Positions 1-55,947 of a stretch of DNA of 55,947 nt are shown here, piece by piece. The first letter of the stretch is position 1; each line of letters starts with the position of its first letter. A program made the translations under genes and the position numbers. Below the pieces are notes generated by a model. It had not been told where the DNA came from. It saw only the letters and a program-made list of their open reading frames with translations, and made no database searches. This DNA is from Ignavibacteria bacterium (GTDB taxonomy: Bacteria > Bacteroidota > Ignavibacteria > Tepidaquicellales > Tepidaquicellaceae): assembly GCA_016873795.1 (NCBI GenBank), contig VGWA01000005.1:1-55947 (forward strand), given 5' to 3'.

Positions 1-880
1 CGTTAGCCATTTTCATCAGACTTACCGCAAGAGTTTTAAGAGCACCTGATGTTTCCACCATAGCGTCGTGAGCCGCAAGTGATTCGAATTTATTTTCCGC
101 AGTTTTAAACGGAAGCCCGGTTATTTGTGAAATATATTTTGCAACTATTACGTCATAATTTTTCGGAACGTTCAGTCCCGTACCGACGGCAGAGCCACCC
201 AACGCCAATTCGGAGAGATGAGGCAGAGTATTTTTTATTGCCCGTAATCCATGTTCGATTTGCGAAGCGTATCCGGAAAATTCCTGTCCCAAAGTCAGTG
301 GCGTAGCATCCATCAGGTGTGTTCTTCCGATTTTCACTATATCCCTGAATTTATCAGATTTTTCTTTTATTGTTTTATACAGTTCTTCCACTTTGGGTAG
401 GGTATTTTCGACAATTATTTTATATCCTGCAATATGCATTGCAGTCGGAAATGTATCATTAGACGACTGCGATTTATTTACGTCGTCGTTCGGGTGAAGA
501 ACTTTCTTTTTGTCGTCCAGTTTTCCGCCGGTTAATACGTGTGCTCTGTTAGCAATAACTTCGTTTAAATTCATATTCGACTGCGTACCCGAGCCGGTCT
601 GCCAGACAACCAGCGGGAACTGGTCATCGAGTTTACCCTCCATTATTTCATCACAGACTTTACTTATCAGCTCCATTTTTTCTTTCGGAAGCACTCCGCA
701 GTCAAAATTTGCCATTGCTGCTGCTTTTTTCAGCACAGCAAAAGCAAAAATTATTTCTTTAGGCATTAACTGTTCGCCGATTATAAAATTTTCTTTGGAG
801 CGCTGGGTTTGCGCACCCCAGTACTTATCGGCAGGGACTTTTACTTCGCCCATTGTATCGCGTTCAATTCTGTATTCCAT
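1..880 (-). CDS. fumC: Fumarate hydratase, class II (5' part; gene runs off the window)
   Basis: Class II fumarase interconverts fumarate and malate in the cytosolic TCA cycle. The ATG is at 880 and about 293 N-terminal codons are present; the C-terminal third, including the family signature GSSxMPxKxN, lies beyond position 1. The visible part has the class II opening (a short strand followed by [21 protein letters not shown]), the [14 protein letters not shown] segment, [14 protein letters not shown], and [20 protein letters not shown], which carries the catalytic-region His and Thr. No frameshift is seen. queF begins 400 bases away on the same strand, and nothing suggests tight coupling. 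Aspartase and argininosuccinate lyase are relatives, but these motifs are fumarase-like. Identification is firm; completeness cannot be judged. Confidence 0.95.
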
Positions 881-922
881 AACTTTTATAATTTAAATTA
901 TATAAAAAAATTAATTCAAAAA

Positions 923-1279
923 TTATTTCTTTAAATATTCTGCTTTTATTGTCGACCGAATTCCGCCACGGTTTTTAAATTCACCGGTAACAATCATATT
1001 ACGAGGTTTCAATATCTTCACAAGGTCATCGAGGATTTTATTCGTCAGCGCTTCAAAGAAAATTCCTTCGTTTCTGTATGACTGAAGATAATATTTCATA
1101 GATTTCAGTTCCACGCATTTTTTATCAGGGATATATGAAATAATAATTTTACCGAAATCGGGATGACCGGTTACGGGGCAGAGAGAAGTAAATTCTTCAG
1201 CAGTGTGGACTATAGAATAATCCCTACCGGGATAGGGATTATCGAATATTTCGAGTAGTTTGATTTTATCTTTATGCAT
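923..1279 (-). CDS. queF: NADPH-dependent 7-cyano-7-deazaguanine reductase (preQ0 reductase)
   Basis: QueF reduces the nitrile of preQ0 to the amine of preQ1 in queuosine biosynthesis. At 118 residues it is the short, unimodular type with a tunnelling fold. The nucleophilic Cys34 and nearby Asp41 lie in the LCPVTGHPDFG segment. The NADPH-contact motif is ELKSMKYYL at 57-65, and YRNEGIFFE follows at 68-76. RGGI near 104-107 matches the family C-terminus. The family's usual His in the xHE pair is Phe here (FFE); aromatic residues there are, to my knowledge, tolerated in other members. It stands alone between fumC and the TPR-CHAT gene. queD, an earlier pathway step, is at 15093, so the pathway genes are scattered. 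Confidence 0.95.
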   Translation of the reverse strand: MHKDKIKLLEIFDNPYPGRDYSIVHTAEEFTSLCPVTGHPDFGKIIISYIPDKKCVELKSMKYYLQSYRNEGIFFEALTNKILDDLVKILKPRNMIVTGEFKNRGGIRSTIKAEYLKK

Positions 1280-1505
1280 AATTTACATTAATTTATTTAA
1301 TTATTAGACAAAATTAAAGAAAAAAAGAAGTGTATATTTTCGTTGTTTAGTACACGAATTAAATATTTGCAGAAATAAAGAAGATGAGAAATGTGAAATC
1401 CCGCATGGGGGTATATTTGCAGAAACCGCAAAGAACAATAAAAAAGTGAAAGGTGAATAGTCAAGAGTCATGTGAATTATGCAGAAAAAAGCTCAATGAA
1501 TAATG

Positions 1506-4469
1506 TTATTGAAAGATGAAACCTGACCAGAAGTAAGGATCGGAAAATTTTTGCTTCATCTGTTTCTGAGCTTCGAAAAATGCTTCATCTTTTGACATTT
1601 TTTTCACGAGCCAGTTAGAGTAAAATGCCGTCATTAATTCCATTGTTGCTTCATCGGGAACTTTCCACAGACTCATAATGATGTTATTTGCTCCCGCCGT
1701 TTTGAATGCTCTCTGGAGTCCGAACACTCCTTCACCGCCTTTTATATCACCAAGTCCGGTTTCACACGCTGAAAGCACAACGAGTCCGGTATTCCTAAAA
1801 TCCATTGTACTCACTTCATAAGCAGTAAGTATACCGTTTTCCAATCCTTCAATTTCACTTCCTCCTTTCCAGACTCTGTTAGCACCGGCGAAAATCAATC
1901 CCGAACGGAAAAGAGGATTATCGCTCAGTTTATAAATATAAACAGGAACAGTAAATCCTTTTGATTTTTCATAACTTTTATCCGGTTCGGGATTAAAGAA
2001 ACCGTGAGTAGATATATGGAGTATACCCGGAGACTGATTACCGTTTAAAGATTTGAATATTTCTTCAGAACCGTTTAATCCCGTATATTCCGACACATTA
2101 TATTCATTGTTTTCGAGTATCGATTTGATATTATTTGCTTCGGTCAAAGTTCCATCAAGATAATCCCATCCATAGTAACCTTTTGTTTCCGAAACTATAA
2201 TTTTACCTTCGGGTTTAAATTCTTCAAAATCCTTTTCCCCTCGAATTACTGATTTTTTTGATGATAAAGCAACGGAATCAACATCGTATACAATTCCTCC
2301 GAAAACCGCAGCGGTCATTACTTCATCCTTCATTTTTAATTCTTTATTGATAGCAATATCTTTCAAGTTCCCTGCATAAGTAATTTTATATTTATCTATC
2401 AGGAATCTATCATTTTCGTCTCTTAAAGCTGAAAAAGAAATCTTATTCAGAATTCCGGACGGAGAAACAATAACGCGGTCTATCCCGGATAAATAATTCG
2501 CGACAGGCTGCCATATCAGCCGGTACAATTCAATACTTTTTTCAGGATTTCTCACATAACTGTTTTGATTATCTGCAGCATCAGAAAGATAATTTTCGAG
2601 TTCAGTCTGTGTACACAGTTTGATATAAACAGGTTCCTCCGCATCATTTCTAATAATTACAGCAGAATAATATACACTATCCGTCCAGTCTTTGTCATAA
2701 AAATTAAAATCAATGTATTCAACTGCCGCCTCATTCTTTTCCAATGAACTTTTAATATCCCTCCAGTTAAATTTTTCACTTATACCCGTTCCCAGGGATA
2801 TACTTAATTCCTTTTCAAGTTCCTCCGATTTGCGTTCAAGTTCCGAAATATTCAGACCTCGTCTGCTTCTTTCATCAACCGACAATTCCTGTGCTTTTAT
2901 GAAAGTTGATTTGAGATTGATGAGTTCGTTATACCTATCTATATATTGCTGATTATCCGACGTTCTTATTTTGTTATACATAGAGACGGTGGAATTCAGT
3001 ATAATTCCTTTTGATGCTATCCTTACATCAAGCATATTGGATATTATCGAAGGATTCTCTTTGCATCTTTCATCGGAGTAAGAATAAAATATTTCAAATT
3101 TATAATAAACTGATTTCAGGAAATTCAATTTTTGATTTTCGGATAAATAGGGGAAAATGTTCCGCAGCCGGTAAATATAAATTTCGTTTGCTTCAATAAA
3201 AAGCGGTTCAGCCTTATCATATTTTTCCGTAATTTTGTATAACTCAGCGAGATTATTCAGTGAAGATGCATAAGCAGGGTGTTTTTCTCCGAGAACATCT
3301 TTACGCACATTAATTGCTTCAATATAAAATTTTTCTGCTTTTTCATACTGTCCCAAACTACCGTACAGCTTTGCCAGATTATTAATTGTCTGCGCATAAT
3401 CCGGGTGTTTTTCCCCGAAAATTCCGCTTACAATTTCTTTTGCTTCAAGTATAAAAGGCAATGCTTTTTCATATTCTCCCATATCAGAATACAGAGCAGC
3501 GAGATTGTTCAGTGCCTGTGCATAATAAATATGTTTCACTCCGAATATTTCTTTCCTGATTTTAAGTGCTTCGAGATATAATGGTTCGGCTTTTTCATAA
3601 TTTCCTGTTCTTCGATACAAACCGGCAAGGTTATTCAACGAGCCCGCATATTCAGGTTGTTTTTCCCCGTATATATCTTTTTGAATCTTTATCGCATCCT
3701 GAAAAATTAGTTCTGCTTTTTCATATTGTCCCATACTGAAATACAGATGTGCAAGATTATTAAGAGAAACAGCATAATACGGATGCTTTTCGCCGAGTAC
3801 TTCTTTTCTTATATTCAATGATTCAAGAAAAAGCGGTTCGGCTTTTTCATACTGTCCGAGAACTTCATATAAATATGCCAGATTATTCAAGGAAAAAGTC
3901 ATGTCCGATTTATTGTCTTGAAGAAATTCTTTATATATTGCGATTGATTCCTTACAGAGCGGTTCGGCTTTATCATATAGTCCCATACGCATATACAATA
4001 AAGCCAGGTTATTCAGCGAGACAGCATAATCTTCATTTTTATCTCCCGTAATTTCTTTGGTCGTTTTCATATCCTGAAGATAAAGCGGTTCGGCTTTATC
4101 ATATTTTCCCATATCGTCATATAAACCCGCAAGATTATTCAGCAGAACAAGATAAGACGGATGTCTTTCACCGTTTAATTGTTTTCTTATTTTCACAGCT
4201 TCAAGGAAAAGAGGTTCTGCTCTCAGATACTGACCCGTATACTGATACAGAGTAGCAAGATTATTAAGTGATACAGCATAATTGCTGTCATTTTTTCCGA
4301 ATTCTTTTTCTGCCTGTTTGAGTGCTTTTTCTCCGAATTCGATTGCCGGGCGATATTCACCTTCTTCCGTGAGTTCTTCCGTTTTTGTGTTAAGTTCTTT
4401 CCAGGATTGTGAATAAATAAGTGCCGGACAGAGAAAAATAATCAATAAAAAAATTACTATTGTTCTCAT
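1506..4469 (-). CDS. Exported TPR-CHAT protein (caspase-like CHAT domain)
   Basis: This 987-residue protein has an N-terminal signal peptide (about residues 1-21, ending LIYSQ), a degenerate TPR, then nine regular 42-residue kinesin-light-chain-type TPRs (about 66-443; consensus SLNNLAxLYxxxGxYxKAEPL). A linker of about 200 residues follows, then a C-terminal CHAT domain (about 600-987). CHAT domains are clan CD caspase/separase-like peptidases. The expected dyad is visible: His822 in HISTHGFF and Cys902 in VVLSACETG, followed by the typical GGEGVFGLQRAF and SLWKVPDEAT segments. The TPRs presumably bind a protein partner. The signal peptide places it outside the cytoplasm, unlike CRISPR-linked or gasdermin-linked CHAT proteases. 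No candidate substrate or partner gene is adjacent, so the function is unknown. It appears to be monocistronic. Confidence 0.9.
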   Translation of the reverse strand: MRTIVIFLLIIFLCPALIYSQSWKELNTKTEELTEEGEYRPAIEFGEKALKQAEKEFGKNDSNYAVSLNNLATLYQYTGQYLRAEPLFLEAVKIRKQLNGERHPSYLVLLNNLAGLYDDMGKYDKAEPLYLQDMKTTKEITGDKNEDYAVSLNNLALLYMRMGLYDKAEPLCKESIAIYKEFLQDNKSDMTFSLNNLAYLYEVLGQYEKAEPLFLESLNIRKEVLGEKHPYYAVSLNNLAHLYFSMGQYEKAELIFQDAIKIQKDIYGEKQPEYAGSLNNLAGLYRRTGNYEKAEPLYLEALKIRKEIFGVKHIYYAQALNNLAALYSDMGEYEKALPFILEAKEIVSGIFGEKHPDYAQTINNLAKLYGSLGQYEKAEKFYIEAINVRKDVLGEKHPAYASSLNNLAELYKITEKYDKAEPLFIEANEIYIYRLRNIFPYLSENQKLNFLKSVYYKFEIFYSYSDERCKENPSIISNMLDVRIASKGIILNSTVSMYNKIRTSDNQQYIDRYNELINLKSTFIKAQELSVDERSRRGLNISELERKSEELEKELSISLGTGISEKFNWRDIKSSLEKNEAAVEYIDFNFYDKDWTDSVYYSAVIIRNDAEEPVYIKLCTQTELENYLSDAADNQNSYVRNPEKSIELYRLIWQPVANYLSGIDRVIVSPSGILNKISFSALRDENDRFLIDKYKITYAGNLKDIAINKELKMKDEVMTAAVFGGIVYDVDSVALSSKKSVIRGEKDFEEFKPEGKIIVSETKGYYGWDYLDGTLTEANNIKSILENNEYNVSEYTGLNGSEEIFKSLNGNQSPGILHISTHGFFNPEPDKSYEKSKGFTVPVYIYKLSDNPLFRSGLIFAGANRVWKGGSEIEGLENGILTAYEVSTMDFRNTGLVVLSACETGLGDIKGGEGVFGLQRAFKTAGANNIIMSLWKVPDEATMELMTAFYSNWLVKKMSKDEAFFEAQKQMKQKFSDPYFWSGFIFQ
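3141..4274 (-). repeat. Nine tandem 126-bp repeats encoding 42-residue TPRs
   Basis: Inside the TPR-CHAT gene, nine consecutive units of exactly 42 codons occur without spacers. Each begins near (S/A)LNNLA and ends near GExHPxYA. The strict period and retained protein consensus, with diverged nucleotides, suggest expansion by duplication followed by selection on the protein. Copy number could vary between relatives. Confidence 0.85.
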
Positions 4470-4710
4470 TGCTTTTTTTTATTAAATAAACAATATAAAA
4501 TCGTAAAATCAATGTAAAAATATTAATAGTCAGTACAATAAAAAGGAAATTCAGAAACATTTTTTGGAAATAGTAAACGATATTACAGGATTCGTTCTTC
4601 AAAGATAGTATAATTATTGATTACCGAAAAATACATTTTGCACTTTCAAAATTTATTTATTGTTAATTCAATAGAAATTAAGAAATATATTTTTTATTTT
4701 CTTATAAAAT

Positions 4711-4782
<72 letters not shown>

Positions 4783-4813
4783 CGAATTTTTTAAGGCGGA
4801 TATTTATTCCGTC

Positions 4814-5914
4814 ATGAATGATATGGGTCAGAAAATTTTCTTTACAGTCGGTCCTACACAATTATACAGCGATGTAAAAGACTTTTTACTCGAGGGTATC
4901 AAGAAAAACATATACTCTATAAACCACAGAAGTGATGAGTTTACGGAAATTTCCCGCTTTACCATAAACCAGCTGAAAAAGCTTTTAAATATTCCGGATA
5001 ATTTTTATATTTTTTTCCTGAGTTCGGCAACAGAATGCATGGAAAGAATTATTGAAAATCTTGTCGAGGAACAAAGTTATCATTTTGTAAACGGATTTTT
5101 TGCAAGAAGATTTTACAATATTTCGAATCAGTTAAAGAAGCGGCCTTTGCGTAATTTAACAGGATACGGTGACGGCATAGATTTCAGCAACATTTCAATC
5201 CCGGAAAAAACCGAGTTAATCTGTTTAACAGTAAACGAAACGAGCACAGGTGCGGCAATCAACGATATGGCACCCGTATATAATCTGAAGAAAGAACATC
5301 CCGATAAAATATTCGCTCTCGACGCAGTAACAAGCGTACCTTATTACCGCATTAATTTTGATTATATTGACACGGCATTTTTTTCCGTTCAAAAAGGTTT
5401 CGGGATTCCAGCAGGTTTGGGAGTATTGATAATAAACAAAAAATGCATTGAAAAGACTATATATTTGAGAGGAAAAGGTCACAACATCGGAAGCTTCAAT
5501 AATTTTATCAATCTTGCAGAAAAAGCGGAAAAATACCAGACATCAGTAACTCCGAATGTTCTCGGGATTTACCTTCTCGGAAAAGTCTGCAAATTATTAA
5601 ACAAAGAAGGATTAAAATCCATACGGAGTGAAACCGACAAAAAATCAGAATTAATATATTCGAAAGCAGAAAATTTCAAAAATGTAAAACCATTTGTCAG
5701 AAATCCCGGGCACAGGTCAAAAACTACAATATGTCTTCAGATTTCAAAAGCTCACAATAAAATATACTCCGGTCTGACAAAAAAGGGATTGATAGTGAGC
5801 AACGGTTACGGAGACTTTAAGAACAAGCATATAAGAATCGGAAACTTCCCGATGCATAAAATATCACAGGTAAAATTACTAATGGAAGAAATCGGAAAAA
5901 CGGAGAAAAAATAA
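4814..5914 (+). CDS. Class V PLP-dependent aminotransferase, phosphoserine aminotransferase-like
   Basis: This 366-residue protein has fold type I aminotransferase features. HRSDEF at 38-43 and LLNIPDNFYIFFL at 57-69 recall the SerC N-terminal region, Asp170 in ALDAVTS is the likely PLP-ring partner, and Lys194 in SVQKGFGIPAG is the likely Schiff-base lysine. The reaction could be phosphoserine, serine-pyruvate or alanine-glyoxylate transamination; I cannot choose, though the SerC-like motifs favour the first. The reading frame is open back into the tRNA, but an ATG at 4733 would lie inside the tRNA, so I use 4814 (4823 is also possible). rarA follows after one base, implying translational coupling. 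A SerA-like dehydrogenase sits far away at 50824. Confidence 0.8.
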   Translation: MNDMGQKIFFTVGPTQLYSDVKDFLLEGIKKNIYSINHRSDEFTEISRFTINQLKKLLNIPDNFYIFFLSSATECMERIIENLVEEQSYHFVNGFFARRFYNISNQLKKRPLRNLTGYGDGIDFSNISIPEKTELICLTVNETSTGAAINDMAPVYNLKKEHPDKIFALDAVTSVPYYRINFDYIDTAFFSVQKGFGIPAGLGVLIINKKCIEKTIYLRGKGHNIGSFNNFINLAEKAEKYQTSVTPNVLGIYLLGKVCKLLNKEGLKSIRSETDKKSELIYSKAENFKNVKPFVRNPGHRSKTTICLQISKAHNKIYSGLTKKGLIVSNGYGDFKNKHIRIGNFPMHKISQVKLLMEEIGKTEKK

Positions 5915-5915
5915 A

Positions 5916-7247
5916 TTGACATTATTCGAAGAAACAACATACGACAGTTCATTTATACCATTGCCTGAGCGAATCCGTCCGAAAAAATTCGATGAATTTG
6001 CGGGACAGGAGCATCTGATAAAAAAGGGCAAGCCGATACGGATGATGGTAGAGAACAACGAGCCTGTATCCATGATTTTCTGGGGACCTCCCGGAGTAGG
6101 AAAAACAACACTTGCTTTATTAATAGCGTCGTTAGTAAAAGCGGATTTAATACAAATTTCAGCAGTATCTGCGGGCGTAAAGGACATCAGAGATGCCATA
6201 AAAAAAGCCGAATACAACCTAAAGAGGAGACAAAAGACGATTCTATTTATTGACGAAATTCACCGATTCAACAAAGCACAGCAGGATTCTCTGCTTCAGA
6301 GCGTGGAAAAAGGGATAATAATCTTAATTGGTGCAACAACAGAAAATCCTTCCTTTGAAGTTATTTCTCCCTTGCTCTCGAGATGCAGGTTATACATACT
6401 TGAAGAGCTGAGGGTGAAAGATTTCAAATCAATTCTTCAAAATGCATTAGACAACGACGAGATATTAAGAAAACAAAAGATACAAATCGAGGATGAAAAT
6501 TTCCTTTTCCGATTATCCTGCGGAGATGCAAGAAGAATGCTGAACGGACTTGAGTTAGCCGTAAGGATGTCAAAGCCCGTAAAGGACGGAACAATAAAAA
6601 TCACAAATGAAATTTTAAAAGAGGCATTTCAGTCGAAATACATTAAATACGACAAGAAACAGGAAGAACACTACAACGTAATATCGGCATTCATAAAAAG
6701 CATACGCGGGAGCGACCCGGACGGTGCGGTATACTGGTTGGCAAGGATGCTGAAAGGAGGGGAAGACCCGAAATTTATTGCAAGACGGATGATAGTGCTT
6801 GCTTCGGAAGATATAGGAAATGCAGACCCTTATGCAATAACAATAGCAGTCAGTGCTTTTACGGCTGTTGATTACGCAGGCATGCCCGAGGCAAGGATAA
6901 TACTTTCACAGGCAGCAATATATCTTGCATGCTGTCCAAAAAGCAACGCGTCTTATCTTGCAATTCATAATGCAATGAAAGATACAGATGAATTACCCGA
7001 TTATGAAGTACCCATACATTTAAGAAATGCACCAACAGGATTGATGAAAGAATTGGGATACGGAAAAGATTATAAATATGTTCACGATTTTGAAGGCGGA
7101 TACGCAGTACAGCAGTATTTACCGGATGAATTGAAAGAAAAAGTATATTACAATCCAACCGATTACGGTTCGGAATCTAAAATAAAAAAGAAGCTGCAGG
7201 AAATAAGGATAGCCAAAAAAAGTACTTGGAACAAAAATAAAAATTAG
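5916..7247 (+). CDS. rarA: Replication-associated recombination protein A (AAA+ ATPase)
   Basis: RarA (MgsA) is a clamp-loader-like AAA+ ATPase that acts at stalled replication forks and interacts with SSB. The 443-residue length is typical. Walker A is GPPGVGKT at 57-64, and Walker B is ILFIDEIHRF at about 109-118, followed by NKAQQD. Sensor-1 is GATTENPSF and a sensor-2-like SCGDARR follows. The C-terminal tetramerisation region contains SDPDGAVYWLARML and the usual MPEARIILSQAAIYLA. The start is TTG at 5916, one base after the aminotransferase stop; the next in-frame candidates would trim the conserved N-terminus. The two-gene arrangement suggests co-transcription, probably from the tRNA promoter. 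Confidence 0.95.
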   Translation: MTLFEETTYDSSFIPLPERIRPKKFDEFAGQEHLIKKGKPIRMMVENNEPVSMIFWGPPGVGKTTLALLIASLVKADLIQISAVSAGVKDIRDAIKKAEYNLKRRQKTILFIDEIHRFNKAQQDSLLQSVEKGIIILIGATTENPSFEVISPLLSRCRLYILEELRVKDFKSILQNALDNDEILRKQKIQIEDENFLFRLSCGDARRMLNGLELAVRMSKPVKDGTIKITNEILKEAFQSKYIKYDKKQEEHYNVISAFIKSIRGSDPDGAVYWLARMLKGGEDPKFIARRMIVLASEDIGNADPYAITIAVSAFTAVDYAGMPEARIILSQAAIYLACCPKSNASYLAIHNAMKDTDELPDYEVPIHLRNAPTGLMKELGYGKDYKYVHDFEGGYAVQQYLPDELKEKVYYNPTDYGSESKIKKKLQEIRIAKKSTWNKNKN

Positions 7248-7284
7248 TTAGTTTACACTATATTATTAATTTAAAAAGGAAAAA

Positions 7285-7665
7285 ATGAAAAAGTTACTAT
7301 TATTAGCAGCATTACTGATTCTTTTCTTTGCTGTGAATGAGACAAACGCACAATCGGCAGTATATTTCTGCACGGAAACAGGCGCATACGGGTACTGTTA
7401 TGCCGCAGATACAAAATACGATGCCGAAGACTGCGCTTATGACTACTGCGTATCGTACGGAGGCACAAGCCCGACTTTAATAGTCAGCACAGGTGATAAG
7501 GGTTACGGTGCAATTGCTCTCGGCAAAAACAGCGACGGTTACAGGGTAATCGGAGCAGCGGTAGGATATACGACATTAAAAGATGCAAAAGATGCTGCTA
7601 TTGACGCCTGTAAAAATTCCGGCGGTAAAAACGTTAAAGTCGAGGACACCTGGTACGATTATTAA
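7285..7665 (+). CDS. Small secreted DUF4189-like protein
   Basis: This 126-residue protein has a clear signal peptide (MKKLLLLAALLILFFAV, cleavage near NAQS at 22-24). The mature part resembles DUF4189: two half-repeats that read aromatic/Gly-rich YGYCYAA or YGAIALG, then a helix with Ala and Asp ending in Cys. Five cysteines (29, 38, 50, 55 and 109) suggest disulfides once exported. The function of the family is unknown. A good Shine-Dalgarno (AAAAAGGA) lies just before the ATG. The gene follows rarA by 37 bases but could have its own promoter. It converges on the LVIVD-like lipoprotein gene, with an inverted repeat between them. Confidence 0.7.
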   Translation: MKKLLLLAALLILFFAVNETNAQSAVYFCTETGAYGYCYAADTKYDAEDCAYDYCVSYGGTSPTLIVSTGDKGYGAIALGKNSDGYRVIGAAVGYTTLKDAKDAAIDACKNSGGKNVKVEDTWYDY

Positions 7666-7682
7666 AAAAATCCGACAAATGT

Positions 7683-7799
7683 TAAAATTAACACCGATAA
7701 GACAGATTAACAGGAAATAAATATCCTCGTTAAAGAATTATTACAAAAAATAATTCAATGAATTTAAATTCAAATCTGTTTTAACGGTGTTATTATTTT
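7683..7799. terminator. Long imperfect inverted repeat between convergent genes, possible bidirectional terminator
   Basis: The arm at about 7683-7708 (AAATTAACACCGATAAGACA then GATT) recurs in reverse complement at about 7773-7799 (AATCTGTTTTAACGGTGTTA), with a few mismatches. The loop of about 65 bases itself contains the perfect 14-bp palindrome TGAATTTAAATTCA at 7759-7772. There is no classic U-run directly after either arm, so termination is inferred from position between stop codons at 7665 and 7811. The symmetry itself is plainly visible. Confidence 0.5.
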
Positions 7800-7810
7800 G
7801 ATATAAATAA

Positions 7811-8824
7811 TTACTGGGTTGTAAAGATATAAAGACCGTCTTCACCGTCGGCAAGATAAATAAAATTGCCGAATGCAAAAACATTGAATGGAGTACCTGT
7901 AGTAACATAATAGCCTGCCGATGAGGGCCAATACAGAGAATTGAGCGTATATTCTTCTATGGCATAAGAAGGTTCCGTAATATATAATTTATTACGTCTC
8001 AGAAAAATGCTTCCCACGTATGATTTTGCCGAAGCTGTCCCGAGATACACAGGGTTTGACGGGTATGTGACATCAATCACCGTAATGCCGGCAAGACCAT
8101 CTGCGACATAAGCCGTATTTGTTCCAACTGTAACATCATTTGCATCATCGAGTGTCGGTAAATAGCCCACAATATGCGGATTTGAGGGATTAGTCACATT
8201 CAATATTTCCAATCCGTAATCAGGTTCGGCTATATAGCACATTCCACCGGTAACATATAAACCTCCGATTTTATCGAAGGTATTATAAGAAGCAATCTGA
8301 GTCAATTGATTCGGAAGATTTGAAAGTTCGAGTATTTTCACAAATCCTTTATAAGTACCCGCATAAGCTTTATTATTGACCGTATCTATAAAAGCAGTCA
8401 AAACCGCATCCTGCGGAAAAAACATACTGTCCGTCTTGACCGGAGCAGCCGGATTAGACACATTAAGTACCATAAGTCCCTTATAACCGTCCGATACAAA
8501 GGCAAAAGGTATGTTATTTATATATGATACAAATACATCATATGCATAACCTGATGTATTGAACTTTACGACAATTGACGGTACACTGGGGAAACTTACA
8601 TCCAAAATATAAAGTCCCGAACCTCCGTCAGCTACAAAAGCATAAGATTTATTGTTAATCACCTGAACAAAAACTCCGCTGGCAAATCCGTCTGTATTTA
8701 CTTTTGCAATTAAACTCATATTTTTGAACTGAGGTTCGACAGATTCTTCAGTTTTTTTACAGGAACTAAAAACAACAGTCAGTATCATCAACATTGTTAT
8801 ATTCCAAATAATTTTTCCACGCAT
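7811..8824 (-). CDS. LVIVD-repeat beta-propeller lipoprotein
   Basis: This 337-residue predicted lipoprotein has an N-terminal hydrophobic segment ending FSSCKK, with Cys22 as the likely lipidated residue. The rest is built of repeated units of about 45 residues containing Y/FVADGxxGLxILDVSxPSxP (for example AFVADGGSGLYILDVS, AYVADGLAGITVIDV, YLADGEDGLYIF), the pattern of LVIVD/choice-of-anchor propellers found on cell surfaces. The function is unknown, probably surface binding. I start at the ATG at 8824 because an excellent Shine-Dalgarno (AAAAAGGAG) precedes it; a longer frame to 8869 would add 15 residues without such a site. The threonine aldolase gene ends 168 bases upstream on the same strand. 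Confidence 0.8.
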   Translation of the reverse strand: MRGKIIWNITMLMILTVVFSSCKKTEESVEPQFKNMSLIAKVNTDGFASGVFVQVINNKSYAFVADGGSGLYILDVSFPSVPSIVVKFNTSGYAYDVFVSYINNIPFAFVSDGYKGLMVLNVSNPAAPVKTDSMFFPQDAVLTAFIDTVNNKAYAGTYKGFVKILELSNLPNQLTQIASYNTFDKIGGLYVTGGMCYIAEPDYGLEILNVTNPSNPHIVGYLPTLDDANDVTVGTNTAYVADGLAGITVIDVTYPSNPVYLGTASAKSYVGSIFLRRNKLYITEPSYAIEEYTLNSLYWPSSAGYYVTTGTPFNVFAFGNFIYLADGEDGLYIFTTQ

Positions 8825-8992
8825 AATATGCTCCTTTTTTATTACAGCAATAGAAGAAAATAAATTCATACTTTCAATGATATTTTATATACAAGAATCC
8901 TATATAAAAGCAGAGGGAAAAAACAAATCAGTAATCCTATAGTTATCAAAGACAATATAAAAACAACAAAAACATACAGCCGATTAAAAAAT

Positions 8993-10012
8993 TTACACAA
9001 ACACGCTTTTAAATATACCGACCGCATTGTAAACATCCTGCATATCAACATCGAGATGAAACACTGCTCTTAAATTTTCATAACTTCCCGAAGAAATCAG
9101 CAAGCCTTTATTTTTAAGAAGTTTAATTAACTCATTTTTGGGAAATTTACCGGAAGAAAAAATGACGATATTTGTATGAACTTTTTCAATATTAATATTA
9201 ATACCATCAAGTTCCGATATTTCCTTTGCAAAGAATTTAGCTTTTTTATGGTCATCTTTAAGTCTATCGATATTATTATCGAGTGCATACAGAGCCGCAG
9301 CCGCGAGCACTCCTGCCTGTCTCATTCCTCCGCCGAGAATTTTTCTCCACTTATGCGCTTTTTGAATAAATTCCATTGTTCCGCACAGAACAGACCCTAC
9401 GGGACATCCGAGCCCTTTCGAAAAACAAAACGAAATCGAATCGACCAATGAAGCGTATTCTTTGACAGATATTCCGGTTCCCGTCATTGCATTAAATATT
9501 CTTGCTCCGTCAAGATGGATTTTAATTCCTCTTTCGGACGCAAGCCTGTTTATATCCTTAAAATTTCTTATGGAAAGGATTGTACCGCCGGCACGGTTAT
9601 GAGTATTTTCGAGGCATATCAAAGAAGTTTTCGGGAAATAATATTCCATTGTCCTGATATGTTTTCTGATGTCTTCCGGATTCATTTCGCCGTAATCACC
9701 CGGAATTGTTTTAATCTGTACCTGAGATATCACGGCAGGTGCAGCCGTCTCATAATTAAAGATATGCGCTTCCGACTCACAAATTATTTCATCTCCGGGA
9801 TTTGTATGTGATTTGACGGCAAGCTGGTTCGCCATGCAGCCTGTCGGGACGAACAGTGCTTTTTCTTTTCCGGTGAGTGCCGCACATTTTTCCTGCAGCA
9901 AATTAACAGTGGGATCTTCACCGAATACATCATCACCCAATTCGGCTTTAAGCATTGCATCATACATTCCTTTTGATGGTCTTGTAACTGTATCGCTTCT
10001 TATATCAATCAT
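8993..10012 (-). CDS. ltaE: Low-specificity L-threonine aldolase
   Basis: This PLP enzyme cleaves threonine or allo-threonine to glycine and acetaldehyde. At 339 residues it has the standard length. The N-terminus IDIRSDTVTRP is the family opening. His83 in EAHIF stacks on PLP, Asp168 and Arg171 lie in HLDGARIFNA, and Lys199 in CFSKGLGCPVGS is the Schiff-base lysine; WRKILGGGMRQAG follows as expected. The start at 10012 gives exactly this conserved N-terminus. gyrA ends 12 bases upstream on the same strand, so the two are probably co-transcribed, an incidental pairing. An overlapping hydrophobic frame at its 3' end (8866-9051) is not supported as a gene. Confidence 0.95.
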   Translation of the reverse strand: MIDIRSDTVTRPSKGMYDAMLKAELGDDVFGEDPTVNLLQEKCAALTGKEKALFVPTGCMANQLAVKSHTNPGDEIICESEAHIFNYETAAPAVISQVQIKTIPGDYGEMNPEDIRKHIRTMEYYFPKTSLICLENTHNRAGGTILSIRNFKDINRLASERGIKIHLDGARIFNAMTGTGISVKEYASLVDSISFCFSKGLGCPVGSVLCGTMEFIQKAHKWRKILGGGMRQAGVLAAAALYALDNNIDRLKDDHKKAKFFAKEISELDGININIEKVHTNIVIFSSGKFPKNELIKLLKNKGLLISSGSYENLRAVFHLDVDMQDVYNAVGIFKSVFV

Positions 10013-10024
10013 TTAAATTGTAAT

Positions 10025-12505
10025 TTATTTTTCAGCGGAGTTGCCGTTACCGTTTCCATTTTCTTTGTCTTCTTCGGCAATTCTTGCCACTGCCGATATT
10101 GTATCATTTTCATCAAGTCTTATCAATCTTACACCCTGTGCATTTCTTCCCATCACTCTTATATCTTTAACTTTTTGTCTTATGAGTATTCCTCTGCTTG
10201 TTATTATCATTAAATCATCGGAATCTGTAACTTCTTTAATTGAAATCAATTTTCCGACTTTTTCGCTTGTTTTAACCGTAATAACTCCTTTTCCTCCTCT
10301 GTTTGTTATCCTGTAATCGGAAAGGTCACTTCTTTTACCAAATCCTTTATCGGTTACGACAAGAATAGTTGCCGAAGGTCTGATAACCGCCACAAGTCCT
10401 ATAACATAATCACCTTTTGCAAGTTTTATTGCTCTTACTCCGGTTGTTGTTCTGCCACTGTCTCTCACAAGAGTTTCGTTGAATCTTATTGCCTGACCTT
10501 CATGAGTACCAATTAAAATCTCCTGAGTTCCGTTTGTTAATTTAACATCAATTAGTTCATCACCTTCAGTTATATTTATCGCAAATATTCCGTTTCTGCG
10601 GATATTGGAATATGCTTCCAACCGCGTTTTTTTAATTATTCCGTTCCGGGTAACCATTGTAACAAACAGTTCTTCACTGAAATCTTTAACCATAACGAAC
10701 GCAGAAATATTTTCTTCTTTCTCTTTTTCGATAAGATAAAGAATTGATTTTCCTCTTGACGCCCTGCTGCCTTCGGGAATATCATATACTTTAAGCCAGT
10801 AACACTTTCCTTTATCCGTAAAAAACATTATATACTGATGTGTTGAGCCGATAAACATATGTTCGATAAAATCTTCTTCAGAAGCACCGGTTGAAGCAGC
10901 CGTTATTCCTCTTCCTCCCCTGCCCTGTGCTCTGTATGTAGTAACAGGCATCCGCTTTATAAATCCCTTGTTTGAGATCGTAATTACGACATCCTCTTCT
11001 TTTATTAATTCTTTCATCATTTCTTCGTCGCTGAGTTTTCTGACATCGTAAATTATTTTTGTTCTTCTTTCATCCGCAAATTTATCTTTAAGACTTCTAA
11101 ATTCATCGCTTATTATTTCTTTCCTTAGTGCTTCGCTGGCAAGGATGCGTTTCAGTCTTTCAATAGTTTTAATTGTTTCTTTATATTCTTCTTCAATTTT
11201 TTTTCTTTCGAGTCCGGTTAATCTTTGCAATCTCATATCCAGAATTGCCTGTGCCTGAATTTCGGATAATTTAAATTTCTTCATTAATCCTTCTCTTGCC
11301 GAAGGAACGTCTTTTGATTTTTTTATCAACTTAATAATCTCGTCGATATTATCAAGTGCAATTATGTATCCTTCGAGTATATGAGCTCTTTTCTCGGCAG
11401 CATCAAGATCGAACTTTGTTCTTCTGACAACAATATTAAGACGATGCTTAATAAAATATTGCATCATATCTTTCAGGTCAAGGATTCTCGGGATACCGTC
11501 AACGAGAGCAAGGTTAATAATGCCAAAAGTAACCTGCATAGAAGTATGTTTAAAGAGATTATTGAGTATTACATGAGGATTAGCATCTCTTTTCAAACCG
11601 ATTACAATTCTCATTCCATCCCTGTCGCTTTCATCGTTAATGGAAGCAATGTCCTCAATTTTTTTATCTCTTACAAGGTCCGCAATATTCTCTATAAGAC
11701 TCGCTTTGTTGACCTGATACGGAATTTCTTTAATAATAATGCTTTGACGTCCGTTTTTATCTATTTCAATTGCAGCATCAGCTCTTAAGATTATTTTTCC
11801 TTTACCCGTAGTATAAGCTTCCATAACGGGTTCATATCCATAAATAATGCCGCCGGTCGGAAAATCAGGAGCAGTAACATATTTCATTAATTTCTTAATT
11901 TCGGCATCGGGATTTTTAATTAAATAGAGGAGTCCGTCAACTATTTCACCGAGATTATGAGGTGCAATATTAGTAGCCATACCGACTGCAATTCCGTTAG
12001 AGCCATTAACAAGCAGATTCGGAAACGAGCACGGCAGAACTTCGGGTTCTTTAAGAGTGTCGTCGAAATTCGGAACGAAATTCACGGTATTTTTTTCCAG
12101 GTCAGTCAGTATTGACTCTGCAATTTTTGAAAGTCTTGCTTCTGTATATCTCATTGCCGCCGGAGAATCACCGTCAACAGAGCCGAAATTCCCCTGACCG
12201 TCCACAAGAGTGTATCTTAACGAAAAATCCTGCACCATTCTGACCATTGTATCATACACGGCTTTATCACCGTGCGGATGATACTTACCGAGTACTTCAC
12301 CGACAATTCTCGCGGATTTTTTATACGGTTTATTTGAAGCGAGTCCAAGTTCATTCATACCGAACAGGACTCTTCTATGAACCGGTTTCAGACCATCTCT
12401 AACATCAGGTAAAGCACGTGATACAATAACAGACATCGAATAATCGATGTATGAAGTTTTCATTTCATCTTCAATATTGACAGGAATAATTTTTTCTTTG
12501 AACAT
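10025..12505 (-). CDS. gyrA: DNA gyrase subunit A
   Basis: GyrA is the breakage-reunion subunit that introduces negative supercoils with GyrB. The protein has 826 residues, a normal length. The winged-helix region [14 protein letters not shown] is at 73-86 and the catalytic Tyr120 lies in [10 protein letters not shown]. The C-terminal DNA-wrapping domain starts after a coiled region and carries a GyrA-box-like QGRGGRG near residues 528-534, which supports gyrase over topoisomerase IV ParC. The tail ends in a short Asn/Gly/Glu-rich stretch. Oddity: the residue equivalent to E. coli Ser83 is Lys81, while the Asp87 equivalent (Asp85) is kept. gyrB is not in the window. tRNA-Ala lies 92 bases upstream on the same strand. 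Confidence 0.97.
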
Positions 12506-12596
12506 TATTTTCCAACCTTTAAAATCCCCTTATGGATTCATTTATTATTTTGAAGTGTAAAAAATTAAAATAAAACAAATTAGAAAACCAAATTAG

Positions 12597-12669
12597 TGGA
12601 GTTGACCGGAGTCGAACCGGCGACCCTTTCGTTGCGAACGAAATGCTCTACCAGCTGAGCTACAACCCC
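12597..12669 (-). tRNA. tRNA-Ala(CGC)
   Basis: A 73-nt cloverleaf reads on the minus strand. The acceptor GGGGTTG/CAACTCC contains the G3:U70 wobble that is the alanine identity element. The anticodon stem TTTCG/CGAAA carries the loop TTCGCAA (anticodon CGC), the T-arm is GCCGGTTCGACTCCGGT, and the discriminator is A. No CCA is encoded. It points toward gyrA with no obvious terminator between, so it may contribute to gyrA transcription. Confidence 0.95.
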
Positions 12670-12967
12670 GTAATATAAGATGTTAAAAAACGTTTAATTT
12701 TATATAAATTTACCAATTTTTTTAACCTTATTCAATTCAAGTTTTGTTACATTTTGTGAATTTTTATTAAAGAGTTAATTGATTAAATTAATATATAATA
12801 TTGGACAAATCAGATCCTGAAACATCTACCACGGCGGACAGGACGACAGACTTTCCAATGTTAAATGTAAAATGAAAAATGTAAAAATGGAAAAATTCCG
12901 ATATGTAGAATTAATACATGAGGTGAGAAGGGGATTTTTTTTAATTAAAAGAAAATTTTAAAATTTT
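12670..12967. other. Intergenic region between divergent tRNA-Ala and acyl-CoA synthetase gene
   Basis: No coding sequence or RNA gene is seen in these 298 bases. The left half is strongly AT-rich and must hold the tRNA promoter. Around 12822-12860 there is a short, more GC-rich patch, followed by a low-complexity run of ATGTAAAA/ATGAAAAA units (about 12858-12890). I could not assign a promoter with confidence. Confidence 0.5.
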
Positions 12968-15088
12968 ATGTCAGAAGAATTACAAAAGATATTCTATCCA
13001 AAATCCATCGCAATTATCGGAGCTTCTTCAAAAAAGAAAACTTTAGGTCATGAACTTGTAAGAAACCTGCTTAATTTCGGTTATGAGGGAAAAATTTTTC
13101 CCGTTAATCCGAAAGCAGAATTTGTTCACAGCATAAAAGCTTACAAATCGCTGGCAGATATTCATGATGATATTGACCTTGTGATTATAATGGTAGCAAA
13201 GCAGTTTGTGATTCAGGCAATAGAAGATTGTCACAGAAAAAAAATAAAATCGGTTATATTGATTACTGCCGGTTTTAAAGAAACCGGAGAAGAAGGCGAA
13301 GAACTGGAAGAACAACTTATTAAAAAGATTAATGAATATAAAATCAGACTTGTCGGTCCGAATTGCATGGGACTAATCAACACAAAGCCCGGGGTAAACA
13401 TGAATTGTACGTTTGTTCAGGGCGAGCCTCACAGAGGAGGAATAGGTTTTATTTCACAGAGCGGAGCGCTGGGAGCTGCCGTATTAAAGATAATTAAAAA
13501 ATTCGACATAGGGCTTTCACAGTTTATAAGTATCGGGAATAAAGCTGATATTTCGGAAAACACAATACTGGAATACTGGAAAAACAATTCAGACATAAAG
13601 GTTATAACATTATATCTGGAGTCATTATCAGATTCAAGGAAATTTATGACAATTGCCAAAGAGACAAGTAAAATAAAACCGATAATAGCAATTAAAGCTG
13701 CAAAGACCACTGCCGGAATGAAAGCCGCTTCATCACATACGGGAGCACTTGCAAGCACTGACACAATAGTAAACGCAATATTTGAACAGTCGGGAGTAAT
13801 CAGGGTTGACAGTACAGAACAAATGTTTGACCTTGCCAAATCATTTGACAGAACATTTATACCTATGGGTAACAGGTTAGGCATACTTACTAATGCAGGC
13901 GGTCCCGCAATTTTGACGGTTGACGAAGCGGAAAAATCAGGATTAATAATTCCCACGCTGGAAGAAAATACAATAAAAAGCATTTCAGAATTTGCATCTC
14001 CTGAGGCATCCTTACACAATCCGGTAGATTTACTGCCTGCCGCAAACGCAGAAGCTTACGGAAAAGCTACCGAAATAATGCTTCAAGACAATAATATTGA
14101 TGCTTTGATAGTAATACTCGGACCTCCGCTGATGTACGATACTATTGAGATAGGTAAATATGTTTGCGAAGCAGCAAATAAATTCAACAAGACGGCAATT
14201 TTTGTTTTTATGTCTCAGGATGAAAACATATCAGAGCTCAGCAAATTGTTAGAAGTACATCCGCCGATATTTAACAGCCCCGAATCAGCGGCGAGAGTAA
14301 TCGGAGAAATGCATAAATACAAACTAATTAAAGAAAAAATATCTCCGGAAGAATCCATCGAAAGCATTATCAAAGAAACTTCAAAACAAAAAGTATCGGA
14401 TATATTAAACAGGCATAAAGGTAAAGGAGAATTTTATCTTGATTTCGATGATATATACGAAATACTATCGGCATACGAATTACCGATTGTAGAATCTTTA
14501 ACGGCAAAAGACACAAAAACATCGGTTGATTATGCGGAAAAAGTAGGTTTTCCAGTTGTCATTAAATCGGTTGGAAAGGAATTATTACATAAATCGGATG
14601 CCGGAGGCGTGATACTTGACATTAAGAATAAAGACGAGCTTATACAGGCAGAAAATAAAGTAATTTCGAATTTAAAAGAAAAAAATCTTGACAAAAAGCT
14701 TGAAGGATTTTTAATACAGCCATATATTAAAGGCGGAATCGAAACTATTCTCGGAGTTATAAAGGATAAATCTGCTGGACATTTAATTATGTTCGGGCTC
14801 GGAGGAGTATTAGTAGAAATATTCAAAGATGTAAAATTCAGACTGCATCCTTTATCTTCAGCAGATATTAAATCATTATACCAGGATATCAAAGGATATG
14901 AAATTTTAAAAGGGGTACGTGGAAATCTACCCGTTAATTTTAAGTATCTCGAAGAAAATTTAACGAAATTATCAAATCTGATAAATGATTTTCCGGAGTT
15001 TACCGAGATTGATTTTAACCCCTTTATTTTAAAACCTGAAAAAGAAAACTGCAAGATTTTAGATGCCAGAATGAAAATAAGGATTTAA
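12968..15088 (+). CDS. ADP-forming acetate/acyl-CoA synthetase, alpha-beta fusion
   Basis: The enzyme interconverts acyl-CoA + ADP + Pi and organic acid + CoA + ATP, conserving energy from acetyl-CoA by substrate-level phosphorylation. This 706-residue protein fuses both subunits: a CoA-binding Rossmann domain (about 1-130; IAIIGAS at 14-20), succinyl-CoA-synthetase-like flavodoxin domains (about 150-450), and a C-terminal ATP-grasp domain (about 485-700; GFPVVIKSVGKELLHKSDAGG and LIMFGLGGVLVEIFKD). His257 in SSHTGALAS is at the position of the phosphohistidine in archaeal ACD alpha subunits. The GNAT domain seen in lysine acetyltransferase Pat relatives is absent, which favours a metabolic enzyme. 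queD begins four bases after the stop. Substrate range cannot be read from sequence. Confidence 0.9.
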   Translation: MSEELQKIFYPKSIAIIGASSKKKTLGHELVRNLLNFGYEGKIFPVNPKAEFVHSIKAYKSLADIHDDIDLVIIMVAKQFVIQAIEDCHRKKIKSVILITAGFKETGEEGEELEEQLIKKINEYKIRLVGPNCMGLINTKPGVNMNCTFVQGEPHRGGIGFISQSGALGAAVLKIIKKFDIGLSQFISIGNKADISENTILEYWKNNSDIKVITLYLESLSDSRKFMTIAKETSKIKPIIAIKAAKTTAGMKAASSHTGALASTDTIVNAIFEQSGVIRVDSTEQMFDLAKSFDRTFIPMGNRLGILTNAGGPAILTVDEAEKSGLIIPTLEENTIKSISEFASPEASLHNPVDLLPAANAEAYGKATEIMLQDNNIDALIVILGPPLMYDTIEIGKYVCEAANKFNKTAIFVFMSQDENISELSKLLEVHPPIFNSPESAARVIGEMHKYKLIKEKISPEESIESIIKETSKQKVSDILNRHKGKGEFYLDFDDIYEILSAYELPIVESLTAKDTKTSVDYAEKVGFPVVIKSVGKELLHKSDAGGVILDIKNKDELIQAENKVISNLKEKNLDKKLEGFLIQPYIKGGIETILGVIKDKSAGHLIMFGLGGVLVEIFKDVKFRLHPLSSADIKSLYQDIKGYEILKGVRGNLPVNFKYLEENLTKLSNLINDFPEFTEIDFNPFILKPEKENCKILDARMKIRI

Positions 15089-15092
15089 AATT

Positions 15093-15515
15093 ATGAGGAT
15101 ATCAACACAATACAACTGGGAAATGGGTCACAGGTTACCCAACCACAACGGACCATGTAAAAATATACACGGTCATTCATATAAGATGATTGTGGAACTC
15201 GAAGGAGAACCTTTAAACAGCGGAATGATGATTGATTTTTACGATTTAAATATTATAATAAAGCCGATACTCGAACAATACGACCATGCATTCCTGTGCT
15301 GGTCCGGTGATAAAAAATTATTAAAATTTCTCAGTGATAACGAAATGAAAACCGTGAAAGTCAATTATTACTCCACGGTTGAAAACATATGCAATGATTT
15401 TACCGAAAAAATATCGGTTTCACTGAGAAGAAAGAACCTTAAAAACATAAGGGAAATAACGGTCAAAATATTCGAAACTCCGAATTCTTTTGCCGAGTTG
15501 ACCAAAAAGTTATAG
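15093..15515 (+). CDS. queD: 6-pyruvoyl-tetrahydropterin synthase family, likely 6-carboxytetrahydropterin synthase
   Basis: QueD turns dihydroneopterin triphosphate into 6-carboxytetrahydropterin, an early step of queuosine synthesis. At 140 residues it has the family's size and T-fold pattern. The zinc ligands are His13 (MGHRLPNH), His26 and His28 (NIHGHSY). Cys22 in GPCKNIHGH is the catalytic cysteine in the QueD-type spacing (CxxxHGH), which argues against eukaryote-like PTPS. GMMIDFYDL and YDHAFL follow as in the family. Since queF is also present at 923, queuosine is the reasonable pathway. It is translated just after the acyl-CoA synthetase (4-base gap) and converges on a lipoprotein gene with only one base between stops. 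Confidence 0.88.
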   Translation: MRISTQYNWEMGHRLPNHNGPCKNIHGHSYKMIVELEGEPLNSGMMIDFYDLNIIIKPILEQYDHAFLCWSGDKKLLKFLSDNEMKTVKVNYYSTVENICNDFTEKISVSLRRKNLKNIREITVKIFETPNSFAELTKKL

Positions 15516-15516
15516 T

Positions 15517-15930
15517 TTATTTTGCCTCGAGATTTATATTTCCCTTACCCGCACAGTTATTAAAGATAAAATTTACTTTATTCGGATTTCCGAATGCGGA
15601 GTCGGGTAATGATATCAGACCGTTATATATCCGTGAGTATAAAATAACTGTATCTCTCAGCACGTTCATAGTAATTTGTCCGTTCGAAAAAGTACTAATT
15701 GAGGGTCTGACGTAGAAAGAATTAGTCGCAAAAAACAAATCATATAAATAAGTCTGTGAGTTTGTTGTCCCTGAAATTTCAAACTCCAGTCTGAATGTAT
15801 CATTCAATGAAGCGGCTCTGACAATATTTACGCTGCTTTGAGATGATGTTGTACTATCATCTTTACTGCATGATATTAAAGAAAAAGACAGGAAAATTGC
15901 CAGCAGTACGGGAATAATTAGATGTTTCAA
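15517..15930 (-). CDS. Small predicted lipoprotein, unknown function
   Basis: This 137-residue protein has a signal sequence ending in a good lipobox (SFSLISC, Cys21 lipidated) and an acidic SKDDS start to the mature part. The body is predicted to be mostly beta (alternating hydrophobic and polar residues, Ser/Thr/Asn-rich). I recognise no domain. It is separated by a single base from the convergent queD stop, leaving no room for a dedicated terminator, and it has 367 bases of AT-rich upstream DNA. It is probably an outer-membrane lipoprotein of the envelope. Confidence 0.7.
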   Translation of the reverse strand: MKHLIIPVLLAIFLSFSLISCSKDDSTTSSQSSVNIVRAASLNDTFRLEFEISGTTNSQTYLYDLFFATNSFYVRPSISTFSNGQITMNVLRDTVILYSRIYNGLISLPDSAFGNPNKVNFIFNNCAGKGNINLEAK

Positions 15931-16297
15931 AATAAATTATTTAATTTTTAAAAAAAGTTATACAATAATAATGTAATAATAGGTTAAAATAAATTAATAA
16001 ATTTATTCTGATTAATAATAAAGTAACAACCAATATTTATATTTTATTTTCAGATACTTCATCAATCAATATTTTCATAGAAAGCAACAAGAGATTTACT
16101 TTACACATACATTAAAACCGAATTACAAACCGACAAAATATATGCACTCTATCAAAGCAAGCATATTAATATAGAACCTGAAAATTGTGAATTTTTCTGC
16201 TTACTTTATTTTTAACCAAACACATATATTATTTGATTATTTGTTAATTGTAATTAATTTTTAAAAAATTTATTATTGTATTTACGAAAATGTATTT
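15931..16297. other. AT-rich intergenic region between divergent lipoprotein and yihY-like genes
   Basis: These 367 bases contain no credible coding frame, tRNA or strong hairpin. The ends must carry the promoters of the two divergent genes. Several runs of TTAATAATA/AATTTATTA are present, but I could not identify a convincing -35/-10 or -33/-7 pair. Confidence 0.5.
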
Positions 16298-17209
16298 ATG
16301 AAAATTGAATTTTTAAAACCCTGCAACGTATTTTCTTCTTTTAAATACTACTTAAAAAATCTTTACATAAAGCTCGACAAAGATTTTCTATGGACATTCG
16401 GTTCGGGGATAGCATTTAATTTTCTTTTCAGTCTTATACCTTTTTTTCTTGTTGTTCTCACAATTTTGGGAGTATATCTGGATAAAACCGATATTTTGTC
16501 AAAAATAAATTATCAGCTTAATATAATATTACCTGTATCACAGGAATTTAAAGAAACTATTTTAACGGAATTAATTGCAAGAGCGGAAGAATTAATAAAA
16601 AACACATATACGACAGGAATAATAGGAGTCGTAGGACTGTTTTGGACGATAAGCGGACTGTTTGCAAGCATGCGGGATACGATGAATAAGATATATAATT
16701 ACTCGGAAGAACATAATTTTGTAGTCGGAAAATTGAAGGATTTTTTTCTGGTAATAATTTTCATAATTCTGTTTCTGTTGTCAATCATTATAACTTCCGC
16801 TACGCAAATAATTCATATATACGAACCCGAAATTTTGGGAGTAAAATTTGACTTAACATCTTTTCAAAGCATCGGCACTTTTGTTTTCGGATTTATAACG
16901 ACTTTTCTTTTGTTTTTCATTCTATTCAGGCATGTACCGCATTTTAAAATTCCTTACAGAGCAATATTTTTTGCATCTTTTATAACAAGTCTATTATTTG
17001 AAATTTCAAAATACTTTTTCACACTTTATATTTTTCAGTATTCAAATTACGGGAAAATCTACGGCACATTTGCCGCAATCGTAATAATATTCCTATGGAT
17101 ATACATCATTTCGATTATTTTTACTTTAGGAGCAACGATGGGAGAATTATTCATTAAAAGACATAATCTGGAGATAAGAATCAAAAAAAAGAACAAGGTA
17201 CCACAATAA
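16298..17209 (+). CDS. YihY/BrkB family inner-membrane protein
   Basis: This 303-residue polytopic membrane protein matches the YihY (formerly called ribonuclease BN or BrkB) family. After an amphipathic start it has about six hydrophobic segments: GSGIAFNFLFSLIPFFLVVLT with the family's F-Y/N-x-L-x-x-x-P region near 40-60, a helix around 110, a pair around 145-165, another around 190-210, and two near 225-275. The GxxFAAxxxxFLWIYI region near 250-265 (YGTFAAIVIIFLWIYI) is highly typical. The function is unknown; the old RNase assignment is incorrect. It converges on the aconitase gene with a 20-base gap. Confidence 0.9.
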   Translation: MKIEFLKPCNVFSSFKYYLKNLYIKLDKDFLWTFGSGIAFNFLFSLIPFFLVVLTILGVYLDKTDILSKINYQLNIILPVSQEFKETILTELIARAEELIKNTYTTGIIGVVGLFWTISGLFASMRDTMNKIYNYSEEHNFVVGKLKDFFLVIIFIILFLLSIIITSATQIIHIYEPEILGVKFDLTSFQSIGTFVFGFITTFLLFFILFRHVPHFKIPYRAIFFASFITSLLFEISKYFFTLYIFQYSNYGKIYGTFAAIVIIFLWIYIISIIFTLGATMGELFIKRHNLEIRIKKKNKVPQ

Positions 17210-17229
17210 CAAAGCTGAAGTTTTTCCCG

Positions 17230-19488
17230 TTAACAAATCTGATTTTTCTTCCCCGAAATCATATTCAATGCCGAACCCGCCATAAACCAATCTATCTGCT
17301 GGTAATTGAAAGAATGGTTCAGAAAGATAATATCCGAAGAATTATCATTATGTTTTAATGTCATTTCCAGCGGCAAACCCGGTTTAAAGTTTTCAACATT
17401 TATATCAGCTTTATCCTCTTCGAGAATTTTTTCGTAATCTTCAGGATTCTGAAATGTTAAAGCAAGTAATCCCTGTTTTTTAAGGTTTGTCAGATGTATT
17501 CTTGCAAATGATTTTGCTATAATAACTTTTCCCCCAAGATACCTTGGTTCCATAGCGGCATGTTCTCTCGAAGAACCTTCACCGTAGTTATCTTCTCCGA
17601 CTGCCATCCAGCCGATTCGATTTTTCTTATAATATCTTGCTACATCGGGGACCTGTTCATAACGGTCTGTCAAAATATTTTTAACAAGATTCATTCTATT
17701 ATTAAAATAATTCACCGCACCAATGAACATATTGTTTGAGATATTATCCAGATGTCCTCTGTATTTCAACCATGGACCTGCCATAGATATATGGTCGGTA
17801 GTACACTTTCCTTTTACTTTAATTAATAGCAATAAATTCTTAAAATCATCAGGGATTACAGGAGGTTTAAAGGGTTTCAGTTTTTGCAGCCGCTGACTTT
17901 CTTTTTTAATTATTACTTTAATATCTTTACTCTCAGAAAGCGGTGCGATGTACCCGTTTCTTTTACCGATAAAACCCCTTGCAGGTAATTCTTTTCCCGA
18001 CGGTTCTTCCAGATTTACATTTTCGCCTTTATCATTAACAAGAGAATCGGTAAACGGATTGAAAGTTAGTTTTCCAGCCAGGGCAAAAGCAGTAACAATC
18101 TCCGGTGAGGCAACGAAGGAATGAGTTGCAGAATTTCCGTCATTTCTTTTAGAAAAATTCCTGTTATATGAAGTCAAAATCGAATTTTTCTCATTTTCTT
18201 TTACGTCATGCCTCTTCCATTGTCCGATACAAGGTCCGCAGGCATTAGCGAGAACAAGACCTCCGATTTTTGCAAAATCATCGAGCTGACCGTCTCGTTC
18301 CAAAGTTGCTCTAATTAATTCGGAGCCAGGAGTAATAACAAATTCGGATTTTGCTTTCAAGCCTTTTCGGTAAGCTTGTTTTGCAATACCAGAAGCTCTT
18401 TCCATATCTTCATAAGATGAGTTTGTACAGCTGCCGATTAAAGCCACTTTAAGCTCTTCGGGATACCCGTTTTCCATGATAAAACTTCCGAATTTTGAAA
18501 CAGGAGTAGCCAGATCGGGAGTATACGGACCGTTAATATGCGGTTCGAGTTCACTGAGATTAATTTCGATTATTTTATCATAATATTTATCGGAATTCGA
18601 ATCCGGGACAAGAAACTCCATAATGTCATTTGCCATTTCAGCCACATCTTTCCTTCCTGTATGTACAAGATACTGATACATTTTATTGTCAAACGGAAAT
18701 ATGGAAGTTGTTGCGCCGATTTCCGCACCCATATTACAGATAGTTGCTTTACCGGTACAGGATATAGTTCCGGCACCTTCCCCGAAATATTCGATAATAT
18801 GGTCAGTACCGCCTTTCACAGTTAATATTCCCGCAAGTTTCAATATCACGTCCTTAGGTGCAGTCCATCCTTTTAACTTTCCTGTCAGATGAACCCCGAT
18901 AATATTCGGGATTTTCAATTCCCACGGAAAGCCTGCCATAACATCGACAGCATCGGCACCTCCGACACCTACTGCGAGCATTCCCAGTCCTCCGGCGTTA
19001 GGCGTATGAGAATCCGTCCCGATCATCAGACCTCCGGGAAATGCATAATTTTCCAGAACAACCTGATGAATAATTCCTGCACCGGGCTCCCAAAATCCGA
19101 TGCCATACTTTTGTGAAGCAGATTTCAGAAAATCAAAAACCTCATTATTATTTTCATATGCTCTTAACAGGTCATCTTTCGAACCCTTCTCTGCCTGTAT
19201 CAAATGGTCGCAGTGTATTGTAACCGGTACTTTTACTCTCGGAATCCCTGCTGATATAAATTGCAGCAAAGCCATTTGCGCCGTTGCATCCTGCATAGCG
19301 ATTCTGTCCGGAACGAATTCAGAAAAATCTTCACCTCTTTTAAGCGGATTTTGTACAATTTTATATGAATGAGAAAATAATATCTTTTCCGACAAGGTTA
19401 AAGCTCTCTTATAAGTATTTTTTATACTGTCTACTTTTTTTGAATACTCCTTATAAAAATTTTTTATCAATTCAAAATCAAATATCAT
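17230..19488 (-). CDS. Aconitate hydratase, mitochondrial-type
   Basis: Aconitase isomerises citrate to isocitrate in the TCA cycle with a [4Fe-4S] cluster. The 752-residue length and sequence match the mitochondrial-type subfamily rather than bacterial AcnA/AcnB. The N-terminal [30 protein letters not shown] and [11 protein letters not shown] motifs are standard. The cluster cysteines are Cys354 ([11 protein letters not shown]), Cys417 and Cys420 ([10 protein letters not shown]). The swivel domain at the C-terminus contains [18 protein letters not shown]. The start at 19488 is only seven bases after the yyaL-like gene, so both form an operon read toward the left. Together with fumC it indicates an oxidative TCA cycle. 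Confidence 0.95.
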
Positions 19489-19495
19489 TTTTATA

Positions 19496-21589
19496 TTAAA
19501 TTAATTTTTTAATACTATTTAAATCCGATACAGGCAATTTACAAGAATAATTTTTGCAAACATAGAATTTAATTTCAAGAGAATTTAATTCCATTTTTTT
19601 CAGATATTCAAATCTATCCGACATTTGCGGACAAGCATTCAATATTACTTTATCGGGCAAATATTTTTCATTGATATACCTCAGTATATCTTTAACTTCC
19701 TGTGAATTTTTATCACCTGTAAATATAATTTCCCTGAAAGACAAAGCGGACAATAAAAGTACATACAGCATATTCGGATATGAAAACGGCATTTTTTTTA
19801 TTTCATCGTAATATAAAGAAAAAGTATTTTCAAAGTATTTTAAATAATTCTTATCACCTGTAATTTTAGATATATATAGAATATTCAACAGCTGAATTGA
19901 ATTCCCGGAAGGTTCTGCTCCGTCATAAATATCTTTTATTCTCAGAATTATGTCTTTTTCATTGCTTTCCGTATTAAAGAACCCTCCGTTTTCTTTATCA
20001 TAAAACTTATCAATAACCAGTTCATTTAATTCCAATGCAAGGTCAAGATATTTTAGTTCAAAACTTATTTCATACAATTGAATTAAAGCTTTTATGAAAT
20101 ACGAATAATCTTCCAGAGTTCCTTTAAATTTTACTTCGCCTTCACAATACCTGTGATATAATATTTTATCAACTTTGTCATAAAGTTTTTCTATAATAAA
20201 GTCTGCCGTTTTAAGTGCTGATTTCAGATAAGAGTCCTTGCCCGTAACCCTGAAAGCTTTTGTTAAAGCAGAGATTGCCAGTGCGTTCCAGGAAGTTAAT
20301 ACTTTATTATCCAAACCCGGTTTCGGTTTTTTATTTCTATGTATCAGCATTTTATTACTGCAATCTTTAATAATTTTCTGTACTTCTTCGTGTGTAATAT
20401 TAAATTTTTTCGAAGTACTATATACATCATTTGCAATATACAAAACATTTTTCGAACCGAAAACATTATGAGGGTCATAAATAGTATTTCCCCCGTGCAT
20501 TATTCCGAAATGATACATTATCACATCAGCATTTTTTCCTGCTAAATTCCGTACTTCTTCCCAATCCCACAAATAATATTCCCCTTCTTTTTTTTCCGCA
20601 TTTTCGTTCCGGTCTTCCAAACTTTCCGCATCTTCACTTGAAAAATAAGCTCCATCCTGATTTTTTAAATAATTTTCCATATAGTTCAGGATATCTGTTC
20701 CCGCCTCAACAAACAGCCGTTCATTTGAAACGAGGAATGCATCAAAATACAATTCAGCCAGCTGTGCCTGATCGTACAGCATTTTTTCAAAATGCGGTAC
20801 CCTCCAGTAAATATCCACCGAATATCTGTGGAAACCACCTCTAAGCCGGTCGTATATACCTCCTTCAAACATTTTTTTCAGAGTATAGGTTACCATATCG
20901 AGAGCTTTAACATTGCCGTATTCGTAATAATATGCGACAAGTAAATTCAGCAAAACAGGTCTGGGGAATTTATTTCCGGTTCCGAATCCTCCGTTTTCCT
21001 CATCATATAATCCTTCACACTGTTCAAATAACTTTTCAAATAAATCAGATGTTTTTTCTGTACTCACGACATCAGACGGATTTCTTAGCATTGTCTTGGA
21101 AAGAATTCCGGTTATTTTCTCGCTGCTTGTAATAATTTCTTCTCTTGAATCACTCCAGAGTTCAGTAATTTTTTTAATAATATCCTCAAAACCTGCTCTT
21201 CCGTATTTTTCTCTGGGGGGAATATAAGTTGCGCCATAGAAGGGTTTTAAATCCGGAGTCAGAAACATATTGAGCGGCCACCCGCCCATACCTGTCATTG
21301 ACTGCAGAGCCGTCATATATATTTTATCGATATCAGGTCTTTCTTCTCTGTCAACCTTTATATTAACAAAATACTCATTCATCAAAGATGCTATTTCTAC
21401 ATTTTCAAAAACCTCTCTTTCCATCACGTGGCACCAATAGCACGAGGAATATCCGATTGATAAAAAAATCGGTTTATTTTCAGACTTAGCTTTATTTATT
21501 GCTTCGTCACCCCATGGATACCAGTTGACGGGATTTTCCGAATGCTGAAGCAAATAGGGGCTTTTTTCATTTACAAGTTTATTCGACAA
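19496..21589 (-). CDS. Thioredoxin-domain protein of the YyaL/DUF255 (SPATA20-like) family
   Basis: This 697-residue protein starts with the family opening [20 protein letters not shown] and a thioredoxin-like domain (about 1-165) with a CxxC at Cys50-Cys53 ([16 protein letters not shown]). An alpha/alpha six-barrel follows, with the glycosidase-like fold seen in N-acylglucosamine epimerase relatives (for example [17 protein letters not shown] and [16 protein letters not shown]). No enzymatic activity is established; the family is widespread and poorly understood. The only start that retains the conserved N-terminus is TTG at 21589. The aconitase gene follows after seven bases; co-transcription with aconitase might hint at a redox-related role, but this is speculation. 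Confidence 0.88.
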
Positions 21590-21734
21590 AGTTATTGTTT
21601 TTTTAATAAATTAATATATATATTATTTAATTAATACTTAATAATTATGCTAAAATTTGACTTTCAGTTTTATTAATAGATGTATATCTTAAAAGATATT
21701 AAACGATTTTTTTAAATATAAAATTTAACCATTA

Positions 21735-22034
21735 ATGCAGAAGGTATTATTTGAGATTAATTACAGCATTCATCCGGAAAAGCGCGAAGAGTATATCGAT
21801 ACCATAATAAAGCTAAAATCCCTCATAAACGAAAAATTTGACATTAATTATTCTGTTTTCGAAAACACCAAGAAACAAAACAATTTTTCCGAAATTTTTA
21901 TATGCAATTCGGAAGAAGAACTCGAAAAATTCGATGACACACAGGATGACAGCATCAGAGAAATTATATCGGAATTATTTGAAAAATACATAAAAGACAA
22001 AAAAGTAATTTACACGACCAAAACAGAAATTTAA
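21735..22034 (+). CDS. Small conserved-looking protein of unknown function
   Basis: This 99-residue cytosolic protein has no signal peptide or membrane segment. The pattern strand (VLFEINYSI), helix (PEKREEYIDTIIKLKSLI), strand (YSVFENTK), strand (FSEIFIC), then acidic helices and a final strand (KVIYTTKTEI) resembles a ferredoxin-like fold of the dimeric alpha-beta barrel type (ABM/NIPSNAP-like). I do not recognise a specific family. It lies 69 bases before the pgpH-like gene on the same strand and may share its transcript. An independent search is needed to support any function. Confidence 0.6.
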   Translation: MQKVLFEINYSIHPEKREEYIDTIIKLKSLINEKFDINYSVFENTKKQNNFSEIFICNSEEELEKFDDTQDDSIREIISELFEKYIKDKKVIYTTKTEI

Positions 22035-22102
22035 AAAACAGAACAACGGGTTAATATTCAGTTACATTATTTTATTTTCGTGGAGTATACTTATAGAGCA
22101 CA

Positions 22103-24346
22103 ATGAGTTTTTTAGAAAAAATTAATTTGCTTCAAAAAAGCAAAATTGACCTGACAAATGACATTTACGTTAAATCACTAATTGTATTTATTACCATAAT
22201 CATAATAAGTTTGCTTCTGCCGAACGTAAAAAATTATGAAGTAAAATACGAGATAGGAACGGTCTGGACTGATGAAGATCTGATAGCACCGTTCACATTT
22301 CCCATATATAAAGACGAGCAGGAATACGAGACAGAAAAGCAAAAAGCAATCAACAGTGTGGAGCCGGTTTTTACAGACAGAACAGTTATGTCATCGCAAT
22401 ATAAAGATTCTCTCAGACTTTTTTTTCAAAACATAAACAAAGTCCTTTTCAAAGCAAAGAGTCTCGATAAAGAAAATGACGAAATAATTAACTCAGCTGA
22501 GCTGGATGAACTTAAGAATAAAATTCAGATTCAATTTACGAAGGAACAGTGGGTAAACTTATTTAGGTTATACAAATCAAAGCCAATTGAAAACAACACA
22601 GAGTACCAGAATTTCATTTCTACAACCGACAGAGTAATTCAGGATTTATCGCAAAATAAAATATTAAATCTTAACAAATCAGATATTAAGACTCCCGATA
22701 TTTTCATAAAAACCGAAGACCAAAAAATTTTAAAATCAGAATCGCTGACAAGAGTATATGACCGAACCGAAATAACAAATATCATCAGCGAAAGACTGAA
22801 CGTGTTAATGGAAAATCCTTTTATCAGAGGTATTACTTCGGAAATTGCCAGATATTTTATCAAAGAAAACTTAATATACGATAAAAATCTTACAGAACTC
22901 GAAACAGAGAGCCGTGTAGACCAGATTCCGAAGACAATAGGGATTGTAATGGAAAACGAAAGGATAGTCAGCAAACATGATCCGATTACAAAGGAAACAA
23001 AATTAAAACTCGAATCTTTCAAAAAGGTAAGACTGACAAGAATAGGCGTTCAGGATTATTTTCTTCAGTTTCTTGGAAAATTATTGCTTGTATTGATTTT
23101 GCTGTTTGTATTCGGAATTTTCCTGAAAATTATCAGAAGAGATATTTTCTCCGATAATTCAAAGCTTCTGCTGATTTCATCAATCATAATATTGATTTCA
23201 CTTTTTTCCTATATAAGTTTGCATTTAAACATTAAATATCCGGTAGAGCTTCTTATTTTCGTATCGGTAGCTTCGATTTTACTCACGATAATTTTTGATT
23301 CAAGACTTGCATTTTTTGCAATAATTATTATATGTTTTCTGGTTTCATCAGTAAGAGGGGGAGACTATACATTATTATTCATATCTTTTTGCGGTGGCAC
23401 ACTTGCAATTTTCAGCGTCAGGGATATAAAAAACCGCACACAAATTTTCCGTTCATTTTATTTTATTTTATTCGGATATCTGATACCCATACTGGCTTTC
23501 GGACTTGACAGAAGCGACACTACTTCGAAGATTGCAACAGAAATGATTTTTGGGGGAGTAAATGCAATAATATCACCAATTCTTGCTTATGGTCTTCTGA
23601 TATTCTACGAAAGAGTTTTTAAAATAACAACCGATTTAACTTTACTTGAACTTGCGGATTTCAACCATCCGCTATTAAAAGAGTTATCGGCAAAAGCACC
23701 CGGCACCTTTCATCACAGTGTTGTCATGGGCAATCTTGCAGAAGCAGCAGCAGAGGCAGTAGGAGCAAACAGAATCCTTGCAAGGGTCGGATGTTATTAT
23801 CATGATATAGGAAAAATCAACAAACCTGAATATTTTATTGAAAATCAGCTTGAAAGAATCAACAGACACGAAAATTTAACACCAAATATCAGCGTTAAGC
23901 TGATAATTTCACATGTCAAAGACGGCATTGAACTTGCCAAAAAATACAAACTACCCAAAGAAGTAATAGACTTCATACCGATGCATCACGGCACAAATCT
24001 TGTTTCATATTTCTACAACAAAGCAAAGAATCTGGTTGACGAAGATAAAGAGGACATTCATGATTACATTTACAGGTATCCCGGACCTAAGCCGAATACA
24101 AGGGAAACAGCGATAGCAATGTTAGCCGATACCATTGAAGCTTCTACAAGAACAATAGAAGACCCGACACCCGGAAAGCTTGAAGATAAAATAGACGAAA
24201 TAATTAACAAAAGACTCGTTGACGGAGAACTTGACAACTGCGATTTAACTTTAAAAGACCTGACAAAAATAAAATTAGCTTTTCTTAAGATTCTTGTAGG
24301 TATCCATCACCAGAGAATCAAATATCCCGAACAATCAAACAATTAG
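22103..24346 (+). CDS. 7TM-HD family phosphodiesterase, PgpH/YqfF-like
   Basis: PgpH-type proteins hydrolyse cyclic di-AMP to pApA at the inner membrane. This 747-residue protein has the canonical order: a first transmembrane helix (about 25-42), a long extracytoplasmic domain (about 45-310), a block of six to seven transmembrane helices (about 315-510), and a C-terminal cytoplasmic HD domain. Key metal-binding motifs are FHHSVVMGNLAEAAAEAVG, His567-Asp568 in CYYHDIGKINKPEYF, the later SHVKDGIELAKKY and MHHGT. TIEASTRTIEDPTPGKL is also typical. A c-di-AMP synthase is not in the window; a YbbR-domain protein (CdaR-like) is at 38362. The downstream xerD gene follows after 42 bases. Confidence 0.92.
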   Translation: MSFLEKINLLQKSKIDLTNDIYVKSLIVFITIIIISLLLPNVKNYEVKYEIGTVWTDEDLIAPFTFPIYKDEQEYETEKQKAINSVEPVFTDRTVMSSQYKDSLRLFFQNINKVLFKAKSLDKENDEIINSAELDELKNKIQIQFTKEQWVNLFRLYKSKPIENNTEYQNFISTTDRVIQDLSQNKILNLNKSDIKTPDIFIKTEDQKILKSESLTRVYDRTEITNIISERLNVLMENPFIRGITSEIARYFIKENLIYDKNLTELETESRVDQIPKTIGIVMENERIVSKHDPITKETKLKLESFKKVRLTRIGVQDYFLQFLGKLLLVLILLFVFGIFLKIIRRDIFSDNSKLLLISSIIILISLFSYISLHLNIKYPVELLIFVSVASILLTIIFDSRLAFFAIIIICFLVSSVRGGDYTLLFISFCGGTLAIFSVRDIKNRTQIFRSFYFILFGYLIPILAFGLDRSDTTSKIATEMIFGGVNAIISPILAYGLLIFYERVFKITTDLTLLELADFNHPLLKELSAKAPGTFHHSVVMGNLAEAAAEAVGANRILARVGCYYHDIGKINKPEYFIENQLERINRHENLTPNISVKLIISHVKDGIELAKKYKLPKEVIDFIPMHHGTNLVSYFYNKAKNLVDEDKEDIHDYIYRYPGPKPNTRETAIAMLADTIEASTRTIEDPTPGKLEDKIDEIINKRLVDGELDNCDLTLKDLTKIKLAFLKILVGIHHQRIKYPEQSNN

Positions 24347-24388
24347 ATTTTTTACATTTGAGCAATCGAAAACAGGTAACAAGAGCAA

Positions 24389-25306
24389 ATGAGCGAATTC
24401 GATACTTACAAAAAATTATTTTTAAATTATCTGAAGATTGAGAAATCCTTATCAGAAAATTCAGTTATATCATACGATTATGACCTGAAAAAATTTTTCG
24501 ATTATCTAACGAATGTAAAATTAATTTCGTCAATCAAGGATGTAAACGAAAATTTAATTAACAAGTACATTTCATTCCTGAGAAAATCCGATTCCAGAAC
24601 CGGTGAAAAGTTTTCTTCAGCATCCATAAATAGAAATATTTCAACACTAAAGTCATTTTTCAGGTTTTTAGTAAACGAAGACATGATAGAATACAATCCA
24701 TTAGAGAACATCGAGTCTTCGCGAACAGCAAGGATATTACCGGAAATACTTACAAGGGAAGAAATCGAAAGAGTGTTGGAAATTCCGGATACAGGTAATA
24801 TTCTGGAACTAAGAGACAAGGCAATTCTGGAAGTGATGTATGCAACCGGGGTAAGAGTATCAGAATTAATTAATATTGAATTACCGAGCATATATTACGA
24901 CGAGGAATACATAAGGGTAATCGGCAAGGGTTCAAAAGAAAGAATAATTCCTATAGGTCGGAAAGCAATAGAGTCACTTACCAAATACATAACGGAAAGC
25001 AGGGAAAAATTAAAGAATAAAACTTCGGGAAACATACTTTTTTTAAATTTCCGCGGAAATAAAATGTCAAGAATGGCGATTCTCAATATCACAAAGAAAT
25101 ACTGCTCACTTGCCGGTATAAGAAAGAAGATACATCCGCACACAATCAGGCACTCATTTGCCACACATATGCTTGAAGGCGGAGCTGATATCAGGATTAT
25201 ACAGGAACTGCTTGGTCATTCCGATATTTCCACAACTCAAATATATACACACATTGACAGAGAGTATTTGATAGAAGTTCACAGGATGTACCACCCCAGA
25301 GCATAA
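24389..25306 (+). CDS. xerD: Tyrosine recombinase XerC/XerD
   Basis: This site-specific recombinase resolves chromosome dimers at dif. At 305 residues it has an N-terminal core-binding SAM-like domain (about 1-105) and a catalytic domain (about 115-300). The active-site set is complete: Arg156 (GVRVSEL), Lys180 (GKGSKER), His251 and Arg254 (HPHTIRHSFATHML), His277 (LLGHSDISTTQIYTH) and the nucleophile Tyr286. The chromosomal context with housekeeping genes and the absence of attachment-like repeats argue against a phage integrase. Whether it is XerC or XerD, or the single Xer of the genome, cannot be decided here. It converges on nadE (23-base gap). Confidence 0.9.
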   Translation: MSEFDTYKKLFLNYLKIEKSLSENSVISYDYDLKKFFDYLTNVKLISSIKDVNENLINKYISFLRKSDSRTGEKFSSASINRNISTLKSFFRFLVNEDMIEYNPLENIESSRTARILPEILTREEIERVLEIPDTGNILELRDKAILEVMYATGVRVSELINIELPSIYYDEEYIRVIGKGSKERIIPIGRKAIESLTKYITESREKLKNKTSGNILFLNFRGNKMSRMAILNITKKYCSLAGIRKKIHPHTIRHSFATHMLEGGADIRIIQELLGHSDISTTQIYTHIDREYLIEVHRMYHPRA

Positions 25307-25329
25307 ATAAAACAATTGCACTAAAAATT

Positions 25330-26097
25330 TCAGATTACCGCAACCGGAGGCATTTTACTTTTAAACCGATTTTTCTTAATCATATATTCAATTCTATCGA
25401 TAAATTCCTGAGTAAAACCCATTAATAAAAGTTCATTCTGCGATTTCTTTAAGTCAAATTTATTATACAGATATTTATCGGCTTCTTCGTAAGTAATTCC
25501 CATCTCTCCTTCATCAGTCTGACCTTTCCATAAGTCCGCTGTCGGCTTTTTATTCAGTATCTCCTCCGGTACTCCCAAACATCTGGACAATGCTCTTACC
25601 TGAGTTTTATACAGACCTCCTATAGGGTTCAATGCGCAGGCTGAATCACCGTAGACAGTCGTATATCCAAGATATATTTCGGTTCTGTTACCAGTCCCTA
25701 TAACAAGTGCATTTTCCCTGTGTGAAATATCGTATAATGTAATCATACGGATTCTTGCCATTATATTCCCCTTCCTGATATTTGACATTTCCGAATCATT
25801 AATAACTTTAATACATGAATCGACCATAGGAGTGATTTCGACTGTTTGGTACCGCACCTGCAGTTTATCAATAACTTTAACGGCATCCGTTATACTATCC
25901 CTGCTTCCTGTTTTATAAGGCATCAGGACACATAACAGATTATCTTTTCCCAAAGCTTTAACTGTTAAAAATGCGGAAAGTGCCGAATCTATACCTCCGG
26001 ACAATCCAAGGACGCCTTTTTTAATCCCTGCTTTCGATGTTTCCTCCCGCAGGAATTCGACTATCTTCGTTTCAAGAATTTTGCAATCCAATAGCAT
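25330..26097 (-). CDS. nadE: NAD+ synthase, ammonia-dependent type
   Basis: NadE amidates nicotinic acid adenine dinucleotide to NAD+ using ATP. At 255 residues it lacks the N-terminal glutaminase (CN hydrolase) domain, so it should use ammonia. The ATP-pyrophosphatase P-loop SGGIDSA is at 33-39, followed by the family segments NIMARIRMITLYD, GTGNRTEIYLGYTTVYGDSACALNPIGGLYKTQVRAL, and KKPTADLWKGQTDEGEMG near the adenylation site. The start is ATG at 26097, after a terminator at 26110-26140 that separates it from the preceding small gene. A weaker internal promoter or read-through must drive it. Confidence 0.95.
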   Translation of the reverse strand: MLLDCKILETKIVEFLREETSKAGIKKGVLGLSGGIDSALSAFLTVKALGKDNLLCVLMPYKTGSRDSITDAVKVIDKLQVRYQTVEITPMVDSCIKVINDSEMSNIRKGNIMARIRMITLYDISHRENALVIGTGNRTEIYLGYTTVYGDSACALNPIGGLYKTQVRALSRCLGVPEEILNKKPTADLWKGQTDEGEMGITYEEADKYLYNKFDLKKSQNELLLMGFTQEFIDRIEYMIKKNRFKSKMPPVAVI

Positions 26098-26109
26098 GGC
26101 AATCTATTT

Positions 26110-26140
26110 AAAAAATAAAAAAGCCGGTGACTACCGGCTC
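26110..26140 (-). terminator. Intrinsic terminator after the 84-residue gene
   Basis: On the minus strand a perfect 7-bp stem AGCCGGT/ACCGGCT with a 4-base loop (AGTC) is followed by TTTTTTATTTTTT. It sits 22 bases after the stop of the gene at 26162-26416 and before the nadE start. Confidence 0.9.
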
Positions 26141-26161
26141 TTTTAAATTGCTGTAATACAA

Positions 26162-26416
26162 TTATTTAGATACCTGATATACAATTTTTCTGATTGTATC
26201 AAATTGAAGATAAGGAAATAATTCCTGAATTTTATCAATAGCTTCACCGGCACTCATTTCTCTTCTCATATCTTTATACATTTGCCTTATTTTATAATCT
26301 CTAATTGCCTTTTCATCCAATAACTTATATTTCTTCAGAGTGTTAAATACTTCGTCGTCAATTAATTCACTTAAAGGATTATCACTTTTTGCTTTATTTT
26401 TTGCTGAAGGTTTCAC
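26162..26416 (-). CDS. Small charged protein of unknown function
   Basis: This 84-residue, mostly helical and charged protein has no signal peptide. Its C-terminal half (MSAGEAIDKIQELFPYLQFDTIRKIVYQVSK) has the look of a small helix-turn-helix or UBA-like three-helix unit, so nucleic-acid or protein binding is possible but unproven. The start is GTG at 26416, chosen because a perfect AGGAGG lies seven bases upstream (26424-26429). It has its own promoter (26474-26503) and its own terminator (26110-26140), so it is a tight monocistronic unit. I do not recognise a family. Confidence 0.75.
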   Translation of the reverse strand: MKPSAKNKAKSDNPLSELIDDEVFNTLKKYKLLDEKAIRDYKIRQMYKDMRREMSAGEAIDKIQELFPYLQFDTIRKIVYQVSK

Positions 26417-26473
26417 TTCTTTTCCTCCTTATATATTATTTAACATTATTATTTTTCACGGTGTTTCTATACA

Positions 26474-26503
26474 AATATAACAAAAAAGTACATAGAAAAT
26501 CAA
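26474..26503 (-). promoter_or_regulatory. Promoter of the 84-residue gene
   Basis: On the minus strand TTGATT is followed by 18 bases and TATATT. Read in the Bacteroidota manner it is TTG-N21-TATATTTG, which fits TAnnTTTG exactly. It lies about 60 bases before the GTG start. Confidence 0.65.
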
Positions 26504-26572
26504 GTTTTATTAATAAATTATATCAGTTATATTTACAGGTTTAAACGAAAAAGATACAAATTAGTTCATATT

Positions 26573-26601
26573 TTGAACTTATTAAGATTTGAATTTATTA
26601 T
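26573..26601 (+). promoter_or_regulatory. Promoter of dsbD
   Basis: TTGAAC, a 17-base spacer and TATTAT lie about 49 bases before the dsbD ATG. Just downstream the leader has the 12-bp palindrome TATATTAATATA (26609-26620), flanked on both sides by TTGA, which could be an operator. Confidence 0.55.
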
Positions 26602-26649
26602 AAATTGATATATTAATATATTGATATATTATTGAGATATATATTGTTT

Positions 26650-28494
26650 ATGAAAAAATTACTTTTATCATTTTACATTCTGATTATATTAATCCTTTCA
26701 TTCAGCAGCACAATACTTTCACAGGGTAAGGATACAAAATTCCTGAACTACAGCATTTATACAAATAAAGAATCCTACACACCGACAGAGACTTTAAAAA
26801 CCGCAGTAGTATTGAAAATTAAACCTCAGTATCACATAAATTCATATAAAACCGATGATGAGGGATACATTAAAACCGTTGTTGAAGTAAATTCGCAGGA
26901 CTGGAATTTATCAAATATTTATTATCCACCTGACACTGTCTACACTTTTAAGAGTACAGGTACGACCATCAGAACTTACATAGGTGAAATTGTAATAGGT
27001 GCAGATATTAGCCCAAAAAGAAAATTACCACCCGGGATATACAAATTACCTGTGACAATTACGTATCAGGCTTGTGATGACAAGACCTGTCTGCCGCCTG
27101 AAACTATAACACAAGAAACAGAAATCACTATTTCTGAAATAAATACAGAAAAAACAATAAACAGCCAAGTTTTCAATAAAATCGACTATTCAGGATTTTT
27201 CAAACCGGACAGTTCAGATAAGAGTAAGGAAGAAAGTTTTCAGACAAAAGATACACAATTACAATATAAGGATGAGGACAGGGTTTCAAATTTATTTGAA
27301 GAAAAGGGTTTCATAATAGCACTCATTTTTATTTTCCTCGGAGGATTAGCTTTAAACCTTACTCCATGTGTTTATCCGTTGATTCCGATTACCATCAGTT
27401 ATTTCGGAGCACAAAGCAAAGGAAACAAATTTCAAAAAATTTTAATTGGCATATTCTATGCGCTAGGAATGTCAATTACGTATTCAGTTTTAGGAGTCCT
27501 GGCAGCTTTAACGGGACAGATATTCGGGGCGGCACTACAAAATCCCATAGTTATTGTAATAATTTCCTTGATATTTGTGACTCTTGCAACAAGTATGTTC
27601 GGACTGTTTGAAATAAGAATTCCTCAGAAAATAGCCCTTGCAGGAAATAAAAACAGACCGGGATACGGAGGCGCAATTTTCATGGGTCTGCTGGTAGGAT
27701 TTATTGCTGCTCCCTGCATCGGTCCTTTTGTCCTGAGCTTACTGGTTTATGTCGGCAGCAAAGGAGATGCTTTTTTAGGATTCTTGTTATTTTTTGTTTT
27801 ATCAATGGGTTTAGGTTTCCCTTATATTATTCTTGCATCTTCATCAACTCTTATAAGTAAACTTCCCCGTTCAGGGGAATGGATGGAAGGAATCAAAGTA
27901 ATTTTTGGTTTTATCTTGATCGGATTGGCAATTTATACATTAGAGCCCTTAATTCCGAAAGAATTTTTCAAATATTTATTTCCGGGATATATAATTTTTT
28001 CCGGTGTATATTTAATTTTAATAGACAGGAAAGGTGTTTCCTCCCGCGGATTTACAAAATTCAAATACATAGCGGCAATACTTGCAATAGTCTATGGTAC
28101 ATACAACATTAAACCGGAACAAAAAGCAGAACTTTACATCTGGTCGGAATTAAAAACAGTACAGGAAATCCGAAACAGTATCAAATCGGAAAACAAACCG
28201 GTTATTATCGATTTTACGGCAGTCTGGTGTTCGCAATGCAAAGAATTAGAAAAATATACATATACAGACGAAAAAGTAATAGAATTATCAAAAAGTTTCA
28301 ATAATATCAAAGTAGACCTGACCTCAGGAGGAGAAGAGATATGGAGAGAATTCGACATCAAAGGATTACCGACAGTAATATTTCTCAATTCCGACGGAAC
28401 AGAATACAAAGAATTAAAAGTTACGGGATTCGTGGAACCGGAGGAATTTCTTAAAATTATGAATACCGCTTTAGATAAAGGAAAAACAAAATGA
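26650..28494 (+). CDS. dsbD: Thiol:disulfide interchange protein DsbD-like
   Basis: DsbD passes electrons from cytosolic thioredoxin across the inner membrane to periplasmic thiols. This 614-residue protein has all three modules: a signal peptide, an N-terminal periplasmic alpha domain with Cys142 and Cys147 (QACDDKTCLPPE), an eight-helix membrane domain with Cys240 (NLTPCVYPL) and Cys356 (AAPCIGPFVL), and a C-terminal thioredoxin-like gamma domain with Cys527-Cys530 (VWCSQCKEL). The frame is open to a TTG at 26632, but I use the ATG at 26650, which starts the MKKLLLSF signal sequence. The next gene overlaps its stop by four bases (ATGA), so translation is coupled. No odd residue is missing. 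Confidence 0.93.
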   Translation: MKKLLLSFYILIILILSFSSTILSQGKDTKFLNYSIYTNKESYTPTETLKTAVVLKIKPQYHINSYKTDDEGYIKTVVEVNSQDWNLSNIYYPPDTVYTFKSTGTTIRTYIGEIVIGADISPKRKLPPGIYKLPVTITYQACDDKTCLPPETITQETEITISEINTEKTINSQVFNKIDYSGFFKPDSSDKSKEESFQTKDTQLQYKDEDRVSNLFEEKGFIIALIFIFLGGLALNLTPCVYPLIPITISYFGAQSKGNKFQKILIGIFYALGMSITYSVLGVLAALTGQIFGAALQNPIVIVIISLIFVTLATSMFGLFEIRIPQKIALAGNKNRPGYGGAIFMGLLVGFIAAPCIGPFVLSLLVYVGSKGDAFLGFLLFFVLSMGLGFPYIILASSSTLISKLPRSGEWMEGIKVIFGFILIGLAIYTLEPLIPKEFFKYLFPGYIIFSGVYLILIDRKGVSSRGFTKFKYIAAILAIVYGTYNIKPEQKAELYIWSELKTVQEIRNSIKSENKPVIIDFTAVWCSQCKELEKYTYTDEKVIELSKSFNNIKVDLTSGGEEIWREFDIKGLPTVIFLNSDGTEYKELKVTGFVEPEEFLKIMNTALDKGKTK

Positions 28495-29285
28495 AAAAAT
28501 TAATTTTAACTTTTTTAATATTTATTCTTCCTTCGCTTATTTATTCACAGTACCTGCTGCAGGAAGAAACAAGTAAGGATAACACAAGTCCCGTGATACA
28601 TTCTCAAGTAAGCACAAGAATATTTAAGACACCGACCGAATCAAAAGCATTGAGCGATACAATGAACGGAAAAATATTTCAGAAGCCGTTATACACAGAA
28701 AAGAAGTCTTCGGGGCTTGCTCTGTTATTTTCATTAATACTTCCGGGAGCAGGGCATTATTACGCAGAAAGGATGGATATAGGAAAATATTTTTTCGCAG
28801 GTGAAGTTGCATCATGGGTCGGATTAATAACAATGAATTTGTATGGAAATTCGGTTCGTGACGATGCGAGAAGTTTTGCTTCGGTAAACGCCTCATTTAA
28901 TCAGAGCGGTAAAAACGACGATTATTACACAAACATAGGGAGTTTCATGAACATATTCGAATACAACAACGAGAAATTGAGAAAAGGCGAATACTCTAAA
29001 ATTTACGCAGACATAGAAAAATATTACTGGAATTGGAACAATTCACCAAACAAAGACACATACGAAAGCCAGAGAAAAAAAAGTGAAAGGATATACAACT
29101 CAAGAGTAATTTTTGCCATGGGTATGATTATCAACAGACTGGCAAGCGGATTAAGTTCGATATTAATTGTCAACAAGGAAAACAACAAGCTTGACAACCA
29201 GAGTATAAGGATTAATACAAGTTTTATCGGCAGTCCCGGCAATCCAATCGATGGAATACAGATAAGCGTAACAAAAACTTTTTAG
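28491..29285 (+). CDS. Exported DUF5683-like envelope protein (first of two)
   Basis: This 264-residue protein has a signal peptide (MKKLILTFLIFILPSLIYSQ). The central part has the DUF5683-like motif ALLFSLILPGAGHYYAERMDIGKYFFAGE followed by a second hydrophobic stretch; the PGAGxxY sequence with two hydrophobic hairpins is the family hallmark. A long, polar and aromatic region follows (about 120-200) and a second hydrophobic patch near 210-230. The function is unknown; family members are found in Bacteroidota envelopes. It overlaps dsbD by four bases and precedes truA by 34 bases. The protein at 30059 is a divergent paralogue. Confidence 0.75.
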   Translation: MKKLILTFLIFILPSLIYSQYLLQEETSKDNTSPVIHSQVSTRIFKTPTESKALSDTMNGKIFQKPLYTEKKSSGLALLFSLILPGAGHYYAERMDIGKYFFAGEVASWVGLITMNLYGNSVRDDARSFASVNASFNQSGKNDDYYTNIGSFMNIFEYNNEKLRKGEYSKIYADIEKYYWNWNNSPNKDTYESQRKKSERIYNSRVIFAMGMIINRLASGLSSILIVNKENNKLDNQSIRINTSFIGSPGNPIDGIQISVTKTF

Positions 29286-29319
29286 CCGCTATAGATATTT
29301 TTGGTATTTAAAAAAGAAG

Positions 29320-30057
29320 ATGTATAATTATAAATTGCTTATTGAATACAAAGGAACAAATTATTTCGGCTGGCAAAAGCAAAAAAACACTGATAAAACC
29401 ATTCAAAATATTATTGAAAGTTCAATTATAAAAATCACAGGCAAGAAAATCAAATTAACCGGAGCAGGGAGAACGGATTCAGGAGTTCATGCTTTAAATC
29501 AGGTTGCCAACTTCAAATCCGAAAACCGACTTGAAAAAAAAAAGTTTTTATATTCTTTAAATTCGATTTTACCGGAAGATATATCAATAAAAAATTTAAT
29601 GATTGCAGGAACCGATTTTCACTCGAGATATTCGGCAATCAGAAGAGAGTACATATATAAAATATCGGCTGACAAAAAAGCTGTAGAAAACCAATTCTAT
29701 TACAAGCTTAATTATGATTTAGATTTCAAAAAAATTGACGAATTTATTAAAATAATAACAGGATATAAAAGTTTTCGTTCTTTATGTAAAAATAAAACCG
29801 ACAAACACAATTTTATGTGTTATCTGTATTTTATTACCTATACTTTCAGGAACAGAAAAAGAGACATGATATTCAAGATATCTGCAAGCAGGTTTTTACA
29901 TTCTATGGTAAGAGGAATAATAGGTTGTCTGGTAGACATCGGAAGAAACAAGCTTGATTTAAAAGATACAACCGACAAATTTTTAAAAGGAGAAAAAATC
30001 AGGACTACATATTTACCATCAAAGGCACTTTTTTTAAATAAAATATATTACAAATAA
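29320..30057 (+). CDS. truA: tRNA pseudouridine(38-40) synthase
   Basis: TruA makes pseudouridine at positions 38-40 in the anticodon arm of many tRNAs. At 245 residues it has the usual length. The catalytic aspartate is Asp53 in GAGRTDSGVHAL. The N-terminal YKLLIEYKGTNYFGWQKQ, the FHSRYSAIRREYIYKI segment and the C-terminal FLHSMVRGIIGCLVDIG are diagnostic. It lies between two paralogous envelope genes on the same strand, with one base to the following ATG, so it is probably co-transcribed with them; no functional link is evident. Confidence 0.95.
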   Translation: MYNYKLLIEYKGTNYFGWQKQKNTDKTIQNIIESSIIKITGKKIKLTGAGRTDSGVHALNQVANFKSENRLEKKKFLYSLNSILPEDISIKNLMIAGTDFHSRYSAIRREYIYKISADKKAVENQFYYKLNYDLDFKKIDEFIKIITGYKSFRSLCKNKTDKHNFMCYLYFITYTFRNRKRDMIFKISASRFLHSMVRGIIGCLVDIGRNKLDLKDTTDKFLKGEKIRTTYLPSKALFLNKIYYK

Positions 30058-30058
30058 T

Positions 30059-30949
30059 ATGAGACATTCCATTTTAACAGCATATATTGTTTTAATTACG
30101 GCAGGTTTAATTTTACTGGCAAACAGCAATTTCTGTTTAGCACAAAATACAAACAAAGACGCAGAACTTGAATTAATTTATAAATCAGTTAAATTCGAAT
30201 ATGACACTATATCGAATGTTATGAAGAAAACCGATAATTACGAGTCGGAAAAATCGCCATATCTCGGGGGAGCTATGTCTTTAGTTATACCGGGAGCCGG
30301 ACAATTTTATGCAAAGGATTACTGGAAAACCGCAATATTTCTTTTAGTCGAAGCAGGATTATGGACAACTTACGGAATATATCAAAAGAAAGGCAATGAC
30401 CAAACGACATCATATCAAAATTACGCAAATTCTAACTGGAACGTCAGGCAATTTGCGGATTGGCTCAAGAGAGAAAATTTTTCGAGCAGCGGAAGCATAG
30501 AGCCAAACACTCCAAACCTCGAAATACTGAGAGCACAGATAAATGTCTGCCTTACGGATCCCGCAAATAATTTTACTCATACTCTTCCCGAATACGGTGC
30601 GCAGCAATATTATGAAGTTATCGGAAAATACCAAACGTTCATTGCAGGCTGGTCAACCGCCGATTTAAATTATGTTACAAGGAACACATACGGAACATAC
30701 AGACTTTCTCAGGTTGATTATTATATGAACGAGAGGCAACTTGCAAACGATTATTATAAAAACGGTGATAAAGCATTATATGTGGTAATATTAAATCACT
30801 TATTAAGTGCTGCCGAAGCAGCATGGAGCATCACCCGGCATAACAAAGAAATATCATTCAAAACGAACTTTGAAGTAAAAAATCTTTATTCGGTAAAACA
30901 CAACCGGTATTCGCTTACACCGTTTGTAAATTTATCGGTAAATTTTTAA
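30059..30949 (+). CDS. Exported DUF5683-like envelope protein (second of two)
   Basis: This 296-residue protein has a signal peptide (about 1-28, ending NFCLAQ). GGAMSLVIPGAGQFYAKDYWKTAIFLLVEAGLWTTYGIY at about 72-110 is the same PGAGxxY double-hydrophobic motif as in the gene at 28491. Between this and a second conserved block near the C-terminus (YVVILNHLLSAAEAAWSIT) lies a polar, Asn/Tyr-rich region. The two proteins share architecture but are quite diverged, so duplication is old. The start is one base after the truA stop. A tRNA pair follows. Function is unknown. Confidence 0.75.
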   Translation: MRHSILTAYIVLITAGLILLANSNFCLAQNTNKDAELELIYKSVKFEYDTISNVMKKTDNYESEKSPYLGGAMSLVIPGAGQFYAKDYWKTAIFLLVEAGLWTTYGIYQKKGNDQTTSYQNYANSNWNVRQFADWLKRENFSSSGSIEPNTPNLEILRAQINVCLTDPANNFTHTLPEYGAQQYYEVIGKYQTFIAGWSTADLNYVTRNTYGTYRLSQVDYYMNERQLANDYYKNGDKALYVVILNHLLSAAEAAWSITRHNKEISFKTNFEVKNLYSVKHNRYSLTPFVNLSVNF

Positions 30950-31024
30950 AAACAATTTATTAAATACTTGTCACTGTATTAAGACTTGAATAATTTCTTT
31001 AGACAGTATATTTTAGGAAAAAAT

Positions 31025-31097
<73 letters not shown>

Positions 31098-31136
31098 CAA
31101 TTCATTTAAGAAAAGAAGATTACCGAAGTTTATTAA

Positions 31137-31210
31137 GGCGTCGTACCCAAGTGGCTTAAGGGAGCAGTCTGCAAAACTGTTATGCATCGGTTCGAATCCG
31201 ATCGACGCCT
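31137..31210 (+). tRNA. tRNA-Cys(GCA)
   Basis: A 74-nt cloverleaf has acceptor GGCGTCG/CGACGCC, anticodon stem GCAGT/ACTGT with loop CTGCAAA (anticodon GCA), T-arm ATCGGTTCGAATCCGAT, and discriminator T, the cysteine identity base. No CCA is encoded. It is transcribed with the preceding tRNA-Gly and ends before a terminator. Confidence 0.96.
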
Positions 31211-31286
31211 CAAGTTTAATTCAAATAATCACCGTAAAACTGTTCGCCACAGCGAATTCCAATCTAACAGACACCTTAAGTATAGC

Positions 31287-31325
31287 AAAGAGCAGCCGGA
31301 ATAATAATCCTGACTGCTCTTTTTA
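31287..31325 (+). terminator. Intrinsic terminator of the tRNA-Gly/tRNA-Cys unit
   Basis: AAAGAGCAG at 31287-31295 pairs with CTGCTCTTT at 31314-31322, with GGA/TCC pairing possible inside the loop, followed by TTTATAAAT. The convergent gap gene ends at 31332, and on the minus strand the same hairpin is flanked by only TTT, so it may work in both directions. Confidence 0.75.
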
Positions 31326-31331
31326 TAAATA

Positions 31332-32366
<1,035 letters not shown>

Positions 32367-32473
32367 TTAAAATTTGTTAATTTTTGATAAAAATAATCAA
32401 TTTTTGAACGAATTTCAACATATTTTGTTCAATTTTAACTAAAAATTAACAATTTTTTAAAATTTTCTTAAAC

Positions 32474-32504
32474 TTGTTTTTTTTTATTTAAATGATTATC
32501 TTTG
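32474..32504 (+). promoter_or_regulatory. Bacteroidota-type promoter of efp
   Basis: CTTG (TTG at 32474-32476), 20 bases, then TATCTTTG (32497-32504) fits the TTTG-N19/21-TAnnTTTG consensus of the Bacteroidota primary sigma factor. Transcription would begin near 32511, leaving a leader of about 23 bases before the ATG at 32534. This argues against the longer frame that starts at 32492. Confidence 0.65.
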
Positions 32505-32533
32505 TTATTATTATTTTAATAATTTCGTACAAT

Positions 32534-33097
32534 ATGGCAACTACTTCCGATTTAAAAGTTGGTATAGCTATAAGATTTAACAATGAATTACATTCGGTTA
32601 TATCGGTTGAGCATCGTACACCGGGCAATCTGAGAGCATTTTATCAGGTAAAGATGAAAAATCTGAAAAACGGAAAGACAATAGAAAACCGTTTCCGTTC
32701 CGGTGAGGAAATAATAATTGAGAGACTGGAACAGAAAAATTATCAATTTCTTTATAAAGACCAGTCGAACTTTTATTTTATGGAAAACGAAACATTCGAC
32801 CAGATACACTTACCGGACGAAGTTATAGGTGACCAAGGAAAATACATGAAAGAAGGTCAGATTGTACAAATTTTATTTAATATGGGAAAACCCGTATTTT
32901 TTGAATTACCCCCCCATGTTATACTCAAGGTAACTTCTGCACCTCCAGGAATAAAAGGTAACACAGCCACTGGTGCCACAAAGCCCGTCACAGTTGAAAC
33001 AGGTACTATCGTAAACGCTCCCCTTTTTATAAATGAAGGAGACGTAATAAAAGTCGATACTCGTACCGGTGAATACATCGAAAGGATGAAAACATAG
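32534..33097 (+). CDS. efp: Translation elongation factor P
   Basis: EF-P relieves ribosome stalling at polyproline stretches. The protein has 187 residues and all three beta-barrel domains: KOW-like N-domain (1-65), central OB domain (about 66-128) and C-terminal OB domain (about 130-187; GNTATGATKPVTVETG and DVIKVDTRTGEYIER). I start at the MATTSDL ATG; the longer frame would add a hydrophobic 14-residue leader overlapping the promoter. The domain I loop reads EHRTPGNLRAF, so the tip residue that is Lys34 in E. coli or the rhamnosylated Arg in others is Asn32 here. The known tip modifications therefore could not apply. accB and accC follow, a common arrangement. Confidence 0.95.
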   Translation: MATTSDLKVGIAIRFNNELHSVISVEHRTPGNLRAFYQVKMKNLKNGKTIENRFRSGEEIIIERLEQKNYQFLYKDQSNFYFMENETFDQIHLPDEVIGDQGKYMKEGQIVQILFNMGKPVFFELPPHVILKVTSAPPGIKGNTATGATKPVTVETGTIVNAPLFINEGDVIKVDTRTGEYIERMKT

Positions 33098-33127
33098 GTA
33101 TTTTAATAAATAAATAAAATAAAAATT

Positions 33128-33610
33128 ATGGATTTAAATTATTTAAAGAAATTAATAAAAATGCTTGATTCAAGCAATTTATCGGAAATTGAAATAGAGG
33201 AGGAAGGTACAAAAATCCGTCTTTCCAAACCGAAGCAAAAAATAGCAACTCAATTACCAACTCAAATAATCACACCGTACCCGTCCATAACAAATATAAA
33301 TCCCCAGCCGGCTGAGATAAAAGAAAAGCCTGAACCTACGACATCAACAGAAGAATTTAATATGTCAAAAATATTTGAAGTAAAGGCACCGATGGTAGGA
33401 ACATTTTACAGATCGCCATCCCCGGAAGCAAAACCATACGTAGACGTCGGTTCAACGGTGAAGGAGGGCACTTTATTATGTATTATCGAAGCAATGAAGT
33501 TAATGAATGAAATCGAGTCAGAGGTCGGAGGAAAAATCGTTAAAATACTGGTTGAAAACGGACAGCCAGTTGAATACAATCAGGTACTTTTTTACATAGA
33601 AAAACCGTAA
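33128..33610 (+). CDS. accB: Biotin carboxyl carrier protein of acetyl-CoA carboxylase
   Basis: AccB carries the carboxylated biotin between AccC and the carboxyltransferase in the first step of fatty acid synthesis. The 160-residue protein has an N-terminal helical part (1-35), a Pro/Thr/Lys-rich linker (about 36-80), and a C-terminal biotinyl domain (about 82-160) with the thumb-like [15 protein letters not shown] segment that is specific for acetyl-CoA carboxylase BCCP. Biotin is attached to Lys124 in EAMKLMNEI. accC begins ten bases downstream. It forms an operon with efp upstream and accC and a fabL-like gene downstream. Confidence 0.96.
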
Positions 33611-33620
33611 ATACACAAAT

Positions 33621-34946
33621 ATGTTTAATAAAATACTAATTGCCAACCGAGGCGAAATAGCCCTACGTATAATCAGAACCTGCATGGAAATGGGAATAAA
33701 GACTGTAGCAGTATATTCCACAGCAGATAAAAATGCATTACACGTAAGATTTGCAGACGAAGCAGTTTGTATAGGTCCGCCGGAACCTGAGGAGAGCTAT
33801 TTAAACATACCAAGAATAATAGCGACAGCGGAAATTACAAATGCCGAAGCCATTCATCCGGGAGACGGATATCTTGCCGAAAACGCAGAATTTGCAGAGA
33901 TATGTTTTGATTCAAAATTAGTTTTCATTGGACCGGATCCCACTATGATAAAGTCTACGGAAAACAAATTTCTTTTCAAACAACACATAAAAAACATCGG
34001 TTTGCCCGTTATTCCTGGAAGCGAAGATTACATAAAAAATCATAAAGATGCCGAACAAATTATTGAGCAATTCGGATTTCCTGTTGTATTGAAATCAGCA
34101 TACGGCAGAGAAGGGATGGGGATTTCTATAATACATAGAATTGAAGACCTCGAAAAAGCAATGCAGAATCTAAGAGAAAAATCCCAAAAAATATTCGGCA
34201 ATAATCAAATATATATTGAAAAATTCATTAAAGGTGCCCGACACATAGGAATTCAGATACTCGGTGATAAGTCAGGGAATATAGTACATCTCGGAGAAAG
34301 GGACTGCACTATACAAAGGAATAATAAGAAACTGCTGGAAGAATGTCCTTCACCGTTTCTCGATATTACTTTAAGAGAACAAATGGGAAACGACGCAATT
34401 ATGCTTGCAAAATCAATAAAATACACGGGTGCAGGAACAGTCGAATTTCTGATTGACCCTGATAAAAACTTTTATGTCACTGAAATGAACACACGGCTTC
34501 AGGCAGAACATCCGATTACTGAGGAAGTTTTTCACATAGATATAGTAAAAGAACAAATCCGGATTGCAAACGGCAACAGACTTCTAAAGAAAAAAACAAT
34601 TCCTACCGGACACTCAATTGAGTGTCGTATATTTGCCGAAAGTCCGGATAAAGACAAACTTCCCACCGGGACAATAACGACATATCATCCGCCGGGAGGA
34701 AACGGTATCAGAATTGACTCCAGTTGTTACAGCGGTTTCGTTATTAATCCTCTGAACGAGCCTCTAATCGCAAAAATAATAGTTATAGCCGGTGACAGGG
34801 AAAGTGCAATAAAAAGAATGCTAAGGTCATTAGACGAATTCATAGTTGAAGGAGTAAATACCAACAAATCCATTTTTAAAAAAATACTCACTGACCCGAA
34901 ATTCAAATCATATAATTACGATACAGAATACTTTGAAACTCAATAG
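33621..34946 (+). CDS. accC: Biotin carboxylase subunit of acetyl-CoA carboxylase
   Basis: AccC carboxylates biotin on AccB using bicarbonate and ATP. The 441-residue protein begins with FNKILIANRGEIALRIIRTCMEMGI, the typical N-terminal domain. The ATP-grasp domain includes the glycine-rich loop KSAYGREGMGISI (somewhat divergent from the usual GGGGRGM), the ERDCTIQRNNKKLLEECPSP motif, and EMNTRLQAEHPITE near 290-303. The C-terminal domain contains GHSIECRIFAE. It lies in the efp-accB-accC-fabL-like cluster. The carboxyltransferase genes (accA/accD) are not in the window. The slightly non-consensus glycine loop is the only oddity. Confidence 0.95.
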   Translation: MFNKILIANRGEIALRIIRTCMEMGIKTVAVYSTADKNALHVRFADEAVCIGPPEPEESYLNIPRIIATAEITNAEAIHPGDGYLAENAEFAEICFDSKLVFIGPDPTMIKSTENKFLFKQHIKNIGLPVIPGSEDYIKNHKDAEQIIEQFGFPVVLKSAYGREGMGISIIHRIEDLEKAMQNLREKSQKIFGNNQIYIEKFIKGARHIGIQILGDKSGNIVHLGERDCTIQRNNKKLLEECPSPFLDITLREQMGNDAIMLAKSIKYTGAGTVEFLIDPDKNFYVTEMNTRLQAEHPITEEVFHIDIVKEQIRIANGNRLLKKKTIPTGHSIECRIFAESPDKDKLPTGTITTYHPPGGNGIRIDSSCYSGFVINPLNEPLIAKIIVIAGDRESAIKRMLRSLDEFIVEGVNTNKSIFKKILTDPKFKSYNYDTEYFETQ

Positions 34947-34980
34947 AAAATTGTTTGTTCTACTTCTTAAAATATAATTT

Positions 34981-35775
34981 ATGAAAAACAATTACGCATT
35001 AATACTGGGTGCTTCCAGCGGATTCGGAAAAGCAATATCCCTTGCTCTAAGCAGAGACGGAATAAACATATTAGGCATTCATTTAGACAGAGCAATTACA
35101 ATGCCGGAAGTAAAATGTACAATCAAGGAGATAAAATCAAACGGAGTAGAAGCACATTTTTTCAATATTAATGCCGCTGATCCGATTAAAAGAAAAGAAA
35201 CATTAAACTCGATAGAAAATATTTTTAAAACAAAAATTAACCCGAGAATAAAAGTTTTAGTTCATTCGTTAGCATTCGGAACTTTAAGAAATTTCATCGA
35301 AGAGGAAGTTTCAAAAGCAATCAATCAGAAGCAGCTTGAAATGACAATTGACGTCATGGCAAACAGTTTAGTTTACTGGACTCAGGACATAGTACACAGA
35401 AAATTAATGAAATCAGGCGGTAAGATATATGCCATGACATCTTCCGGAAGCGGACGCGTTATTAATTATTACGGTGCTGTTTCCGCCGCTAAAGCATGTC
35501 TGGAATCTCACATCAGGCAGCTTGCTTTTGAACTTGCCGGTAAAGGAATAACAGTGAATGCGATACTTGCAGGAGTAACGGAAACACCCGCTTTAAAAAA
35601 GATTCCAAACAGTGAAATTATAATGCAAAATGCACTTCGCAGAAATCCACAAAAAAGATTAACGCGACCGGAGGATATTGCGGATTTTATATTAGAGATA
35701 TACAAGAGTGAAACTTCCTGGATGACCGGAAGTATAATACACCTTGACGGCGGCGAGAGTATAACTGAACTATAA
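34981..35775 (+). CDS. SDR-family enoyl-ACP reductase, FabL-like
   Basis: This 264-residue short-chain dehydrogenase is best explained as an enoyl-ACP reductase completing the fatty acid elongation cycle. The cofactor motif is GASSGFGKA at 10-18. The catalytic pair Tyr164 and Lys171 (YYGAVSAAKACLE) has the Y-x6-K spacing of FabI/FabL enzymes instead of the Y-x3-K of ordinary SDRs. The C-terminal segment (ITVNAILAGVTETPALKKIP, then the TGSIIHLDGG end) resembles Bacillus FabL. The position directly after accB-accC supports this pathway. The alternative is an uncharacterised SDR reductase. fmdB follows after 26 bases. Confidence 0.8.
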   Translation: MKNNYALILGASSGFGKAISLALSRDGINILGIHLDRAITMPEVKCTIKEIKSNGVEAHFFNINAADPIKRKETLNSIENIFKTKINPRIKVLVHSLAFGTLRNFIEEEVSKAINQKQLEMTIDVMANSLVYWTQDIVHRKLMKSGGKIYAMTSSGSGRVINYYGAVSAAKACLESHIRQLAFELAGKGITVNAILAGVTETPALKKIPNSEIIMQNALRRNPQKRLTRPEDIADFILEIYKSETSWMTGSIIHLDGGESITEL

Positions 35776-35801
35776 AAATTTTTAAAGAAAAATCAAATAT
35801 T

Positions 35802-36086
35802 ATGCCAACTTACGAATACAAATGCGAAAATTGCGGAAACCAATTCGAGATATATCAATCAATAAAGGACAATCCCTTGAAGCACTGTAAGGAATGCGGA
35901 AAAGATACATTGAAAAGAATAATCAGCAGTTCGGTAGGACTGATATTCAAAGGTACGGGATTTTACTTAACAGATTATAAAAGAAAATCATCATCCGAAA
36001 TTACAAAAAAACAGGAAACAAAAACAGAGTCAAAAAGCAGCGGTGTTTCTAAAGAAAAGAAAGACTCATCTTTTAAAACAAAATAA
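35802..36086 (+). CDS. FmdB-type zinc-ribbon regulatory protein
   Basis: This 94-residue protein has the FmdB/CxxC zinc-ribbon family opening MPTYEYKCENCGNQFE, with the first Cys pair at 8 and 11 and the second pair (KHCKECGK) at about 30-33; RIISSSVGLIFKGTGFYLTDY completes the family pattern. The C-terminus is a Lys/Ser/Glu-rich tail without structure. The family is named after a putative regulator in the formamidase operon, but no general function is known. It ends the efp operon and converges on lptB with an 11-base gap. Confidence 0.88.
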   Translation: MPTYEYKCENCGNQFEIYQSIKDNPLKHCKECGKDTLKRIISSSVGLIFKGTGFYLTDYKRKSSSEITKKQETKTESKSSGVSKEKKDSSFKTK

Positions 36087-36097
36087 CAAATTGAAAG

Positions 36098-36874
36098 TTA
36101 TTTCTTCTTTTGTTGCTTGCTGAGTTCATTTCTCATCTGTACAAGATATCTATCCAGGCTGAAATTTTCACCTAAATACAACTTCTTAACCATTTCATTA
36201 TTTGCCAATTCCATTGCGGTACCGGAACTGAATATTTTTCCGTCAATTAAAATATAGGCTCTATCGACAATGGTCAGAGTTTCATGAACATTATGGTCTG
36301 TAATCAATACACCTATCCCCTTGTTTTTAAGATTGGCAACCATCCTCATTATATCTTCGGAAGCAATCGGGTCAATACCGGCAAATGGTTCATCGAGTAA
36401 AATGAATTTCGGGATTGATGCCAATGCTCTCGCAATTTCCGTCCGTCTCCGTTCGCCGCCTGACAAAATATATCCCTTCGAATCGCTGATTTGCGATATA
36501 TTAAAATCTTTCATAAGCTTTTCGCATCTGTCCTCTCTTTCTTCTTTATCCATATCCATAAACTGCAGGACAGACAATATATTTTCCCTGACTGTTAATT
36601 TTCTGAAAATTGAAGCTTCCTGAGGCAAATAACCAATACCGGCTTTAGCTCTTTTATACATCGGAAACTTTGAAATATTGTCTCCGTCGAGTTCAATTTC
36701 CCCTTCATTAGGTTTTATCATACCGCAAATCATATAAAAGGTAGTAGTTTTTCCTGCTCCATTAGGTCCCAGCAATCCGACTATTTCCCCCTGTTTTATA
36801 GAAAGAGATACATTATTTACTACAACGCGTTTTTTATATTCTTTTGTAAGATTGTATGCTTTTAATTCGCTCAT
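36098..36874 (-). CDS. lptB: Lipopolysaccharide export ABC transporter ATPase
   Basis: LptB powers LPS extraction by LptFG at the inner membrane. At 258 residues it has the usual ABC ATPase parts: Walker A GPNGAGKT at 36-43, Q-loop in YLPQEASIFRKLTV, signature LSGGE at 137-141, Walker B ILLDEP at 158-163 followed by FAGIDPIA, and the switch His in ITDHNVHETL. The sequence GYLPQEASIFRKLTVRENI and FAGIDPIAS are characteristic of LptB rather than branched-chain amino acid transporters. The C-terminal 15 residues are polar. The gene lies 37 bases after pdxJ on the same strand. Its presence implies LPS and hence an outer membrane. Confidence 0.93.
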   Translation of the reverse strand: MSELKAYNLTKEYKKRVVVNNVSLSIKQGEIVGLLGPNGAGKTTTFYMICGMIKPNEGEIELDGDNISKFPMYKRAKAGIGYLPQEASIFRKLTVRENILSVLQFMDMDKEEREDRCEKLMKDFNISQISDSKGYILSGGERRRTEIARALASIPKFILLDEPFAGIDPIASEDIMRMVANLKNKGIGVLITDHNVHETLTIVDRAYILIDGKIFSSGTAMELANNEMVKKLYLGENFSLDRYLVQMRNELSKQQKKK

Positions 36875-36911
36875 ATTATTATCATTTGACAGAATTATAT
36901 TCCCGATACAT

Positions 36912-37622
36912 TTATTCCAGTATTCTCACCATTTCCTCCACGGCTTTATGCAAGCCTACAAAAACAGCTCTTGATATTATCGCATGCCCTATACTAACTT
37001 CTTCGATTTCAGGTATGTTAAATAACGGGAAAACATTATTATAATTTAATCCGTGACCCGCTACAACGACAAGTCCCAATTCCGACGCCATTCTCGCTAT
37101 TGTTCCGATTTTTGATAGTTCATCTATTTGTTCTTTACGAGTCAAAGAGTTAGCAAACTTCCCTGTATGAATTTCGATAATATCTGCTCCGATTTCTACG
37201 GCATCGTCAATTGTTGAGGGTTCGGGGTCAATAAAGACACTCACAAGAATATCTTTCTGCTGTATTTCTTTTATATAATCTTTCAGTCTGCTTTTATCGG
37301 CAGAGATATTTAATCCCCCTTCAGTTGTCAACTCCTGTCTTTTTTCCGGTACAAGCGTAACAAGATCCGGAATTATCTCAAGAGCAATTTTCAGCATTTC
37401 TTCCGTAGCAGCCATTTCCAAATCCAGTTTCGTTTTGACGACCTCTCTTAATAATCTGACATCCCTGTCGTTTATATGTCTTCTATCTTCTCTCAGATGA
37501 CACACAATTCCTTCGGCACCGGCTAATTCACATATTCCAGCCGCAATAACCGGATCCGGTTCAATTTCTCCCCTTGCTTCCCTGATAGTAGCTATATGGT
37601 CAACATTTACTGCTAATTTCAT
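36912..37622 (-). CDS. pdxJ: Pyridoxine 5'-phosphate synthase
   Basis: PdxJ condenses 1-deoxy-D-xylulose 5-phosphate with 3-amino-2-oxopropyl phosphate to give pyridoxine 5'-phosphate, the ring-closing step of the DXP-dependent vitamin B6 pathway. The 236-residue TIM barrel opens with MKLAVNVDHIATIREARG, then has the AEGIVCHLREDRRHINDRDV loop, the VTLVPEKR segment, and VVAGHGLNYNN close to the active site. The C-terminal IGHAIISRAVFVGLHKAVEEM matches the phosphate-binding end. The CPBP-like gene lies 5 bases before it and lptB 37 bases after, all in one direction. Confidence 0.96.
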   Translation of the reverse strand: MKLAVNVDHIATIREARGEIEPDPVIAAGICELAGAEGIVCHLREDRRHINDRDVRLLREVVKTKLDLEMAATEEMLKIALEIIPDLVTLVPEKRQELTTEGGLNISADKSRLKDYIKEIQQKDILVSVFIDPEPSTIDDAVEIGADIIEIHTGKFANSLTRKEQIDELSKIGTIARMASELGLVVVAGHGLNYNNVFPLFNIPEIEEVSIGHAIISRAVFVGLHKAVEEMVRILE

Positions 37623-37627
37623 AAATC

Positions 37628-38365
37628 TTAGAATAATATTTTATAGAAATTGTTTTGATATCTTAATAATGATATAATATCGATGGAAAATACAACAAGC
37701 CAGTGTAAAATCCAGCAATAAATAAACGAATTACTTCTCCACGCCTGAATTCCCAGAATAATTCCTGCAAATATCGAGGCAAAGAGTTCAAGTTCGGGTT
37801 TACCTCTGTGTAAAATAAAAAATGGCAGCATCTGGATAAATATTGCATAATAACCGAATTTTTCTTTCAAGCCGAACAACATATAACCTCTCCAGATAAA
37901 CTCCCAGCCGAGCATATAAATTAAAACACAAAATTCAAAAATTATAAACATCCGGACACTGTTTCTTAATTCCTGTCCTCCCTGCGGATAGGTTTTTGCA
38001 AATTGTTCCGAAGCAGACACAATCCACACAACAATCAGCATAACGATAAAAAAAACAGCCAATGTAATTAATCCGAATTTTACATCACCAAACCGAAAAC
38101 CGAAATCTTTGAGATTTTTTTTGAAAACAAATTTGATTGACAGAACCGGAATCAGAAACATTAAAAGTCCGTCTGCCAAAAACCAGTAAAGATATGCATT
38201 TAAAAAACTTTTACCGAGATGTCTTAAATAAAATGAAGGATTTGTATATGATACTGACAGGAAAATAACAACAGAAACGGAAATAAATATATAAACTGTT
38301 TTGAAGTCTAAGGACTTAATTTCAACAAATAATGATTTTATTTCCTTAGAAAGATATTTTATCAA
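37628..38365 (-). CDS. CPBP/CAAX-protease-like membrane protein with a degenerate motif
   Basis: This 245-residue polytopic membrane protein (about seven hydrophobic segments) resembles the CPBP/Abi family related to Rce1. Motif 1 reads GWEFIWRGYMLFG, so the first Glu of the usual EExxxR is Trp154 while Glu155 and Arg159 are kept. Motif 2 FFILH gives His186. A third conserved region HWLVVFSIDI has His221 but lacks the usual Asn four residues on. It may be a protease with a variant site or a non-proteolytic relative. The start overlaps the YbbR gene end by four bases and pdxJ follows after five bases, so it is embedded in an operon. Confidence 0.75.
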   Translation of the reverse strand: MIKYLSKEIKSLFVEIKSLDFKTVYIFISVSVVIFLSVSYTNPSFYLRHLGKSFLNAYLYWFLADGLLMFLIPVLSIKFVFKKNLKDFGFRFGDVKFGLITLAVFFIVMLIVVWIVSASEQFAKTYPQGGQELRNSVRMFIIFEFCVLIYMLGWEFIWRGYMLFGLKEKFGYYAIFIQMLPFFILHRGKPELELFASIFAGIILGIQAWRSNSFIYCWILHWLVVFSIDIISLLRYQNNFYKILF

Positions 38366-39288
38366 TTTAATTTCTTTTTTATTATGTATTGAAATTTTTC
38401 AGGTTCTACTTTTATCATTTTAAAATTTTCGGGAATTTCAATATCCGGTATTACATAACCTGTTGTATCATTTTCAATGACGGTATAGTCGATACCTGCT
38501 TTCAGGTTTGACAAATCAAATTTTGCTATTTTTTCCACACCGCTTCTCACAAGGATTTTTGCCCTCGGAGGAATCAATATTACCTCTTTATCCTGTGGTA
38601 TGTTAAATACTTTTATTTCTATATCGTCATATTCTTTCTCTGCAAAAAGTTCGATTTCATATTCAATTTTAACTACCGGCGGAATGATTTTTATTTTTCC
38701 GTTTGTAACATCTATTAATGATACTTCTTTTTTAAATTGTGAATTAACATTACTGATTACGATACTTTCGGTAGGAACAGAATTTATCTGGCTGATAACA
38801 GAAGATGCACCGGTAATTTTGATGCTGTCGGGAGTAATTTTCGGACTGCCGATTATTTCATATCCCTCTTTTAATCTTACGTCCAAATTGTTTTTTACCT
38901 TTACATATTTTTCATTCAAGTTATCGAATGATATCATAATTGTATCAGGGTCTGTATTTACAACAGTCACATTTCCGGGAATATTTACTCTTTCATTAAT
39001 CAATTGAAGCGAATTTAATTTTATATCTCTTTTAATATTTGTCAAATCAAGGTTATAGCTCAAATTCTTTGACATCCACAATCCAAGCAAATCCCATCCT
39101 TTACCCTTGAATGTAACGCCAATTTTTGAAGGCATTTCACCCGACAGTGCCTGTTTTTCCCCAAGTTTAATATTTAAGGGTAATGACATTGTAACCGTAA
39201 AATTAAGATTTAAGTTGATATACAACCAGATGAGAACCGCAAACCCCAGTGAAATTCCAAAGATTAATATTTTATATTTCTTTTTCAA
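38362..39288 (-). CDS. YbbR-domain protein (CdaR-like)
   Basis: This 308-residue protein has one N-terminal transmembrane helix (about 8-26, ILIFGISLGFAVLIWLYINL) and an extracytoplasmic part made of repeated YbbR domains (beta-rich units of about 80-90 residues with Pxx(I/V)xVxG and IDLT-like segments). In Firmicutes YbbR (CdaR) regulates the diadenylate cyclase CdaA, with which it is usually adjacent; no cyclase gene is adjacent here. The family in Bacteroidota is less understood, and a role in envelope biogenesis is equally possible. It is coupled to the CPBP gene by a 4-base overlap and follows GWxTD by six bases. Confidence 0.8.
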   Translation of the reverse strand: MKKKYKILIFGISLGFAVLIWLYINLNLNFTVTMSLPLNIKLGEKQALSGEMPSKIGVTFKGKGWDLLGLWMSKNLSYNLDLTNIKRDIKLNSLQLINERVNIPGNVTVVNTDPDTIMISFDNLNEKYVKVKNNLDVRLKEGYEIIGSPKITPDSIKITGASSVISQINSVPTESIVISNVNSQFKKEVSLIDVTNGKIKIIPPVVKIEYEIELFAEKEYDDIEIKVFNIPQDKEVILIPPRAKILVRSGVEKIAKFDLSNLKAGIDYTVIENDTTGYVIPDIEIPENFKMIKVEPEKFQYIIKKKLN

Positions 39289-39294
39289 ATTATT

Positions 39295-40686
39295 CTACAT
39301 TTTTCTGATTAAGATTTCCCAGTTATCGTTTCTTAATTCTCCTCTTATCGTACTATGTTCAAGTTTATAGATACCTGTTTGTGATTCTCTTTCGATAAAC
39401 ACGCATATAGCCGAGCCCTGTCCCGGTACAGCGTCATAAGTCCAAACTTCATAACTTCTCTTATCCGATTCAAAAGGATATCGTTGCAGTTCATCAGGTT
39501 TACCGTATAAGATAAAAATTCTTCCCCTATCAGTCTTCCATCCTTCTTTAAATGATTCCTTATACATTTCGTTTGCTTCTTTTATCCGTTTGAAATAATC
39601 AATTTTATATTCGTTTGCGAGCGTCATCGGCTGATTATCTCTGATTTTCCAGAAATTATACATAAATCTTCTTTTTCCGTCCAAAGCTTTCAAGTCTTCG
39701 TATGCTTCTGTTTCATTCTTATTTCTAATATAAATAGTTTTATCGAACTCATCGTCAAGGTTGTCTTCCGTCATAACCGCATATTCACTCCTCAAAAAAT
39801 TCTGTTCGTCGCTTTGAGGTGTTACAATTTCTTCGCCCGGATTAAAAACAAAAAATCTTTTTTCCGTTTTTAAATCTGTTGGATTATTATTCTCGTCTAA
39901 AAGCTGTATGTTAAGTATATAGGAACCGCTTTGCATAGAATCTGTCTTTACACTCCCTATTACCGCCTGTATTTCCTGTATAGGTTCGATTTTCTTTTCT
40001 TTAGAACATACGATTTTCCCTGAAAGATCTTTTACCGTAACTAATTCCGAAATTTCTTTTTTGCCGAGTTTATCGAGTCCGTATATCTCATAATAATAAT
40101 TCAGTGTGCTCAAGCCGATTCCAAATAAAGAATTAGGATTCGGTATTATCTCCAATCCGTTTTTATAGAAAATATTATTTTTATCACCTGACTTAGTAAT
40201 TGATGAAGCCAGCTGGAGCATACTTAAACGAGGTTCGTTCAAATCATAGGTATGTATATCTATTTCGAAATTAATTTGAGCTTTCTTTGAAGTATCGTTA
40301 TAATCTTTACCAAGAAGCGAGATGATATAGTCTCCCTTTGCTAAATCAAAATCAAGTTGGCTGATTAATCTTTTATTCATATTTGCGGGAGTTGTATCTG
40401 CAAGAATGCAAGGCAAGCCGTATATATCATCAAACATTATTTTATCGTTAATTTTATCTTTTATCATTACCTCAATATTGGCAAAAGCTTCAAATTTTTG
40501 ATTTGAATAAATAAATCTCAGATTACTGTGATTGAAAGAGAAGAAGATTTTGAGTCTTGTTTTATCGTCATCAAGTCTGTATGTTGCCAGATCCGCATCG
40601 AAATAGAATTTTCCCTGTGAAAAAATAACGCCGTTCAATAAAAAAATCATAACGGCTACGCTTAATAAAAATATTCTTCTTTTCAT
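39295..40686 (-). CDS. Exported GWxTD-domain protein
   Basis: This 463-residue protein has a signal peptide (about 1-24, ending GVIFSQ). The N-terminal two-thirds are beta-rich repeats of unknown type. The C-terminal GWxTD domain starts at residue 382 (GWKTDRGRIFILYGKPDE), followed by a loop with YEVWTY and an antiparallel end (CVFIERESQTGIYKL). GWxTD proteins occur in Bacteroidota, Acidobacteria and related phyla; the function is unknown, probably in the periplasm or at the surface. It is the first gene of the downstream cluster (GWxTD-ybbR-CPBP-pdxJ-lptB) after the terminator at 40735-40772. Confidence 0.85.
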   Translation of the reverse strand: MKRRIFLLSVAVMIFLLNGVIFSQGKFYFDADLATYRLDDDKTRLKIFFSFNHSNLRFIYSNQKFEAFANIEVMIKDKINDKIMFDDIYGLPCILADTTPANMNKRLISQLDFDLAKGDYIISLLGKDYNDTSKKAQINFEIDIHTYDLNEPRLSMLQLASSITKSGDKNNIFYKNGLEIIPNPNSLFGIGLSTLNYYYEIYGLDKLGKKEISELVTVKDLSGKIVCSKEKKIEPIQEIQAVIGSVKTDSMQSGSYILNIQLLDENNNPTDLKTEKRFFVFNPGEEIVTPQSDEQNFLRSEYAVMTEDNLDDEFDKTIYIRNKNETEAYEDLKALDGKRRFMYNFWKIRDNQPMTLANEYKIDYFKRIKEANEMYKESFKEGWKTDRGRIFILYGKPDELQRYPFESDKRSYEVWTYDAVPGQGSAICVFIERESQTGIYKLEHSTIRGELRNDNWEILIRKM

Positions 40687-40734
40687 ATACCTTACTATAG
40701 AATTATTAAAGAAAATAAATTATTATTAACGAAA

Positions 40735-40772
40735 AAAGGTAACCATAAAAATTACTCCTTATGGTTACCTTT
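40735..40772 (-). terminator. Strong intrinsic terminator after the PorV-like gene
   Basis: On the minus strand AAAGGTAACCATAA pairs perfectly over 14 bp with TTATGGTTACCTTT, with a 10-base loop, and a T run (TTTTTTCG) follows. It divides the TonB receptor/secreted protein/PorV-like operon from the GWxTD-ybbR-CPBP-pdxJ-lptB operon. Confidence 0.92.
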
Positions 40773-40793
40773 AAAATTAATGATTACCACTTA

Positions 40794-41831
40794 TCAGAAT
40801 CCTAAGTTAATAGTGAAGAACTGATTAGTATTGTCAAATCCTTTTTCATTCATAACTCTGTAAGCATAGTCGAGACCAATCATTACTCCGCCGACAGGAT
40901 ATCTCAATCCAACGCCGAAAGTCGGTCCGAAGAGTCTTTCATCCGTTTCTTTTTGCGGCAATAAATTAAAAGCACCTCTTACATAGAGTATATTTTTATA
41001 GGAATATTCAAGACCAAACCTGTATTCATCACTGGAAAAACTTGAATTCTGGAATGCCGCTGACAACACGACATTCATATCTTTCATATATCTTGCAAAA
41101 GAATATGAAAATCCGAGTTCCAGATTTGTCGGAAGGTCAAAGTCCTGAAGAATGACTCTTTGAGTGGTTTTCTGACCATTTTGAAGTTGTACTTCCCTGT
41201 CGAGACCGGGTCCGTTAAACCTCATAGATGGTCCTAGATTTTTAATAGCGATGCCGAATGTGAATCCGCTTTCACCGCCAACATATTGTATACCGAAATC
41301 AAAAGCAAAGCCGGTTGCACTTACTTCTGCAACATTTTCATTTATAATCTTTACGTTTGTTCCGAATTTAATTCTGTCTGTCATTTGTCTGGCAAAGCTC
41401 AAATTTGCCGTAATATAAGTAGGCTTAAAAACAGTACCGGTTCCTTCCGGCTGCAGTTCAGTTGTCTGGTATATTTCTCCGATGTTCAGAGATTTTATAC
41501 CGCCGCCAATGACACCAATATTTCCGATTTTGGCAGCTGCGCAGAAGTATTCCATTTTCATATCGGCGAAGTAATTCATATGAGAAAACAGAACTTCGGC
41601 ATTTGTAGAGTTCAACTGTGCCAATCCAGCCGGATTCCAGAACATTGCATCAAGTCCGGATGTATAAGCAAGATTCGAGCCGGCTAATGATGTCCCTATC
41701 GAACCGACGGGTATTAAAAGTTCCGGTGCGGCATTGGTTCCTAGCTTATTCCTGGGTCCTGCAAAGCCAATACTTACTGACAGAAAGATTATTAATATGG
41801 CTAAGAATGTTTTTTTAAAGTTCAAATTCAT
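40794..41831 (-). CDS. PorV/PorQ-like outer-membrane beta-barrel protein
   Basis: This 345-residue protein has a signal peptide (about 1-24, ending IGFAG) and a FadL-like barrel layout with many alternating aromatic and Gly-rich strands, ending in the C-terminal Phe typical of outer membrane barrels (FFTINLGF). Its start (AAPELLIPVGSIGTSLAGSNLAYTSGLDAMFWNPAGLA) is the PorV/UPF0164-type N-terminus. PorV shuttles T9SS cargo from the secretion channel to the surface attachment machinery, and its placement directly after a gene with a T9SS-like tail suits that role. AAGGAG precedes the ATG. It is the last gene of its operon. It may be one of several paralogues in the genome. Confidence 0.83.
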   Translation of the reverse strand: MNLNFKKTFLAILIIFLSVSIGFAGPRNKLGTNAAPELLIPVGSIGTSLAGSNLAYTSGLDAMFWNPAGLAQLNSTNAEVLFSHMNYFADMKMEYFCAAAKIGNIGVIGGGIKSLNIGEIYQTTELQPEGTGTVFKPTYITANLSFARQMTDRIKFGTNVKIINENVAEVSATGFAFDFGIQYVGGESGFTFGIAIKNLGPSMRFNGPGLDREVQLQNGQKTTQRVILQDFDLPTNLELGFSYSFARYMKDMNVVLSAAFQNSSFSSDEYRFGLEYSYKNILYVRGAFNLLPQKETDERLFGPTFGVGLRYPVGGVMIGLDYAYRVMNEKGFDNTNQFFTINLGF

Positions 41832-41901
41832 TTGTTTTTTTCTCCTTATTATTTATTAAACTCATTTTGCTTAAGCATTTTGAGTATTAATTTATAAGAG
41901 T

Positions 41902-44900
41902 TTAAAAATTAAGTCTTTCTTGAGATGTAAATATTACAATCTTTATCACTTTTTGACCAATGCCGGGTGCATCTATCAACGCAACGTAAACACCTGAGGC
42001 AACGGGAGTCCTATCCTGATTCTGCAGGTTCCATTCCGCCGTACTGCTGAATGTCGGGTCTCCCGTCCCCTGTTTATCGATTGTCTTTATCAAATCACCG
42101 TTTAATGTATAGATTTTAATCTTGCAAGTAAGCGGTAGATTTGTAAATGTGACAAATTTGTCGATAGAAGACCTGTCGAGTGTACTGAACCCGTAATAAG
42201 GATTCGGTACTACTTTAATCCTGTCCATAGCATTTAAAGTCTTTGCCAGTCCCGGATCTCCGAATATCGGTGCTACGGTTGTAAAGTCATAGAATAAAGG
42301 CACCGTTCCGTTGTAATAGGGTCTGAACACATTGTACGGGTAGAAGTACAATTCTTCACCCGGATTCCCTGCTCCGCCCGCACTTACAAGTCTCGGCGAC
42401 CAGGCATACATTATGTCAAATTGTGACTGCAGAATCACCAAATTTCTGTTCTTATAAGGAGTAGTTATATTTGTATCGTAATTTGAATAAAATACGTACA
42501 GCAATAACTTGTTTCCCAGTGAATCAGTGCTTGGGTTCCATTGTCCGGTAAATTGTCCGCTCCGGTCTGCCGATTCCACAAATGCACAGTTTACCTGCCT
42601 TCTAACTACCGTGAGGTCAGGTGTTACACTGTCGGCAAAAACCTTAAACGGAACCATTACTGCTTTTTGATATATATAGAAGTTATCTGTTGCCAATGAT
42701 GTGTCTCTGTAGTAATAAGCATATTGTCCATTATTAGGATCTGTCCATTGTATAGTAACTTTTCTAAGCTTATCAGCTGTTAATCCGGAAGCAAAACCGG
42801 TAAAAGTAGTTCTTGTCGGGAATGATGCTGCCATTGACCTGGATTGCCATGGCTGTGCAGCATTTCTAACCCAGTAACTACCGGTTATAAATCTATTGTT
42901 CGGATTCGAAAAACCATATCCGTAACTTCTTGTCTGAATACTATCTGTCGGAAGAGTCGGGTCTTTTATCAGACCGACATTTCCCAAATAGTTTATATTT
43001 GTCCCCGAACCTGTAACAGTATATCTGACTTTTTGAACGTTGAAATAAACACCGTTTGTTGTTTTAGACGAATCATCAGCAGATGTTTTTTCATTCGGAT
43101 ACTGATTCTTATACAGTGTATCCCATACAGTTTGATTTTGTCTCAGTCTCAAAATATTATAAGTGGTATCGGGGTTGAATATCACTCTGTATGTTGCATT
43201 TTGCAATAAGTTCATATTTCTGATTGTCGGGCAGACTCCGAGGTCTTTGAAGTTCGTGTTTAATGTATCATTATTCTTCAAAGTAAATACCGTACCTGCC
43301 GGAGGAGCAAGGGGACGTATTTTTATTAATTGTGTTCCAACCGAATTCCTAATAACTTTAAATCCTCTTCTTATATTAGGTGATGTACTCACCGCATACG
43401 CGACCACTGCAAACTGGTATTCCTGTCCGTAAACGAAACTCGATTGTCCTCCGTAATTCTCGGAAAAGCCTGTCTGTGTTAAAGTAATACTTCTCGTTAT
43501 ACCTGTATTCGGGAATCCGGCAGGGACATTCATCAGATACGGAGGAACAATCGGGAACGGAGAAAATTGTTCGTTGTTATTTACTACTATTCCCGTAGAA
43601 AATGTATCTATAATAATACCGATGTTATCTTTCTTATCATATGCGGCAATAAGTTTCAAAGCATTCGGATCCATTGTTGTCGGTTTTGTGAAATCCGGAA
43701 TTTGATTTGTGAATTTATTTATCTCATATACTTCATAACCCTGAAAATAGTATATATTTGAATCGACAGGGAGATAAAATATAGAATCCCAGTAACGGTA
43801 ACTTTCTGATATGTCACCCCAGCTTAAGGTAATCTTACATAATCCGCTTAATCCGGGATCGAATGAAGTACTAACCACAGGAGCGGGAGGAGGAGGAGTG
43901 ACGTTGAAATCTCTGTCATAAATTATTTGAGCAGTTTTAGAAAGTCCTTTTACTCTTGTGGCTGAATTCAAGTTTGAAGATCCTCTTGCCACGAACTGAG
44001 CCAGAACTATATTTTGAGTATCTCCCGGCGGCCATGACCAGTCGCTTCTTCCGGAATTAAATATGAATCTTCTATCTCCTGTCGGATTAACAGTCAGCGG
44101 AGTTGGTGCGGGAGGAGAAGTTGTATCACCGTTACAATTCTGGAACGAACCCTTAGCTTCCGTCCAGCCGGTATTCGTTTCCGGATCACCCGGGTAGACA
44201 AACAAAGTTCGTTTAAAAGGAGTTTGTGTCGGGTCCATAAACGGTGTTCTGTCTTTTTTCAAACCTCTTAACATATTATACGCATTAACAGGTTCACCGT
44301 TCGGGTCTGATTCGCAAGGGGGAGGATTTGAACCGGTGTTTGTAAAGAATACAAATGAGGTTAAACCCAAAGTGTCGTTCAATGCAGGATTTGTAGGATG
44401 TTTTATTATCGGACTTTTAAAATAATCCATACCCGAAGCAGGGGGAGCAATTCCGTATTTCTGGTCATCGTTATCGCCGTTATAGCAGAATCCCATATTT
44501 TGTGTTGTATCACAACCGATATAATCGTCATCTGCCTGTCCTAAATCCGGGTCAACGACAACTCCCATATGTACAGAGTCCCATGTATCCAATCCTTTAT
44601 TTATAATTACGAAATTAACAAATTGCATATCTTCCAGACCCGGGGTAGTATAAGCCCAGGAAGTCAGCTGCAATTCAGCCATCAATAACGGAGTTGTAAC
44701 GCCGCCGCCGAATCCTTCTCCGGCTGTTCTGAGTGAAGCATCAGCATCTACCAGACAAACAAAAATAGTTTGGCCGGCGTTTTTTCTTCCGGGAATGTCG
44801 ACATCCTGAGTATACTGACCATCTCCGTCAACATCGACCCAGGGAGCTCCGTAAGGAACCATTTTATACCAATTAGCATAATCCGGGTTAGTTGAACTGT

Positions 44901-45312
44901 TATCTCCTAACCTGACTGTATACATTTTAAAGTCCGGATTATCAGTCCATGTATGATTTATAATAGTTCCCGGTCTCCATTCGCCTTCGTATGATGCCAT
45001 TACCTGTCCCATCTGACCGTTTATATAAACGGCAAGACACAATCCTGCCGTAAAAATGGCATGTTTATTAGAGCCTTTGGGCCATTCAAAGCCCGGTGTA
45101 TTTGTTGTTCTTGTATCCTGATCAAAAATTCCCTTATTTTCAAAAAACGCCGCAATGTTGTTTGCATTAAGAGAAATTCTCTGGATTACCAAAGCATCAG
45201 GACTCATAACCTGATATGGTGTTTTACCAACTGTAACTCTCGGTTTAGCATAACCCATTGAGGCAATTATAATCAGTATTACAAGAATTGTTAATATTTT
45301 AAATTTTCTCAT
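41902..45312 (-). CDS. Very large exported protein with T9SS-type C-terminal domain
   Basis: This 1136-residue protein has a signal peptide (about 1-22, ending SMGYA). I do not recognise an enzyme domain. An acidic DVDGDGQ loop near 160-166 looks like a Ca-binding dockerin/EF-hand-type loop. Middle parts (about 490-660) have fibronectin type III-like beta features. The C-terminal 100 residues (VVPNPYYG, then LTCKIKIYTLNGDLIKTID, then VASGVYVALI and VKIVIF) match the pattern of Por-secretion C-terminal signals, though less canonical than that of the gene at 48471. It is read after the TonB receptor (37-base gap) and before the PorV-like gene (70-base gap), so it is probably surface-exposed cargo of that set. 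Function is unknown. Confidence 0.75.
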   Translation of the reverse strand: MRKFKILTILVILIIIASMGYAKPRVTVGKTPYQVMSPDALVIQRISLNANNIAAFFENKGIFDQDTRTTNTPGFEWPKGSNKHAIFTAGLCLAVYINGQMGQVMASYEGEWRPGTIINHTWTDNPDFKMYTVRLGDNSSTNPDYANWYKMVPYGAPWVDVDGDGQYTQDVDIPGRKNAGQTIFVCLVDADASLRTAGEGFGGGVTTPLLMAELQLTSWAYTTPGLEDMQFVNFVIINKGLDTWDSVHMGVVVDPDLGQADDDYIGCDTTQNMGFCYNGDNDDQKYGIAPPASGMDYFKSPIIKHPTNPALNDTLGLTSFVFFTNTGSNPPPCESDPNGEPVNAYNMLRGLKKDRTPFMDPTQTPFKRTLFVYPGDPETNTGWTEAKGSFQNCNGDTTSPPAPTPLTVNPTGDRRFIFNSGRSDWSWPPGDTQNIVLAQFVARGSSNLNSATRVKGLSKTAQIIYDRDFNVTPPPPAPVVSTSFDPGLSGLCKITLSWGDISESYRYWDSIFYLPVDSNIYYFQGYEVYEINKFTNQIPDFTKPTTMDPNALKLIAAYDKKDNIGIIIDTFSTGIVVNNNEQFSPFPIVPPYLMNVPAGFPNTGITRSITLTQTGFSENYGGQSSFVYGQEYQFAVVAYAVSTSPNIRRGFKVIRNSVGTQLIKIRPLAPPAGTVFTLKNNDTLNTNFKDLGVCPTIRNMNLLQNATYRVIFNPDTTYNILRLRQNQTVWDTLYKNQYPNEKTSADDSSKTTNGVYFNVQKVRYTVTGSGTNINYLGNVGLIKDPTLPTDSIQTRSYGYGFSNPNNRFITGSYWVRNAAQPWQSRSMAASFPTRTTFTGFASGLTADKLRKVTIQWTDPNNGQYAYYYRDTSLATDNFYIYQKAVMVPFKVFADSVTPDLTVVRRQVNCAFVESADRSGQFTGQWNPSTDSLGNKLLLYVFYSNYDTNITTPYKNRNLVILQSQFDIMYAWSPRLVSAGGAGNPGEELYFYPYNVFRPYYNGTVPLFYDFTTVAPIFGDPGLAKTLNAMDRIKVVPNPYYGFSTLDRSSIDKFVTFTNLPLTCKIKIYTLNGDLIKTIDKQGTGDPTFSSTAEWNLQNQDRTPVASGVYVALIDAPGIGQKVIKIVIFTSQERLNF

Positions 45313-45349
45313 CTTTTATTAATTAATTTTCAATTTTTAATTTTTTTAA

Positions 45350-48298
45350 TTAAAATGAAACATTAACGCCGAACCTGACCTGTCTCGGTGGTCCCCAGTT
45401 GCCGAAATATTTTATCCTTTCTGGCCAGAGTGCTCTGAAGACCGGATCAGTTACAAATTTCGAAGCACCTGTCGGGGTAGTTGTGTAACCGTTATCGTCA
45501 GGTTTTCCTGTTCCTTCAAAAATGTCATTAACAATTTCTGTGTTTAATGCGTTAATTACATAAAAATAAAAATTCCAGTTAGTTTTCCATATTCTTACGG
45601 TTTTATCGAGTCTTAAATCAAGTCTGAAATTCCATTTTGTATATACTTCATTCTTGGAGGAATAAATAATATCACCTCCATATCCATTCCATGTATATGA
45701 CGCATCTCTTGCGGTATAAGGTCTTCCGCTGTTAAACGAGAATAATACATTTAATCCGAGATTCTTCAGCACATCACCAAGAACTCCCTGCGGTACATCG
45801 TCATCTCCGAATCTGTAATCAAGATTAATATTACCGGTATGTCTCTGGTCATAATCCAGAGGATAGACAAAATACGGAAGTTCCTGTGTAGCATCATTTG
45901 CAAGTGAATTTTTGGAATACGGATCAGAACCCGTACCGGTCGCATAAGACAAAGTATATGCGGCATCAATCGAGATTCTGTTCCATCTTCTCATACTGAA
46001 ATAGAAATCAAGACCTTTTGATATTGCATAGTCAAGATTCTGATATGCTGCAAAACCCACAGGTACTTTTCCGTCAGGTGTAGCTTTAATTCTTCCTGCT
46101 CCTATTAAGTCAACCGATTCTTTGTAAAACGCAGTTATTCCGAGGTTGATATAATCTCCAACCTGCTGTTTAAATCCGATTTCATACTGTGTGAGTTTAG
46201 TCGGTTTAAGTGAAGAATTTTCAATCACATCCTGGAGAGATGTTGATAAAAACTCTCTCAAAGTGGCTTTGTTAACATATAAGAGATTTAACTGCGGCAT
46301 CTGTACCATTTTTCCGTACTGAGCAATAAAAATAATTTTATCGGTAATCGGGAATGAAAAACCGAGTCTGGGACTTACAGTAACATCCACTTTACTCTTT
46401 ACGAAATCATCCGGGGATGCAACCACTCCGTCCGGTCCGGTAATATCATGCATAAGGTCTTTGAATACATCGTCATTCACATCGAGAAAGTCTACTCTTA
46501 AGCCGCCGTTAAAATTAAAGTCTGAGAAACTTACTTTATCTCTGATATAGAAACCGCCGGTTATCGGGTGTTTGGGTGCAGTACCTGCATCAATATTACT
46601 CTGGTCAGCTACCAAATCCCCTGTTAAAGGATCATATATTGTAAATCCGTATGTTTTCAATCTTGCAAGATTTGTACCGTAATATCTGTTATATGTACTT
46701 GAAATAGTTAAGTCCGCAATGGAAGCAGGATATACGGATATTTTTTTCAGTGTATGATATTTTAATTCGCCGCCGAATTTTATTTCGTGGTCTCCGAATT
46801 TTTTACTAAGCAAAGCCCAGGTAGCATCTAATTTTCCTCCGAGGTAACTAATGTCATATTTTTGATAATAATCAATTACTTTATCTCTGGGGTAAAATAA
46901 ATACGAAGTTTTTGGGTCATAAGGCAAAGTTAATCCAGGACCTCTTCCATATGCCGCCAATTTCGGATTTGCTGCAGTATCTCCGTATAAATATAATTTA
47001 TCTTCAAATACAGGGTCAAATTGCTCGGTTATAGTTTTGAAATAATTACCCTGCAGTTCGAAGAAAAATTTACTTGACGGATTTACTGAAACCCTTGCAA
47101 AATACTGTTGATCATTAGCTTTGGTGACCGGATTTCTGTAAGAGTTCATTAATACATTCCCACCGTAAAGTATTCTGCCTTTTGTATATGTATATGTTCC
47201 TCCTAATCTTAAATTAACCGGGACTTTACTGTTTTGAATTTCTGTTAAATTTATATTTAATCTTGCATTTATTGAATAACGCCCTGATTCATTATCTTTA
47301 ACTTTTCCTTCTGAAAATCCCAGAGAATCAACAGATTTTGGAAGGTTATTGGCAATTACTCCGCTGTTATAAACACTTAACAGATTCTTAGTATATTTAT
47401 CAATAATCCATGAACCGACAGTCATCCTTTCGAAAGTCCTTTCAAAACTTCCGAAGAAATTAAATACTCTGGCTAATTCTTTTGTAGGAATTACCGGACC
47501 ACCAATCGTCATATTATATAAATTATAGCCCTGAGATTTCTTTCCCATAAATTCGTCTGTTATTACTTCAAGCGAACCGGTATATCTGTCAGTTCCGCTT
47601 CTTGTAGATACGTTAATAACACCGCTGAGAACATTACCGTATTCCGCTCCAAAACCTCCCGTTAATACTGTGATTTCGGACAGAAGGTTATTCGGAATAC
47701 TGGCTCTTGAAGTACCGTCGATAGGATTTGTAGTTTCGACACCATCCACGATTATAATATTTTCATTGGTTCGTCCGCCTCTAATATTCAGATTACCGCC
47801 TCTTTCATCCTGCACGACGCCAGCAGTCTTCGCCACAATATTCGTAATTCCTCGAATTCCTGTATTCGTAATACTCTGACTTTCTATAATTCTTCCGCTT
47901 TGCTCTACGTCTATTCCTTTTCTTTCTGCTTCGATAACGATTACGTCAGTCTTAATTTCTCCGGTTACCGATAACTCAAATTTTACTTTCGTTCTCATAT
48001 CTACCGATACTTTTACGCCTGTAATCATTTTCTTATCATAACCGATATACGTCACTTCAAGGTCATAAGTACCTACATCTACGTTTAAAATTACGAACTC
48101 TCCACCGGCATCGGATATTGCACCCATATTAGAGCCTACAATTTTTATTGTAGCGCCTTCAAGAGGAACACCGTTGGTTATGTCTACAACATCTCCTCCG
48201 ATACTTCCGGTAGACTGCGACATAGCATCAATCGAAAAGAAACACAGTAAAGCAAATATCAAAAGGGAAATAATCTTTGTAAATATATTATCCCTCAT
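45350..48298 (-). CDS. TonB-dependent outer-membrane receptor with carboxypeptidase-regulatory-like domain
   Basis: This 982-residue receptor begins with a signal peptide (about 1-28), then a carboxypeptidase D regulatory-like domain (about 29-118; IGGDVVDITNGVPLEGATIKI and GTYDLEVTYIGYDKK), then a plug domain (GGNLNIRGGRTNENIIIVDGVETTNP at about 170-195) and a beta-barrel to the end, finishing RFGVNVSF with the terminal Phe required for outer membrane insertion. No SusD-type lipoprotein follows; instead a 1136-residue secreted protein and a PorV-like barrel do. The ATG is preceded by GGAGG. Its leader (48332-48390) forms a terminator-like hairpin. Substrate is unknown; it may be a surface receptor for a large ligand or assembly partner. 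Confidence 0.92.
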   Translation of the reverse strand: MRDNIFTKIISLLIFALLCFFSIDAMSQSTGSIGGDVVDITNGVPLEGATIKIVGSNMGAISDAGGEFVILNVDVGTYDLEVTYIGYDKKMITGVKVSVDMRTKVKFELSVTGEIKTDVIVIEAERKGIDVEQSGRIIESQSITNTGIRGITNIVAKTAGVVQDERGGNLNIRGGRTNENIIIVDGVETTNPIDGTSRASIPNNLLSEITVLTGGFGAEYGNVLSGVINVSTRSGTDRYTGSLEVITDEFMGKKSQGYNLYNMTIGGPVIPTKELARVFNFFGSFERTFERMTVGSWIIDKYTKNLLSVYNSGVIANNLPKSVDSLGFSEGKVKDNESGRYSINARLNINLTEIQNSKVPVNLRLGGTYTYTKGRILYGGNVLMNSYRNPVTKANDQQYFARVSVNPSSKFFFELQGNYFKTITEQFDPVFEDKLYLYGDTAANPKLAAYGRGPGLTLPYDPKTSYLFYPRDKVIDYYQKYDISYLGGKLDATWALLSKKFGDHEIKFGGELKYHTLKKISVYPASIADLTISSTYNRYYGTNLARLKTYGFTIYDPLTGDLVADQSNIDAGTAPKHPITGGFYIRDKVSFSDFNFNGGLRVDFLDVNDDVFKDLMHDITGPDGVVASPDDFVKSKVDVTVSPRLGFSFPITDKIIFIAQYGKMVQMPQLNLLYVNKATLREFLSTSLQDVIENSSLKPTKLTQYEIGFKQQVGDYINLGITAFYKESVDLIGAGRIKATPDGKVPVGFAAYQNLDYAISKGLDFYFSMRRWNRISIDAAYTLSYATGTGSDPYSKNSLANDATQELPYFVYPLDYDQRHTGNINLDYRFGDDDVPQGVLGDVLKNLGLNVLFSFNSGRPYTARDASYTWNGYGGDIIYSSKNEVYTKWNFRLDLRLDKTVRIWKTNWNFYFYVINALNTEIVNDIFEGTGKPDDNGYTTTPTGASKFVTDPVFRALWPERIKYFGNWGPPRQVRFGVNVSF

Positions 48299-48324
48299 AT
48301 TTTTTCCTCCGATTTTTTGAATTT

Positions 48325-48390
48325 TAAAAAAACAACCTTAAAATCAGTATCTGTGATTAATTTTTTATCTCTTACCGATATTAAGGTTGT
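48325..48390 (-). promoter_or_regulatory. Leader hairpin with U-run just before the TonB-receptor gene
   Basis: On the minus strand ACAACCTTAA (48381-48390) pairs with TTAAGGTTGT (48332-48341), followed immediately by TTTTTT (48326-48331), about 34 bases before the ATG. Inside the 39-base loop a second stem AATCA/TGATT can form. It has the build of an intrinsic terminator but stands directly before the receptor's Shine-Dalgarno. It could end transcription from the gene at 48471 or act as an attenuator; I found no clear promoter between it and the gene. Confidence 0.6.
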
Positions 48391-48424
48391 GTTGAACATT
48401 TTTTTTAAGTTTTCACATTTACAA

Positions 48425-48454
48425 ATGCAGTCAGGAGAAACCTCCCGACTGCAT
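48425..48454 (-). terminator. Hairpin after the T9SS-substrate gene
   Basis: On the minus strand a 13-bp stem (one G-U pair) with a 4-base loop, ATGCAGTCGGGAG/CTCCTGACTGCAT, begins 17 bases after the stop at 48471. The following sequence (TTGTAAATG) is not a strong U-run, so this is either a weak terminator or an RNA 3' stabiliser. Confidence 0.55.
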
Positions 48455-48470
48455 CATAAAATAAAAAATA

Positions 48471-50261
48471 TTATTTGACAAGCATCATTTTCTTGGTTTC
48501 TACATATCCGTTTGCACGCATTGTGTAGAAATACATTCCGCTTGCGAGTCCTCTGCCGTCAAACATTACTTCGTATGCACCGGGTCTCATATCCATATTA
48601 ACAAGAGTCGTTACTTCTCTTCCGACTGCATCATAAACTTTCAGACTTACGAATCCTGCTTTTGCAATATTGAACTGAATTCTTGTTTCAGGATTGAAAG
48701 GATTCGGGAAGTTTTGCTTTAGAGTAAACGATGCGGGAACTGTTGTAACGCCAATTTCTCTGATTCCTACCGGCGGAAGTGTTGTAATATCGAGTTTTTT
48801 GTATACTCTGTAAGTACGACCGGTATAACTCAAATCGCTGAACTGTGCACTTCCCGGGTATTTGCTACTGTGATAGGAAACATGAATGTAATTTCCGACA
48901 TTTCCGGTTGGTGATATTGTCGGATAAATTTCGTCGTCCTGAGGTGTATTTGTTACAAAATAAGGACCCGACCATGTGGCACCGTTGTCATTTGAATATG
49001 ACAAATAGATGTCATTGAAATTGAAGTTTGCCCAGCCGGCCGGGAAATTCGATGTATCTCTTTGCGTAGCGGAATATACGCAATATAGTCTGCTTCCGTC
49101 AGAAGAATATGCAAGTGAAGGATGCGATACAGCGGTCATTCCGACCTGAATATCAAGTAAATTATTATTGAATGCCGTATCCGTCATTAATAAAGGAACA
49201 TTTGACCTATCGGCAATAAGTACCGGATTTCCGCCGTTTATAGTAGGCGACCAGAATAATAATTTATAACCTTTTCTTGTTCCGTAATTAGGTGCACCTC
49301 CGCTGAATCCGAGAGTATTGAAAGCAGCCATCAGTTGTGTTGTGCCGGGTTTATAGATTAGATCCATACCGAACCACGGGGCAACCGAATCGCTGTTAAC
49401 AATATAACCGACTACACAGATATTGGATTTTGCACCGAATGTTGAACCGCCGTCAACCGATTCTTTATAGACAAGTGACTGAGGTGCAGTACCGCCACTG
49501 GCTATCCACCAGGCAATCGCTACTCTGTTCTGAGTTGGTGAAGTAGCAGCAAAAACCCTTGCATTTTGATATACGTCATCATTCGGAACCGCTAATAAAA
49601 CAGGAGTTCCATAAGAATTTGTATTGTAATCAAAACTGGCATACTTTACAGTATCACCGCATTGATATCCGCCTTTTATCATAGTTCCGCCGCCGTCATA
49701 GGCAAAGTAATCCCTGCCGGGCGCAGGATTAAGATAACTCTGACAAACACCTGTCGGAAAAGCGAGTTCAACAATACTTGTACCTCTTGAACCGGGTGCA
49801 AATTCTCTACCGGACAGTACTATTGTCCTTTGACCGGACAGGAAAGTCGGGATAAAATTCGTATAAGCTGTTCCGGTACTTGCAACCGGAAGTACAGGGT
49901 CGGTCAGCCAGTTTAAACCGCCGTTGTAACTGACCTGATAATACATCTTTCTCGCACTCGAAGTTGCTACGTTAACAGAATCCGCATTATCCATACCTGC
50001 AATTACCGTATCACCGAGTATCCATAAATTCTTCAGATTATTTCCATTCGTAACATAGTCATGAAAATTCAACAGGAACGGAATAGTTCCTGCGGGTGGA
50101 TCACTTTCCACCATCATCAATCCCGTATTTGTCGGTACTCTGTAATCGATATCGGAAATACCTTCCTTTACCGCCGAATGCGGAATCGCCTTCTGATACT
50201 GGGAATATGATATCCCGCACAACAGAAGGAAAATCACAAGAAGAGAAATTAATTTCTTCAT
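48471..50261 (-). CDS. Secreted protein with canonical T9SS type A sorting domain
   Basis: This 596-residue protein has a signal peptide (about 1-20, ending GISYSQ). The body has several repeats that resemble BNR/Asp-box sialidase-type propeller units (for example SYNGGLNWLTDP, YKESVDGGSTFGAKS, SYSNDNGATWSGPY), so it is a predicted six-bladed propeller, possibly carbohydrate-binding or a glycosidase. The last 85 residues are a text-book type A signal: FTLKQNFPNPFNPETRIQF, VSLKVYDAVGREVTTLVN, GLASGMYFYTM and KKMMLVK. No catalytic residues of a sialidase were confirmed. A strong promoter lies at 50329-50357 and AAGGAG precedes the ATG. Confidence 0.87.
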   Translation of the reverse strand: MKKLISLLVIFLLLCGISYSQYQKAIPHSAVKEGISDIDYRVPTNTGLMMVESDPPAGTIPFLLNFHDYVTNGNNLKNLWILGDTVIAGMDNADSVNVATSSARKMYYQVSYNGGLNWLTDPVLPVASTGTAYTNFIPTFLSGQRTIVLSGREFAPGSRGTSIVELAFPTGVCQSYLNPAPGRDYFAYDGGGTMIKGGYQCGDTVKYASFDYNTNSYGTPVLLAVPNDDVYQNARVFAATSPTQNRVAIAWWIASGGTAPQSLVYKESVDGGSTFGAKSNICVVGYIVNSDSVAPWFGMDLIYKPGTTQLMAAFNTLGFSGGAPNYGTRKGYKLLFWSPTINGGNPVLIADRSNVPLLMTDTAFNNNLLDIQVGMTAVSHPSLAYSSDGSRLYCVYSATQRDTSNFPAGWANFNFNDIYLSYSNDNGATWSGPYFVTNTPQDDEIYPTISPTGNVGNYIHVSYHSSKYPGSAQFSDLSYTGRTYRVYKKLDITTLPPVGIREIGVTTVPASFTLKQNFPNPFNPETRIQFNIAKAGFVSLKVYDAVGREVTTLVNMDMRPGAYEVMFDGRGLASGMYFYTMRANGYVETKKMMLVK

Positions 50262-50328
50262 TTTTTCTCCTTTTTTTTAGTTTAATAAATATATTTTAAA
50301 GAAATCCATTATCCAACAGATTTTTATA

Positions 50329-50357
50329 AATATAACAGTATTAATAAAACTTGTCAA
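50329..50357 (-). promoter_or_regulatory. Promoter of the T9SS-substrate gene
   Basis: On the minus strand TTGACA, a 17-base spacer and TATATT form a near-perfect sigma-70-type pair. The same bases also read TTG-N20-TATATTTA, close to the Bacteroidota TAnnTTTG form. Transcription would begin near 50322, about 60 bases before the ATG at 50261. Confidence 0.75.
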
Positions 50358-50823
50358 TATACAATTTCGTTTATATATTTGACAAATAAATCATTAATTT
50401 TTCTTATATAAATCACCTGAAAAACACAAAATCTCACAATGTCAATACAATTTTTTATAACTTGTACTATTTTTGGTAAAATTCAAACAGAATCCTGAAA
50501 AATTTTTATGTCACAACTTGTATTAAAACATCACATTTAAACATATAATTACTACCGCTTTTCCTGCGGAATTATTTTAAATTTTTTAATTATTCATAAA
50601 CATACCATAGTACTGTTTTAAGAATATATAAAATAAATAATTTGAAAAAAGGTTTTCAGAACACCTAAAGCTGTAAGTATATATCATATAAATTCAGTTG
50701 GAACAAAGAATAGAAAATATTTATTCTTTAATTCACAAAAATATTAAAATTATTTAATTAATTTATACTTTCCCCGACTGTAAATAAATATCTTTATGAT
50801 ATTATTTTGATACTATCCTCAAT
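50358..50823. other. AT-rich intergenic region, no gene seen
   Basis: Beyond the promoter, these 466 bases contain no credible coding frame or RNA gene. The only structure I noted is a small hairpin CCGC/GCGG at 50555-50569 with a 7-base loop, followed on the plus strand by AATTATTTTAAATTTTTT. It could be an isolated terminator or chance. Confidence 0.5.
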
Positions 50824-51741
50824 TTATTTTTTATAATATTCCTTTATTTTCCTGAATATTTCACAAGAAGTTCTTTCCTTACTTTCCAGTGTTTTTCCCG
50901 CAATATGATTTGTCAATACCACATTATCAAGATGTAAAAAATTCCTGTTTATATACGGTTCTGATTCGAACACATCGATTCCCGCATAAAATATTTTTTT
51001 TCTTTTTAAAAGTGAGATTAATGTAATTTCGTCAACAATTTTTCCTCTGGATGTATTTATCAGCACCGCTTGTTTTCTCAATAAATACAACCTATCGCGG
51101 GACAGGAAATTTTCATTTTTTTTATTTAAAGGTATATGTAAAGTTACGATATCCGAATTTTTTAATAAATATTCCAGCGGGACGAAACGAAGACCGGAAT
51201 ATTTCTTAATTACTTTTCTATCTATATCGTTAGCAAGAACTTGCATACCGAATGCTTTTGCAAGTCTGACAACATAACCACCAACTTTTCCTACACCTAT
51301 TACACCGATTTTTTTTCCATAAAGTTCATATCTCGGATACTTCCTGTCAATAAAATTACCCTCTCTTATTTTTTTTTCGGAAGTTTTCATTTGTTTAGCT
51401 ATAGAAAGAATCAGAGCAAAAGTATGTTCTCCCGTAGAAATGTAATTTCCGTTATCGGAGTTAATAATTTTTACATTATTTTTTTTTGCGGAATCTCCGT
51501 CAATATGGTCTATTCCCTTCGAACATGTTGCAATAACCTCAACGCCGCTATTTCTGATAAAAGTATCATCTGTTAACCTCGAACTCTTTATAACGATAAC
51601 ATTAAAAAACAATCCCGCAGACAGAATTTCTTTATTGGTTTTGTTGAATAATTTTTTGACCGTAAAATTTTTTTTGGAAATATATTTTAAACCCGATAAT
51701 GAAATGTCATCGGCAATTAATATCTTAATTTTCTTTTTCAT
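50824..51741 (-). CDS. D-isomer-specific 2-hydroxyacid dehydrogenase, SerA-like
   Basis: This 305-residue NAD-dependent dehydrogenase has the substrate domain split around the NAD-binding domain. The Rossmann motif GVGKVG is at 149-154. The catalytic residues are Arg232 (NTSRGKIVDE), Glu261 (DVFESEP) and His279 (LTNHIAGKT). It lacks the C-terminal ACT regulatory domain of long SerA. Substrate cannot be assigned: phosphoglycerate, glycerate/glyoxylate or lactate are all possible. The rest of the sequence is unusually Lys/Asn/Ile-rich. It stands alone between an AT-rich spacer and engB. It could pair with the phosphoserine aminotransferase-like gene at 4814, but the two are far apart. Confidence 0.85.
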   Translation of the reverse strand: MKKKIKILIADDISLSGLKYISKKNFTVKKLFNKTNKEILSAGLFFNVIVIKSSRLTDDTFIRNSGVEVIATCSKGIDHIDGDSAKKNNVKIINSDNGNYISTGEHTFALILSIAKQMKTSEKKIREGNFIDRKYPRYELYGKKIGVIGVGKVGGYVVRLAKAFGMQVLANDIDRKVIKKYSGLRFVPLEYLLKNSDIVTLHIPLNKKNENFLSRDRLYLLRKQAVLINTSRGKIVDEITLISLLKRKKIFYAGIDVFESEPYINRNFLHLDNVVLTNHIAGKTLESKERTSCEIFRKIKEYYKK

Positions 51742-51819
51742 TATTAATTTAACATTGTACCGGTTAATAAGCCCCCGTGATTTTTGAATAATGGTATTTT
51801 TAACTTTGAATTAGAAATT

Positions 51820-52404
51820 TCAGAGATTTTTTTCTATCAGTTCAAGTATTTCCGCTCTGCCCTCACCTGTAATTATAGAAAAAGGTATGAAGTCTTTGCA
51901 TAAACTTTCGTTACCGACTATTTTCGAAGACCTGTAGATTTGTTTATCCATCTTATTTTTGGATATCTTATCGGCTTTAGTCAATACGATTGCATATGGT
52001 ATTTCATAATATTCGAGCCAGCTAACCATCAACTCATCAAGGTAAGTCGGTTCATGTCTTGAATCAATAAGAACAAAAACCATAGAAACATTCTGTCTAT
52101 CGCTTATATAATCTTCCACTAATTTTCGCCATCCGGCTCTGATTTGTTCGGGAACTTTTGCATAGCCGTAGCCGGGTAAATCCACGAGATAGAACTGTTC
52201 ATTGATTAAGAAGTAATTCAGCTGTCTGGTCTTACCCGGAACCGAACCAATTTTTGCCAGTTTCTTTTTGTTGCATATTTTATTTACCAGAGATGATTTC
52301 CCCACATTCGACCTGCCTACAAAAACAAATTCTTTAAGAACAGATTTCGGGAGTGTTCTTAAATCGTATATACTTTCTATAAATTCGGAAGATATTATTT
52401 TCAT
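51820..52404 (-). CDS. engB: Ribosome-biogenesis GTPase EngB (YihA/YsxC)
   Basis: EngB is an essential GTPase that assists assembly of the large ribosomal subunit. At 194 residues it has the complete G-domain: G1 GRSNVGKS at 30-37, G2 region GKTRQLNYFLI, G3 DLPGYGYAKV (DxxG as DLPG), G4 TKAD in VLTKADK, and a G5-like SIITGEG. The N-terminus FVGRSNVGKSSLVN and the LPGYGYAKVP signature are specific for the YihA family. It lies after the ribosomal alpha operon, with a terminator between rplQ and its start. Confidence 0.96.
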   Translation of the reverse strand: MKIISSEFIESIYDLRTLPKSVLKEFVFVGRSNVGKSSLVNKICNKKKLAKIGSVPGKTRQLNYFLINEQFYLVDLPGYGYAKVPEQIRAGWRKLVEDYISDRQNVSMVFVLIDSRHEPTYLDELMVSWLEYYEIPYAIVLTKADKISKNKMDKQIYRSSKIVGNESLCKDFIPFSIITGEGRAEILELIEKNL

Positions 52405-52422
52405 AAACGTATATTTATTTCA

Positions 52423-52452
52423 AAAAATTTATTCTTGGACGGGCAAGAATAA
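52423..52452 (-). terminator. Intrinsic terminator of the alpha operon
   Basis: On the minus strand TTATTCTTG pairs perfectly over 9 bp with CAAGAATAA around a 6-base loop (CCCGTC), followed by ATTTTTTG. It begins 36 bases after the rplQ stop and separates the ribosomal operon from engB. Confidence 0.85.
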
Positions 52453-52488
52453 CAGTTTACGAAAAATTGTCACGGATAAATTAGTTTC

Positions 52489-52983
52489 TCAGCCCTGATT
52501 TTGATTTTGCTGTTTTTCTTCTTTTTCTTTTGCTTTAGCTTTTGCTTCTTTTTTCTTATCTTTTTCCTGTTTTGCTTTTTCTTTTTCTTTTACAACGTCA
52601 TAATCCACCAATTCGATCAATGCCTCGCTTGCACCGTCTCCCTGCCTGAAACCGAGCTTTAACACTCTTGTATAACCTCCCTGTCTGTCTCCGATTTTTT
52701 CCGCAATTTCGTCAAAGAGTATTTTAAGAGCTTCTTTATCTCTGATGTATTTACGGGTAATTCTTCTCAAATGAATACTCTTTTCTTTTTGAGTCTCAGC
52801 AAATGAAACCGATTTCTTTGCTTTTGTTATCAGCGGTTCTATAAATGTTTTTAATTCTTTTGCTTTTGCTTCTGTAGTTTTAATTCTTTTATGCTTTAAA
52901 AGTGAAATTGATAAATTTGATAACAGTGCCTTTTTATGACTTGCAGTTCTTTTTAACTTTCTTCCTTTTTTTCTGTGTTCCAT
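52489..52983 (-). CDS. rplQ: 50S ribosomal protein L17 with charged C-terminal extension
   Basis: L17 sits near the exit-tunnel side of the large subunit. The conserved core (residues 1-130) opens [24 protein letters not shown], contains [14 protein letters not shown], and ends with [24 protein letters not shown], as usual. A tail of about 34 residues follows, made almost only of Lys, Glu, Ala, Asp and Gln, ending QQNQNQG. Such tails occur in other Bacteroidota L17 proteins but vary widely. The gene is the last of the alpha operon and follows rpoA by 92 bases. Confidence 0.97.
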
Positions 52984-53075
52984 TTTTAATTCTTTATTAT
53001 TTGTATTTATTTATAAGTATGTCACTTTGAAATTACGTTATATTTACCCGAATAAACCGACAAATATACAAGACA

Positions 53076-54065
53076 TCATTTCTCTTCATCCAGATATTTA
53101 TCAACATCCATACCGAAAGTTAAATTGAGACTATCAATTAATTCACCAAGTTCGGCAAGTGATTTTCTGCCGAAATTTCTGTAGTGCAGCATATCAGATT
53201 CGTTTTTACGAACAAGATCGGCTATTGTTTTAATTCCCGCCGACCGCAGACAATTCTGTGAACGGACAGACAGGTCAAGTTCGTCCACCGGCGTTATTAA
53301 CATTTTTTTAATCGCCTCAAACTGTTCGTCTTTCTCTTCGGATACCGGTTCTTTTTCTTCAACTTCCGGGTTTATGTTTAAGAACAACTGATTATGGTCT
53401 CTTAAAATTTTCGCTGCCAATATCAAAGCATTTTCAGGAGTAATTGTACCGTCGGTTTTAATTTCAAGAGTCAGTTTCTCATAATCGGTTCTCTGACCAA
53501 CTCTGGTATTATCGATTACATAATTAACATTTGTTATCGGTGAAAATACGGCATCAATCGGAATATATCCAATAGGAAATTCGAATTTCTTGTTTTCCTC
53601 AGAGGGTGAGTATCCGATACCATACCCAATCCTCAAATCAATATTTAATAATGCATCCTTATTCAGGGTTGCAATTTTCAAATCGGGATTTAAAACTTCG
53701 AAATCAGCCGTTGCATTTTGTATATCCATCGCGGTAAATTCTTTCGGACCTCTGACTTTGAACTCAATTTTATTTGCTTTTTGGGTCAGATCTTTTATAC
53801 GAACCTGTTTAAGATTTAAAATTATTTCTGAAACATCTTCGAGTACTCCTTTAATAGTAGTAAATTCGTGCTGAATATCGTTAATTTTTACTGCGATTAT
53901 GGCAGAACCCGGAATAGATGATATCAGGATTCTCCTTAAAGCATTTCCTATTGTAACGCCAAAACCTCTTTCCAGAGGTTGTAATATAAAATTTCCGTAA
54001 AAATCGCTGTAAGTCGCTTCATCTCTTACAACTTTTTCAGGCATTTGCAAATGATTTACTCTCAT
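53076..54065 (-). CDS. rpoA: DNA-directed RNA polymerase subunit alpha
   Basis: Two alpha subunits nucleate assembly of RNA polymerase. At 329 residues the protein has the N-terminal dimerisation domain (about 1-230; LQPLERGFGVTIGNALRRILISSIPGSAI), a linker rich in Glu (about 233-255), and the C-terminal domain (about 260-320; LDLSVRSQNCLRSAGIKTIADLV and NFGRKSLAELGEL) that contacts UP elements and activators. The start at 54065 fits the usual beginning. It lies between rpsD (26 bases) and rplQ, the standard alpha operon order. Confidence 0.98.
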   Translation of the reverse strand: MRVNHLQMPEKVVRDEATYSDFYGNFILQPLERGFGVTIGNALRRILISSIPGSAIIAVKINDIQHEFTTIKGVLEDVSEIILNLKQVRIKDLTQKANKIEFKVRGPKEFTAMDIQNATADFEVLNPDLKIATLNKDALLNIDLRIGYGIGYSPSEENKKFEFPIGYIPIDAVFSPITNVNYVIDNTRVGQRTDYEKLTLEIKTDGTITPENALILAAKILRDHNQLFLNINPEVEEKEPVSEEKDEQFEAIKKMLITPVDELDLSVRSQNCLRSAGIKTIADLVRKNESDMLHYRNFGRKSLAELGELIDSLNLTFGMDVDKYLDEEK

Positions 54066-54091
54066 TTTAAAAAATTTAAGTTTTTTAAATA

Positions 54092-54721
54092 TTATTTTGA
54101 ATATAACTCAATTACTAACTGTTCATTTCCTATAAACTGTATATCGGCTCTTTCCGGCACATTCAGGAACTTTCCGACCATGTTTGCTTTATCCAGAGAC
54201 AACCATGAAGGGAGCATATTATCTTTCATTCGTTTCATTGCATCGTGAAAAATTTGCAGTTTACGGCTGTTTTCTCTTACCTGAATTGTATCACCCGCTT
54301 TTAAAATATAAGATGGTATATTAACTATTTTACCGTTAACTGTTAAGTGTCTGTGTGTAATCAGCTGTCTGGCTGACTTTCTTGAGGGCGCAAGTCCAAG
54401 TCTGTATAAAGTATTATCGAATCTGCTTTCCAATATCTTTACAAGGTTATCACCGGTTCTGCCTTTTTTACTTGATGCTGCTTCAAAATAGTTTCTGAAT
54501 TGTTTTTCAAGTACCCCATAAGTTTTTTTAATTTTTTGTTTTTCTCTTAGCTGAATTGCATAATCTGATATTCGGGGCCTTCTTGAAGCGCCATGAAAGC
54601 CGGGTGGATAATTTTTACTTTCCAGTGGACATTTTTCCGTAAAACATTTTGTTCCTTTCAGAAAAAGTTTCTGACGTTCACGTCTGCAAAGCTTACAATT
54701 TGCATCTGTATATCTTGCCAT
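54092..54721 (-). CDS. rpsD: 30S ribosomal protein S4, zinc-ribbon type
   Basis: S4 is a primary 16S rRNA binder that initiates small-subunit assembly. The 209-residue protein starts MARYTDANCKLCRRERQKLF and has four cysteines at 9, 12, 26 and 31 (CxxC-x13-CxxxxC), so it is the zinc-binding C+ form. The S4 RNA-binding domain (about 98-165) contains SRFDNTLYRLGLAPSRKSARQLITH and HLTVNGKIVNIPSY. S4 often represses its own operon by binding its leader; no obvious site was identified here. It lies between rpsK and rpoA, in normal order. Confidence 0.98.
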   Translation of the reverse strand: MARYTDANCKLCRRERQKLFLKGTKCFTEKCPLESKNYPPGFHGASRRPRISDYAIQLREKQKIKKTYGVLEKQFRNYFEAASSKKGRTGDNLVKILESRFDNTLYRLGLAPSRKSARQLITHRHLTVNGKIVNIPSYILKAGDTIQVRENSRKLQIFHDAMKRMKDNMLPSWLSLDKANMVGKFLNVPERADIQFIGNEQLVIELYSK

Positions 54722-54780
54722 AAATTATATTAGGATTTATATTTATTATTAACTTCGTTTTATTATAAAAATTACAGTAT

Positions 54781-55167
54781 CTATACTCTTCTTCTTTTAG
54801 GAGGTCTGCAGCCATTATGCGGAAGAGGTGTAATATCTTTTATCTGTATTATTTCTATTCCGGCGGTATTTAATGCTCTGATTGCCGCTTCCCTTCCGGA
54901 GCCAACTCCTTTTATAAAAACATCGACTTTCCTGAGTCCGGCCGTATATGCTTCTTTCGCAGCAGCTTCTGCAGTCAACTGTGCCGCAAAAGGAGTATTT
55001 TTTTTCGAGCCTTTGAATCCCATTTTTCCCGAAGATGACCATGAAATTGTGTTTCCGTAAACATCCGTTAATGTAACAATTACGTTATTAAAAGTTGCTT
55101 TTATATGAGCTATACCGTTCGCATCTACCTGTATTTTTTTCCTTGCTTTTTTATACGTCTTTGCCAA
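54781..55167 (-). CDS. rpsK: 30S ribosomal protein S11
   Basis: S11 forms part of the small-subunit platform. At 128 residues it has the full family sequence: [50 protein letters not shown], and the basic C-terminus [18 protein letters not shown]. An isoaspartate-prone NG is in PHNGC. It is in standard alpha operon order between rpsM (43 bases) and rpsD (59 bases). Confidence 0.98.
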
Positions 55168-55210
55168 TTTTTTCTCCGTTGTTTATTATTTACTTTTTTA
55201 TTTTTTAATA

Positions 55211-55594
55211 TTATTTCTTTGCAGTGGCTTTCTTTTTACCGGCTACCGTTTTTCGTTTCCCTTTTCTGGTTCTTGCGTTTGTTCTCGTTCTTTGCCCTCT
55301 TACAGGTAAACCTCTTCTATGTCTCTTTCCTCGGTATGTACCGATATCCATAAGCCGTTTGATGTTCATCTGTACTTCGGAACGCAGGGCGCCCTCCACT
55401 TTTAAATTATTGGTTATCTCGGAACGAATCTGATTGATTTCATCGTCAGTCAGTTCCTGAACCTTCTTATCTTCACTAATACCAAGCTTTTTCAGAATCT
55501 TTTGTGAAGAAGATTTGCCTATCCCGAATATTGCAGTTAACCCGATGACTATTCTTTTGTTTTTGGAAATATCTATTCCTGCTATTCTTGCCAA
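55211..55594 (-). CDS. rpsM: 30S ribosomal protein S13
   Basis: S13 lies in the small-subunit head and contacts the P-site tRNA and 50S bridges. The 127-residue protein opens [26 protein letters not shown], has the helix-two-turn-helix region, and ends with the basic tail [19 protein letters not shown] followed by a Lys/Ala-rich end. The start at 55594 is the conserved one. It is preceded by rpmJ (64 bases) and followed by rpsK. Confidence 0.98.
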
Positions 55595-55658
55595 TTTATT
55601 TCTCCGTTATTTTAAAATTAATATTCAATTTTATTTTGTTCTGAAATGTCAGTTTAAT

Positions 55659-55772
55659 TTATCCCTGTCTTTGTTTATGTTTGGGATTTGTACATATAAC
55701 CCTTACCACTCCCTTTCGCTTAATTATCTTACACTTATCACAAATTTTTTTTACCGAACTTCGTACTTTCAT
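55659..55772 (-). CDS. rpmJ: 50S ribosomal protein L36
   Basis: This 37-residue gene is short but complete: it begins [15 protein letters not shown], continues through a basic [16 protein letters not shown] segment and ends QRQG. Zinc ligands Cys11, Cys14, Cys27 and His32 make it the zinc-binding form. It sits between infA and rpsM, exactly where L36 is expected in the ribosomal operon. Confidence 0.95.
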
Positions 55773-55823
55773 TTTATATATAATTAATTAAAAAATTTAC
55801 TAGTCTTCTTTTTACTTTATACT

Positions 55824-55947
55824 TTATTTATACCTGTATACGATTCTTCCTTTTGACAGGTCGTAAGGAGACAGTTCTACGGTTACTTTATCTCCCTGTA
55901 AAATTCTTATAAAATTCAGTCTCATTTTTCCGGAAATATGAGCAATA
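55824..55947 (-). CDS. infA: Translation initiation factor IF-1 (C-terminal part)
   Basis: The window end cuts this gene; the last 40 codons and stop (55824-55826) are present. The sequence [20 protein letters not shown] then [19 protein letters not shown] is the C-terminal half of the S1-like OB fold of IF-1. IF-1 blocks the ribosomal A site during initiation. Its place before rpmJ is the common arrangement. The N-terminal 30 or so residues lie beyond the window. Confidence 0.95.

Follow-up and report, generated by a model that had tools for sequence, protein, structure and literature searches.

In the T9SS attachment complex of P. gingivalis, PorU:PorV and PorQ:PorZ form subcomplexes (PMC5562754), and the C-terminal domains (CTDs) of PorA, PorU and PorZ stay on the protein and are not removed (PMC11285876). 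In Flavobacterium, type A tails are reportedly all served by one PorV (PMC12618676); SprB is held by SprF (PMC9143113), and in systems of the SprB-SprF kind a cognate shuttle of low abundance stays bound (PMC12618676, PMC9143113). In BamG-BamH of the Bacteroidota BAM complex, the extracellular loops of a FadL-like barrel bear a surface protein, BamH being a lipoprotein and BamG binding BamA (PMC12611786, PMC12578637). SusC-SusD and similar pairs join a TonB receptor to a surface lipoprotein, and in Myxococcus xanthus secretion of PopC requires Oar, a TonB-dependent transporter (PMC6434023).

Here we describe a three-gene unit in a window of 55,947 nucleotides (the whole stretch of DNA that was analysed, from contig VGWA01000005.1 of an Ignavibacteria bacterium), consisting of a TonB-dependent receptor (T), a large, putatively exported protein (G) and a PorV/PorQ-family barrel (V). 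Among the titles and abstract openings listed for open-licence PMC papers, none describes the unit. The balance of the evidence tips slightly towards T-G-V encoding one surface complex, in which G sits on V and works with T. This reading rests on gene order and its conservation, the protein families, the link of tail type with T and V, and the presence of SprA and PorU.

Gene order and flanking signals

All three genes are read from the minus strand. T (ORF 48298-45350, at 45350..48298), recognized by Pfam domains over their cut-offs, encodes 982 aa; G (ORF 45312-41902, at 41902..45312), recognized by its translation and as a conserved family, encodes 1136 aa; and V (ORF 41831-40794, at 40794..41831), placed in the PorV/PorQ family (FadL superfamily) by its NF033709 score and a tree, encodes 345 aa. 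The gaps are 37 bases between T and G and 70 bases between G and V. The preliminary description had reported three genes in one direction with these short gaps, flanked by a leader hairpin and a strong terminator; the coordinates agree, and both hairpins are present. The terminator-like hairpin lies just 3' of V (40735..40772, minus strand) and has 17 pairs and a T run. A scan for hairpins of this type gave 10 sites versus 8.4 in shuffles, and the stem at 40772-40735 was the longest by far. The leader hairpin, identified from sequence and fold, precedes T at about 48326..48390 (minus strand) and carries a U run; the fold of 181 nt containing two hairpins had a z of -5.86. The leader matched no Rfam family above chance level, and a riboswitch was rejected on that ground. 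Hairpins with other letters occupy the leader position in four close relatives (L033, L040, L052 and L054). The leader hairpin may be an attenuator, or the terminator of the upstream gene.

The receptor and the barrel

CarboxypepD_reg, CarbopepD_reg_2, Plug and TonB barrel domains were all found in T over the Pfam cut-offs (plug PF07715, 37.9 bits, cut-off 23.9; 22-strand barrel PF00593, 83.2 bits, cut-off 27), and SusD (PF07980) had no match in the assembly at E 1e-5, which bears out the earlier description of T as a TonB receptor with a carboxypeptidase-regulatory-type domain and no SusD partner. No SusD-named match occurred among the scanned neighbours of T-G-V (Pfam, NCBIfam). The locus thus resembles SusC-SusD and other pairs of TonB receptor and surface lipoprotein in placing a carboxypeptidase-regulatory-like receptor beside a large, putatively exported protein that may, by low-confidence models, have a carbohydrate-binding fold, but differs in lacking SusD, in that T matched no SusC/RagA model in the NCBIfam scan up to E 1, and in that G shows no lipobox by eye and has a T9SS tail instead. 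PF07980 is found in 13/73 genomes of the window's class versus 142/223 elsewhere in the sample. Since 22/61 sampled trio genomes also carry SusD, T-G-V as a strict replacement of SusD was rejected. TonB_C was absent from the 273-contig MAG; it is present in 294/296 sampled genomes, and a genome of the same family (G180) carries one copy. The absence weighs against the surface complex but is probably an assembly gap.

PorV-family proteins are members of the FadL superfamily. V scored 164.2 bits against the PorV/PorQ family model (NF033709, cut-off 90) and stayed below the equivalog cut-offs of PorV (NF033710, 56.1 of 250 bits), PorQ (80.4 of 220), PorV2 (83.3 of 325) and BamG (24.3 of 250). By these scores V is a PorV/PorQ-family barrel, but not PorV itself; the family of the PorV-like shuttle first proposed holds. 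The last of these scores also separates V from BamG, whose pairing with BamH is akin to the arrangement proposed here in that a FadL-like barrel carries a surface protein. The resemblance to SprB-SprF and type B CTD proteins with PorP/SprF (Flavobacterium; PMC12618676, PMC9143113) lies in a large, putatively exported surface protein whose gene is followed at once by that of a dedicated FadL-like barrel; however, V had no match to PorP/SprF models up to E 1 (NCBIfam), and the G tail none to type B tail models.

Pfam gave weak matches of V to Toluene_X and Porin_4, both under cut-off. Together with the FadL kinship, these matches are consistent with an ordinary uptake operon, in which T and V are importers (V for a hydrophobic ligand), G is ordinary T9SS cargo of the ordinary PorV, and V does not bind the tail. 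The score of V over the PorV/PorQ family cut-off argues against such an operon, which we consider unlikely.

Body and tail of G

The N-terminus of G is hydrophobic and signal-peptide-like by eye. G had been called a giant exported protein; a signal peptide and 1136 aa are in keeping with this, but the size is relative, as the window genome also holds longer open frames with T9SS tails, of 4602 and 3261 aa. Residues 40-470 (43903..45195, minus strand) are predicted to form a super-beta-sandwich followed by a helix. The N-terminal part had no sequence match in Pfam or PDB, and its predicted fold resembles, at low confidence, that of carbohydrate-active enzymes that begin with a super-beta-sandwich (GH94, GH116, GH15 and others; Z 18.2, 248 aligned, 3.1 A, and for a separate model Z 13.8, 242 aligned, 4.1 A). 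Because these matches rest on poor AlphaFold models (mean pLDDT 52.2 for the whole protein and 53.1 for the domain), the fold is a low-confidence lead. Beyond about residue 470 the models yield nothing usable. After residue 512 the whole-protein model is mostly strands at low confidence, where in GH94/GH116/GH15-type enzymes a catalytic helical barrel follows the sandwich.

Residues 1036-1136 (41905..42207, minus strand) form, by profile and PDB matches, a PorZ/PorU-like T9SS CTD, hereafter the special tail (S tail). It had no Pfam match, and the type A model was not listed for whole G (NCBIfam); the tail alone scored 16.1 bits against that model (TIGR04183), under the cut-off of 23. When whole G is scanned, its tail aligns with the ends of two models, PorZ and PorU, at scores far under the whole-protein cut-offs (PorZ 28.3 bits, tail only, cut-off 260; 33.9 bits for the tail alone). 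The G tail is longer than ordinary type A tails and most like those of PorZ and PorU. The PorZ model matches 72/72 special tails versus 4/37 type A tails, while the PorU model matches 48/72 and 24/37; because it matches both kinds, only PorZ discriminates, and PorU was rejected as the specific relative. The type A model matches 68/72 special tails with E values of 0.01 or lower. A profile of the 72 tails found PorZ (5m11, 4.8e-5) and PorU (6za2, 0.055) in the PDB. Searched against its own genome, G retrieved, apart from itself, just two tails, those of a 684-aa ORF (2.8e-5) and of PorU (0.0037), and none of the at least 150 type A tails there. A loop pattern was present in 72/72 special and 0/37 type A tails, a descriptive count since the pattern was drawn from the same tails; a stricter form was present in 65/72 and 0/37. 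On these profiles the G tail belongs to the T9SS CTD family but is not an ordinary type A tail. The T9SS-like tail of the preliminary description is thereby kept in kind, though not as an ordinary type A sorting tail, and the failure to match T9SS profiles that it had named as a possible refutation did not occur, although the tail alone stays under the type A cut-off.

The locus shares with PorQ-PorZ and PorV-PorU the kind of tail on a putatively T9SS-exported protein and, as proposed here, a PorV/PorQ-family barrel as anchor; it differs in that G matches neither the PorZ propellers nor the PorU protease, that V lies under the PorV and PorQ cut-offs, and that T-G-V also encodes a TonB receptor. 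A second attachment complex, in which G-V is a PorZ-PorQ-like pair that binds surface sugar or lipopolysaccharide for T9SS sorting or outer-membrane assembly and not for uptake, would fit the PorZ-like tail in all 72 cases, the sugar-enzyme-like fold of the low-confidence models, and the binding of PorZ to PorQ (PMC5562754). However, G has no beta-propeller match, its PorZ score is far under the cut-off, PorU and PorV are present besides, and both the receptor upstream and the multiple copies described below suit uptake better; we regard this explanation as quite improbable. In P. gingivalis, cleavage still occurred when a PorZ-type hairpin was grafted into RgpB (PMC11285876), which means that retention of the tail cannot be predicted from the hairpin alone.

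T9SS machinery

The window genome encodes a full-length SprA frame of 2200 aa and a PorU (910.8 bits) with a separate, ordinary PorV adjoining. Given these, the T-G-V unit is not self-contained for export, and the earlier view of a self-contained unit for display fails on the export side. The ordinary PorV beside PorU also suits the operon of importers considered above. Among the matches listed, all 129 sampled genomes that match G carry SprA, and a match to G occurs in 0/68 genomes lacking SprA, a comparison confounded in that all but one of the 20 listed SprA-negative genomes belong to a single family (f24).

Alternatively, T itself might carry G over the outer membrane. T lies directly upstream of G, and there is a published case in which protein secretion needs a TonB-dependent transporter (PMC6434023). 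Yet G has a T9SS-type tail, SprA is in every sampled genome with a listed G match, and type A-tailed bodies exist without T, so export through the receptor has very little to recommend it. Oar-PopC remains similar in linking a TonB-dependent transporter with an exported protein. It is not known to include a T9SS tail or a PorV protein.

Conservation of the trio and its link with tail type

All loci compared here are matches to the window's own G, from the listed part of the matches, and the frequencies are biased accordingly; the named genomes of L033-L042 are assumed not to overlap with the unnamed ones. The T-G-V order was found in 72 loci among the matches listed, with median gaps of 37.5 and 34.5 bases. 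A full-size T (>700 aa) is present in 69 of the listed trios, in 63 genomes, 61 of which lie in the sample and span 22 family codes (hand count, among the matches listed). The order is not due to chance, and the same three-gene order that was to be sought in related genomes is there; homologues lying mostly apart, which would have spoken against the unit, were not what was found. A GWxTD gene follows V in 23/72 trios. Several trio copies occur in each of the genomes G014, G019, G066, G074, G228 and G236.

Tail types were compared among 153 body ORFs, from which 12 without a readable tail were excluded, and short or open flanks removed a further 2 from the downstream count and 15 from the upstream count. 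Among the matches listed, special-tail bodies had T upstream in 77/95 and V downstream in 78/104 cases, whereas homologous bodies with type A tails had T adjoining in 0/31 and V adjoining in 0/35 (Fisher tests on these counts ignore kinship between loci; for L057, an S-tail ORF, V was scored as absent although its next gene is elsewhere labelled V). Of the trio tails, 32 served to build the special-tail profile; in loci outside that set, V was downstream in 43/66 special versus 0/25 type A cases. In 26/104 special-tail bodies no V follows, and of those scored on both flanks 16 lack T as well as V. Both kinds of body occur together within 15 genomes. The absence of V beside type A bodies is left unexplained by a simple uptake operon, in favour of which T-V pairs without an intervening G exist (C67). 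Because T and V co-occur, the link with tail type does not distinguish between them.

Across 69 trios, distance correlations were high, at 0.91 for T-G, 0.82 for G-V and 0.88 for T-V, with species kinship uncontrolled, and the nearest neighbour was identical for all three genes in 33/69. Where a genome has two trios, one pair reached 1.00 in the sign test and the remaining five scored 0.43-0.70; in 5/6 of these genomes T, G and V agree weakly. Segment by segment, co-variation showed no particular tie between V and the tail (partial r 0.18 for V-tail versus 0.155 for V and the N-terminal part, bootstrap 0.605).

The weakness of these paralogue and rate tests would suit a neighbourhood of co-regulated outer-membrane genes whose products never touch, as would the GWxTD gene that may also follow V; moreover, contact cannot be shown by operon order alone. 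Against this stand the short, constant gaps and the tail type, which tracks the neighbours across 22 families, and we give this explanation little credence.

A possible surface receptor complex

In the complex that we favour, G would be exported by the T9SS, and V, as a dedicated PorV paralogue, would take up the CTD of G and stay bound. The tail would be kept, anchoring G at the surface with neither lipid nor sortase cleavage, with PorZ on PorQ and PorU on PorV as models; anchoring of G on V seems to us somewhat more likely than not. T would sit beside G and V, and the carbohydrate-enzyme-like N-terminal domain of G might hand ligand to T, perhaps in the way that SusD, a lipoprotein, serves SusC. 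Such a role in uptake is conceivable, if somewhat short of an even chance. More tentatively still, we propose that Ignavibacteria and their relatives have nutrient-uptake or surface-sensing complexes whose receptor partner is exported by the T9SS, instead of being a lipoprotein, and docks on a PorV paralogue of its own through a PorZ-type tail that stays uncleaved. This would be a third T9SS destination, beside sortase-anchored type A and SprF-held type B proteins, with tails swapped between anchored and free type A forms of one body.

If this is true, PorV-family paralogues would be a set of dedicated anchors with their own tails and not one shuttle, and the T9SS would build receptor complexes beyond secreted enzymes and adhesins. 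It would also explain large surface partners for TonB-type receptors in bacteria with few or no SusD. Since related bodies carry either tail, sometimes within one genome, they offer a natural test of what determines whether a T9SS tail is kept or cut. T-G-V may represent a type of surface receptor complex that has not been recognised before.

Gene order and its conservation

Three genes on the minus strand of the window follow one another with gaps of 37 and 70 bases: T (48298-45350), a TonB-dependent receptor of 982 aa with profile matches to carboxypeptidase-regulatory-like, plug and barrel domains; G (45312-41902), an exported protein of 1136 aa without a Pfam match; and V (41831-40794), a 345-aa protein assigned by profile score to the PorV/PorQ family. 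A hairpin with a U run (48326-48390) lies 5' of T, and hairpins of differing sequence occupy the equivalent place in four of the compared loci (L033, L040, L052 and L054). Downstream of V there is a terminator-like hairpin of 17 pairs, past which the next gene encodes a GWxTD-domain protein (39295-40686); such a gene stands directly 3' of V in 23 of 72 loci with the T-G-V order, and the word GWxTD was absent from the open-licence literature searched. Upstream of T lies a gene whose product of 596 aa ends in an ordinary T9SS sorting tail (type A).

Matches to G (E 1e-10 or better) were found in 129 of 296 sampled Bacteroidota genomes. Stretches round about 100 of these genomes' matches and ten named loci were compared by calling ORFs, which were labelled with profiles built from those same loci. 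This revealed 153 ORFs homologous to the body of G (the protein minus its tail) across 126 loci, and the T-G-V order on a single strand in 72 loci (median gaps 37.5 and 34.5 bases). T exceeds 700 aa in 69 of these trios, which come from 63 genomes; 61 of the 63 belong to the sample and carry 22 family codes (10 within the window's class and 12 outside).

The C-terminal domain of G and its neighbours

By its sequence, the tail of G and its trio counterparts (the special tail) belongs to the T9SS C-terminal domains: the type A model is matched by 68/72 special tails (E 0.01 or better), though the tail of G itself reaches 16.1 bits where the cut-off is 23. The nearest relative is PorZ, whose model matches 72/72 special tails vs 4/37 type A tails, while the PorU model is non-discriminating (48/72 and 24/37). 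When a profile of the 72 special tails was searched against the PDB, PorZ 5m11 came first (4.8e-5), followed by PorU 6za2 (0.055) and FlgD (0.08 and 0.11). Measured from the conserved Pro-Asn-Pro as far as the C-terminus, the median length is 98 residues for special and 79 for type A tails. According to PMC11285876, PorU-processed tails of P. gingivalis measure 67-88 residues and the unprocessed tails of PorZ and PorU 96 and 108, with a start point that differs from Pro-Asn-Pro, and the tails of PorA, PorU and PorZ are retained. The PorZ-like sequence is suggestive of tail retention in G, not proof of it, because RgpB with a grafted PorZ hairpin was still cleaved (same paper).

Another tail is found on some close homologues of the body of G. 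In an alignment, the trio members at L033 and L040 have the window's tail, and the homologues at L034, L036 and L037 are 42-52% identical to G, yet end in a type A tail. Among all loci, T lies upstream of 77/95 special-tail bodies vs 0/31 type A-tail bodies, and V downstream of 78/104 vs 0/35. Where both flanks could be scored, special-tail bodies had both T and V in 74 cases, neither in 16, T only in 3 and V only in 2; 29 type A-tail bodies had neither. The seed of the special-tail profile consisted of 32 trio tails, and at loci outside this seed V follows 43/66 special-tail vs 0/25 type A-tail bodies. Exact p values of this link were given no weight, because the sequences are related and hence not independent observations. 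In 15 genomes a trio coexists with a type A-tailed body. At L096, L105, L117 and L171, three to five body ORFs stand in tandem without T or V, their tails being special or type A.

PorV-family proteins and T9SS machinery

V scores above the PorV/PorQ family cut-off and below those of PorV, PorQ, PorV2 and BamG. In a midpoint-rooted FastTree of 85 PorV-family proteins, trio V proteins fall in one 80-tip group (support 0.999), which also holds 11 non-trio proteins, including two of the window's own genome (contigs 27 and 67); the PorV adjoining PorU and four further proteins of this genome lie outside.

The assembly (2.7 Mb, 273 contigs, 97.6% complete), for which the named relatives found are Ignavibacteria, contains SprA, PorU immediately 5' of a PorV (contig 61) and nine PorV-family places (seven above cut-off). 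Its type A tails number at least 150 (150 of 181 candidates were scored, those listed all exceeding the cut-off). On contigs 5 (the window), 61, 24 and 17, a PorV-family gene has a neighbour that encodes a T9SS-like tail. Besides itself, G matches in this genome only the tails of PorU and of a 684-aa ORF on contig 67. That ORF ends in a special tail and matches part of the body. On the same contig a second TonB receptor (940 aa) has a PorV-family gene (346 aa) immediately 3' of it, and the ORF lies four genes 5' of this PorV-family gene; the locus (L180:235-2289 and 6040-9939) may be another version of the module. Two other arrangements were noted: on contig 24 (L183:4270-7860), an ORF of 547 aa that ends in a T9SS-like tail precedes two consecutive PorV-family genes, and on contig 1 (L186:8004-18062), two ORFs in tandem (1625 and 1671 aa) each match the PorU sortase model in their N-terminal parts, at about 266 bits and below the cut-off of 420.

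SprA is present in 129/129 genomes with a G match, and a G match in 0/68 SprA-less genomes, most of those listed being of a single family. No SusD match was found in the window's assembly; SusD (PF07980) occurs in 13/73 sampled genomes of its class vs 142/223 others, and also in 22/61 sampled trio genomes. Neither TonB_C nor tonB_Cterm was matched in the assembly, which is probably an assembly gap, because 294/296 sampled genomes have TonB_C.

Possible fold of the G body

AlphaFold models of G were poor (mean pLDDT 52.2 for the whole protein and 53.1 for residues 41-476). Both match the N-terminal super-beta-sandwich and next helix of glucan phosphorylases, GH116 glucosidases and related enzymes (best structures 9ju0 for the whole protein, Z 18.2, 248 residues, 3.1 A, and 5ost for residues 41-476, Z 13.8, 242 residues, 4.1 A; Foldseek best E 1.1e-5 and 2.3e-5). 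None of the sequence searches with G backs this carbohydrate-enzyme fold. A role in sugar binding is thus a lead.

Proposed function

Gene order, protein families, the tail-neighbour link and T9SS machinery are shown by these data, and export, tail retention, binding and uptake are inferred; tests of T-G-V contact by rates and paralogues gave at best weak outcomes. The best-supported reading is that G would be exported by the T9SS, keep its tail afterwards and be held through it by V. Precedents are PorQ-PorZ and PorV-PorU (PMC5562754), and SprF-SprB (PMC9143113, PMC12618676). Each component is of a known kind; a description of a TonB receptor combined with a PorZ-type tail on its own body and a dedicated PorV paralogue was absent from the titles and abstract openings listed by searches of open-licence literature. 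The constant accompaniment by T suggests that G, once anchored, may serve this receptor in uptake, as SusD serves SusC, and the possible sugar-enzyme fold of G would point the same way.
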